Source: Planifilum fulgidum (lineage in GTDB: Bacteria > Bacillota > Bacilli > Thermoactinomycetales > DSM-44946). From it: a DNA stretch of 44,837 nucleotides. Position 1 is the stretch's first letter; every line of letters starts with the position of its first letter. The notes under the pieces were generated by a model. That model made no database searches. It was not told where the DNA came from and worked only from the letters and a program-made list of their open reading frames with translations. Location: contig NZ_FOOK01000030.1 in assembly GCF_900113175.1 (NCBI RefSeq), forward strand, positions 1 through 44,837, given 5' to 3'. Shown here in pieces: positions 1 to 44,837 of the stretch. Both the position numbers and the translations under genes were made by a program.

Positions 1-165
1 GCCCTGTTCCCGGTATTTCCGCATCCAGATCTTTAATCGCCCCACATCTTGAATCCCCAGCTCTTCAGCAATCTTTGCCTTGGGAATGCCCTGAAGCCTC
101 ATTTCCACTGCCTTCTTTTTCAGTTCAAAGCTATATGTCTTGAATTTCTGTCCTTTTCTTGCCAC
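1..165 (-). CDS. IS3-family transposase OrfA, N-terminal part (left copy, partial)
   Basis: This is the first 55 codons of a small DNA-binding transposase subunit; the rest lies outside the window. Translation from a GTG at 165 begins VARKGQKFKTYSFELKKKAV and continues through a helix-turn-helix (AKIAEELGIQD). In IS3-family elements OrfA binds the IS ends and is joined to the OrfB integrase by programmed frameshifting. The start follows an AAGGGGTGAT ribosome binding site that lies in the 3' arm of the upstream hairpin. It is the same as the longer copy at 44553. The cut is the window edge, not a mutation. Confidence 0.85.
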   Translation of the reverse strand, partial: MARKGQKFKTYSFELKKKAVEMRLQGIPKAKIAEELGIQDVGRLKIWMRKYREQG

Positions 166-173
166 GAAAATCA

Positions 174-224
174 CCCCTTAAAGTAATTTTCACAGGGGTG
201 TTTTCCTGTGTCTACTTTAAGGGG
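174..224 (-). promoter_or_regulatory. IS terminal hairpin that sequesters the transposase ribosome binding site (left copy)
   Basis: Arms CCCCTTAAAGTA and TACTTTAAGGGG (12 bp, perfect) flank an inner 6-bp CACAGG/CCTGTG stem. Read on the minus strand, the second arm contains the AAGGGG of the OrfA ribosome binding site. RNA entering from outside the IS would fold and mask it. It is identical in the right copy. Confidence 0.7.
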
Positions 225-233
225 TGCACTTCA

Positions 234-891
234 CCGTCCGCAGGGTTTTTTGCGTCGTGTTCCGATGACGAAGGGCCGTTTTCTGGAGATACCGACCGGA
301 AAAGAAGGAAGGCAGGGACCCGGAGGCTTTTCAGAACGGGACGGGCGCTTCAAAAGCCGTTGAAGGGGCGGGCGGTTCGCGAGCGCAGGCCGGTGATCGT
401 CGCGGGATTGAGCTCTTCCGCCGCGGTATCCGGCATGTGGGGCCGGGGACGAGGCGCGAGAGCACCCGTTTCGGCGGCGGAAGGTTTTCTCAGATCGCAG
501 GGGTCCGGTGAGAATGGCCGGCTCCGGACACGCCATGCACCGGGCCGGCGGTGGAATTTCCCCGGAGTTCGGCGGCACGACCGCCGCGATTTTCCCTCCT
601 CCCCTTGAGGCGGAGGAGACATGGCCGATGGCCGCCGCCGGGATTTTCAGCGGGTTTTTTTGCGGGCGGAATGCCTCACCGCCGACGCCGTCCGCGACAA
701 AAATTTTTGATCCCGGCCGCTCCGCGGTTTTTTCATATTGAGCACTTTTTCTTAGACCAGTAAGATGAATCCGTTCAAATGCCGGGAAAAAACGGATTTT
801 CGCGAGACGTTTCATCAAGCTCCCCCGGGAGCGGAAGCGTTTGACGAAAGGCGGAACACGTCGGGGTGTGAAAAATTTCGGAAGCGAGTCC
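234..891. other. No convincing gene (658 bp between the IS end and the cupin relic)
   Basis: GC-rich DNA with open frames on both strands, none showing a recognisable domain, a good ribosome binding site or plausible protein composition. It may be eroded coding sequence, but no protein family could be read out even when joining frames. Confidence 0.5.
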
Positions 892-1229
892 ATGCGGTTT
901 TTTCGTTTCGATGCGGAAATCCGGCACATGATTAAGCGGTTTGGAAGACGGAAGGTGGGGGGTTCGCGAATTGTTCGCTCGGAGGGGCTCTTCCAGGAGG
1001 GGTGCATGCATTTTGATCCGGCGGTGTCATCGGTTTTCATCCGGCAGGGGTGAATCAGCTGTTTCTGGTGGTGTCGGGAAGCGGTCGGGTGCGCGGCGAA
1101 GCATCCGACAGGGTTCCGATCCGCGCGGGTGAGGCGGTTTTTTGGGAGGCCGGCGAAGGACACGAATCGGGAACGGAGACGGGCATGACCGCCATCGTCA
1201 TCGAAGGCTCCGTTCTGAATCCGGCCTGA
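892..1229 (+). pseudogene. Small cupin-domain protein, interrupted by a one-base deletion
   Basis: Joined across one frameshift, the two halves make a single-domain cupin of about 112 residues. The first frame starts at ATG 892 (MRFFRFDAEIRHMIKRFG) and runs to GCMHFDP near 1020. The frame then shifts and continues GVIGFHPAGVNQLFLVVSGSG and AGEAVFWEAGEGHE to the stop at 1227-1229. Adding one G to the CCGGCGG run near 1020 restores GCMHFDPGGVIGFHP, which fits the family. Cupins of this size are small beta-barrel proteins, often of unknown substrate. The rest of the frame is intact, so the mutation is recent or is a sequencing error. The ribosome binding site is weak. It sits alone, convergent with the thiamine operon. 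Confidence 0.75.
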
Positions 1230-1352
1230 AGGGCCGGTGACGGTGGATGGCTTCGGGTGCATGCCGCTTCGTTTCGCCGCATGCAGCGGCGCTCCGCGGC
1301 AAACCTCCCGCCGTCGGGTTCCGATTTCAGGCTGTTCCTAAGGAAAAGGTGC

Positions 1353-1384
1353 AAAAGAAAAGAGCCGGAGAGGACTCTCCGGCT
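1353..1384 (-). terminator. Rho-independent terminator of the thiamine-uptake operon
   Basis: Perfect 10-bp arms AGCCGGAGAG/CTCTCCGGCT with a 2-base loop are followed on the minus strand by CTTTTCTTTT. It lies 33 bp after the thiZ stop codon. Confidence 0.85.
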
Positions 1385-1416
1385 TGGAAAGTGGCGTCCG
1401 ATCACGCGCGGAGGCA

Positions 1417-2187
1417 TCACCCGCTGACCGCCGCTTCCTCCTCGTGCAGCAGGCGCCACAGCCGCTCTTTGCACCGGAGGAAGGGTTCCTGGGTGACCAT
1501 CCGGCGGGAGCGGGGGCGGGGGAGATCGACGGTGACGATCTCCTTCACCCGGGCGGGGCGGGGGGTGAGGACATAGATCCGGTCCGACAGGTAGATCGCC
1601 TCGTCGATGCTGTGGGTGATCAGGCCGATGGTGTGCCCCAACCGGTCCCGGATGCTCAAAAGCCAGTCCTGCATCTGTTCCCGGGTCAGGGCGTCCAGGG
1701 AGCCGAAGGGTTCATCCAAAAGCCAGAGATCCCGTCCGGTCACCGCCGTCCGCAGGAGGGCGGCCCGCTGCCGCATGCCCCCGGAGAGGCGGGAGGGGTA
1801 CTCATCGGCGAAATCCGTCAGGCCGAAGACGGGCAAAAGTTCCCGGGCCTTCTCCCGGGCCTTCCGGCGGGATAGGCCCTGGACCTCGGCCCCGAGGATG
1901 GCGTTGTCCAGCACGGTCCGCCACGGAAGCAGGCAATCCTTCTGCATCATGTAGCTGACGTGGCCGGTGCGGCCGGTCACATCCCTTCCGTCCAGGGTGA
2001 CGGTGCCCCGGTCCGGCACCTCCAGCCCGCTCAGAATGTTGAAGATCGTGCTTTTGCCGCAGCCGCTGGGGCCGATCAGGGAAACGAATTCCCCGGAGCG
2101 GATGTCCAGGTCGATCCCCCGGAGGACGGGGAGGTCCCCCGCGGGAATGCGGTAAGTTTTATGGATGTCGCGAAGGCGCACTTTCAT
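1417..2187 (-). CDS. thiZ: ABC transporter ATP-binding protein, thiamine-precursor uptake (ThiZ)
   Basis: ATPase subunit of an importer of the nitrate/sulfonate/taurine/HMP class, acting on the inner face of the membrane. Walker A GPSGCGKST is at residues 39-47, the signature LSGGMRQR begins at 134, Walker B LWLLDEP is at 154-160, and an H-loop (LITHS) follows; the length (256 aa) is normal. The ATG at 2187 is preferred to the one at 2202 because GGAGG lies 8 nt before it. It is the last gene of the riboswitch operon, 28 bp after thiY. The ATPase alone does not show the substrate. The TPP riboswitch and ThiY-like binding protein make a thiamine pyrimidine precursor (HMP or formylaminopyrimidine) most likely. 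Confidence 0.88.
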   Translation of the reverse strand: MKVRLRDIHKTYRIPAGDLPVLRGIDLDIRSGEFVSLIGPSGCGKSTIFNILSGLEVPDRGTVTLDGRDVTGRTGHVSYMMQKDCLLPWRTVLDNAILGAEVQGLSRRKAREKARELLPVFGLTDFADEYPSRLSGGMRQRAALLRTAVTGRDLWLLDEPFGSLDALTREQMQDWLLSIRDRLGHTIGLITHSIDEAIYLSDRIYVLTPRPARVKEIVTVDLPRPRSRRMVTQEPFLRCKERLWRLLHEEEAAVSG

Positions 2188-2215
2188 CGCGTGTTCCTCC
2201 ATCGTCCGTCCGCCG

Positions 2216-3232
2216 TCATTGGGGCAGGAATTCGTTGGTGAAAGCCTTGGCCGGGTCGATCTTTTTCTCGATCAGCTTGTGTTTCCACATCCAATTCGTG
2301 AAATCGACCCATACTTCTTCCCTTTGCACTCCCCAGGCCGGCGAATCGGCCCGATACTGTTTGCTGATCCACTGCTGGGATTTCCGGACCAATTTGGGAT
2401 CCGATTCGGGAACGGCCTCGATCAGGATGTCGGCCGCTTCTTCGGGGTGGTCGATGGCAAATTCGTATCCCTTTTTCACCGCCTTCAGGAACTTTTTGAT
2501 GGTATCCGGATCCTTCCGGATCATCTCTTCGTTGGTGATGATCGTCGGCGTGTAGAAATCGAGGACGGGGTCCAGATCCTTCAGGTAGATGACGTCCAGG
2601 GGAACCTTCCGAAGCTCCGCCTCAATGCCCGTCCAGCCGTAGTAGATCCAGGAAAAGTCGATATCCCGCTTGACGGCGGTGAAGAAATCGGCCTGGCCGA
2701 TGTTGACGATGCGCACCTTGTCTTCCACGTTGTCTGTTTTGACGCCGTCCAGCTCAAGCACCGTCTGGATGAAGGCGTTCTCGATCGGCGTTCCCCACCC
2801 GCCGTAGGTTTTGCCGACGAAATCCTTGGGCGAGCGGATCTTTTTCCCTTTGGGGGCGGCGAATCCCGAGGTGTTATGCTGCAGGATGGCCGCGATCGAC
2901 ACGATGGGCACTCCCTGGGCCCGGGCCTGGGTCACATATTCCTGGGAGCTGATGCCGAAGGGGGCCTTGCCGGCACCCACCAGTTCGTTGGCCGAGGTTT
3001 TGCCCGGGGTGACAATCTCCACTTCCAGCCCCTCTTCGGCAAAATAGCCCTTGCTCTGGGCGACGTACAGGCCCGTGTGGTTGGTGTTGGGCAGCCAGTC
3101 CAGCATGATGGTGACTTTCTTTTTGCCCCCGGACGGGGAATTCTCGTCGGAAGTCCCGCCGCACGCCGACAAAACCAGCGTGAGGACCAGCATGAGAATG
3201 GATGCGGTGCGGATGCTTTTCCATCGTTTCAT
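2216..3232 (-). CDS. thiY: ABC transporter substrate-binding lipoprotein, THI5/NMT1 type (ThiY)
   Basis: Extracellular binding protein of the ThiXYZ importer, 338 aa. A lipoprotein signal (hydrophobic stretch ending LTLVLSAC, lipidated Cys near residue 24) is followed by a Ser/Gly-rich linker. The NMT1/THI5 opening is KVTIMLDWLPNTNHTGLYVA, then SKGYFAEEGLEVEIV and a motif around GKAPFGISSQEYV. In this family ThiY binds formylaminopyrimidine, a salvaged breakdown product of thiamine. The ATG at 3232 gives a canonical signal peptide although its ribosome binding site is poor. A strong AAAGGAGGG lies about 55 nt upstream with no start codon at the right distance. The 63-bp gap to thiX holds no gene. 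Confidence 0.9.
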   Translation of the reverse strand: MKRWKSIRTASILMLVLTLVLSACGGTSDENSPSGGKKKVTIMLDWLPNTNHTGLYVAQSKGYFAEEGLEVEIVTPGKTSANELVGAGKAPFGISSQEYVTQARAQGVPIVSIAAILQHNTSGFAAPKGKKIRSPKDFVGKTYGGWGTPIENAFIQTVLELDGVKTDNVEDKVRIVNIGQADFFTAVKRDIDFSWIYYGWTGIEAELRKVPLDVIYLKDLDPVLDFYTPTIITNEEMIRKDPDTIKKFLKAVKKGYEFAIDHPEEAADILIEAVPESDPKLVRKSQQWISKQYRADSPAWGVQREEVWVDFTNWMWKHKLIEKKIDPAKAFTNEFLPQ

Positions 3233-3295
3233 CGTAAGTTGCGCGCTTTTCGGCAGAAAGGCCGGGAAAGCCGCTTTTCCCTCCTTTTGCTGAAA

Positions 3296-4084
3296 TTATT
3301 TTGCCGACTGGTCGTTTCGGCTTTGTTTCCAGGGAACCGCCAACCGTTCCAACAGGCGGATCAGGAAAAACAGGAGCCAGGTCCAGAAAGTGATGGCCAA
3401 GATGGCCACGAAGACCCGGTCCGCGGCGAAGGAATGCTGCGCCCGGACCAGGAAGACGCCCAGGCCCACATTGGCCCCCAGCCACTCGGCGATTACCGCC
3501 CCGAGGACGCTGTAGGTGGCGGCGATTTTCACCCCCGAAAAGAAGGCGGGCAGGGCGTGAGGGAAGCGGACCATGCGGAAGATCTGCCAGGAACTGGCCC
3601 CCATGGACCGAAGCAGCCGAACCATGTCCGGATCCGCCGAGCGGAGCCCGTCCGCCGTGCTGACGACCACCGGGAAAAAGGTGACCAGGGCGACGACCAG
3701 GACCTTGGGCAGCAGGTCGTACCCGAACCAGAGGATGAGCAGGGGAGCGACGGCGATGACCGGCACCGTCTGGGTGCCGACCAAGAGGGGATATAGCCCC
3801 CGCTTCAGCCAGGGAGAAAGCTCCATCACCATCGCCAGCAGCCACCCGGCGGCGATTCCCGCCGCGAAGCCGAGGGCCGCCTCCTGCAGCGTCGGTCCCG
3901 TGTGGCGGAGGAGGAGGGGCATGTCCGCCGCCAGGGTGCGCAGGATGTCGGTCGGGGCGGGAAGAAGCCATTTTTCCACGCCGGTGAGCCGGACGCCTCC
4001 CTCCCACAGGATCAGCAGGAGAAGGAGAATCGACACCGGCGGTCCGATCCTGCGAAGGTGCCTTTGCCACGGAAGGATGGGCAC
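3296..4084 (-). CDS. thiX: ABC transporter permease, thiamine-precursor uptake (ThiX)
   Basis: Integral membrane subunit of the same importer (BPD_transp_1 fold), about six membrane segments, roughly 262 aa. The first helix is SILLLLLILWEGG. The EAA-type loop that contacts the ATPase is visible around LRSMGASSWQIFRMVRFPHALP, followed by GAVIAEWLGANVGLG as in SsuC/ThiX permeases. A GTG at 4084 has GGAAGGGG 8 nt upstream. A GTG at 4093 would overlap the preceding stop but has no spacing to the ribosome binding site. The gene follows the thiamine-binding protein almost without gap, so the two are probably translationally coupled. Confidence 0.88.
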   Translation of the reverse strand: MPILPWQRHLRRIGPPVSILLLLLILWEGGVRLTGVEKWLLPAPTDILRTLAADMPLLLRHTGPTLQEAALGFAAGIAAGWLLAMVMELSPWLKRGLYPLLVGTQTVPVIAVAPLLILWFGYDLLPKVLVVALVTFFPVVVSTADGLRSADPDMVRLLRSMGASSWQIFRMVRFPHALPAFFSGVKIAATYSVLGAVIAEWLGANVGLGVFLVRAQHSFAADRVFVAILAITFWTWLLFFLIRLLERLAVPWKQSRNDQSAK

Positions 4085-4089
4085 GCCGG

Positions 4090-4386
4090 TCACCCCTTCC
4101 GGTATTTGCCCACTTTTTCATCCCAGTTGAGCCCGGAGGGCTTGTAGTCGATTTTGACGATGCTGATCACCCGATCGCTTCCCGCGGCGATCACCGCCTC
4201 CTGGGCCCGCTTCACCACGTCCATCAGCTCGTCGTAGTCTCCCTCCATCGTCGTGTCCAGGGGTCCCACCTCGTAGCGGACGCCCGATTCCCGGATCACA
4301 TCGATCGCCTTGTCCACCAAGGCGTAGATTTCTTCATCGGTTTTTCCCCGGGGCAATATCTGCAAGCTGACGTTGGCATTCGCCAT
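4090..4386 (-). CDS. Thiamine-binding protein, MTH1187/YkoF-like (PF01910)
   Basis: Small 98-aa cytoplasmic protein matching the MTH1187/YkoF thiamine-binding family (ferredoxin-like fold): MANANVSLQILPRG, then a helix (YALVDKAIDVIRES), the strand GVRYEVGPLDTTMEGD, a second helix (YDELMDVVKRAQEAVI) and the strand RVISIVKIDY. YkoF of Bacillus binds thiamine pyrimidine. The start at 4386 has a near-perfect GGAGGTGATC site 3 nt from the ATG. As the first gene after the TPP riboswitch it is expected to be made only when TPP is low. Its role here, as sensor or cytoplasmic carrier, is inferred. Confidence 0.85.
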   Translation of the reverse strand: MANANVSLQILPRGKTDEEIYALVDKAIDVIRESGVRYEVGPLDTTMEGDYDELMDVVKRAQEAVIAAGSDRVISIVKIDYKPSGLNWDEKVGKYRKG

Positions 4387-4406
4387 CCGATCACCTCCCA
4401 AAACGT

Positions 4407-4434
4407 AAAAAAGCCGACCCGGTTTTGGATCGGC
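4407..4434 (-). terminator. Intrinsic terminator in the TPP-riboswitch leader
   Basis: Stem GCCGATCC/GGGTCGGC (8 bp with one G-U) and a short AAAACC loop are followed by six T on the minus strand. It lies between the riboswitch core and the first gene, 21 bp before that start codon, so it is probably the switch's expression platform: terminator formed when TPP is bound. Confidence 0.85.
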
Positions 4435-4474
4435 ATGGCCCACGAGCACTCTCCACCCGTCAAACGGATGGAAG

Positions 4475-4575
4475 AGGCAAATTCCCTGCGCTGGCATTAT
4501 CCAGATCAGGTTCGGCGGGTCGGTGCCGATCCGGGCACCCTCTCAGCCGGGCTTCCCCCAGCTCCCCGTTGCCTA
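4475..4575 (-). ncRNA. TPP riboswitch (THI box)
   Basis: The minus strand contains the conserved THI-box elements in order: TAGGCAA closing strand, GGGGAGC, GCTGAGAGGG, then AACCTGATCTGGATAATG, CCAGCG, CAGGGAA and TTGCCT, which re-pairs with the first strand to close P1. It binds thiamine pyrophosphate in the nascent RNA. The terminator at 4407-4434 makes transcriptional attenuation the likely mechanism. It controls the thiamine-binding protein/thiX/thiY/thiZ operon. Confidence 0.95.
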
Positions 4576-4590
4576 TTCAGTTTCAGCTAC

Positions 4591-4619
4591 AACATACCAC
4601 ATGTCCCGCGGGTTGACAA
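4591..4619 (-). promoter_or_regulatory. SigA-type promoter of the thiamine-uptake operon
   Basis: Minus-strand TTGTCA, a 17-bp spacer and TATGTT. The predicted RNA start lies just before the riboswitch, as required for attenuation. Confidence 0.65.
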
Positions 4620-4718
4620 TGCGTGTGCACATGGGGATTTTTCCCGGTCTGATCAAAAAGGCCATTTTGCTCCGCCCTGCCAACCGGTGTTCCTTTTTTC
4701 GAATTGAAATGGAAACGG

Positions 4719-5480
4719 TCATTTGAAGTCCCGCCCCGCGGCGGGGGGATCGCCATCCGGTTTCCATGCCCGCGACACATCGACAAACCGGTCGCCTTGA
4801 AGGAGGGGAACCTCCCCGAACGCATCCATTCGGGCGCAGAAACGGACATCTTCCGCAAAGCCGCGCAAGCGGAGTTCCCTGCCGCCGGCGCAATCCCAGA
4901 TCAACTCGGCAAGGGAATTCCGCACGGATCGAAAAGCTCCCATAAAGACCCGGGCTTTCGGTGAAAGGCTTCTTCTCAGCCGGGACAGGATCGCCCCGGC
5001 CCCAAATCATCCTCGATTCCCGGACGGAGGCGGTTTTCACCCTCTCGGGCATCCGCCCATTGTACACCGCACGGTACCACCGTGATGTCGGTGCCGGTTT
5101 GGGCGTGGATTCGTTCGGCTGCGTCGTCAACCGCCGAGACGTTGAGCAGGGACCGACCAACAGGGCGGACGCCTTTGCGGCGGCCGCGGAACACGCCGCT
5201 CCGTTCAGGGAAACGGGGGATAAGGAGGGGCCGCCCGGTTCGGCGGCCTCTTTTCGGTCCGCGACGAGGGCGGCTTTTCGTTTTTTCGCAAACCGTTCCG
5301 CTTGTCCGTCCCGGGCCGGCGGTGGGGAAAGATCCACGGCGTGAAGTGGAACGCCGTGACGACGGTGGAGGAAAAACTCAGGACATCGACAATGACGGTG
5401 ATGTCTCCCCGTTCGGCGGCCTCCCTAGCTCCCCGCAGTCCCCATTCCACCCGGCACATATAGGGGGATTGGCTGTACAC
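4719..5480 (-). pseudogene. comB: 2-phosphosulfolactate phosphatase (ComB family), multiply frameshifted relic
   Basis: Four pieces in successive frames line up as one ComB-type protein of about 250 residues. N-terminus from GTG 5480, with GGGAGGT 8 nt upstream: CRVEWGLRGAREAAERGDI and VIVDVLSFSSTVVTAF. Second piece: AVDLSPPPARDGQAERF to SLNGAACSAAAAKASALLVG. Third: LLNVSAVDDAAERI to GIEDDLGPG. Fourth: GAILSRLRRSLSPKARVF, DCAGGRELRLRGFAEDVRF and the stop at 4719. Frameshifts fall near 5340, 5148 and 4992; the last two fit single-base losses. ComB enzymes hydrolyse 2-phosphosulfolactate to sulfolactate. There is no other gene of that pathway in the window. The three breaks make a sequencing artefact unlikely. 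Confidence 0.75.
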
Positions 5481-6411
5481 GAACCGCTACCTCCCGTCTC
5501 ATAGAAATGGGGATGTTCTTCAGTCCATCCCACCGATCAAGCGGATTCGTTGTGGTCCGGGCAAGAAACCTCGGGCTGAAGCTGGTGAATCTTTCGGCGC
5601 GGTTGATTAACACGACCGTCTGGTTGAAAGCGGCCGCTTTCGCAAATCGAAAGGTCCCGCGGGCCGATTGTCCAGAGAGGGAGGGCCGAACCATGCGGAC
5701 ATGTTGCCACCCGGTGTTGCTCGCCTCCTTTTCATAACGATGCTGATGCTGACCGGCCGGAGTTGAGCGGGGCAGCCTGCATCCGTCCGGCGACGGATGA
5801 GAATTCGGCCGCGATCCGCGACACTTTGACGCGAGGCGGAACGCGCGGAGAGCGCTTCGCATCGGCCGGCTCTAAAGGATGCAGTGATGATCATAAGTCC
5901 AAAAATGGATTGCCCGCTTTTTATGACGGGTGGAATTGCCCATGCCATCGAAGTTCGGCGGTTCGGCCCGGATGAGTTGAGAAAAAGGCGGGATTGCAGC
6001 ACGATCCCCGAAGGACGAAATCAACGGGAACGGCGCTTGCACCGGGGTTTCCTTCTCGTTTTGAAATAGCCCTTCCATGCAAAACGGATGCATACAAAAG
6101 GACAGCCGGTTACATCACTTCGGTTGCCTTCACTTTTCCGGATGCGCAGGATTCAGGCTTACGCAAGTTGCCTGATCTTTTCAGGCAAGATGGAGGCGTA
6201 GTTCCCAAATTGGATCATCTTGCGAAAATGGATGGAAACATCGCAGGTTCGGTTGTGCCCTCCCGTTTTCGCTGCGAACCGGAGACGGCGAAAAGTACGT
6301 GGCCGTACGGGATCAGCGAATTCTCGGCTGTTTATCTTGCTGGCCCGTGATATTTTTCTCCGATGGCGGAAACCATAATTAACCGGATGCGGAATAAAGG
6401 AGGGAACTTGC
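5481..6411. other. No convincing gene (about 930 bp upstream of the secreted repeat protein)
   Basis: Short open frames occur on both strands but none has a recognisable motif, a ribosome binding site or a homologous-looking continuation in another frame. The base composition is more mixed than in neighbouring genes, compatible with eroded coding DNA. The last 100 bp should hold the promoter of the gene at 6412, but no clear -35/-10 pair could be picked. Confidence 0.4.
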
Positions 6412-7221
6412 GTGATCCATCGAGGATTGATCGGAGCGGCAGCGATGTTGGCGGTCCTGGCGGGGGCCGTGTGGAGCGTCGAAACCTGGGCGGCAAAGGA
6501 TGCGGAGGGAGCTGCCGCATATCGTGAAACCCGGCAGGTCCGGCCCCTTTCCACCCGACCTCCCTCCGGTGAGGCGAAGCGGGAGATGGAGGAGCGAATT
6601 GCGAAGTATCTGGGCATCTCCCGCGAAGAGGTGGCAGCATTGGTCGATCAAGGGGTGAAGCACTGCGACCTGTTCCCCGCCGCGGCGATCGCCAAGCTGA
6701 GCAACCGGGATCTGCGGGCGGTGCTGGAGGAGAAGACGGAGCAAAAAACGTGGCGTTCTGTGGCGGAGGATCTGGGCGTGGATGCGGAGCAATTCCGGCG
6801 CGAGGTGCATCGCATCCTTCCCGCGGCGGCGAGAAAGGGAATTTGGCTGGACCACCACCCGGAGGTGGTTTCCAAGAGCATCGCCGAATATTTGAAGATG
6901 GACGAGAAGAAACTGGAGGCGATGATCAAAAAGGAAAAAGTGCGTCCCCGGGAATGGTTGAAAGCGGCCGTACTGTCCAAAATCAGCGGCAAGCCGCTGG
7001 GAAAAGTGATGGCCATGAAGAAAAAGAGCAGCTGGTTGGAAGTGGCCACCGACTTGGGCGTGTCCCGGGAGGAAATCCGGACGGAGATGAAGCGGTTGAG
7101 GAAAATCCTGAAAAAACACGCCAACCGGTGGGATGAAGAGCACAGGGAAACAGGAAGAGAAACGGGGCAGATACCATCGCATCGGCTGAGTGAAAATTTG
7201 TTGGGTCGGGTGCCGGCATAG
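6412..7221 (+). CDS. Secreted protein with an internal tandem duplication, function unknown
   Basis: 269 aa. The GTG at 6412 has AAAGGAGG 8 nt upstream. An N-terminal signal peptide (LIGAAAMLAVLAGAVWSVETWAA) suggests export. The mature part holds two related blocks of about 75 residues. Block one runs IAKYLGISREEVAALVDQG to WRSVAEDLGVDAEQFRREVH. Block two runs IAEYLKMDEKKLEAMIKKE to WLEVATDLGVSREEIRTEMK. Each block resembles paired small helix-turn-helix-like segments (xxLGVxxExxRxEM). The tail is charged and ends within a terminator. I do not recognise the family. It sits alone, facing a minus-strand glycosyltransferase. A role at the cell surface or in the spore is possible but not shown. 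Confidence 0.8.
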   Translation: MIHRGLIGAAAMLAVLAGAVWSVETWAAKDAEGAAAYRETRQVRPLSTRPPSGEAKREMEERIAKYLGISREEVAALVDQGVKHCDLFPAAAIAKLSNRDLRAVLEEKTEQKTWRSVAEDLGVDAEQFRREVHRILPAAARKGIWLDHHPEVVSKSIAEYLKMDEKKLEAMIKKEKVRPREWLKAAVLSKISGKPLGKVMAMKKKSSWLEVATDLGVSREEIRTEMKRLRKILKKHANRWDEEHRETGRETGQIPSHRLSENLLGRVPA

Positions 7222-7234
7222 CGGCACCTTTTTT
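7209..7234 (+). terminator. Rho-independent terminator overlapping the end of the secreted-repeat gene
   Basis: GGTGCCG/CGGCACC arms around GCATAG are followed by TTTTTT. The TAG stop codon of the upstream gene (7219-7221) lies in the loop, so the last codons are part of the terminator stem. Confidence 0.85.
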
Positions 7235-7379
7235 GTCGTCTGAATGCGCGTTTGAGGGAAGAAATCTCCCGGCGCGGCCGATCCGTTCCACAGCCCGGTT
7301 TAACCCCTTCGATGGCGAATTGCTTCAAACGGCCCCAAACAATGCACCAGGGTAATCTCTCCCCGGTGGCCGTGTTTGT

Positions 7380-9419
7380 TCAGTTCAGCTTCATGGACGG
7401 GATGTTCTTCAATATCCAATGTTTCCACCTTGTCAATTTCGCCCGGAAATTCGGTTTTGTCGTGCATGGCTTCGCTTCGATGCTGATATTGCCGTGGATT
7501 GTGGCATAAGGCTTCAGAAGGGCATCTGAGATTATTCTTTGCTCCGGCAGGGAAACCGTTCCCTTGGGGATTCGGATGAAATGGTGTTGGTTCCGAATGG
7601 AACAGCTCACGTACAAATCCCATGTTCCCTCCCTGGCGAAGGGACGTGTGGAGAATTCGCCCTGAAAGGAGAAGGTGTTTGCGTCTAGCCGTTCCGTTGA
7701 GAGCGGGAAGTATTCATCCATCGGCATGGACCGCTCACGAATATACAAGGACAAGGAAGGTTCATCCTGAAGATCCTGTTTAAAGGTCAGGGACCCGGCA
7801 ATATGGATGTCGCTGGGGCCGTTCCATTCCATTTGGTCGACAGCGCAAATCGGTTTCTTCACCCGGACCCTTTGCTCGCTCTGCCTGAGGGCCGATTCGT
7901 AGACTTGCATCCACTGATCCACATATCGGTCTTCACTGAGGACCTCCGGGGTTTTCCTGGCCTCCTGTCCCAGGGATTCTCTCAGCCCCGGATCGGTGAA
8001 CAGTTTCACCATGGCATCGGCCAGTCCGTCGATATCGCCGGGTTTCACCAGAAGCCCGTCCACTCCGTTGCGGATAATGGTCCTGGGACCGTAGTTCACG
8101 TCGTAAGCGATTACGGGGGTGCCGACCATCTTGCTCTCGATGATGGACAGCCCGAAAGCCTCCTCGGAAGAGGGCAATACGGAAAAGGCCGCCCTTGAAA
8201 ACACACCGATGGCGTCTTGCGTGATGCCGCAAACTTTGACGTGCTGCTCCAGTTCCAAATTCCGGATCAGTTTTTGGTAGTCTTTTTCCTCCGGTCCGTG
8301 GCCCCAAATTTCCAATTTTGCTTGCGGAACCTTTTTCACAACCCGTTTGAAAGCCCGTATGGCGTGATCCACGTTTTTCAGCTTCACAAATCTTCCCACG
8401 TAAACGCAAGTGAAGGGCTCCCTCTCCACGTCCGGCCTCGGTTGAATCCTGGGAGCGCAGTGGGGAATGACGTGGAAGGTGGATCGAGGGCCGAATTGGC
8501 GCTCGACATCTTTTTTCTGGAGGTCGGTGGTAAAGATGACGGCATCAAACTGATCCACTTTTTCCAAAACCGTTCCGTGGACCTCTTTTAACGGCGCACC
8601 GTAGGTGTAGGGTTCTTGCAGATGAAGGGAATGAAACATCTTGATTTTGACGACATGGGGATGATTCATCTTGAGAAGGATATAATCCGTATTTTTCTTT
8701 GAGACATCCGTTTGAAAGATCGCCTTCGGATACCGGTCGGCGATTTTGTGAAGCCAATGGAGCTTCAGCGCCAGGACGTTCGGGAAGGTGTCGATGAGGG
8801 CCCCGTCCCGGTCAAACCAGTTCACCTGGATGCACTTTTTGGTTTTCGGGTTGTACCGGTACTCCAGAAAACAGCGTCCCGCCTCATCCAGGAACCGCTT
8901 TTGTCGGGGATTGGCGGTGTCCCGTTCATAATCGACGATCTGTCTGATGCGACCTTTCATGTCGAAGTGTTCACGGCGGAGAAGAACCCGGTTTTCATCG
9001 AAGTGGTCGATGAAGCTTAACCGCCCGTCGGCATCATACTCTTTATATTTGACGAGTTTGCCGTTTTGATACAGGTAATAGCCGTTTGTCTCCGGGTCGG
9101 GTTCAAGGTCGAATCCTTCTTCTTCCGCGGGATGATCGATCATAGGAGCATCGTCCGCCGCGACGGTCTGAAAATCGTCGTTTGTCTTGTGGGAGAGGTA
9201 TTCAAACAGGTTGAGAACGGGGATATCGGGATGGAGGAGGTTTAAACGGATCATTTCTCTTCGAATAAAGTCATAGTTGGGATTGAAGTTGAGAGTGAGA
9301 ATGGATATTTGACAATTCCTTTTTTCGCGAAGAAGCTTGGCTCTGGCGAGCACGTTGCGGGTTCCCCCGCCTCGGGTGTGGCTGATGGAGTTGAAGAGGT
9401 AGAAAATCGGCTCCCTCAT
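7380..9419 (-). CDS. Glycosyltransferase family 4, TagE/GtfA-like
   Basis: 679 aa, cytoplasmic or peripheral. The GT-B opening is FYLFNSISHTRGGGTRNVL. A middle section has short repeated beta-hairpin motifs (KYKEYDADGRLSFID, REHFDMKGRIRQ, FLDEAGRCFLEY), as in poly(glycerol-phosphate) alpha-glucosyltransferases and GtfA of accessory Sec loci. The catalytic C-domain has YVGRFVKLKNVDHAIRAF, EIWGHGPEEKDY, then SSEEAFGLSIIESKMVGTP with the E-x7-E nucleotide-sugar motif. About 130 residues of beta-rich extension follow. The ATG at 9419 (AGGGTGG, 5 nt) is chosen because the ATG at 9464 lies against the TATAAT box and would fall outside the RNA. The likely role is glucosylation of wall teichoic acid or a surface protein. 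No other wall-teichoic gene is nearby. Confidence 0.82.
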   Translation of the reverse strand: MREPIFYLFNSISHTRGGGTRNVLARAKLLREKRNCQISILTLNFNPNYDFIRREMIRLNLLHPDIPVLNLFEYLSHKTNDDFQTVAADDAPMIDHPAEEEGFDLEPDPETNGYYLYQNGKLVKYKEYDADGRLSFIDHFDENRVLLRREHFDMKGRIRQIVDYERDTANPRQKRFLDEAGRCFLEYRYNPKTKKCIQVNWFDRDGALIDTFPNVLALKLHWLHKIADRYPKAIFQTDVSKKNTDYILLKMNHPHVVKIKMFHSLHLQEPYTYGAPLKEVHGTVLEKVDQFDAVIFTTDLQKKDVERQFGPRSTFHVIPHCAPRIQPRPDVEREPFTCVYVGRFVKLKNVDHAIRAFKRVVKKVPQAKLEIWGHGPEEKDYQKLIRNLELEQHVKVCGITQDAIGVFSRAAFSVLPSSEEAFGLSIIESKMVGTPVIAYDVNYGPRTIIRNGVDGLLVKPGDIDGLADAMVKLFTDPGLRESLGQEARKTPEVLSEDRYVDQWMQVYESALRQSEQRVRVKKPICAVDQMEWNGPSDIHIAGSLTFKQDLQDEPSLSLYIRERSMPMDEYFPLSTERLDANTFSFQGEFSTRPFAREGTWDLYVSCSIRNQHHFIRIPKGTVSLPEQRIISDALLKPYATIHGNISIEAKPCTTKPNFRAKLTRWKHWILKNIPSMKLN

Positions 9420-9464
9420 GTTAGCCACCCTAACTTGCATTGTGATGCGATACGATTTTACCAT

Positions 9465-9470
9465 ATTATA
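9465..9470 (-). promoter_or_regulatory. -10 box (TATAAT) for the glycosyltransferase gene
   Basis: Perfect TATAAT on the minus strand, directly before the ATG at 9464. A TTGACT lies only 14 bp upstream; at the normal 17 bp the sequence is CTTTTG. The -35 element is therefore uncertain. Confidence 0.5.
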
Positions 9471-9500
9471 GTAGGTTCATGTTAAGTCAAAAGGGCAAAG

Positions 9501-9710
9501 GCGGCCTTCTTGGATAAACCCGACGTTGTCAGCCGTGCCGAGTGGGGAGCGGATGAATCGCTTCGCTACAATTCAAACGGTACGGAAAAGTGGCCGCGGG
9601 AATATGATAAAGTCATCCATCTCGTCGTCCACCACACCGACACGCCTGTGAACGATCCCGATCCTGCCGCCCGTGTCCGTTCCATTTGCTATTACCACAC
9701 GGTGACGCGA
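9501..9710 (+). pseudogene. Fragment of an N-acetylmuramoyl-L-alanine amidase (Amidase_2/PGRP domain)
   Basis: About 70 codons encode the start of an amidase domain: VVSRAEWGADESLRYNSNG, then VIHLVVHHTDTPVNDPDPAA and RSICYYHTVTR. The His in HLVVHHTDT is a zinc ligand of this family. Normally a WGDIGYN-type segment with the remaining catalytic residues follows; here the resemblance stops at about 9710 and the frame runs into a terminator hairpin. There is no signal peptide or ribosome binding site, so both ends are lost. It is a remnant that once cleaved peptidoglycan stem peptides, and cannot be active as it stands. Confidence 0.75.
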
Positions 9711-9773
9711 AAGACAGATATGCAACCATCTGAAGTAGCACCGGGACGCCGGATGAAACGGCTGAACTCCCGT

Positions 9774-9810
9774 GAAACGGTCTCTGTATTTCACAGAGGC
9801 CGTTTCCTTT
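9774..9810 (+). terminator. Strong hairpin, probable terminator after the amidase remnant
   Basis: Arms GAAACGGTCTCTGT and ACAGAGGCCGTTTC (14 bp with one mismatch) around a 5-base loop, followed by CTTT. The T-run is short. It may have ended the original amidase gene. Confidence 0.55.
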
Positions 9811-9945
9811 GCCTCAGGATGGTCGCTTTCCCGGGACGAGGTTCGGGCTTTCCGGTCGGTTGTCGTGAAGAGGCGACGGGATGGGGGAGGAGATGAGCGG
9901 ATGGCCGTCCGGTTGGGATTTTATTTCACAAAAAAGCAATAAGTT

Positions 9946-9973
9946 TTGCTTCGGTTTTTTCTCGCGCTAAACT
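9946..9973 (+). promoter_or_regulatory. Candidate promoter of the DUF4145 gene
   Basis: TTGCTT, a 16-bp spacer and TAAACT, ending 24 bp before the start codon. Both boxes are imperfect. Confidence 0.4.
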
Positions 9974-9997
9974 AATAGAAAAAGGAGGTGTCTCTGG

Positions 9998-10582
9998 ATG
10001 AACACATATTACCCGCCGGCCTTTCAATCAAAGCGGTTTCATTGCATGTACTGCCATGTGCTGGCCGAGCAGAACTGGTTCAGCATCAATGCAAAAAACC
10101 GGTTGTGGCGGTGCGTGTGCCATCATTGCAAAAACGAGTCGGTGTGGATAGAGATCAAGAAGGGTGAAGGCCGCATTTTGCATCCCGACATCCTCCAGGG
10201 CCCACCCCCCCACGATGAAATGCCGGAAGCGGTGAAGGAGTTTTATCTGGAGGCGGCGTCGATTGTATCCAAGTCTCCCCGGGGCGCTTCGGCTTTGCTT
10301 CGTCTGGCCTTGCAACGGCTGATGAAAGAGTTGGGCGAAACGGGGAAAAGCCTGGATGAGGCCGTCGCCTCCCTCGTTGAAAAGGGTTTGCCGGCGGTTG
10401 TGCAAAAGGCGTTGGAGCATTCCCGGGTGATCGGAAACGAAGCGGTCTCCCCGGGGCAATTGGATTCAAAGGATGACCAGGCGACGGCGATGCGGCTGTT
10501 TGACCTGATCAATTTCATCGTGGAAGACCGGATCACGCGCCAAAAGAAGATCGAGGCCCTTTATCAGAGCCTTTCCGGTTGA
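9998..10582 (+). CDS. DUF4145 domain-containing protein
   Basis: 194 aa. The ATG follows AAAGGAGGTG with 7 nt spacing, a near-perfect site. The N-terminus holds a zinc-ribbon-like pair of motifs, CMYCH (residues 16-20) and CVCHHC (about 39-44). The helical DUF4145 core includes PEAVKEFYLEAASIVSKSPR, GASALLRLALQRLMKELGE and the KGLP-x3-QKALEHSRVIGNEA segment characteristic of the family. DUF4145 proteins are often found fused to, or near, restriction and other defence genes, but also as single genes, and their function is unknown. Here it is monocistronic between an amidase remnant and a convergent penicillin-binding protein gene, so context gives no role. Confidence 0.82.
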   Translation: MNTYYPPAFQSKRFHCMYCHVLAEQNWFSINAKNRLWRCVCHHCKNESVWIEIKKGEGRILHPDILQGPPPHDEMPEAVKEFYLEAASIVSKSPRGASALLRLALQRLMKELGETGKSLDEAVASLVEKGLPAVVQKALEHSRVIGNEAVSPGQLDSKDDQATAMRLFDLINFIVEDRITRQKKIEALYQSLSG

Positions 10583-10691
10583 AGCGAGGAAGCGGAGGTC
10601 CGCAAGAAGCGTCCGCATTTCGGATGCGATTGCTGTTTCATTGCCATGGGACTATTTTTGGTTTTTTCCGTAATGCCGAAAAGGGAAAGGG

Positions 10692-10734
10692 AGAAGCCCC
10701 TTTGGGCTCTCGGGGTGGGGGCTTCTGGGTTTTG
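10692..10734 (+). terminator. Probable terminator after the DUF4145 gene
   Basis: Nine-base arms AGAAGCCCC/GGGGCTTCT enclose a 17-base loop and are followed by GGGTTTT. The loop is large and the T-run short, so it is moderately convincing. Confidence 0.5.
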
Positions 10735-10738
10735 AAGC

Positions 10739-10764
10739 AAAAAAAGAAGGCCCGCATCGGGGCC
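10739..10764 (-). terminator. Rho-independent terminator downstream of the penicillin-binding protein gene
   Basis: On the minus strand GGCCC-CGATGC-GGGCC is followed by TTCTTTTTTT. It lies about 160 bp after the pbp stop codon. Confidence 0.65.
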
Positions 10765-10776
10765 GGATGATCGGAT

Positions 10777-10827
10777 GGGACCGATTTGCAGCGCCCACCG
10801 CCAGGGAGCGGCGGGAAAATCGGTCCC
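10777..10827. repeat. Perfect 11-bp inverted repeat between convergent genes
   Basis: GGGACCGATTT at 10777-10787 pairs with AAATCGGTCCC at 10817-10827; the GC-rich 29-base loop may fold itself. It lies between the DUF4145 and pbp genes and may serve as a transcription stop for either. Confidence 0.6.
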
Positions 10828-10893
10828 TTCTTGTATGCGAGGGCGGTTTCCGACGGCGGTGAAGCGTTTTTCCTTTTCAGGCCTTTACGGGCG

Positions 10894-10913
10894 GGCGGGG
10901 ATGCATCCCCGCC
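10894..10913. repeat. Perfect 20-bp palindrome directly after the pbp gene
   Basis: GGCGGGGATGCATCCCCGCC reads the same on both strands. It begins 8 bp downstream of the pbp stop codon and has no T-run on either side, so it is either an RNA 3'-end stabiliser or a protein-binding site. Confidence 0.6.
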
Positions 10914-10921
10914 GTTTCTCC

Positions 10922-13132
10922 TCAGTTTTCCCCAATGCCGTTTCCACCGCCGCCTCCGGTGTTTCCGCCGCCATCTCCGCCGCCGGTTTCGCCGCCGCTG
11001 CCGCCGCCATTTCCGCCGCCACCGGGATTCCCGCCGCCGGTTTCGCCGCCGCCATTTCCGCCGCCACCGGGGTTCCCGCCGCCTTCACCGTTGTTACCGC
11101 CTGGGTGGGGGGGCGGGGAAGTGTTGTCGCCGCCGTTGTTACCTCTGCCGGGATTCGGTTGCGGCCGGGAATCGGGCGGTTGCGTGCCCGGTCCGGGGGT
11201 GTGGGGTTTTTCCGGTCCTGGATTCCAGGACGGTCCGTCGCTTTCGGGAGTGGAAGGTCCTTTCTTGGTGGGCCCCTCGAAGGATTTCGGCTTGAGTCCG
11301 GCATGGATCTCGGACATCACTTTGTGGAAGATCCGCGCCGGATAATCGCCGCCGCTCAGTTGGACCCGGCTGCCCTTGTCGTTGTAGACCATGGTGGCCA
11401 TGACGTAGCGCGGGGTGTAACCGACGAACCACGCTTCCTTGTAGTTCTGGGTCGTTCCCGTCTTTCCGGCCACTTCCCAGCCGGGGATCCGGGCGTTCTG
11501 CCCCGTTCCTCCCTCGACGACAAACTTCAGGATCTTCGTCATGATCCGGGCCGTCTGCGGACTGAACACTTTCCGCTGTTCCGGTTCCTTTTTCGGTTTC
11601 ACCTCGTCCCCGTCCCAAGCCTCAATCTTGCGGATGGTGTGGGGCTCGATGATCTTTCCGTCATTGGCGAAGGCGCTGTAGGCCCCCGCCATCTGAACGG
11701 TGTTGACTCCCTCGGTGAGGCCGCCCAGGGCGAGGGGAGCCAGGTAGCGGTCCTCCTTCTTGATGGGGAGTCCCATTTTTTTGGCGTATTCCGCTCCGGT
11801 CTTCACTCCGACCACTTCATGCAGCAGACGGACCGTGGCGGCGTTCAGGGATTTGGCGGCCACCGTGCGAAGGGGGACCCACCCCGAATAGGTTCTCGAG
11901 TAGTTTTGGGGCGACCAGCCGTTGACGGTGATCGGCGCATCCAGGACGCGGGTATACTCCGTGTATCCTTTTTCCTCGACGGCGGGGGCATACACGCTGA
12001 TCGGCTTGATGGAGGAGCCCGGCTGTTTCGGCAGCAAGGCCCGGTTCAGGTATCCGCTCAGATAGTTGCGGCCGCCGCCGACGGCGACGATTTCGCCGTT
12101 TTTCGGGTCAATGATCGTCGCTCCGGCGTCCAGGCCGGAATGGGCCTTGAGGAGAGGATCGTTTTTCAGCGTGTTTTCCAGGGTTTTTTGGGCGGAGGGA
12201 ATCAAACCGGTGTAGATTTTGTAAGCGCCGCTGGTCAGCTCCTGTTCGTCCATGCCGTAGCGTTCGGCCGCTTCGTCGATGACCATGTCCACGTAGGCGG
12301 CGTACTGGTTGTTCTTTTTGTATTTGGAGAGATACTTCCGGTTGACTCCCAGTCCCTTTTTCTGGTACTTTTTATTTTCCGCTTTGCTGATGAGTCCGGT
12401 CTCTTCCATCACGTCGAGGATGGTGTCCCGGCGATCCTTTGCCTTTTTGGGATGCAGGTAGGGGTTGTAAGATCCCGGTGCCTTGGGGAGACCGGCCAAG
12501 AGGGCGATTTCGTGGGGTTCCAGCTCCTCTTTGGTGATGTCCTTGTCGAAATAGATCTTGGCGGCCATTTTGACGCCGCGGACCTGGTTTCCGAGGTAGA
12601 TGTAATTGAGGTAGGCTTCGAGGATTTCGTCCTTGGTGTAACGGCGTTCCAGGTTCCAGGCGATCAGCGACTCCTTGATTTTCCGGCTCAGTTCTTTGTC
12701 CCGGTCTTGCAGGATGGCGTTCCGTGCGACCTGCATGGTGATGGTCCCGCCGCCCTCCACCGCGCCCATGGCGAGGAGGTTGCGCACCGTCGCCCGCCCG
12801 ATGCTTTTCCAATCCACGCCGTTGTGTTTGTAAAAGCGCCGGTCTTCGACGGCGACAAAGGTTTGGATCAGCAGATCGGACTTGATGTCCTCCAGCTTGA
12901 CGTATTCGAAGTGGGTGTCGCCGAGCTGGACCACTTTTTTATTTTGCCTGTCATACAAGGTGGAGGCGAAGTTCATCTTTTTCATCGATTCCAGATCGTA
13001 AACGCCGCCGGTCAGGAAGACGGCGGAACAGCCTCCGGCAATCAAAAGCAAGGAGGTGGTCAACACGAGGAACCACCATTTTTTCCCCATGCTTTTCCGC
13101 CACAGTTTCCACATCAACTGGAGTTGTCTCAT
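10922..13132 (-). CDS. Class A penicillin-binding protein (transglycosylase/transpeptidase)
   Basis: 736 aa, makes and cross-links peptidoglycan outside the membrane. A short cytoplasmic N-terminus precedes one membrane anchor (WWFLVLTTSLLLIAGGC). Transglycosylase motifs: FVAVEDRRFYKHNG with the catalytic Glu and GGGTITMQVARN. Transpeptidase motifs in order: SxxK in PGSSIKP, SxN in KSLNAAT and AGKTGTTQ. The last 110 residues are a Pro-rich linker and then an almost pure Gly/Asn/Glu tail, longer than usual for the family. The ATG at 13132 has GGGGAG about 10 nt upstream and puts the anchor near residue 20. It is probably transcribed alone; a hairpin with a T-run lies in its leader. It corresponds to PBP1-type enzymes; the exact paralogue cannot be told. 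Confidence 0.92.
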   Translation of the reverse strand: MRQLQLMWKLWRKSMGKKWWFLVLTTSLLLIAGGCSAVFLTGGVYDLESMKKMNFASTLYDRQNKKVVQLGDTHFEYVKLEDIKSDLLIQTFVAVEDRRFYKHNGVDWKSIGRATVRNLLAMGAVEGGGTITMQVARNAILQDRDKELSRKIKESLIAWNLERRYTKDEILEAYLNYIYLGNQVRGVKMAAKIYFDKDITKEELEPHEIALLAGLPKAPGSYNPYLHPKKAKDRRDTILDVMEETGLISKAENKKYQKKGLGVNRKYLSKYKKNNQYAAYVDMVIDEAAERYGMDEQELTSGAYKIYTGLIPSAQKTLENTLKNDPLLKAHSGLDAGATIIDPKNGEIVAVGGGRNYLSGYLNRALLPKQPGSSIKPISVYAPAVEEKGYTEYTRVLDAPITVNGWSPQNYSRTYSGWVPLRTVAAKSLNAATVRLLHEVVGVKTGAEYAKKMGLPIKKEDRYLAPLALGGLTEGVNTVQMAGAYSAFANDGKIIEPHTIRKIEAWDGDEVKPKKEPEQRKVFSPQTARIMTKILKFVVEGGTGQNARIPGWEVAGKTGTTQNYKEAWFVGYTPRYVMATMVYNDKGSRVQLSGGDYPARIFHKVMSEIHAGLKPKSFEGPTKKGPSTPESDGPSWNPGPEKPHTPGPGTQPPDSRPQPNPGRGNNGGDNTSPPPHPGGNNGEGGGNPGGGGNGGGETGGGNPGGGGNGGGSGGETGGGDGGGNTGGGGGNGIGEN

Positions 13133-13218
13133 GCGCAAACGGCTCCCCCCTTTCGGTTCCCCTGTACACCCATCTCTTTCTATCCGCAAACGGCATCGGC
13201 TTTTTCCCATGCCGGACG

Positions 13219-13251
13219 ACAAAACCCATGCGTTGCGAGGAAACGCATGGG
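13219..13251 (-). terminator. Hairpin with T-run between the dehydrogenase and pbp genes (terminator or attenuator)
   Basis: Minus strand: 10-bp arms CCCATGCGTT/AACGCATGGG followed by TTTTG. It is about 250 bp after the dehydrogenase stop and 87 bp before the pbp start. It either ends the dehydrogenase transcript or attenuates pbp. Confidence 0.6.
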
Positions 13252-13500
13252 CTTTGCGCAAATGACATCCTGAGCTCCAACCATCATCCATTGTATGTGG
13301 TTGGGGAGGTTTTCATCACAAAGCAGGCGTTGAAAAAATCCTTTTGCAGATGGAGCATCTATGCAAAGGGTCCATACGTTGTGCAACGGCAAGGAGCAAC
13401 ATGAAACGCTGTTCCCCAACGGTTTCCGACTGAGGCCGAACGCCCCCTAATTGTTAATTCTACCCAAAATCCGGTGAAAAGCAAGAGTACGGAAAAGGTT

Positions 13501-14586
13501 TTAATACCCCTGCAAGGTGGACCAGACTTCCAGTTTGGTTTGAACCTTTCGGATCACCTCATCGGTAAACTCGGTGGTGGTGGAGCTGCCTCCCAGGTCG
13601 GCGGTCCGCGTTCCCTCGCGGACGGCTTCGATGGTCGATTCGTAGATGGCCCGGGAAGCGGTGGATGCCCGGGGATCGTTGAAATAGGTGAGCAGGGAGG
13701 CCGCGGCCAGGATCATCGCCATCGGATTGGCGATGTTCTTGCCGAAGAGCGTCGGCGCCGTTCCGTGAGGCGCTTCGGCCATGACCACTTTTGGGCTGAA
13801 ATCTTCGTCGAAGCTGAGCAGGATCGATTCGGCGCCCGCGATGGATCCGAACAACTGCAGGACCAGGTCGCTCAGGCAGTCCCCGTCCCGGTTGAGGGCC
13901 GGGATCACCATCGGTTCGCCCGAATTGTTGAGAAGCAGGGCGTAGGTGGCGTCGATCAATTGGGGCTCGTAGGGCACCTCGGGATGCCTTTTGCTGGCGG
14001 CGTCCATTTCTTCCTTCAACATGCCTTCGTAGACGGGGCTGACGGTAAATTTGGGGCCGCCGAAGACTTTGGCGTTCATCCGCTTGGCGTGCTGGAAAGC
14101 GAATTCCGCGACGGCGCGGCAGGTTTTCCGGTCAATCCGCTCCGTCCGAAACGCCGCCTCCTCCATTCCTTCTCCCTCGCGCCATTCCTCCGCGCCGTAG
14201 GCGTCGCCCACCGCCATCCGGATGACGGAAATGGGGGCATAGGTGCCGGCCACCGGGCGCACTCCGGGAATCCGCCGTCCGGTGCGGACGATCACCTTGC
14301 CGTCGATTTCCCGGCGCAGGATGGCGTTGGGGCTGCCCACATCCCCCTTCTCCTCCGGCGTGATGGTGGCCGCCTTGAGACCGAAGCCGGCTTTTTTCAT
14401 CGCCTCCGCCGCCTCATAGACCACCTGGTTCTTGGTTTTTCGCCGGTTTTCCAAACTGAGGTCGAAGAACTGAAAGTCGATTTCAAAACGGATGACATCG
14501 GGATGAAGCACCCGGAGGGCCTCCTCCAGGAGCTCCTGCCCGGTTTGATCGCCTTTCATGACCACTACGGTTTTTCGCTCTGACAA
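13501..14586 (-). CDS. Isocitrate/isopropylmalate dehydrogenase family protein
   Basis: 361 aa beta-decarboxylating dehydrogenase, cytoplasmic. Family features: TITPEEKGDVGSPNAILRRE near residues 75-95, the arginine-rich substrate segment IVRTGRRIPGVRPVAG, LNRDGDCLSDLVLQLFGSIAG around the metal-binding aspartates, and AEAPHGTAPTLFGKNIANP binding NAD(P). The TTG at 14586 follows GAGGTGAT by 5 nt. The sequence departs from the standard IPMDH and IDH signatures, so the substrate (isocitrate, homoisocitrate, isopropylmalate or tartrate-like) is left open. No leucine-pathway or TCA neighbours are present. It diverges from cotA across 190 bp. Confidence 0.82.
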   Translation of the reverse strand: MSERKTVVVMKGDQTGQELLEEALRVLHPDVIRFEIDFQFFDLSLENRRKTKNQVVYEAAEAMKKAGFGLKAATITPEEKGDVGSPNAILRREIDGKVIVRTGRRIPGVRPVAGTYAPISVIRMAVGDAYGAEEWREGEGMEEAAFRTERIDRKTCRAVAEFAFQHAKRMNAKVFGGPKFTVSPVYEGMLKEEMDAASKRHPEVPYEPQLIDATYALLLNNSGEPMVIPALNRDGDCLSDLVLQLFGSIAGAESILLSFDEDFSPKVVMAEAPHGTAPTLFGKNIANPMAMILAAASLLTYFNDPRASTASRAIYESTIEAVREGTRTADLGGSSTTTEFTDEVIRKVQTKLEVWSTLQGY

Positions 14587-14776
14587 CGTCGATCACCTCA
14601 ACTACTAATGCTACCCCCAAACCGTGACGGGAATCAAGAAAAACTGCCGGGGAACGATCGCTTCATCCTTCCCGAAAACCCGCCCAATTTTTTCCGGCCT
14701 GGTTCCATGTCCGTTACTCCGGGGGCGAAGGGCGAATGAATTGAAAAAAAAAACGGTGTGGAAAGGAGCCGCTGGA

Positions 14777-16333
14777 ATGAAGCTGCAAAGACGTTTGACG
14801 CCCTTTGTCGATCCGCTGCCGGTTCCGGGGGTCTTAAGGCCGGTTGCCAGAAAACCGAACTTTACTTTTTATGTGGTCCGCATGATGGAAGCCTTCCAAA
14901 AGCTGCACCGCGATCTTCCTCCCACCCGGATCTGGGGGTATGAGGGAAAATATCCGGGACCCACCATCGAGGTGTGGAGGAACGAACCGGTCCGGGTGCT
15001 TTGGCTGAACCAACTTCCCAAAAGACATTTTCTTCCGGTGGATCAAACCATTCACGGAGCCCGTGGAAACCCGGAAGTGAGGACGGTCGTCCATGCCCAT
15101 GGGGTGGTGTCCCCTCCGGACAGCGACGGCCATCCCGATGCCTGGTTCACGCGCGGGTTCAGGGAAACCGGCCCCTTTTTCCAGCGAAGGATCTACAGGT
15201 ATCCCAACACCCAGCGGGCGGCGACCCTCTGGTATCACGATCACGCTCTCGGCATCACCCGGCTCAACATATATGCCGGGCTGGCGGGATTTTATTTGAT
15301 CCGCGACCGCGAGGAGCTGTCCCTCAATCTTCCCAGGGGCAAATTTGACATTCCCCTGGTCATTCAGGACCGGTCCTTCAACCGGGACGGTTCGCTTTTT
15401 TATCCGAGAAGGCCGCAATCCGCCCCCCGCGGGATTCCAAACCCCTCCATCGTTCCGGAGTTTTTTGGCGACACAAATCTGGTGAACGGAAAAGTATGGC
15501 CCTTTCTGGATGTGGAACCCCGGAAATACCGGTTCCGCCTGCTGAACGGTTCCAATGCCCGTTTTTACACGTTGCGCCTCAGCTCCGGTCAGCCCTTCAT
15601 CCTGATCGGGACGGACGGCGGGTTGCTGACGCATCCCGTCCGGGTCCAATCGCTCACCCTGGGGCCGGCCGAGCGCGCGGATGTGATCCTCGACTTTTCC
15701 GGCTACAGAGGGAAAACCGTCACGATGACCAACAGCGCTCCGGCTCCCTACCCGGACGGTGATCCCGTCAATCCGCGAACGACGGGGCTGGTCATGCAGT
15801 TTCGGGTTCACCGGCCGCTCAGCTCGAGGGATACTAGCTCCGTTCCCCGGCGCTTGAGCGCGCTTCCGCCCACGCCGTTGAGCCGGGTGAGCAGGGTGCG
15901 AAATCTCTCCTTGGTGGAGAGCACCGACCGCTTCGGCCGGCTGCTTTTGCTGTTGGAGAACAGGCGTTGGTCCGATCCGATCACCACCCGGCCGCGCCTG
16001 GGAAGTCTCGAATTGTGGCAATTGATCAATACTACTCCGGACACTCATCCGATTCATATCCACGAGATTCATTTCCGCATCCTGAACCGCCAGCCTTTTG
16101 ATGTCGACCATTTTAATCGGACCGGAAAGCTTCGGTTCACCGGTGCCCCGCTCCCCCCGTCTCCCGATGAACGGGGACTGAAGGATACGGTCCGCGCCCA
16201 TCCCGGACAAGTGACGCGGATCATCCCGCACTTCGGGCTCACTTCCTTCACCGGGGAGTTTGTCTGGCACTGTCACATTCTGGAGCATGAGGATTGGGAA
16301 ATGATGCGTCCCTACCGGATTGTAAGAGGATAG
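14777..16333 (+). CDS. cotA: Multicopper oxidase, spore coat protein A type (CotA laccase/bilirubin oxidase)
   Basis: 518 aa. Oxidises phenolic or bilirubin-like substrates and reduces O2 to water; CotA sits in the outer spore coat and gives brown pigment and UV or peroxide protection. All four copper-binding segments are present: VVHAHG near residue 110, LWYHDHALG near 155, THPIHIHEIHF near 425 and VWHCHILEHEDWEMM near 495, including the axial Met. There is no signal peptide, as in CotA. The ATG at 14777 with AAAGGAG 9 nt upstream gives MKLQRRLTPFVDPLPVP, like the CotA N-terminus; the in-frame start at 14624 has no ribosome binding site. Probably monocistronic and sporulation-controlled, but no SigK promoter could be singled out. 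Confidence 0.92.
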   Translation: MKLQRRLTPFVDPLPVPGVLRPVARKPNFTFYVVRMMEAFQKLHRDLPPTRIWGYEGKYPGPTIEVWRNEPVRVLWLNQLPKRHFLPVDQTIHGARGNPEVRTVVHAHGVVSPPDSDGHPDAWFTRGFRETGPFFQRRIYRYPNTQRAATLWYHDHALGITRLNIYAGLAGFYLIRDREELSLNLPRGKFDIPLVIQDRSFNRDGSLFYPRRPQSAPRGIPNPSIVPEFFGDTNLVNGKVWPFLDVEPRKYRFRLLNGSNARFYTLRLSSGQPFILIGTDGGLLTHPVRVQSLTLGPAERADVILDFSGYRGKTVTMTNSAPAPYPDGDPVNPRTTGLVMQFRVHRPLSSRDTSSVPRRLSALPPTPLSRVSRVRNLSLVESTDRFGRLLLLLENRRWSDPITTRPRLGSLELWQLINTTPDTHPIHIHEIHFRILNRQPFDVDHFNRTGKLRFTGAPLPPSPDERGLKDTVRAHPGQVTRIIPHFGLTSFTGEFVWHCHILEHEDWEMMRPYRIVRG

Positions 16334-16504
16334 CCCCGGATGAAGGACCGGGAGGAATCCAAGGAAACGGAAACCGGATTCCGGAAGTGGGAGGCGATTT
16401 TTGTCGCCTTCACCCGCTTGCGGTCGAGGTGGAAAATCGCCGTTGGTTGATCCGATCCCGGCGCGACGCTCCAGAGCTTCCTTTTACAGGCCCGGGGGCA
16501 GAGT

Positions 16505-16510
16505 TATAAT
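16505..16510 (+). promoter_or_regulatory. -10 box (TATAAT) upstream of nagZ
   Basis: Perfect TATAAT 43 bp before the start codon. The hexamer 17 bp upstream is TTTTAC, a weak -35. Confidence 0.5.
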
Positions 16511-16553
16511 GAGGAACAAGAGGGAGTTGGAGTTTAAAAAAAGGAGTGGTTGA

Positions 16554-18320
16554 GTGAAGGGCGGTTTTGTCGCTCGAGGCGTGTGGATGTTGACGGTTGT
16601 CGCTCTTTTGTTCCTGATTCCGGCATCATCCCCCGTCGTGTCGGGCGACTTCAAGGAACCGGATCGCGACTGGGTGGAAAGGCGCATCCGGGAAATGACC
16701 CTGGAGCAAAAAGTCGGCCAGATGTTCATGGTCGGTTTCGGAAACCCGGGAGATCAACCGGCTTACGAAATCAACGACCAGATTCGCACCCTGATCCAGG
16801 AAAAACATGTGGGTGGAGTCATTCTCTTCGGGCGGAACGTGGAGTCGCCGGAACAGGTGAGAAAGCTGACCGGCGAGCTGCAGAAGCTGGCCTTGTCCTC
16901 CCCTCCGGGAATTCCCCTCCTTGTCGCCATCGACCAGGAGGGGGGTCCCATCATCCGGATTCGGGAGGGGGTCACCCTTTTTCCCGGGAACATGGCGCTC
17001 GGAGCCACCCGCGATCCGAATCTCGCCTATGAGGCGGGAAGGATCGCGGGGATGGAGCTGAGAGCCATGGGGATCAATATGAATTTGGCTCCGGTCGTCG
17101 ATTTGAACAACAACGCCAGGAATCCGGTCATCGGTGTCCGCTCCTTCGGGGAGGATCCGTCATGGGTTGCGCGGATGGCTGAAGCCAACATCCGCGGCTA
17201 TCATGCCGGAGGGGTTTTGACCGCGGTGAAACATTTTCCGGGGCACGGGGACACCGCCGTCGATTCCCATGTGGATCTGCCGACGATTGCCCGGGACCGA
17301 AAGCGGTTGGAGGAGGCGGACCTGGTCCCGTTCCGGCGGGCCATCGCCCAAGGGGCGGATGCGGTCATGTCCGCCCATGTCACCTTTCCCGCCTTTGAAC
17401 CCTCGGGATTGCCGGCGACCCTGTCCCGCCGGGTGCTGACCGGTTTGCTCCGGAAGGAACTGGGTTTTGACGGCGTGATCATGACCGATGATATGGAAAT
17501 GGGAGCGATCGCCAAGAGGTTCGGATCGGCGAAGGCGGCGGTCCGGGCGATCCGGGCGGGAGCGGACGTGGTGTTGGTCTGCCACACCTTGTCGGTGCAA
17601 AAGGAGAGCATCGAGGCGGTGACGCAAGCCGTCCGAAGCGGAGAAATTTCCGAAGAGCGGATTGACCGGTCGGTCCGCCGGATTTTGAAATTGAAGGCGA
17701 AGCTGCTGGGATCGCAGTCCGTCTCCGGCGACTCGCTTGCGGAGGGCCCGATTTCGGAACGGGTCGGCCGGAAGGATTTTGCCGAGGTCGCCCGAACGGT
17801 GGCGCAGAGGGCGGTGACCCTTGTCCGCGATGACCGGAGGCTCCTTCCCCTCGATCCCCAAAAGCAGTCCCGCCTTCTCGTCCTCTCGCCGGAAGGAGCC
17901 TCCGAACTGGGCGATGCTTTGAAAAGGCAGGGATTTGATCCGGTGGTCCGAAACATCAGTCGGTCGCCCGGGGGACAGGAGATCCTGGAGGCTTCCCGGA
18001 TGGCCGTTGAGGCGGATGCGGTGATTATCGGAACCCTCCGCGCCCAGATGCATCCGGAACAGGGGGACCTGGTCCGGGCGCTGCAGGCAACGCGAAAGCC
18101 GGTCATCGTGCTCGGTCTGGACACGCCCTACGATCCGATGGCCTTTCCCGAAGAGGGCACATATCTGGCCCTCTACAGCTCCCTCCCCGTCTCCCTGGAG
18201 GCGGCGGCCAAGGCCGTGGCCGGGAGAATTCCCCTTTCCGGGCGCCTTCCCGTCACCATCCCGGATATGTATCCCCTGGGCCACGGGCATGATCGGGAAA
18301 TCCGTCAGGGGGTGGAGTGA
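16554..18320 (+). CDS. nagZ: Secreted beta-N-acetylglucosaminidase, GH3 (NagZ)
   Basis: 588 aa glycoside hydrolase family 3. Removes N-acetylglucosamine from muropeptides during wall turnover. The signal peptide (VWMLTVVALLFLIPASS) fits the exported Gram-positive form rather than the cytosolic Gram-negative one. Catalytic domain: LEQKVGQMFMVGFG, VAIDQEGG, the NagZ substrate and catalytic-loop signature KHFPGHGDTAVDSHVDLP near residues 225-242, and the nucleophile Asp in VIMTDDMEMGAI. A second alpha/beta domain follows residue 390, as in Bacillus YbbD/NagZ. The GTG at 16554 follows AAAGGAGTGG by 4 nt. The muramic-acid etherase and amidase that often accompany it are not in the window. Confidence 0.92.
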   Translation: MKGGFVARGVWMLTVVALLFLIPASSPVVSGDFKEPDRDWVERRIREMTLEQKVGQMFMVGFGNPGDQPAYEINDQIRTLIQEKHVGGVILFGRNVESPEQVRKLTGELQKLALSSPPGIPLLVAIDQEGGPIIRIREGVTLFPGNMALGATRDPNLAYEAGRIAGMELRAMGINMNLAPVVDLNNNARNPVIGVRSFGEDPSWVARMAEANIRGYHAGGVLTAVKHFPGHGDTAVDSHVDLPTIARDRKRLEEADLVPFRRAIAQGADAVMSAHVTFPAFEPSGLPATLSRRVLTGLLRKELGFDGVIMTDDMEMGAIAKRFGSAKAAVRAIRAGADVVLVCHTLSVQKESIEAVTQAVRSGEISEERIDRSVRRILKLKAKLLGSQSVSGDSLAEGPISERVGRKDFAEVARTVAQRAVTLVRDDRRLLPLDPQKQSRLLVLSPEGASELGDALKRQGFDPVVRNISRSPGGQEILEASRMAVEADAVIIGTLRAQMHPEQGDLVRALQATRKPVIVLGLDTPYDPMAFPEEGTYLALYSSLPVSLEAAAKAVAGRIPLSGRLPVTIPDMYPLGHGHDREIRQGVE

Positions 18321-18331
18321 GGGGCGCTTTT

Positions 18332-18368
18332 CGGTTCGCATCCGCCTGCGCGGATGCGAACCGTTTTT
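18332..18368 (+). terminator. Rho-independent terminator of nagZ
   Basis: Perfect 14-bp arms CGGTTCGCATCCGC/GCGGATGCGAACCG, CTGC loop, then TTTTT. It starts 12 bp after the stop codon. Confidence 0.93.
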
Positions 18369-18374
18369 CTGCCC

Positions 18375-18401
18375 AAAAAAACGAGCAGGGCCGGCCCGCT
18401 C
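18375..18401 (-). terminator. Terminator of the small RHH-like gene
   Basis: Minus strand GAGCGGG/CCTGCTC with one G-U pair, followed by seven T. It begins at the base after the TAA stop. Confidence 0.8.
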
Positions 18402-18623
18402 TTACAGGATCAGTTCGTAAATGACGTTTTCCCCGGGTTTTGATGCCTTGATCTTTCTACCCTGTTGTTGATGGGACACGCACCAGCTGTACACCTTCAA
18501 AGCGGCGCGCATCACCTGAGCGTAGGAGGTGGCTTCCGTCTCCGCCTTGAGCCTTTCCAAGTCGGCGAAGGAGCTGGGTGAAAATTCGATCTGAACCTTT
18601 TTGCCCACGATATTCCACTCCAT
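18402..18623 (-). CDS. Small protein with a ribbon-helix-helix-like pattern
   Basis: 73 aa from ATG 18623: a strand (KKVQIEFSPSSFADLERLKA), a helix, then SYAQVMRAALKVYSWCVSH and a basic tail. This matches the strand-helix-helix layout of MetJ/Arc or CopG-type DNA-binding proteins, with a Ser/Thr-Tyr-Ala turn before the second helix. The ribosome binding site is weak (GGCGGA, close to the start). Frames opening further upstream, to 18722, lack any site. It has its own terminator. No partner toxin is next to it, so an antitoxin role cannot be inferred; it may be an autonomous regulator. Confidence 0.55.
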   Translation of the reverse strand: MEWNIVGKKVQIEFSPSSFADLERLKAETEATSYAQVMRAALKVYSWCVSHQQQGRKIKASKPGENVIYELIL

Positions 18624-18781
18624 TTCCGCCGTTTTTTTATTTATATGGAAACGGTGAAAAACGTGTGAAACAGGTTTGACCGGTGGGGAAAAAGGGTATG
18701 TAGCGTTCCATGGCCGCGGCATGTCTAATCGGGGGCGAGGTTACATATATATGGGACAAAAAGGTTCAAATGAGGTAGAAT

Positions 18782-19210
18782 ATGAGCAAAGAAATTGTGT
18801 ACGCCCTGCTGGCGGCCCTCAGTTTCGGGATCGCTCCCTTGTTTGAGAAGTTGGGACTGGCCCGCACGGACCCGACGATCGCGCTGTTTATCCGCGCCTT
18901 TGTCACCATGGTGTTTACCCTGGGCTTTCTGGTGGCCTCCGGAAACATCGCCGCCTTTGCGAAGACCGATTTCCGCTCCGTGATCTATGTCATCCTGGGC
19001 GGCGTATTCGGCGTTTTGTTTGCCCAGTATTTCTACTTTCGGGCGCTGGAGAACGGCGAGGTGGGGCGGGTGATGCCCATTGTCGGCAGTTTTCCGGTCG
19101 TCGCCTTCCTCTTTTCCGTCCTTGTTTTCGGTGAAGCGGTCACCCTCTCGAAAGTGGCGGGCATCATCCTGGTGGTCGTCGGGGTCATCCTGCTGGGGAA
19201 CCAATCATAG
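18782..19210 (+). CDS. EamA-family (DMT) transporter, single-domain
   Basis: 142 aa membrane protein with one EamA repeat of about five helices: VYALLAALSFGIAPLFEKLG, IALFIRAFVTMVFTLGFLVA, the AQYFYFRALENGEVGRVMPI motif typical of EamA, FPVVAFLFSVLVFGEAVT and GIILVVVGVILLG. Full-length EamA carriers have two such repeats; half-size members presumably work as dimers. GAGGT lies 5 nt before the ATG. ytxJ begins 16 bp downstream, so the two are probably co-transcribed. Substrate unknown. Confidence 0.85.
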   Translation: MSKEIVYALLAALSFGIAPLFEKLGLARTDPTIALFIRAFVTMVFTLGFLVASGNIAAFAKTDFRSVIYVILGGVFGVLFAQYFYFRALENGEVGRVMPIVGSFPVVAFLFSVLVFGEAVTLSKVAGIILVVVGVILLGNQS

Positions 19211-19226
19211 GGAGAGATGGGCAATC

Positions 19227-19583
19227 ATGGACGACGAAATCCTTTCCATCACATCGGTGGAAAAACTGGAGGACCTGCTCCGGGATCATCGGAAACGAGG
19301 GGACCGCCTGCTGCTGTTTAAACACAGCACGGCCTGTCCCATCAGCGCCTCCGCCTTCGAAGAAGTGCGCGCCTTTTCCCGGGAAAAACCGGAGGCGCTG
19401 AAGATGGCGATGGTGCTGGTGATCGAGCACCGCGCGGTTTCCAACGCGATCGCGGACCGGTTCGGCGTGGAACATCAGTCGCCCCAGGTTCTTCTGATCG
19501 AGGGGGACCGCGCAAGATGGCACGCGTCCCATTGGGACATTACCCGGGATCGTCTGCTGGAGGCTGTCGCGGACAAGCCTTAA
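19227..19583 (+). CDS. ytxJ: Bacillithiol-system redox protein YtxJ (DUF2847)
   Basis: 118 aa monothiol, thioredoxin-fold protein: LLLFKHSTACPISASAFEEV holds the single active Cys in TACPIS, then the cis-Pro in HQSPQVLLIEGD, and SHWDITRDRLLEAV at the end. Proteins of this family are proposed bacilliredoxins that remove bacillithiol from S-bacillithiolated proteins in the cytoplasm, which suggests the organism makes bacillithiol. The ATG at 19227 has GGGAGAG about 10 nt upstream; the longer open frame from 19080 overlaps eamA and is not credible. Confidence 0.88.
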   Translation: MDDEILSITSVEKLEDLLRDHRKRGDRLLLFKHSTACPISASAFEEVRAFSREKPEALKMAMVLVIEHRAVSNAIADRFGVEHQSPQVLLIEGDRARWHASHWDITRDRLLEAVADKP

Positions 19584-19683
19584 GGTGAAAATATGTGGAA
19601 ATGATCCCCCGGCTGTGGTCTTTCGGCCGCGGGTTGGATTACAATCGGCAATGAAAGTTTCCGACAGGCTCAGGAGGTTGCAA

Positions 19684-20232
19684 ATGAGTTCCAAAACGGA
19701 TGTGTCCAACAGTAGGAAGTTTGTGGCGGATGAATTTATGGAGCGGCTTCAACAGCACCGGCGATATCTGTATCACATCGCTTATCGCCTGACCGGAAAT
19801 TCGGAGGATGCCAAGGATTTGACCCAGGAGACCATCTGGCAGGCTCACCGGAAATCGAACAAATATGTCTATGAAAAGTCCCTGAAGGCTTGGCTCCGGA
19901 CGATGATGACCAACCTGTTCCGGGATCTGAAGCGGAAAAAAAGTCTGAAACTGGTAGCGCTGGAAGACGCGTTTATACATTCGGAACCTCCTCTCTCGGT
20001 GGGCACCCAATCCGTTGAGGAGCAGGTGGAGAACCGCCTCCTGCTGGAGCGGGTGAAGGAGGAGATATGCGATTTGCCTGAAATTTACCGCCGCGTCATT
20101 GTTTTGCGCCATTTCCATTCGCTTTCCTATTCGGAGATCAGCGAACAACTGGATATTCCCGAGGGAACGGTGAAAACTCAGCTGTTCCGCGCGCGGAAGA
20201 TGCTGAAGGAGCGATTGACCAAGAATGATTGA
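19684..20232 (+). CDS. ECF-family RNA polymerase sigma factor
   Basis: 182 aa. Region 2 (RYLYHIAYRLTGNSEDAKDL, TQETIWQAHR) binds core polymerase and the -10 element. Region 4 (DLPEIYRRVIVLRHFHSLSY, EISEQLDIPEGTVKTQLFRA) is the -35 helix-turn-helix. The ATG at 19684 is chosen for AGGAGGTT 6 nt upstream; the frame is open from 19585. The gene is followed after 15 bp by its probable anti-sigma factor, the usual autoregulated pair. The stimulus cannot be read from the sequence; envelope stress is the common one for zf-HC2-controlled ECF sigmas. Confidence 0.9.
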   Translation: MSSKTDVSNSRKFVADEFMERLQQHRRYLYHIAYRLTGNSEDAKDLTQETIWQAHRKSNKYVYEKSLKAWLRTMMTNLFRDLKRKKSLKLVALEDAFIHSEPPLSVGTQSVEEQVENRLLLERVKEEICDLPEIYRRVIVLRHFHSLSYSEISEQLDIPEGTVKTQLFRARKMLKERLTKND

Positions 20233-20247
20233 GGAGATGACCGGGGA

Positions 20248-21000
20248 ATGTCTTGCCGGGATATGGATCGGCTAATCCAACTTTATGTGGATCGGGAACT
20301 GGACGAATCAGGCGTTCAACTCCTGCGCGAGCACGTGGCCGGCTGCACTGCCTGCAAGCGAAATCTGCAAGAGATGGTGGCACTGGTCAACACCCTGGAG
20401 GAGATACGGACCCATGTTCGCATGCATTCCGCTCCCGCTTCCTTGATATGGATGAAAAGGGCGGCCGTCTGTTTGTCGATCGCGGTGTTGATCTACCTGG
20501 CTCCCTTTGGTGCGTTGCCCTGGTTTGCCGACGAGCCGCAGATGGCGGTCAACCGCGGCGAGTCGGGCATTTCCCGGGAATTGCCCGAAGCGGCGCCGCA
20601 CAAGGTGATGGTTTTTGCTACCCAGGGGGAAACCTTGCACATTCCCCAGAGCGACTATATTCGCGTGGTGAGCCCCAAAAAGTTCGATCCGGAGTCCGGA
20701 ACCGAGACGGTGTGGATTTACCCCAGCGCCATCCCGTTTTTTCTGGAGGACGACTCCTCCTGGTACACCCGGATCAAGCGGTTGGTTTTTGTCAGGGTGC
20801 CGGATGACCGGACCTTCAAAACCCTGATGTCCACTTTTGGCATCGGTTTGGATCAAGGGACGGAACAGTTGGGCGACACGGCTTTTCCCACCTCCGTCAT
20901 CATCACTCTGGGAAAAGAGCCGAAACTGACCACCTTCACCTTTCCGGAGCAGGAGCAGGAAATTTCCCGGTGGTTTGAAAAGCTTTCGGCGATCCGCTGA
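20248..21000 (+). CDS. Membrane anti-sigma factor with zinc-finger (zf-HC2) N-terminus
   Basis: 250 aa. The N-terminus carries the ZAS-type zinc motif: Cys3, then HVAGCTACK giving His and the CxxC pair (about residues 29-36), which binds and inhibits ECF sigma factors. One membrane segment follows (SIAVLIYLAPFGALPWF, about 75-92), and then a 155-residue exported domain with a strand-rich pattern and no family I can name. The layout sigma/anti-sigma with a 15-bp gap predicts release of the upstream sigma by proteolysis or zinc loss. The ribosome binding site is weak (GGGGA), favouring coupling to the sigma gene. Confidence 0.85.
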   Translation: MSCRDMDRLIQLYVDRELDESGVQLLREHVAGCTACKRNLQEMVALVNTLEEIRTHVRMHSAPASLIWMKRAAVCLSIAVLIYLAPFGALPWFADEPQMAVNRGESGISRELPEAAPHKVMVFATQGETLHIPQSDYIRVVSPKKFDPESGTETVWIYPSAIPFFLEDDSSWYTRIKRLVFVRVPDDRTFKTLMSTFGIGLDQGTEQLGDTAFPTSVIITLGKEPKLTTFTFPEQEQEISRWFEKLSAIR

Positions 21001-21196
21001 CCGCGGAACAAGGATAAGGTGTGAGTCGGGATGCGCTTTGAAAATCCGTATGCCGGGGTGGTCCGTTGACCGCTCTTTTTTATTGGGCGGGTGGAGGGGA
21101 ATCGGGCCGTGAGTGGAAGGGATTCCGGCACCTAAGCGGCGTTGTGGGGCACAAAAAACGCGCAATTCCCGCAGGTTTCAGGGGCGGACGGAACGG
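21001..21196. other. Intergenic region after the anti-sigma gene
   Basis: Together with the promoter segment this is a 287-bp gap. I saw no gene and no convincing terminator for the sigma/anti-sigma pair. Confidence 0.5.
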
Positions 21197-21225
21197 GTCA
21201 ACCCCTTTTAATTTTTAGGGGTGAC
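21197..21225. repeat. Inverted repeat overlapping the aroG -35 box
   Basis: GTCAACCCCT and AGGGGTGAC (9 of 10 pairing) around an A/T-rich 10-base centre. The right arm covers the -35 hexamer, so it could be a repressor operator. It also resembles a terminator stem but lacks a T-run after it. Confidence 0.5.
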
Positions 21226-21249
21226 AACAGTCACTGAATCCGTTATAAT
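21221..21249 (+). promoter_or_regulatory. SigA-type promoter of aroG
   Basis: GTGACA, exactly 17 bp, TATAAT. It ends 38 bp before the GTG start codon. Confidence 0.8.
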
Positions 21250-21287
21250 AGTCGTCAAAATTTCTTTGCGGATGGGAGAGGAGCCGA

Positions 21288-22406
21288 GTGAGCCGGAGCC
21301 TGAGTCGATTGGATGAACTGAGAAGTCGGTTGGATGAGATCAACCTGCAGTTGCTCAACCTGATGAGCAAACGCGGGGCGATCGTCAAGGAGATTGGGGA
21401 GATTAAAAAGAAACAGGGAGTTCAGAAATTTGACCCCGTCCGGGAGCGGGAGATGCTGGACCAGCTGGTCAAGCACAACACCGGTCCCTTCGATGATGAG
21501 ACGATTCGCCACCTGTTCAAGCAGATTTTCAAGGCGTCCCTCGAACTGCAGCAGGACGATCACAAAAAGACCCTACTCGTCAGCCGGAAGGATCATCCTC
21601 AGGATACGGTGGTCATGATCGGGGACGTTCCTGTCGGCAATCACCGGAAAGCCGTCGTGGCCGGCCCCTGCTCGGTGGAATCGGAGGAGCAGGTCCGCAA
21701 GGTGGCCGAATCGCTCAAGCGGCAAGGATTGCGCCTCTTGCGCGGCGGCGCTTTCAAACCGCGGACATCGCCCTACGACTTTCAGGGACTGGGCGAGGAA
21801 GGGTTGCGCATTTTGCGCCGCGTTGCCGATGAATTCGGTCTGAAAGTGGTCAGCGAGATCGTGAATCCCGCCGACATCGAGATGGCCGTCAAATACGTGG
21901 ACGTGATCCAGATCGGGGCCCGCAACATGCAGAACTTTGAGCTTCTGAAGGCGGCGGGATCGGTGCGCACGCCGGTCTTTCTCAAGCGGGGCATGTCGGC
22001 GACCGTGGAGGAGTTGCTGTTTGCGGCGGAATACATCGTTTCCCGCGGCAACCGGCAGGTCATTCTCTGCGAGCGGGGAATTCGGACTTACGAAAAGTGG
22101 ACGCGGAACACCCTGGATATCTCTGCGGTGCCTCTCCTGAAGCAGGAAAGCCATCTTCCGGTATTTGTCGACATCAGTCACGCCACGGGACGCAGGGACA
22201 TTTTGCTCCCGGTGGCCAAGGCGGCACTGGCCGCCGGCGCCGACGGAATCATGGTGGAGGTGCACCCCGAACCCGCCGTCGCCCTGTCGGATGCCCATCA
22301 GCAAATCGACATTCCCCAATTTGAGAAGTTGATCTCCGACCTCCGCCAATCGGGACTGCTGTCGGAATCTCAGGATCCGGCTTCCGTGGCATCTTCGGGA
22401 AAATGA
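21288..22406 (+). CDS. aroG: Bifunctional chorismate mutase/3-deoxy-7-phosphoheptulonate synthase
   Basis: 372 aa, first step of the shikimate pathway: phosphoenolpyruvate plus erythrose-4-phosphate gives DAHP. Residues 1-90 are an AroQ-type chorismate mutase domain ([20 protein letters not shown]) acting as a feedback sensor. From about 110 on comes the type-I-beta DAHP synthase barrel with [67 protein letters not shown] and [11 protein letters not shown]. This fusion is the Bacillus AroA(G) form. The GTG at 21288 follows GGAGAGGAG. In Bacillus this gene is directly upstream of ccpA; here a large repeat-protein gene separates them. Confidence 0.94.
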
Positions 22407-22489
22407 CGCTTGCCGGAGCAAAAATGCCGACAGCCGGTCTGACTGTTTCCGAAGAATGAAGCCGTGCCGCGCCATCGCGGAATGCTGTG

Positions 22490-22534
22490 AATCCTCGCCC
22501 TGGAACCTTCACGAGGAAAAGGGGCGGGGATTTT
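22490..22534 (+). terminator. Terminator of aroG
   Basis: AATCCTCGCCC pairs with GGGGCGGGGATT (one G-U) across a 20-base loop, followed by TTTT; it lies about 85 bp after the stop. Confidence 0.6.
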
Positions 22535-22585
22535 CGTTGGAATAAGATGGTGGGGGTGGAAATCGTCGATCCCCTTTTTTCCTGC

Positions 22586-22591
22586 TATAAT
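22586..22591 (+). promoter_or_regulatory. -10 box (TATAAT) before the repeat-protein gene
   Basis: Perfect TATAAT 28 bp before the GTG start. No -35 resembling TTGACA is found at 16-18 bp. Confidence 0.45.
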
Positions 22592-22618
22592 AGATATGAC
22601 TTTTAAGACGGGAAATCT

Positions 22619-25147
22619 GTGCCAACCCCTTCGATTTACTATCCGGGTGCAGGCGACCTTCATTTGCGGTCCGAAAGGGTGGAGTTGGAAGTGGACGGAC
22701 GTCGGTTTTTGCACGAGGCCAATCGAGATAAGTGGCCCCCGGAGCGGCTTTTCAGGGTCATGGCGCAGCATGTGCCGAAGCTTTATGTTCCTTACCTGCT
22801 GACAAACACAGGCAAAAAGCGGCCTCTGGTCTCACCGGGGCCGTCTCCGAAAAGTCAGCGGATGATCCTTTTCACCGATCCGGAGCCGGCAAAGCTGCTC
22901 CGAGTGGATCAGTCACTCACGCTGGTGGAGCGGAAGGCGCTGGATCTCCTGCGGAAGGCCTTTCGTTCGGATTATGCCGGGTTGGTGATCAATCCGGGCG
23001 ATTCATCGCGGCGGGTCCTCAACCGGGAGGAGATGCTTCTTCTCTTTCGCGAATATGCGGTGATTGAAGGACGGCGTTTGGGTGGAGGATGGGTTCCGAC
23101 CCGGGGGGACAAAATGTTATTGGTCCAGTTGGAGGATGGGACCTATACGGTGACCGTCTATATCGATGAACGGGATGTCCGGGAAGTGTGCGACTCCTGC
23201 GGAGGAGAACCGGTCCTTCATTCCTGGGACGTGATCCATAACCGTTGCCTTCAGGCGGGAGCCAGTGCTCCCTATGTCCAATTCGGTTTTCCGGAACAAG
23301 TCCTTCTGCTTCCCCGGCATATGAACCAGCTGCGAGGGCAGGATCCGGTGGCACAAGCCCTGGAATGGCAGCCGAGCCCGGAGGCGGTTCATTCGCAGAA
23401 ACAAGCATCGGATTGGCAGCGTTCTCCGGAGTCGGTCCAGCCTCGGGAGCAAGCTTCGGAACGGCCGGAGACTCCGGAGTCGGCTCAGCCGCAGAAACAA
23501 GTATCGGATTGGCAGCAGACTTCGGAGTCGGTCCAGTCGCGGAAGCAGGTATCGGATTGGCAACAGCCGCCGGAGTCGGTCCAGCCTCGGGAACAAGCAT
23601 CGGAATGGCCACAGGGTCCGGAGTCGGTTCAGCCTCAGGAACAAGTAGCGGAAAGGCGGCAGGCCACGGAGCAGGTTCAGCCGCAGGAACAAGTCGCGGA
23701 TTGGCAACGGTCTTCGGAGTCGGTTCAGCCTCGGGAACAAGCGCCGGAGCGGCCGCAGTTCCCGAAGTTGGCTCAGCTGCAGGAGCAAGTATCGGAATGG
23801 CAGCAGTCTCCGGATGCTGTCCCACAGGAGAAGGTAGCAGAATGGCAACGTTCTCCGGAGCCGGTCCAGTCGCAGGAACAAGCGTCGGAATGGCAGCAGA
23901 CTACGGAGCAGGTTCAGTCTCGGGAGCAAGTCGCGGATTGGCGACGGTCTCCGGAGTCGGTTCAACCTCGGGAACAAGTATCGGAATGGCCACAGGGTCC
24001 GGAGTCGGCTCAGCTGCAGGAGCAAGTTCCGGAATGGCAGCAGGCCACGGAGCAGGTTCATCCGCAGGAACAAGCATCGGAATGGCAGCAGTCTCCGGAG
24101 TCGGTTCAGCCTCGGGAGCAAGTCGCGGATTGGCAGCAGACTCCGGAGCCGGTTCAACCTCGGGAGCAAGCCTCGGATTGGCAGCGGGGTCCGGAGTCGT
24201 TCCAGTCGCAGGAACAAGCGTCGGAATGGCCACAGGGTCCGGAGTCGGCTCAGCTGCAGGAGCAAGTTCCGGAATGGCAGCAGTCTTCGGAGGCAGTTCA
24301 TCCGCAGGAGCAAGCCTCGGAATGGCAGCCGAGCCCGGAGGCGGTTCATCCGCAGGAACAAGCATCGGAATGGCCACAGGGTCCGCAGTCGGATCAGCCT
24401 CGGGAGCAAGCTTCGGAACGGCCGGAGACTCCGGAGTCGGCTCAGCCACAGGAACAAGTAGCGGATTGGCAGCAGGCTACGGAGCAGGTTCAGCCGCAAG
24501 AACAAGTCGCGGATTGGCAACGGTCTTCGGAGTCGGCTCAGCCTCAGGAACAGGTATCGGATTGGCAGCGTTCTCCGGAGCCGGTTCAGCCGCGGAAGCA
24601 AGCCCCGGAACAGTTGCAAAGTCTGGAGCCTGCCCAACCGCAGGAACAAGCCCCGGAACGGCCGCAGGAACAGGAGCCGGTGCGGGTGCGGGAAAAAGAA
24701 CGGGAAAGTCCGGAGTCCCGGGAAACCAAGGAATCTCTCGAGCGGTTGGAACAGGCGGTGAGGAGAGGGCAAGGATGGGTAAACACTCTGGAGATCATCC
24801 GGCGGATGAAGGAGCTGAGAAAGATTTGGGTCATCGTCGATCCGGACGGAAAGCCGGTCTTCCTTGATTCGGGGTCAAGGGTTCCGGTGGTGGATTTCTT
24901 TACTTCCCGGGACCATGCGGTTCGCCTGATTCAAGTGTTTCGGCAAGGGGGGAAAGAACTTCCCGATTTGGAGCCCCGGCTGGTGGATGCCCGTCCGCTG
25001 TTCAAACGGCTTGCCGCTTACAACCCGGTCGTCTGGATCAATCGGGGAGCCCCGGAAGGATGGATCTGCGTCTCCGATCATCTGCTGTCCGCCGTCCTCG
25101 CCGAAAGTTTTACCGATTCGGGTGTTTTTTCCGAAGCGGAACAATGA
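22619..25147 (+). CDS. Large protein with 28 tandem 16-residue repeats between two conserved-looking end domains
   Basis: 842 aa, no signal peptide or membrane segment, so probably cytoplasmic. Residues 1-245 form a folded-looking domain: RMILFTDPEPAKLL, then DYAGLVINPGDSSRRVLNRE, reminiscent of SseB-type proteins, then a CDSCGGEPVLHSWD motif. Residues 246-692 are 28 near-perfect copies of a Gln/Glu/Ser/Pro-rich 16-mer with a Trp or Arg at position 5. Residues 693-842 are a charged linker and a C-terminal domain with WVIVDPDGKPVFLD, VPVVDFFTSRDHAVRLIQVF and YNPVVWINRGAPEGWICVS, also SseB-like in style. The GTG start has only a weak GGGAAA site. No function can be assigned. The layout, two globular ends on a long flexible spacer, suggests a scaffold or tether. 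Confidence 0.75.
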   Translation: MPTPSIYYPGAGDLHLRSERVELEVDGRRFLHEANRDKWPPERLFRVMAQHVPKLYVPYLLTNTGKKRPLVSPGPSPKSQRMILFTDPEPAKLLRVDQSLTLVERKALDLLRKAFRSDYAGLVINPGDSSRRVLNREEMLLLFREYAVIEGRRLGGGWVPTRGDKMLLVQLEDGTYTVTVYIDERDVREVCDSCGGEPVLHSWDVIHNRCLQAGASAPYVQFGFPEQVLLLPRHMNQLRGQDPVAQALEWQPSPEAVHSQKQASDWQRSPESVQPREQASERPETPESAQPQKQVSDWQQTSESVQSRKQVSDWQQPPESVQPREQASEWPQGPESVQPQEQVAERRQATEQVQPQEQVADWQRSSESVQPREQAPERPQFPKLAQLQEQVSEWQQSPDAVPQEKVAEWQRSPEPVQSQEQASEWQQTTEQVQSREQVADWRRSPESVQPREQVSEWPQGPESAQLQEQVPEWQQATEQVHPQEQASEWQQSPESVQPREQVADWQQTPEPVQPREQASDWQRGPESFQSQEQASEWPQGPESAQLQEQVPEWQQSSEAVHPQEQASEWQPSPEAVHPQEQASEWPQGPQSDQPREQASERPETPESAQPQEQVADWQQATEQVQPQEQVADWQRSSESAQPQEQVSDWQRSPEPVQPRKQAPEQLQSLEPAQPQEQAPERPQEQEPVRVREKERESPESRETKESLERLEQAVRRGQGWVNTLEIIRRMKELRKIWVIVDPDGKPVFLDSGSRVPVVDFFTSRDHAVRLIQVFRQGGKELPDLEPRLVDARPLFKRLAAYNPVVWINRGAPEGWICVSDHLLSAVLAESFTDSGVFSEAEQ
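23354..24694 (+). repeat. 48-bp tandem repeat, 28 units, coding
   Basis: Units translate as Q-(A/V)-(S/A/P)-(E/D)-(W/R)-x-x-x-x-E-x-x-Q-x-x-(E/K), typified by QASEWPQGPESAQLQE. All are 16 residues except the tenth, which is 15. Copies 14-15 and 19-20, 7-8 and 24-25, and 3 and 23 are nearly alike, pointing to block duplications larger than one unit. The array has no stop codon in at least one other forward frame and two reverse frames. Confidence 0.9.
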
Positions 25148-25185
25148 AGCGGGCGGCGCCTTGCATCGTTTTTAAAATTGTCATT

Positions 25186-25198
25186 TGTAAGCCCTTCA
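25186..25198. promoter_or_regulatory. cre-like site upstream of ccpA
   Basis: TGTAAGCCCTTCA resembles the catabolite-responsive element consensus TGWAARCGYTWNCA except for the central G. It lies just before the ccpA -35 box. Autoregulation is suggested, not shown. Confidence 0.3.
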
Positions 25199-25200
25199 TT

Positions 25201-25229
25201 TTGTCGAAATATAACCTTAATATTATAGA
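25201..25229 (+). promoter_or_regulatory. Promoter of ccpA
   Basis: TTGTCG, 17 bp, TATAGA in an A/T-rich stretch that contrasts with the surrounding GC-rich DNA. It lies about 65 bp before the ATG. Confidence 0.6.
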
Positions 25230-25293
25230 AGGGAAACCCTGATATACTTGGTGTGAAGGGGAAGTTGAAAAACGAACGGATGGGGTATTCAGG

Positions 25294-26322
25294 ATGGAAA
25301 AAAAACGCGGAGCGGTAACAATTTATGATGTGGCGGAAGAAGCGGGCGTTTCCATGGCCACCGTGTCCCGGGTCATCAACGGGAGCCCCAATGTGAAGCC
25401 GGCCACGCGAAAAAAGGTGCTGGAGGCGATTCGCCGTCTGGGATACCGTCCCAACGCCGTCGCCCGCGGGCTGGCCAGCAAACGGACAACGACCGTGGGT
25501 GTGGTGATTCCGGATATCTCCAGCGCGTTCTTCGCCGAACTTACGCGGGGGATCGAGGATATAGCCAACATGTACCACTATAACATCATCATCTGCAATT
25601 CCGATCAACAGAAGCAGAAGGAATTGCAGCTGAGCGAGACGCTCCTGGAAAAGCAGGTGGATGGCCTGCTCTTTCTGGGCAGCGAGGTGACGGATGAACA
25701 CCGGGAAATTTTCGACGGGGCCCTGGTTCCCGTCGTTTTGGCGGCCACGGTGGACCGGAAGGGGAAATATCCCTCGGTGTCGATCGACCAGAAACAGGCC
25801 GCCTTTGATGCCACCGAAGCGCTGATCCGGGAGGGACACCGGGAGATCGGCCTGATCTGCGGCCCGTTGACGGATACGATCAACGCCTATCCCCGGTATG
25901 AGGGATATCGGGCGGCTCTCGAGAAACACGGCCTCTCTTTCCGGGAAGATCTGGTTCGCATTGGGGATTACCGCTACCGGTCGGGGATTTCGGCGATGGA
26001 AAGCCTCCTGGCCGCCCCGTCTCCGCCGACGGCCGTCTTCGTCGCCGGGGATGAAATGGCCGTGGCGGCGATTCACGCCGTCCAGGATGCGGGGAAATCG
26101 GTTCCCGGAGATGTTTCGATCATCGGGTTCGACGATATTCCCCTGGCGTCCCAGGTGCGTCCGCAACTCAGCACGGTTTCCGTGCCGATGTACGATATCG
26201 GGGCCGTGGCCATGCGCCTTTTGACCAAATACATGAACGATGAGCCGGTGGAGAATCATGAAGTGGTCCTCCCGCACCGCCTGGAGTTCAGGGAGTCCAC
26301 CCGCACCAGAGGAGAGGACTGA
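25294..26322 (+). CDS. ccpA: Catabolite control protein A (LacI family)
   Basis: 342 aa. Global regulator of carbon use; binds cre sites with HPr-Ser-P. The LacI helix-turn-helix is [20 protein letters not shown] (about 7-26), followed by the minor-groove hinge helix [12 protein letters not shown]. The effector core has [45 protein letters not shown] and [18 protein letters not shown], matching CcpA rather than sugar-specific LacI members. The position after the DAHP synthase gene is the Bacillus arrangement and supports the identification. The ribosome binding site is modest (GGGG, 9 nt). mtnN follows 75 bp downstream. Confidence 0.93.
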
Positions 26323-26397
26323 CGTCTTGCTTTCCGGCGGTTTCCGGCGGGGCGGCTTTTTCGGGCTTGCGCCGGGACAGAAAGGAGAGAAATCGCC

Positions 26398-27117
26398 ATG
26401 GTGATCGGTGTCATCGGGGCGATGGACGAAGAGATCGCCCTCCTGTTGGATGAAATGGGGGAAGTGACGGAGGAGGAATACGCCGGCACAACCTACCACC
26501 GGGGACGGTTGGAAGATGTGTCGGTGGTGTTGTGCAAATCCGGGGTGGGGAAGGTGAACGCGGCGGTCAGCACCCAGGTGTTGATCGATCAGTACCAGGT
26601 GGATGCCGTTATTTTTACCGGTGTCGCAGGGGCTCTCCATCCGGATCTGGATATCGGCGATATCGTGATCTCCACCGAGTGCCAGCAACATGATGTGGAT
26701 GCAAGTCCCCTCGGCTTCGCTCCGGGGGAAATCCCCTTTCAGGAAACCTCCGTCTTTCAGGCGGACCCGCACCTCGTCGCCTTGGCGGAGGAAGCGTCGG
26801 AGAAGGCCTCCGGCGGGAAGACGATGAAGGGGAAGATTCTCTCCGGCGACCAGTTCATTTCCGATACGGAGCGGGTTCGCAAGTTGCACGAACGTTTTGG
26901 GGGAATGTGTGTGGAGATGGAAGGGGCGGCGGTCGCCCACGTGTGCCACCTGAACCGGGTTCCCTTCGTCATTCTCCGGTCCATCTCGGACCGGGCGGAC
27001 CATTCCGCCCACGTCAATTTCACCCGGTTTACCAAGATGGCTTCCCGCCGCTCCGCCGGCATCGTTCGGCGCATGCTGGCGGAACTTCGGCAAAAGGGAT
27101 TGTCGCCAAAAAGTTGA
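26398..27117 (+). CDS. mtnN: 5'-methylthioadenosine/S-adenosylhomocysteine nucleosidase
   Basis: 239 aa cytoplasmic hydrolase of the PNP/UDP family. Splits MTA and SAH to adenine plus a thiosugar, feeding methionine salvage and the activated methyl cycle. Key segments: VIGVIGAMDEEIALLLDEM at the start, CKSGVGKVNAAVSTQVLID, VIFTGVAGAL, ILSGDQFISD, the substrate-binding MCVEMEGAAVAHVC with the ribose-binding Glu, and LRSISDRADHSAHV with the catalytic Asp. AAAGGAGAG lies 8 nt before the ATG. A strong terminator follows at once. Confidence 0.94.
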   Translation: MVIGVIGAMDEEIALLLDEMGEVTEEEYAGTTYHRGRLEDVSVVLCKSGVGKVNAAVSTQVLIDQYQVDAVIFTGVAGALHPDLDIGDIVISTECQQHDVDASPLGFAPGEIPFQETSVFQADPHLVALAEEASEKASGGKTMKGKILSGDQFISDTERVRKLHERFGGMCVEMEGAAVAHVCHLNRVPFVILRSISDRADHSAHVNFTRFTKMASRRSAGIVRRMLAELRQKGLSPKS

Positions 27118-27124
27118 GGAAGGG

Positions 27125-27158
27125 ACCGGGCGCGTCTGCGGAGTGCGCCCGGTTTTTC
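27125..27158 (+). terminator. Rho-independent terminator of mtnN
   Basis: ACCGGGCGC/GCGCCCGGT arms, loop of about 11 bases, then TTTTTC. It starts 7 bp after the stop codon. Confidence 0.9.
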
Positions 27159-27965
27159 TTGTTGTCGGAAACAACCTGTGCCCCTCCGGGGAAGGACGAT
27201 CCTTAGGGTGTCTTTGGCTCGACCTTCGCCGCAGCAGCAAGCTCCCGCGGCACTCTCCTCTGGTCTTGTCTCTGGCTTACAGCGCGCCGTTTTGCAGTGA
27301 TCCTGTTTATTGCAAAACGGACAAGCGGCACCGGGCCGAACAGCGCACCCGCAACCGGCGGTAGCACAAAGACCGGCGCAAAACGGAAAAATCGGCGCAA
27401 TCCACGCATCGAACCTGGTGAACAAGCCCTTGTCAGGCGGCCGGAGGGGGGTGTGCCGCTTCGTTTCGCCCACATAGCAAAGGCACCCGCGGGACAAAAC
27501 CCCTCAGCCATGTGGAAAAAGATCTGCAGAGTCAGTTGTGATCCTTATTCCGTCCAAGTAAAAAACGGGATCCCCGCACCGGGGGATCCCGTTTGTTCCG
27601 TCCCAAAATTTTGTTGGTACACAGGCAGTTGTTTCAGCTGCCTGACCAGGGACTCCGGCCTCCGGCGTTTGGCGCCGGCTTTTCGCTTCATCGAAAACTG
27701 CCCGGCCAAGTCCGTCCGACACCCTCTTCACCCGGTTCGCTGCTGCCGCCGCAAATGCCGCCGGATGTCCCGTTCTCATCTTTGCAAATCATACCCAGGT
27801 AAACAACCGAGATGTGGATCTCCCGCAAAATGAAATGAATCACGTCGATCTCGTATTGTGAAGTTTAGTCACCCGACCACGGAGAACATCAGACCGGAAA
27901 TCACCCAGGGATACCAACCGGACGCGACGGGCGGGCCGGGAAACACGCGGCTCAAATCCCCCCAC
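27159..27965. other. About 800 bp without a confident gene
   Basis: Two overlapping minus-strand frames at 27160-27511 are open. One is Cys-rich, with a CPFCNKQDHCKTARCK segment, but it runs on opposite mtnN and lacks a ribosome binding site. A 48-codon minus-strand frame (27545-27691, starting MKRKAGAKRRRPESLVRQLK) runs through a terminator hairpin. None can be supported as a gene. Confidence 0.4.
27557..27594 (-). terminator. Intrinsic terminator, minus strand
   Basis: Perfect 13-bp arms (AACGGGATCCCC/GGGGATCCCGTT extended by one A-T) around a 6-base loop, followed on the minus strand by TTTTTTAC. It implies a transcript coming from the right, although no intact gene ends there; the methyltransferase relic lies upstream. 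Confidence 0.7.
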
Positions 27966-28716
27966 CTCTTCCGTCTTCCTTTTCCGCGACGAGAATAGAG
28001 AATCCCCTTGATCGCTGTCGAAGCGATCGCGTACCTGATCGATCCGGCCGCTCCCGATATCGGCCCCCAAGCATTCCAATCCGGTAAGGATCCCCTCTTT
28101 CTCGGCCAGGGTGACGAAGATGGAGATGCCGCCTGGCACGGCGGGATCGAGGTAAAGGCGGGACGATGTTTGCCGCTGTGCATAGAAACAGATCCTGAAG
28201 ATCGGGCTGTACGAGAAAGGTTTCCACATCGAAGAGCGCGAAACCCGCTTTCTTCAGGCGGGCCGTCAACAGGAAGACCGGCGGCATCTGCCGGCAGGCC
28301 GCCTCCAGGGCCCGGGGGAGTATTCCCGGAGCCAGAATCGCCCCTCTGCTCCGGTGAAGAGCTGAAACCAATCGTCCGGACCGGAGAACGCGGCCGCAAA
28401 GGCTTTCCCGATATTTTGTATGGGATGAGCACAAAGCACCATCGTCGCCCCGTCGAAGGACCCGTCCGGAAAGGGCAAGGCTTCGGCAAGCCTGCATCCA
28501 TTTCACCCGGTCCGATTTTCGCTCCGCCCCCGGATCATCTCCCGGGACACGTCGGCGCCCGTCATCTTCAGTCCGGTTCCGCCAAAGGGGTGTTCCTCTC
28601 CCGCATCCCATATCCAGGACCGGTGGTCCATCCCGCAACCGGAGATGGACCCGCAGACGATGCACCATCTCGGGATCCGCCCGCGGGTCGCGCCATCATC
28701 CCTGCCGGTCCGGCAT
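27966..28716 (-). pseudogene. Class I SAM-dependent methyltransferase, degraded
   Basis: Pieces in three minus-strand frames assemble into one UbiE/Methyltransf_11-like protein of about 240 residues. From ATG 28716: MPDRQG, a TGA stop, WRDPRADPEMVHRLRVHL, then motif I VLDMGCGRGTP. Next in shifted frames: MTGADVSREMIRG, RVKWMQACR, LPFPDGSFDGATMVLCAHP, LLTARLKKAGFALFDVETFL and YLDPAVPGGISIFVTLAEKE. Motif I binds SAM, and the PDGSFDGATM segment is motif II of such enzymes. At least three frame changes plus the in-frame TGA make it non-functional. Substrate unknown. The end is set approximately, where similarity fades. Confidence 0.7.
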
Positions 28717-28806
28717 AAAGAGCGGTCCTGCTCCCCTTCCTTTCCGAACGATTGGCGGTGAAACGCAATGTTGGCCCCGGCTGCCCCCGTCTGTCGGTTT
28801 TCTGCC

Positions 28807-29286
28807 TCATCTATGGGGGTGACGTCCCTGTTTTCTCCCGTAAAGATAAACGGCACCGATCGCCCAGCCGAAGGCGAACCCGCCCGCAGCGGCAACCCAT
28901 ATCCATTCGAAAATGCCGCCCTCGATGATGATTTCTCCCTGCAGCACGATTTTCCAATTTTCCCAAAAATACGGGTCCCCCCGGCGGGTGATGTGAAGTT
29001 CCGGACGACCCGGGTAGCCGATCAACAGGAGCTGAACGGCATTGGTCAAATAATACGACACAATCGAAGCACACCAAGTCAAGAGGCCGGCCAAAGCGGA
29101 CCGCAGCGCGGATCGGGAGGTGCGCGCCTCCAGAAGGGCGACGGGGAGGATCGGCGCCAGCCAGATGCCGAGGCTGAGAACAAACCACAGGAGTCCTCCG
29201 CCCAGCAGATCGAACACGAGGCGATGGTAGTAAAAATCGAAGGCGCCGAACAAAATGCCGATCAAAAGATAAATCCACCAGCGCAT
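28807..29286 (-). CDS. Integral membrane protein, function unknown
   Basis: 159 aa with about four membrane helices: WIYLLIGILFGAFDFYYH, LLWFVLSLGIWLAPILPVAL, LAGLLTWCASIVSYYLTNAV and, after an extracellular-looking loop (GRPELHITRRGDPYFWENW), IWVAAAGGFAFGWAIGAVYL. The ATG at 29286 has AAGGAG 8 nt upstream, so the longer frame to 29346 is rejected. I recognise no family motif. It lies downstream of, but is separated by a terminator from, the hut operon, so it is likely its own unit. Confidence 0.75.
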   Translation of the reverse strand: MRWWIYLLIGILFGAFDFYYHRLVFDLLGGGLLWFVLSLGIWLAPILPVALLEARTSRSALRSALAGLLTWCASIVSYYLTNAVQLLLIGYPGRPELHITRRGDPYFWENWKIVLQGEIIIEGGIFEWIWVAAAGGFAFGWAIGAVYLYGRKQGRHPHR

Positions 29287-29377
29287 GAATGTGCTCCTTG
29301 AAATGGTCTTTTGCCATGCATCCCGTTTGTTGTTTTTCGCCAACATCCCGGCAGTTCCTGCTGAAAGGGACAGATTC

Positions 29378-29408
29378 CAAAAAAATACGGATCCTGTTTG
29401 CGGATCCG
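29378..29408 (-). terminator. Rho-independent terminator of the hut/yjiH operon
   Basis: Minus strand CGGATCC-GCAAACA-GGATCCG followed by TATTTTTTT. It begins about 30 bp after the yjiH stop codon. Confidence 0.88.
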
Positions 29409-29437
29409 ACGATGGATTGAGGCCGGAGACAACCGCT

Positions 29438-30769
29438 CTACAGCAGCAGATAAACCAGCGGCGTGGCGATCAGGAGCGTCAGGATCGTCCGCTCCACCCA
29501 GATGACCAGCAGTTCCCAGATGGAGACGGGGATCTCCGTCGACAGGATGCAGGGGATGGAGGCGGAGAAGAACAGCACCGCGGACACGGAGACGATGCCG
29601 ATGATCATTTTGGTGACCAAGGGAGCTTCGGCGACCAAGAGTGCCGGCAAAAACATCTCGGCGATCTCCACCGCGGCGGCCTTGGCGGCCAGAAGCGGTT
29701 CCGGAATCTGCAGCAGCCAGGTGAAGGGCACGTACAGGTACCCGAGAGTGTCAAAGAGCGGCGTGTATTTGGACAGGAGCAGACCGATCAGTCCCACGGA
29801 CATGATGGAAGGGAGGATGGCCATCGTCATGACGAAGCCGTCCCGCAGATTGCTCAAAATGTTATTGGCCAGGGAAGGGGCTTTGGCCGCCGCTTCCAGG
29901 GCTTCTCGCCAGGCGTGATGCAGCAGGCGCTCCCGATATTCCGGCTCCGGCACGCCTTTTCCTCCGTAGTAGGATTCGCTTTTGCCGCGGAGGGGCCAAA
30001 TTCGGACACTCAGGGCGGTGACGGCAAAGGTGACGAACAGGGAGAGCCAGAAATACAGGTTCCAGTGTTCCATCAGTCCCAGGGTTTTGGCGACCACGAT
30101 CATGAAGGTGACGGAGACGGTGGAGAAGCCCGTGGCGATGATGGTCGCTTCCTTGGCGTTGTAATAGCCTTCCTTGTACAGGCGGTTGGTGATGAGCAGC
30201 CCGATGGAGTAACTGCCGACGAAGGAGGCGACGGCGTCGATGGCCGACCGGCCGGGGGTTTTCCAGATGCGCCGCATCACCGGACGGAGGAAGACACCGA
30301 CGAATTCCAGAAGACCGTAGCCCACCAACATAGCCAGGAAGACGGAGCCGACGGGAACCAGAAGCCCCACGGGGATCACCAGCTTTTCGAAGAGGAAGGG
30401 GCCGAGGTCCGGGTCAAAGAGCCATTTCGGACCGAAATCGAAGACGAGCATGATCGCCGTGATCAGTCCCAGAACCTTGAGAATTGAGAACACCAGCTCT
30501 ACCCGGTTCTTCTTCCAAGTTCCCCGGACAAAGGGATAGACGGCTCCCAACAGGATTACGAGGAGGGCGTAATAGGGAACGGCCGGTCCGAGATCATTGC
30601 GGATTCCCGTGACCAAATGATCCAGCGGAATGGAGGAGGTGCCCCCCAGGGGGATCGGAACGAAAAACATAAAGAGACCGACGGCGCTGAACAGAATCAA
30701 TTTTGCGACATCTGAAGGCCGAAACGAACGCTCCGGCGAATGAACTTTTTCCGGTGCGGTTTTTTCCAT
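29438..30769 (-). CDS. YjiH family membrane protein (nucleoside-recognition/Gate domain)
   Basis: 443 aa with about ten helices: DVAKLILFSAVGLFMFFVPI at the N-terminus, then VPYYALLVILLGAVYPF, the conserved SFVGSYSIGLLITNRLYKEG and YNAKEATIIATGFSTVSVTF region of the Gate domain, and FSASIPCILSTEIPVSIWEL near the end. YjiH proteins are uncharacterised and often occur with amino-acid catabolism genes. Here the gene is the last of the hut cluster, 129 bp after hutG, with AAGGAGG 8 nt before its ATG. A role in histidine or urocanate movement is inferred from context only. Confidence 0.85.
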   Translation of the reverse strand: MEKTAPEKVHSPERSFRPSDVAKLILFSAVGLFMFFVPIPLGGTSSIPLDHLVTGIRNDLGPAVPYYALLVILLGAVYPFVRGTWKKNRVELVFSILKVLGLITAIMLVFDFGPKWLFDPDLGPFLFEKLVIPVGLLVPVGSVFLAMLVGYGLLEFVGVFLRPVMRRIWKTPGRSAIDAVASFVGSYSIGLLITNRLYKEGYYNAKEATIIATGFSTVSVTFMIVVAKTLGLMEHWNLYFWLSLFVTFAVTALSVRIWPLRGKSESYYGGKGVPEPEYRERLLHHAWREALEAAAKAPSLANNILSNLRDGFVMTMAILPSIMSVGLIGLLLSKYTPLFDTLGYLYVPFTWLLQIPEPLLAAKAAAVEIAEMFLPALLVAEAPLVTKMIIGIVSVSAVLFFSASIPCILSTEIPVSIWELLVIWVERTILTLLIATPLVYLLL

Positions 30770-30898
30770 GATGATTCCTCCTTGCTGTCATCCGGTGAAG
30801 CAGGGCGGCGGAGGGGACACCTTTGTCCGCGGGAGCGCTTGGGGCACGTCCCCTCTGCCAGTCGCCCATGTTTCGCCGGGAAGGTCGGATCTGGGTTT

Positions 30899-31912
30899 TC
30901 ACAGCCCTTTGCGCTGCGCAAAACCGGTCAGAAAGGAGAGCATCGTGTGGACCCCCGCTTTGACGGTGACTTCCCGCACGTCCCGTTGAGGGTCCAGACA
31001 AACCAGGTCCATCGCCTTCACCTTGGGGTGGGTTCCGGCGATGCGGACCGCCTCAAACAACTCCTCCGTCCGCATGCCGCCGGGAGTGGAGGCCGGGGCG
31101 CCGGGAGCGACCCCCGTATCCAGAACGTCCATGTCCACGGTCAGGTAGATGGTGTCCACCTTGCCGGCCAGAAAGTCGAGGGCTTCGGCGACGGCCTGAT
31201 CCACTCCCCTGCGGCGGGCCTCCTTGAGGGTGACGTAGCGGACACCGGCGCGGTCGGCGTACTCCTTCAGCGATTTGGCGTTGAAGAACCCGTGGAGGCC
31301 GATGTTGCAGACGTCTTCCCCCCGGATCGTGCCGCTTTCGATCAGGTTGCGGATGGGCGTTCCGTTGGTGGGGCCGTGATCCTCCAGACTGCGCAGGTCG
31401 AAGTGGGTGTCCAGCTGCAGGATGCCGATCCGCTCCTCCGGATGCGCCCGCTTCCACCCCTTGACCAGCATGGCCGTGATGGAGTGGTCGCCGCCCATCA
31501 CCAGCGGCAGGGTGTGGGGATGGTGCTCCCGCATCGCCGCCATCGCTTCGAGAATGTTGCGGTGGCAGGCGGCGATGTCGGTCACGTGTTGCCGCACGTC
31601 CCCCAGGTCGACCACCCGCAGGGGGGAAAGGTCCACTCCCTCGTCCAGGTTGTAGGTGGCGAAGTATTTCCACGCCCGACGCAGGGCGTCGGGAGTTTCG
31701 CTGGCCGCCGACGCGCTGATGGAGGAGCGGGAAAGGGGGACGCCCAGCAGGGTGACATCGATGTCCCTCCAGTTCGGCGCGCTGTCAGCGGGGTCCAGCG
31801 TCTCGATCCACTCGTGCACCTTCGGTTCCGCCGGGAGAGGGTCCGGCCGGTTCCACCGGAAGGATGGGGGATTCAGCATCGGATAGGGATAGTTCGTCCG
31901 GCGGGTCGTCAA
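30899..31912 (-). CDS. hutG: Formimidoylglutamase
   Basis: About 337 aa, ureohydrolase fold. Last hut step: N-formimidoyl-L-glutamate plus water gives glutamate and formamide. The binuclear Mn ligands are visible in MGGDHSI, LQLDTHFDLRS and VDMDVLD, followed by PGAPASTPGGM. The most plausible start is a TTG at 31912, 9 nt after AAAAGGAGG. A GTG at 31933 would overlap the hutI stop but has no ribosome binding site. It is in the same minus-strand operon as hutU and hutI. Confidence 0.92.
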   Translation of the reverse strand: MTTRRTNYPYPMLNPPSFRWNRPDPLPAEPKVHEWIETLDPADSAPNWRDIDVTLLGVPLSRSSISASAASETPDALRRAWKYFATYNLDEGVDLSPLRVVDLGDVRQHVTDIAACHRNILEAMAAMREHHPHTLPLVMGGDHSITAMLVKGWKRAHPEERIGILQLDTHFDLRSLEDHGPTNGTPIRNLIESGTIRGEDVCNIGLHGFFNAKSLKEYADRAGVRYVTLKEARRRGVDQAVAEALDFLAGKVDTIYLTVDMDVLDTGVAPGAPASTPGGMRTEELFEAVRIAGTHPKVKAMDLVCLDPQRDVREVTVKAGVHTMLSFLTGFAQRKGL

Positions 31913-31929
31913 GCCGCATCGCCTCCTTT

Positions 31930-33200
31930 TCACCGGTTTTCATTGGACAGGACCACTTCGCCGCCTTTGATCACCGTGTGGACGTGATTGACCCCGAAGG
32001 CGTACTGCAGGCTCATGTAGTTGGGAACATCAAACAGAACGAGGTCCGCCTTTTTCCCTTCCTCGATGCTGCCGATCTCGCGCCCCCTCCGGATGGCGTG
32101 GGCCGCGTTGATGGTGGCGGCGGTGAGGACCTCCGCAGGGGTCATGCCCATCTTGAGGCAGCCCAGATTCATGATCAGCGGCATGGAGACGGTGGGAGAG
32201 GAGCCCGGGTTGCAGTCGGTGGAAAGGGCGACGGGGACGCCGGCGTCGATCATCCGCCGGCCGTCGGCCGACTCCGCCATCAGGAAGAAGGCGGTTCCCG
32301 GCAAAAGCACCGCCACCACGCCCTTTTCCGCCAGGGCGCGGATGCCCCGCTCCGATGCCTTGAGCAGGTGATCCGCCGAGACGGCTCCCACCTCCGCCGC
32401 CAGTTCGGCCCCTCCGTAGGGCTCGATTTCGTCGGCGTGGATCTTGGGAAGAAGTCCCCATTCTTTCCCCGCTTCCAGGATGCGGCGGGACTGCTCGGGC
32501 GTGAAGACGCCCTTTTCGCAGAAGACGTCGTTGAATTCGGCCAATTTTCTTCGGGCCACTTCGGGAATCATCTCCCGGATGACCCGTTCCACGAAGTCGT
32601 CGGGTCTCTCCCGGTAGGCGACGGGGACGGCGTGGGCGCCCATGAAGGTGGACACCACATCCACCGGATGGTTCCGATTCAGCTCCCGGGCCACTTCCAG
32701 CTGTTTCAGTTCGTGTTCCAGGGTGAGGCCGTAGCCGCTCTTCGCCTCGACGGTGGTCACGCCGTGGCGCAGGAACAGATCCAGGCGCTTCCGGCTTTCC
32801 TCGTAGAGCTGTTCGTGCGTCGCCTTTTGGGTGGCGGCGGTGGTGGCGTGGATGCCCCCGCCGGCGTTCATGATCTCCATGTAGGTGGCGCCCTTCAGGC
32901 GCATCTCGAATTCGTTCTCCCGGCTCCCGGCATACACCAGGTGGGTGTGAGGGTCCACCAGGCCGGGGGTGACCAGACGCCCCGTGGCGTCGATCACCCG
33001 GGCCTCCTCCAGGCGGGAGCCGTACTTTTCCGCAATTTCCCGGTCGGTGCCGACGGATTGGATGATTCCCTCTTCGATCCAGACGCTTCCGTCTTCGATG
33101 ATGTGAAGCGCCTCCATCGCCTTGCCGGTCAGGGGAGCGTCGGAGCTCCCTTTCAGTGTGACCAGTTGACTGGCGTGGCGGATCAGGAGCGGTCTGCGGT

Positions 33201-33204
<4 letters not shown>
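31930..33204 (-). CDS. hutI: Imidazolonepropionase
   Basis: 424 aa amidohydrolase, third hut step: 4-imidazolone-5-propionate to N-formimidoyl-L-glutamate. Metal and substrate motifs: [20 protein letters not shown] near residues 80-99, [37 protein letters not shown] and [13 protein letters not shown] with the metal Asp. Full length for the family. Its ATG overlaps the hutU stop codon by 4 bp, the arrangement of translational coupling. Confidence 0.95.
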
Positions 33205-34880
<1,676 letters not shown>

Positions 34881-36696
34881 GGTCGCACCTTCCTTCGTTC
34901 GCAATTCCCTTTCTCTTTCGAGTATACGAAATGCGGGGAGACGGAAATAGAAGTTCCTTTTTTGAAAAAGGAGAGATTTTTTTGAGAAGGAATTTGGGTT
35001 GGAAGCGATTTCGCCGCTTGTCTTTCTCTTTTTTGTCCCCCTTTCTGTTTTTTAGGTTCCGGTACTCCCTGGGGGTGGTGCCCGTCATCTCTTTGAAGAC
35101 CCGGCTGAAGTGATTGGCATTGGGAAATCCGCACCTGCTCGCGATTTCCTGGATCGACAGGGAACTGGAGGCGAGCAGGCGGCAGGCGTGGCGGATCCGG
35201 ATGGTCCGGAGCAGCTCCCGGAAGGTGACCTTTTTTTGACGGGACAGCAGGTGGCTGAAATAGGCCGGGTTTCTTCCCACGTGTTCGGCCACCTCCTTCA
35301 GGCTCAATTCCGGGCGGTGAAATTCCTTCTCCATATACCGGACGCCCTGTTCCACCGGGTCGGAGAACTCCCGGCGGGAAGGATCCTCCGCGGCTTCGAA
35401 CAGTTCGTAGATGAAGAGCAAAAGGTCCTGCACGATCCGGTACAGGAGGGGCTGGTAAAGCACCGTGGCAAAAATCTGATGGTAACGGTTTTCCAGAACG
35501 CTGTCCCGGTTGAGCCCTTCCCGTTTCATGAACCGGCGGAGTTGGGCCAGGATGCTCGTCAGGCGGATGCGGAGCAGACCCGGGTCCGGATAGGGAGGGG
35601 TGAGGGAGAGAAATTCGTGTTGCATCCAATTTTTTACATCGTCGCGGTTTCGCCCGTCCAGCATTTCCAGCCACCGCTGCTGTTCCTCCGGCGTGAGAAA
35701 GGGATCCAATTCCCGCCACTGGACCGGCTGTTCTGCCTTCACCACCTGCCGGTCTCCCCGGTAGAAGCGGAGTTGCAGGGCCTGGCGGGCGGTCTGGTAC
35801 TGTTCCCGCAGCGTGAGGGCGTTCCCGCCGGGATGAAGCACCACGAACAGCGAGATGCCGAGCCGCTCGGCTCCTTCGTTGATCATCCGGTAGGCTTCCC
35901 GGTGTAGCGCCTGTTCAGTCTCCTCGCCAGCCCGGGGGAAAAGGGCGACGACGGCATCGCTTAAGGGAAGCAGGGTCGGTTGCGAACGAAAGGGATAATT
36001 CTGAAGGAAGCGGTGCAGGGGAGCGATCTCCTCGGGCGTTTCCGGCTGGATCAAGAGCAGGGTGGCGGGTTTGGCTTCCTCTTCCGCGAGAAACAGCGCC
36101 CGATAGGAGAAGGCGGGGGATGCCGACGGAGGGGGCGGGGAATCCATGCGGGCGCTTTCCGCCAGTTCCCGGTAACAGCGGATCAAGGTCCGGCGGACCC
36201 GGTCCGGCGAGACGGGCTTGACCCACAGGTCGACGGCGCCCAGTTCGATCGCCTGCATTGCCCGTTCGAAGGTGGCCTCCGCCGTGATGCCGATCACCCT
36301 GCGGGCGTAGCGGCGCGCCGCTTGCCGAAATCCGTCCCATCGGTCCCGGGGAATCATGTCCAGCTCGATGCAGATCACCTCGGGAACCTCCTGCAAAAGC
36401 CGTTCCAGGGCGGAATCGTGGTTTTCCCCGTGGATCACCCGGTCGAAGGGAACCGGATAGGACTGAATCAGCCATTCCAGACCGGTCCTTTCCTTTGCAT
36501 CCCTGTCTGCGATCAACAGTTTCACGGTCATCATCTCCACCCGTTCCGGACTTGAAAAAACCCGTCGCCTTTGGGCCGAGGCGCGAGGCGGCACGCCCTC
36601 ACGTTTTGCCGCATCGTCTGCCATGCTCCCATTATACCTGAACCGTCTCCGTTATTTCGGCATTCCCCCTTGCGCCCTTTTTTATGAGAAAAACGG

Positions 36697-36752
36697 TTGA
36701 CAGAACGGCGCAGATGTTATACTGTGTATATAGATATAAACACATATACAGT
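36697..36752 (+). promoter_or_regulatory. Promoter with palindromic operator for the exporter/ytrA/ABC operon
   Basis: TTGACA (36697-36702) and TATACT (36718-36723) are 15 bp apart, shorter than ideal. The -10 box runs into a near-palindrome at 36724-36743, GTGTATATAGATATAAACAC, itself flanked by ACT and AGT further out (36721-36752). YtrA-subfamily repressors bind such palindromes, and one is encoded three genes downstream, so feedback repression is inferred. Confidence 0.6.
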
Positions 36753-36775
36753 CGAAAGGAAGGCGGTGGGGGAGC

Positions 36776-37270
36776 TTGGAAGAACTGAGGGTGTTGATCG
36801 AATCCTTCGAAGAGGGGGCATACATCGCCCTGTTTCTGTTGTCCGCTGTCCCGTGGGTGGAGGTCAGTGTCGTTCCCATCGGCATCCTGATGGGCTTGCA
36901 TCCGATATCGGTGGCGATCCTCGGATTCCTGGGCAATTGGATCACCGTATTTCTCCTTATCCTGCTGTTTGACCGCTGGAATCAGTGGAGAAAGAGGAGG
37001 AAGCCGTCCCGAGCCGGTGCGTCGGAAGAAGCGCCGTCCAAGCGGAGACAGCGCGCCCGTCGCCTGTGGGAACGGTTTGGCCTTGTGGGGCTCGCCCTTC
37101 TGTCGCCGCTGGCGACCGGTACGCATCTCGCCGCGGCGGTGGCCATGGCCTTCCGGACGCCGAAGGGGAAGGTGACTCTCTGGATGACCGTAAGTATTTT
37201 CCTCTGGACGACCCTTCTCGCGGCCGGGTCCCATTACGGCTTTGAATGGGCGATCCCTCAAGGAACTTGA
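36776..37270 (+). CDS. Small multi-drug export protein family (PF06695)
   Basis: 164 aa membrane protein: YIALFLLSAVPWVEVSVVPI followed by the GILMGLHPISVAILGFLGNW signature, VFLLILLFDRW, a charged cytoplasmic loop, GLVGLALLSPLATGTHLAAA and a final helix. The name comes from the family; transport has little experimental backing. The TTG at 36776 is the only start near the promoter, with a G-rich stretch upstream. The next gene starts 17 bp downstream, giving a four-gene operon. Confidence 0.75.
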   Translation: MEELRVLIESFEEGAYIALFLLSAVPWVEVSVVPIGILMGLHPISVAILGFLGNWITVFLLILLFDRWNQWRKRRKPSRAGASEEAPSKRRQRARRLWERFGLVGLALLSPLATGTHLAAAVAMAFRTPKGKVTLWMTVSIFLWTTLLAAGSHYGFEWAIPQGT

Positions 37271-37287
37271 AAGGGAGAGTGATGGAT

Positions 37288-38022
37288 ATGTCCCAAGCGC
37301 TTTGGATTGCGCTGACGGAGCTGCGCCGGCGGTGGATCGGACTTGCGGGGGGGATCCTCTTCGCCCTCTTCCTGGGTTTGATGTTCGGAACCCTCCTCAA
37401 CGGTTATATCAGGGATCCCGAGTCGGCCAACATGAACGATTTGATGGTGGATTATCTGTTGATCGCTGTCCTTCCCGTCATGGGGACCGCCTTTTCCCGA
37501 GAATATCTTTCCTGGTCCTCCCTCAAGGAAGATCCTTTTCTGAGGCGGCTGAGCTTTCTTCGCATGTGGCCCATTCCGCTGTCCGTCATCGTTTGGAGCC
37601 GGTTGATCTATTCCCTCATCAGTTATGTGGCGGGCACCCTTGCCTTGTTTGCGGCGATGACCGCTGTCGGTTGGAACGGTTACGTGTCCCAGTGGGGTCT
37701 TCCGCTCTACGGCTTTTTTCTCCTGTTCTGGTTCGGTTACGGTTTGACCCTGTGCGGTCTGTTCACTTGTCTGGAGTTCGGGATCCGATTCAAAACGTAC
37801 ACGGTGATTTCTTTCATTCTTGTCTTCACTCTGTTTGGGGGACTGATCACCTGGCATGACCTGGATTGGAATCAGGAGAGGGCCATCTTCGAGAGGGTTT
37901 TGCATCTGGTTCAAACCTATGAGGCATTGCCGGGATTGGTCGCCTGCCTGGCGGCGGTGGGCTTTGTGGGGCTGTGGAAGCACGTGATGACCCGGCGAAT
38001 CACGCGCATCGATTTGCCCTAG
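37288..38022 (+). CDS. Membrane protein, probable ABC-2-like permease partner
   Basis: 244 aa, about six helices: GLAGGILFALFLGLMFGTLL, LLIALPVMGTAFSREYLSWS-like second segment, SRLIYSLISYVAGTLALFAA, PLYGFFLLFWFGYGLTLCGL, TVISFILVFTLFGGLITW and LVACLAAVGFVGLW. I do not recognise a named family. Its place beside a YtrA regulator and an ABC ATPase, as in the Bacillus ytr operon, makes it the likely membrane part of that transporter. The ATG at 37288 has GGGAGAG 8-9 nt upstream; 37282 also has an ATG. Confidence 0.75.
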   Translation: MSQALWIALTELRRRWIGLAGGILFALFLGLMFGTLLNGYIRDPESANMNDLMVDYLLIAVLPVMGTAFSREYLSWSSLKEDPFLRRLSFLRMWPIPLSVIVWSRLIYSLISYVAGTLALFAAMTAVGWNGYVSQWGLPLYGFFLLFWFGYGLTLCGLFTCLEFGIRFKTYTVISFILVFTLFGGLITWHDLDWNQERAIFERVLHLVQTYEALPGLVACLAAVGFVGLWKHVMTRRITRIDLP

Positions 38023-38039
38023 AAAGGAGGGGAAGGGCC

Positions 38040-38447
38040 ATTCGTCTTCCCATTCGGATCGCGGAAAACAGTCGGGAACCGATCTATCATCAGATCGAGC
38101 GGCAGATCATCGCCCTGATCGTCGGCGGACAACTGTCGGCGGGGACGCCGCTTCCCTCCATTCGGGCGTTGGCCAAAGAGCTGTCCTGCAGCGTGATCAC
38201 CACCCGCAGGGCCTATCAAAACCTGGAACAGCAAGGCTATATCCGGACGATCCAGGGGAAGGGCACCTTTGTGGCGGAGGTGAAGGCGGAGAAAAAGGAA
38301 CAGGTGGCCCATGAGACGCTGTATGAAGCTTTTCGCCGCGCCATCGGGATGAGCCTGGATTTGAAGCGGACTCCGCAGGAGACGAGAGAGATCTTTGAAC
38401 GGGTGCTCAAGGAACTCACTGAGAAGAGAGGGATCCGTGATGAATGA
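38040..38447 (+). CDS. GntR-family transcriptional regulator, YtrA subfamily, with probable ATT start
   Basis: 135 aa repressor: REPIYHQIERQIIALIVGGQ, LPSIRALAKELSCSVITTRR and NLEQQGYIRTIQGKGTFVAE form the GntR winged helix, and a short helical C-terminal arm is typical of YtrA. No ATG, GTG or TTG occurs where the protein should begin. A strong AAAGGAGGGG (38022-38031) is followed 8 nt later by ATT at 38040, giving (I/M)RLPIRIAENSREPIYHQ. The in-frame ATG at 37974 lies inside the upstream gene and has no site. The 3' end overlaps the ABC ATPase start by 8 bp. The likely operator is at 36724. Confidence 0.8.
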   Translation: MRLPIRIAENSREPIYHQIERQIIALIVGGQLSAGTPLPSIRALAKELSCSVITTRRAYQNLEQQGYIRTIQGKGTFVAEVKAEKKEQVAHETLYEAFRRAIGMSLDLKRTPQETREIFERVLKELTEKRGIRDE

Positions 38448-39318
38448 CGGAAAAGCGGCCGTGCGCATGGACGGATTGGTCAAGCACCGGGACGGGTTTC
38501 GGCTCGGCCCTATAAACCTGATGCTGGCTCAGGGAGCGGTTTACGCCCTGATCGGCGCCAACGGCTCCGGGAAAAGCACACTGCTTAGGATTTGCAGAAA
38601 TTTGCTCAAGCCCGATTCGGGAACGCTCCGCATCCTGGGGCTTTCCTATGAAGCGCACGATCTGGAAATAGGTCGACAGATCGCCTACGTGCCGGAACCC
38701 CTGTCGGGGTGTGAAGACTTCACCCTCAAGGAGTTGCGTCATCTGATCCACCGCTGGTATCCCGGCTGGGATGATCGGATGTACGAATCGCTGATCCGAT
38801 CCTTTCGCCTCCCCGTGGATAAGCCCGTCGCCAAGCTGTCCCAGGGGGCCCGCAAAAAGGCGGCCCTGACCCTGGCCCTGAGCAGTCAGGCCCGTCTGCT
38901 CCTTCTGGATGAGCCCGCCAACGGATTGGATTTCAACAGCAAGCGGGTATACCGGGAGACCCTCGCCTCCTATATGGAACAGGCGAACCGGACGGTCCTG
39001 CTGGCGACCAATGTGGTGGAGGACATTCACCGATTGGCCGATTACGTTCTCGTCTTGAAAAACGGGAGAATCCAGGGGCCCTTTGAAAAGGACGAACTGC
39101 AAACCTCCTGGCGCCAGATCTGGATCCGAAGTGCGGGAGCCGTCTCCTGGGATGAAATCGGCGGCGTTTTTGACGTAAAGGAAGGCATGATGATCCACGT
39201 CGTTTCGATGGATGCCCGGAGAACCCTGGCGGATCTGGAACGGGCGGGTTGTGAAGTGATCGATGAACAGCCCCTTCCGCTGGAAGAGCTGTTGGACTAT
39301 TTGACCAAGGAAGGATGA
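38440..39318 (+). CDS. ABC transporter ATP-binding protein, YtrB-like
   Basis: 292 aa. Walker A GANGSGKST near residues 39-47. The signature is degenerate, LSQGARKKAALTLAL instead of LSGGQ, which is common in YtrB and similar exporter ATPases. Walker B is LLLLDEPANGLD. A C-terminal extension of about 90 residues follows. The ATG at 38440 overlaps the regulator gene. With the membrane protein at 37288 it probably forms an exporter of the YtrBC type, induced when the YtrA regulator is released, as by cell-wall-active compounds in Bacillus. Confidence 0.87.
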   Translation: MNDGKAAVRMDGLVKHRDGFRLGPINLMLAQGAVYALIGANGSGKSTLLRICRNLLKPDSGTLRILGLSYEAHDLEIGRQIAYVPEPLSGCEDFTLKELRHLIHRWYPGWDDRMYESLIRSFRLPVDKPVAKLSQGARKKAALTLALSSQARLLLLDEPANGLDFNSKRVYRETLASYMEQANRTVLLATNVVEDIHRLADYVLVLKNGRIQGPFEKDELQTSWRQIWIRSAGAVSWDEIGGVFDVKEGMMIHVVSMDARRTLADLERAGCEVIDEQPLPLEELLDYLTKEG

Positions 39319-40842
39319 AGGCGGGCGGTTGGCGGTTCGGATCGTCCCCGGGAAACATGCCGGCGACGGCGGATGCAACGGACGCGAGCAGCCGGTGTTC
39401 CTTCGGGGGAATGCGGCGGGCGGAGGTTTCAGGCCGCGGGCCGTCGTCATGTGGCAGCTGCGAGCACGACGGCGGCCATTTCCAGCTGGTCGGGGATTTC
39501 CGCCTGCAATCAGCATGGCATTGGCCGCGGCATCGCCGCCCGTCGGAAATCCGCCCAGGGCGCGACCAGGGAGGAGATCCGAAGGCCTCAGGCGGCGTCA
39601 AAGCACCTGGGACATGCCGGTCGCGCCCATGGAAGGGGATCTGCTTCTTCCAGATGGAATGAAGGGCCGCTGCTTCCCTTTGGGGTCTTGAACGGGACGG
39701 CCGTGTGCAGGAGGGGAAGAAAAAGAATACACTGGCGGCAAGGCATGGAACGGGGCGTTCGATGACGGAATGTAAGTTCAAAGGGTCCCGAACCGGCGGG
39801 ATCATCGCGAGAGGAGAAGCCGCCGGCAAAAACGCCTACTGGCTTTCACGGTTCCCTGTCCGGAAAGTTGGAGCGGAAGCCTTCGCCTTTCCGGAGAGGG
39901 CGGTGTCGGGGAAGGGGCGGATGAACGCCGGCTCCACGCCGATGGCGATGGATGGAGGCGAAGACGCCGGAGAGTCCGCCCGCGAAGGCGCTGAACAGGT
40001 CACTCCCGCCGGGTTGAAGCCGATCATGTCCGATTCCCAGGGCATCGCTCATGCCGCTTTGAATCGGTTGAATTCCTTGGGCCAAATCGGGGCGATGATG
40101 GTGACGGCCAGACCGAAGCCGCCGACCGATTCCGCCATAGGGGAGGACCGCCGGCGAGGGTCCCGGGGGATCGGGGAATGAAGGCGGACAGGTTCCGGAT
40201 CAAACCGGCTCCGCTCATGAAAAAGGCATTGGCGAGACGGACGCGGTCAGGATGCCCCTTGCGGAGGCGCGAGCCCGGTGTCCGGTCCGGCGTGAATAAA
40301 GGGCGCCGGCGATCAGCTCGGCCGTCGGCCGGGCGCCGACCGGGGGCGCCAGGGGCGATTGTCTCCGCGCAGACCACATCGAGAGGTCGGTCAAAGCCGG
40401 AACGAAAATCCCCGACTGCCGCATGGAAGGCCCTCTTTTGCATGGCACAAAAATCCACTATAATGGGTTTTACATCTATGCGGGGTTTCGCCGATACGTC
40501 CGGAAGCTGCGGAAGGAGAAAGCTCTCCGGAATGGATTCGGAGAAGATGCGGCGTCAGCCGTTCGATGCTGTCTTGGAGCGGGCGGGAAAAGAGACTGGA
40601 GACTCGAATTCGTCATGAACATCATTCCTCCAAGGAATCGGGGGCGTTTTCCCGCCGGGCGTCAGGGCATGTCGTGTGGATGAGAAAAGGTTGAAGGTGG
40701 AACTTTCGTCTGGCGAATACGTTGGAACGATGACTCGAAGTACCGGTTCATCGATGCGGGAGATGGTCAATGCCGTCACTGTCTGATTCCAAACCGGGCC
40801 AGATGGCGGGGCCTCAAGACTTCGGCGGGAGGGGGATGCCGC
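39319..40842. other. Degraded region, about 1.5 kb, no intact gene
   Basis: Open frames on both strands are short or of implausible composition. On the minus strand, pieces such as GGFGLAVTIIAPIW, DLFSAFAGGLSGVFASI and FVPALTDLSMWSA lie in different frames and look like remnants of one hydrophobic protein, but I cannot name it. A perfect TATAAT lies at 40459-40464 (plus), and a 46-codon frame opens at 40479. It is probably a pseudogene followed by the leader of the gene at 40843. Confidence 0.45.
40459..40464 (+). promoter_or_regulatory. -10-like TATAAT about 380 bp before the flavoprotein gene
   Basis: CACTATAATGGG with a weak TTTTGC 17 bp upstream. If active, the transcript to the gene at 40843 would have an unusually long leader. 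Confidence 0.35.
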
Positions 40843-41910
40843 TTGCTGTCGACGCGGGTGACAAAGCGGTTGGGAATTCGCTATCCGATCATCCAGGCGG
40901 GGATGGCGGGGGGAACCACCACCCCGGAACTGGTGGCGGCGGTTTCCGAAGCGGGAGGCCTGGGCACACTGGGGGCGGGATACATGTCCCCGGACCGGAT
41001 GCGGGAGGCGATCCGGGCGATCCGGAAGCGGACGGACCGCCCCTTTGCCGTCAACCTGTTCATACCGGAACCCTTCGAGGAGGACCGGGACCGGATCGAA
41101 AAGGCGCAGAGGCGGTTGGATCGGTTTCGGAGGGAGATGTGCCTCCCCGCCTCCCCGGATCCGGGCAAGTATCGGGAATCCTTCGAGGAACAGATATCCG
41201 TCGTGTTGGAGGAGCGGGTGCCGGTGTTCAGCTTCACCTTCGGCGTGCTGCCTTCCGAGTGGGTGGAACGGTTGAAGGGACAGGGGACCGTCCTGATCGG
41301 AACGGCCACCACCGTGGAAGAGGGCGCCATACTGGAGGCGAGCGGCGTGGACATGGTGGTGGCCCAGGGAAGCGAGGCCGGAGGCCACCGGGGAACTTTT
41401 ACGGGTTCGGCGGCAAAGGGGATGGTGGGGCTGATGTCCCTGGTCCCCCAGATGGTGGACCGGATCCGAATTCCCGTGATCGCCGCCGGCGGAATCATGG
41501 ACGGCCGGGGACTTGCGGCCTCCCTGATGTTGGGGGCGGAGGGCGTCCAGATGGGGACGGCGTTTCTCACCTGTCGGGAGAGCGGGGCCAATTCGGTGTA
41601 CCGGGATGCGGTCCGAAAGGGGCGGGACGACGGCACCGTCCTTACCCGCTCCTTTTCCGGCAAATATGCCCGGGGCTTGAGAAACCGCTTTGTCTCCGAG
41701 ATGGAGAAATACGAGGAGGAATGGCCGGACTACCCCGTGCAAAACGCCTTGACGAGGGATATCCGGAGGGAGGCGGCCCGTCGGGGTAATCCCGACCTCA
41801 TGTCTCTCTGGGCGGGCCAGTCCGCATCGCTGAGCCGCTCCCTTCCGGCGGGGGAATTGGTCCGGAATGTGGTGAGGGAAGCGCAGGACCTGCTGCAGGG
41901 AAAACGGTGA
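40843..41910 (+). CDS. Nitronate monooxygenase/NAD(P)H-dependent flavin oxidoreductase
   Basis: 355 aa FMN-binding TIM barrel of the 2-nitropropane dioxygenase family: RLGIRYPIIQAGMAGGTTTP at the N-terminus, SEAGGLGTLGAGYMSPDRMR, PFAVNLFIPEP, the central motif VAQGSEAGGHRGTF with the catalytic His, IPVIAAGGIMDGRGLAASL and GAEGVQMGTAFLTC binding the FMN phosphate. Such enzymes oxidise alkyl nitronates or reduce quinones and enoyl substrates; FabK is a relative. The TTG at 40843 has GGAGGGG about 9 nt upstream. It is single, with relic DNA before it and no terminator seen after it on this strand. Confidence 0.88.
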   Translation: MLSTRVTKRLGIRYPIIQAGMAGGTTTPELVAAVSEAGGLGTLGAGYMSPDRMREAIRAIRKRTDRPFAVNLFIPEPFEEDRDRIEKAQRRLDRFRREMCLPASPDPGKYRESFEEQISVVLEERVPVFSFTFGVLPSEWVERLKGQGTVLIGTATTVEEGAILEASGVDMVVAQGSEAGGHRGTFTGSAAKGMVGLMSLVPQMVDRIRIPVIAAGGIMDGRGLAASLMLGAEGVQMGTAFLTCRESGANSVYRDAVRKGRDDGTVLTRSFSGKYARGLRNRFVSEMEKYEEEWPDYPVQNALTRDIRREAARRGNPDLMSLWAGQSASLSRSLPAGELVRNVVREAQDLLQGKR

Positions 41911-42336
41911 TCGTTCGGGGTGAAGGGCGTGCGCGGAAGCGGATCCGCCATGCCTTTTTTTTCAGCGGCATGGCACACTCCGGGGGAGAACGGCAGGCGA
42001 AGAGCGCGGGTGCGGGGCTGGTGATTGGAAACGGTCGGATTTCCGGCGGGTTGAAAAGTGAACCGATTTTTTTCCGCCGGCGCGGCCCGGACATGCCCTT
42101 GAATTTTCCGTTTTCGGCCGCGCTCTTTCAAAAAAAGAAAGGATCCCGTTTTCGGATCCTGCGACGGTTGAAAGGGGCTGGCCATCGACATGGCGAAGCG
42201 CCCCGCAGGCCGCTTCGGGCTTTTGACGGCGCGCCGCGGCTGGCCGCCTGGTTTTGCTTTCGTTCCGAAGGGCCGTCCTCCGAAACTGAAATCAACCTTC
42301 CCTTGGCGGAAGGCGGGCCCGGCTTTTTTGACCTTA
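41911..42336. other. Intergenic region between convergent genes (426 bp)
   Basis: No gene seen apart from short unlikely frames. It contains the minus-strand terminator at 42129-42160. Confidence 0.5.
42129..42160 (-). terminator. Terminator of the lacI-iolG operon
   Basis: Minus strand AGGATCC-GAAAACG-GGATCCT followed by TTCTTTTTTTG. It is about 180 bp downstream of the iolG stop, with nothing convincing between. Confidence 0.75.
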
Positions 42337-43359
42337 CTAATTTTTTATTCCATGGATTTCGGATACCTTCACCGTTTTTTGCTCCCGGAAGGAGCGGGTG
42401 GCGGCCTGGGCGATCATCAGGGCGGCTTTGCCGTCTTGGACGGTGACGGCCGGAGGTTGGCCGCTTTGGATGCGCCGAATGAAGTCGACCATCTCCAGAA
42501 GATAAGCTTCTCGGAAACGCTCCAGGAACCCCGGCACGATATCCCGCGCTTCCCCCTTGGCGTTCAACAGCACCACATCGTGGTGACGCCGGCTGCCGAT
42601 GACGAGGGTTCCCTCGGTTCCGACCACTTCGGCTCGGATGTCATAGCCGTACCCCGCGCTGCGGTATCCCTCCACGTCCCCCGCTGCGCCGGAGGCGAAG
42701 GTGAGATAGACGAGGGCCTGGTCGATGTCCCCGATCGTTTTCATAAAGCGATTGACGAGAACGGTTCCGTGGGCCGTTACGCTCTCCACTTCCGACCCCA
42801 TCAGGAAACGGGCGATGTCGAAGTCGTGAATGCACATGTCCATGAAAATCCCGCCGGAGCTCCTGACGTATTTTTCGGGAGGAGCGGCGGGGTCCCGGGT
42901 GACTCCTTTGAAATAGACCGGCCGGCCGATGTCTCCCCGCCGGATCCGTTCTTTGGCGTGCGCATAGGCGGGATCAAACCGCCGCATGAACCCGACTTGG
43001 CAGAAAACCCCCGTTTGTTCGACGACTTCGATGATCCGGTCCGCCTCGTTCAGGTTGGTAGCCAGGGGTTTTTCCACGAAGATCGCTTTGTTGTGGCGGG
43101 CCGCCTCGATGACCAGCGGCGGGTGCGTGTCGCTTGGTGTGGCGATGATCACCGCGTCGATGCCGGGGTCGCTGAAGATGGGATCCGCTTCGGTATGCCA
43201 GCGGGGAATCCCCCAATCTTCCGCGATTTTCCGGGCCCGCTCTTCGACGGTGTCCACCACGGCGGAAAGTTCCGCGCCGGGGATGCGATAGGCCAAATTT
43301 TCCGCGTGGCGAAAACCCTGTCGGCCGAGTCCCAAAACGGCACAGCGAATCTTTTTCAA
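42337..43359 (-). CDS. iolG: Gfo/Idh/MocA oxidoreductase, inositol 2-dehydrogenase-like
   Basis: About 340 aa. The NAD-binding Rossmann start is IRCAVLGLGRQGFRHAENLA; the EKPLATNLNEADRI segment holds the catalytic Lys. IolG-like features are GFMRRFDPAYAHAKERIRRG, GRPVYFKGVTRDPAAPP, SGGIFMDMCIHDFDIARFLM with the active-site Asp and His, and GYGYDIRAEVVGTEGTLVIG. It oxidises myo-inositol or a related cyclitol or sugar to the ketone. A TTG at 43359 has GAGGTGAT at ideal distance; GTG 43368 and ATG 43365 are too close. It lies directly after a LacI regulator, with no other iol genes inside the window. Confidence 0.85.
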   Translation of the reverse strand: MKKIRCAVLGLGRQGFRHAENLAYRIPGAELSAVVDTVEERARKIAEDWGIPRWHTEADPIFSDPGIDAVIIATPSDTHPPLVIEAARHNKAIFVEKPLATNLNEADRIIEVVEQTGVFCQVGFMRRFDPAYAHAKERIRRGDIGRPVYFKGVTRDPAAPPEKYVRSSGGIFMDMCIHDFDIARFLMGSEVESVTAHGTVLVNRFMKTIGDIDQALVYLTFASGAAGDVEGYRSAGYGYDIRAEVVGTEGTLVIGSRRHHDVVLLNAKGEARDIVPGFLERFREAYLLEMVDFIRRIQSGQPPAVTVQDGKAALMIAQAATRSFREQKTVKVSEIHGIKN

Positions 43360-43364
43360 TTGCA

Positions 43365-44429
43365 TCACCTCGGCAAGGGGGATTTCGGTTTGGCGGTGGA
43401 TCGGCGGACAACCAATTTCGGTTCAAGGACGATCCGTTCCGATCCGCTGCCTTCGTTTTGAATCGCTTCGATCAGCAGGTTGACCACTTTCACTCCCATG
43501 TCGTACATGGGTTGCGCAACGGTCGTCAGGGGGGGATCGACAATGGTGCAAAGGATCGTGTTGTCGAAGCCGACGACGGATATGTCTTCCGGGATGGAAT
43601 GGCCGGCTTCCTTAAACGCCTGGATTGCCCCGATGGCCAGTTGGTCGTTGGCGGCAAACACCGCCGTGGGCATGGGATCGTGGGAATCGCGCAGAAGCGC
43701 TTCGGCGAGCCGGTATCCGCTTTCGACCCCGAAGCCCCCCGGGCGGACCCATTCGGGCCGGTAGGGGATCCCCGCCTCCTGCAGCGCCTCGGCGTACCCC
43801 CGCAGCCGTTCGCTGCTGGTGACGATGTTTAAGGGTTCGGTGAACAGGGCGATGTTTCGGTGTCCCAGATCGATCAGGTGTCGGGTGGCCAAATAACCGC
43901 CACGGAAATTGTCCACGATCACCCGGATGGATTCGAAACCGGGAATTTCCCGGGAGATGAAGGCGACGGGGATGCCCAACGACTCCAGGTCTTCCCGGCG
44001 TGTGTCCGTGTTGCTGGCGGTTGCCAGTATGATTCCGTCCACCCGTTTTTCCCGGAGGGAAAGAAGGTAATCCATTTCCCGACGTGTGTCGTTGTCGGTG
44101 TTGCAGATCAGCACATTGTAACCCCATTTGCGGCCGCAGTCTTCCGCTCCCCGCACGATCTCCGAGTAAAAGGGGTTGCTGATGTCGGGGATGAGCAATC
44201 CCAGTGTGTACATGCTTTTGCCGCCCAGCGCCGAGGTGATCCGGTTGGGGGCATAGTTCAACTCCCGTATGATACGGAGGACGCGTTCCCGGGTTTGTTC
44301 ACTCACCCGTCCCCGGTTGTTGATCACCTTGGAAACGGTGGCGATGGAAACGCCGGCTGCTTCCGCGATGTCGTAAATGGTCACTTTTTCGCTGCCTGTC
44401 GGGTTTTTTTGCCGTTCCCGCGGTTTCAT
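43365..44429 (-). CDS. LacI-family transcriptional regulator
   Basis: 354 aa: helix-turn-helix VTIYDIAEAAGVSIATVSKV, hinge helix NRITSALGGKSMYTLG, then a periplasmic-binding-like core with LLIPDISNPFYSEIVRGAED, ICNTDNDTRREMDYL, ILATASNTDTRRED, FAANDQLAIGAIQAFKEAG and VVGFDNTILCTIVDPPLTTV. It presumably responds to the substrate of the adjacent dehydrogenase. The ATG at 44429 has AAAGGTGG 5 nt upstream. The stop overlaps the ribosome binding region of iolG. Only 55 bp separate the start from the right-hand IS, and no promoter could be found in them. Confidence 0.88.
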   Translation of the reverse strand: MKPRERQKNPTGSEKVTIYDIAEAAGVSIATVSKVINNRGRVSEQTRERVLRIIRELNYAPNRITSALGGKSMYTLGLLIPDISNPFYSEIVRGAEDCGRKWGYNVLICNTDNDTRREMDYLLSLREKRVDGIILATASNTDTRREDLESLGIPVAFISREIPGFESIRVIVDNFRGGYLATRHLIDLGHRNIALFTEPLNIVTSSERLRGYAEALQEAGIPYRPEWVRPGGFGVESGYRLAEALLRDSHDPMPTAVFAANDQLAIGAIQAFKEAGHSIPEDISVVGFDNTILCTIVDPPLTTVAQPMYDMGVKVVNLLIEAIQNEGSGSERIVLEPKLVVRRSTAKPKSPLPR

Positions 44430-44493
44430 GTTTCCCACCTTTCAATGCGTCGGATCTTCCGAAAAAGAAACCGCCTTCCGAGTATGAAGTGCA

Positions 44494-44544
44494 CCCCTTA
44501 AAGTAGACACAGGAAAACACCCCTGTGAAAATTACTTTAAGGGG
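44494..44544 (+). promoter_or_regulatory. IS terminal hairpin over the transposase ribosome binding site (right copy)
   Basis: Twelve-base arms at 44494-44505 and 44533-44544 plus an inner CACAGG/CCTGTG stem. The AAGGGGTGA site (44539-44547) is partly inside the right arm; the GTG start is at 44553. Confidence 0.7.
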
Positions 44545-44552
44545 TGATTTTC

Positions 44553-44837
44553 GTGGCAAGAAAAGGACAGAAATTCAAGACATATAGCTTTGAACTGAAA
44601 AAGAAGGCAGTGGAAATGAGGCTTCAGGGCATTCCCAAGGCAAAGATTGCTGAAGAGCTGGGGATTCAAGATGTGGGGCGATTAAAGATCTGGATGCGGA
44701 AATACCGGGAACAGGGCGATTTTGGGCTAATGGAGCACAGAGGGAGGCGGAAAGAGTACAAGGACCTGGAACGGGAAGTCAAAAGGCTGCGACTGGAGAA
44801 TGATGTCCTAAAAAAGTGGCTGGAGATTTTGGCAAGG
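44553..44837 (+). CDS. IS3-family transposase OrfA (right copy, partial at window edge)
   Basis: 95 codons are visible and the frame is still open. A helix-turn-helix segment (AKIAEELGIQDVGRLKIWMR) binds the IS ends, and a coiled coil with leucines every seventh residue (LEREVKRLRLENDVLKKWLE) mediates multimerisation, the standard OrfA layout of IS3/IS150-like elements. The end of OrfA and the frameshift into OrfB lie beyond the window. The GTG start is supported by AAGGGGTGAT. Confidence 0.9.
   Translation, partial: MARKGQKFKTYSFELKKKAVEMRLQGIPKAKIAEELGIQDVGRLKIWMRKYREQGDFGLMEHRGRRKEYKDLEREVKRLRLENDVLKKWLEILAR

Follow-up and report, generated by a model that had tools for sequence, protein, structure and literature searches.

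The window analysed here, 44,837 nucleotides of Planifilum fulgidum, is one entire contig of a genome of 3.38 Mb in 62 contigs. On its plus strand lie aroG, encoding a bifunctional DAHP synthase/chorismate mutase (21288..22406; NF009239, E 6.4e-186), and ccpA (25294..26322; TIGR01481, E 1.9e-152). Between these two neighbours, the ORF listing gives a single open frame on the plus strand, 22619-25147, with a GTG start, 842 amino acids and zero internal stops.

A sequence-only reading of this DNA had proposed an 842-residue product. The frame is open as described, but its start was probably placed too far upstream, and we prefer GTG 22691, with which the gene would span 22691..25147 and encode 818 amino acids. 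This start is the more likely because the stretch AAAGGGTGG ahead of it is conserved in the sister species (G001), because the segment 22619-22690 carries frame-shifting indels relative to that species, and because the match to the family profile starts at 22694. From GTG 22691 onward, the reading frame is preserved in the DNA alignment with the sister species. A Shine-Dalgarno-like stretch for the preferred start is found at 22674..22684 (+), its first nine bases being preserved in the sister species and followed there by an indel.

The interval between aroG and the gene contains a terminator-like hairpin with a T-rich tail (22486..22536, +; -26.9 kcal/mol, z -3.49), which is absent from the terminator list of the consensus scan, and a TATAAT box, a possible -10 element (22586..22591, +), within DNA that is unchanged in the sister species. 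The same type of scan gave no two-hexamer promoter for the gene. Since a stable T-tailed hairpin lies between aroG and the gene, the latter may form a transcription unit of its own.

Other features of the contig include, upstream of aroG (19585-21000, +), a Sigma-70-type factor; the protein encoded after it carries at its N-terminus a putative zinc finger (zf-HC2) of the kind found in anti-sigma factors. On the minus strand, a TPP riboswitch is located at 4464-4578 (71 bits, cut-off 54.3), and a class A penicillin-binding protein (Transgly and Transpeptidase domains) at 10922-13291. The latter ends in a Gly/Asn-rich repetitive C-terminal tail with tandem arrays (10940-11101), a second low-complexity extension on the contig.

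A conserved family upstream of ccpA

Matches to the N-terminal part of the protein are present in 28 of the 42 genomes of the order Thermoactinomycetales, and the C-terminal part was found in the same 28 (E 1.6e-16 or better), with both ends lying within one frame in every orthologue. The layout had been thought unlike that of any protein recognised, a claim that is not supported, since the two-ended architecture is so widespread in the order. ccpA is located downstream in all 27 relatives with the gene and aroG upstream in 24 of them; of the other three, G023 and G031 showed no aroG within 1.5 kb, and G032 has a contig end at this place. An N-terminal lobe and a C-terminal unit in one frame directly upstream of ccpA can be regarded as the trait of an aroG-X-ccpA family, and the gene of the window fits it. 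Its named members (13 loci) include Laceyella, Thermoactinomyces, Hazenella, Lihuaxuella, Baia, Croceifilum, Polycladospora and Paenactinomyces. Among the matches listed, we found no description of this family in the open-licence literature.

Twelve of the 14 non-matching genomes gave a ccpA locus, and in all 12 a gap of 215-420 nt separates the aroG match from that of ccpA, with neither end of the protein matched among the plus-strand frames listed between them. These genomes, with aroG beside ccpA and devoid of the gene, belong to families f2 (ten) and f5 (two). The other two, G002 (67% complete) and G028, yielded no ccpA match at the threshold applied and were left out of this set. In Bacillus, aroG adjoins ccpA, and the gene had been described as inserted between the two. 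Against Bacillus the description stands, but the gene is common to much of the order and, judging from the genomes compared, does not represent a recent insertion.

Beyond the order, the C profile matched one further genome (G210) among 398 sampled from the class, the N profile none of the same 398, and, among 398 genomes sampled from the phylum, the C profile matched the window alone. The match in G210 (L102, 5975-6373) is a stand-alone C-unit relative of 132 residues, found in a less closely related genome of the class and located beside what we take to be an mnmA-like gene. C-domain matches with E 0.02-0.94 were left out of the family count, and weak ones in G005 and G006 were discarded as chance since they fall within other genes with no aroG or ccpA nearby.

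Against the sister species, dN/dS amounts to 0.19 in the N lobe and to 0.25 in the C unit, compared with 0.039 for aroG and 0.082 for ccpA. By these values the folded ends are under purifying selection, yet evolving faster than both neighbours. Faster evolution is also what a decaying gene, its frame open by chance, would display, and six N-terminal matches were indeed flagged with internal stops. However, those stops are confined to the upstream edge of the match, ahead of the starts of the orthologue frames, dN/dS is far below 1 at both ends, and all 28 orthologues have the two ends in a single open frame, so that we give decay almost no credence.

The repeat array and the variable linker

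Tandem Repeats Finder places an array at 23362-24602, with a period of 48, 25.9 copies, 73% matches and a score of 994, the next-best tandem array in the window scoring only 146. Counted in register, the linker (23363..24703, +) holds 28 units with a consensus of about [ED]WQQSPESVQPQEQ[AV]S. The 28 copies reported earlier were thus recovered, but they cover 447 residues instead of 448, as 27 units have 16 residues and the tenth has 15. The final unit is degenerate, with 5 of 16 residues consensus-like. The periodic Trp or Arg that had been noticed is borne out at position 2, which is occupied by Trp in 22 units, by Arg in five and by Gln in one, each of the 22 Trp being preceded by D or E. 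Over the 27 full-length units, Trp is kept in 21, E7 in 25, E13 in 23, Q10 in 22 and Q14 in 26.

At the DNA level, the 27 full-length copies have a mean pairwise identity of 0.74, and adjacent copies are no closer (0.73). Several of the closest pairs are non-adjacent: copies 14 and 19 are identical, 1 and 21 share 0.96, and 3 and 23 share 0.94. That the closest copies are far apart, and adjacent ones no more alike, suggests that blocks of several repeat units were duplicated. The longest exact repeat inside the array measures 63 bases. When the array DNA was compared with its own genome, both matches fell within the gene itself and none elsewhere.

The 48-base period, being a multiple of three, explains the long additional open frames across the array (551 aa on the minus strand and 540 aa on the plus strand), which we do not take as evidence of genes. 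Within the array, pN/pS has its minimum, 0.62, in the protein's own frame and ranges from 0.74 to 1.12 in the other five, with all intervals overlapping. As the interval for the protein's own frame is 0.34-1.2, selection on the repeat itself is not significant.

Among the 28 proteins compared, only that of Planifilum fulgidum has the 16-residue repeat. The array is absent from the sister species, whose linker comprises about two residues, even though DNA identity between the two species is 87% and 89% on the two flanks. Over the 28 orthologues, linker length goes from 0 to 454 residues (one motif-based cut), in agreement with the earlier suggestion of a tether of variable length. Since linkers are short as well in families f3 (0 residues) and f4 (28-30 residues), the array is most likely an acquisition of the lineage of the window, its loss in the sister species being a formal possibility. 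As to where the repeat unit came from, the linker junction of the sister species provided no evidence (local alignment against shuffles, p = 0.42).

Tandem arrays were detected by Tandem Repeats Finder in the linkers of five of the 28 orthologues, that of the window included. The repeats of the other four are of a different kind, with periods of 36, 18, 12 and 12, the last two being short (3-4 copies). One of them, in Polycladospora coralii (L023 in genome G029, on a contig shared with L067), represents a separate linker array with a 36-base unit, 8.7 copies and 91% matches.

Some linkers carry conserved motifs, and linkers would therefore not be pure spacers everywhere. A pattern of the N[PTSA]YS type, marking a conserved island, is matched by six of the 28. 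In G023, G027, G031 and G041 (loci L024, L013, L026 and L029), 'NPYS[IL]K' with an 'EIY'-like stretch behind it stands as an island in otherwise divergent linkers, and the same is the case for a 'TYSAFDNPWDDDDDGF'-like stretch in G032-G034 (L028, L031 and L025); both are possible partner-binding motifs.

These motifs bear on an explanation in which the protein would be a multivalent scaffold, the 22 copies of an acidic residue plus Trp binding either a partner or the SseB-like lobes of the protein itself, with copy number setting the strength of the scaffold or condensate. Besides the regular Trp of the array, always behind D or E, this would be in line with the occurrence of [DE]W in eight of the nine Trp-bearing linkers or, with the window set aside, in seven of eight, covering seven of their 13 Trp; the N[PTSA]YS-type islands further indicate that linkers are able to hold motifs. 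However, 19 of the 28 linkers have no Trp at all, the linkers with [DE]W stem from few independent clades, and the sister species lacks the repeat. Within the array itself, Trp is no better conserved than E7, E13, Q10 and Q14, and selection, as described above, is not significant. We thus consider a multivalent scaffold unlikely.

The repeat could also be the working part of a spore coat or stress-related structural protein, an idea that draws on general background: these organisms sporulate, and structural proteins often contain tandem repeats rich in Q, E, S and P. Against it, conservation sits in the folded ends and not in the repeat, which is missing from the sister species, and the gene itself is missing from the ten f2 and two f5 genomes. 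Nothing found points to a spore-structural role, which is unsupported and, in our opinion, highly improbable.

Fold of the two ends

Structural models were built for the window protein and for its T. daqus orthologue from a 14-sequence alignment. The orthologue model (380 aa) reached a pLDDT of 80.5 and a pTM of 0.57, and that of the window protein (818 aa) 58.5 and 0.37, respectively. In ten-residue blocks of the window model, pLDDT averages 80-93 in the N lobe, stays mostly below 50 in the linker, and reaches 60-86 in the C unit except for its last block (45). The models are thus ordered at both ends, as the proposal of two globular ends had anticipated, and the linker of the window protein is predicted to be disordered.

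Three units can be delimited in the models. The N lobe would consist of N1 (22769..23065, +; about residues 27-125 of 818, approximate limits transferred from the orthologue model) and N2 (23066..23338, +; residues 126-216, window model), and the C-terminal unit, with two leading helices, would occupy 24710..25099 (+; residues 674-803, window model). Among the fold matches listed for these units, TTHA0547 (2z0r) and Tic22 rank first, with unrelated rows at Z <=3.5. TTHA0547 was matched by N1 with Z 8.5 (rmsd 2.5 over 90 residues, orthologue model) and by N2 with Z 8.8 (rmsd 2.4 over 88 residues, window model), values just above the Z of 7-8 that is common for models lacking a clear match. Tic22 chains gave Z 6.3-6.5 with N1 (orthologue model) and, for the C unit in whole-protein models, Z 5.5-6.3 within residues 698-787 (window model) and 5.2 (orthologue model), all of them within that range. 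The Foldseek E-values are modest, the lowest being 2.6e-3. The two best PDB profile matches are likewise Tic22 chains, at E 0.49 and 0.52, and the comparison of profiles among N1, N2 and the C unit was weak (best P 0.0009, probability 23%).

Profile searches were also made at the family level. The gathering cut-off of Pfam SseB (PF07179; 21 bits, the E. coli and Lactococcus ring serving as controls) is passed by the N-terminal part of 11 of the 28 orthologues, a twelfth genome, G018, exceeding it through a different locus. The N-terminal piece of the window protein stays below it (16.2 bits, E 0.012), and the T. daqus protein passed in one scan (22.9 bits) and fell below in another (20.6 bits). 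Together with the fold matches, these results agree with the faint SseB likeness seen at first, with the Pfam evidence coming from orthologues of the window protein. In 14 members scanned singly at E <= 0.1, SseB was matched in 11, the type VII secretion-associated profile NF033532 in 12 and DUF2750 in seven, the last one weakly (best E 0.0018). Further weak Pfam matches were TraN (three of 14) and three single ones, as well as Znf_Tenuivirus (E 0.038) and CBS (E 0.053) for the C part of the window protein. PADLOC matched neither end, and one weak PHROG match, to a family of unknown function, was obtained for the N part (E 0.0067). An SseB/Tic22-like fold is moderately supported for N1 and N2, and the models suggest that the C unit is a third unit of this type.

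The matches to NF033532 raise the question of a role in secretion, in which the protein, as a relative of type VII secretion-associated SseB-like proteins, would escort exported proteins. The best match among the members has an E of 4.8e-6, and a WXG100 protein, one marker of the type VII system, is encoded in seven of the 28 gene-bearing genomes. Nevertheless, the C part of the window protein scores 17.9 bits and the T. daqus protein 20.2 against a cut-off of 85; WXG100 had no match in the genome of the window or of the sister species, being absent from 21 of the 28 gene-bearing genomes and present in two of the 14 gene-less ones. Salmonella SseB is a different protein under the same name. 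In PMC9503650, the secretion link of SseB is backed by papers on Salmonella SseB. A type VII secretion role is unsupported and disfavoured, and we hold it to be very unlikely.

Proposed role and closest known systems

By analogy, the protein could be a cytosolic client-binding adaptor of the SseB/Tic22 type in which an entropic tether, lengthened by tandem duplication, carries the two lobes, a proposal to which we assign roughly even chances. According to PMC9503650, SseB is related to the Tic22 peptide-binding chaperones, and peptide or client binding has been predicted for SseB domains; as reported in PMC12895209, Tic22-III reduces the aggregation of insulin. The N-terminal lobe, with two SseB/Tic22-like units, and the C-terminal one, with a single unit, would be parts of a soluble, probably cytosolic protein, joined by a disordered, mostly acidic tether rich in P, E, Q, S and T. 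The maximal 19-residue hydropathy of 0.98 and an N-terminus that is not hydrophobic by eye speak against export. From the Tic22 analogy and the published SseB-domain prediction, we infer that the lobes may bind exposed peptide segments, unfolded clients or a partner protein, acting as a holdase-like adaptor, and that the tether would set the reach between them. The 28-copy array would have been born of repeated in-frame tandem duplication in a tether of weakly constrained length, and the repeat would therefore be mainly a spacer.

In a more elaborate version, the tether would be a fast-evolving multivalent platform: an acidic-Trp motif, present once in the linkers of some relatives, would have multiplied to 22 copies in this species, so that an SseB/Tic22-type chaperone would cluster its clients or itself through weak binding tuned by copy number, with tandem duplication generating the length variants. 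This version seems to us decidedly improbable. The family is real and conserved, and with the array its disordered tether has expanded at the level of one species; this does not amount to a new kind of system.

The family stands beside the gene of a global regulator, ccpA, in one bacterial order. With like ends, a like gene position and a tether going from none to 454 residues, it represents a natural experiment on disordered tethers, in which two sister species differ by the whole array. If the lobes do bind clients, the family would also offer a handle on the function of SseB-like proteins in Gram-positive bacteria.

Four known systems come closest to this protein. The SseB family (PF07179) shares the N-terminal likeness by which 11 of the 28 orthologues exceed the Pfam cut-off, but the matches extend mostly over the second half of the Pfam profile, the protein of the window remains below the cut-off, and here three units are combined in one chain with a disordered insert. 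Weak profile similarity also connects the C unit with the type VII secretion-associated protein NF033532, from which the members differ in falling far under the 85-bit cut-off, as does the genome of the window in having no WXG100 match. Tic22 (4ev1, 4e6z, 8xks, 8xqw) is one of the leading fold matches of N1 and of the C unit (Z 5.2-6.5, within the range of models without a clear match). Its site of work, according to PMC12895209, is the periplasm or the intermembrane space; contrary to Tic22, the protein described here has no hydrophobic segment and carries an additional unit on a tether. Finally, TTHA0547, an uncharacterised protein of about 100 residues, is the best structural match of both N1 and N2 (Z 8.5 and 8.8, just above that range), and consists of a single domain where the window protein would have three units.
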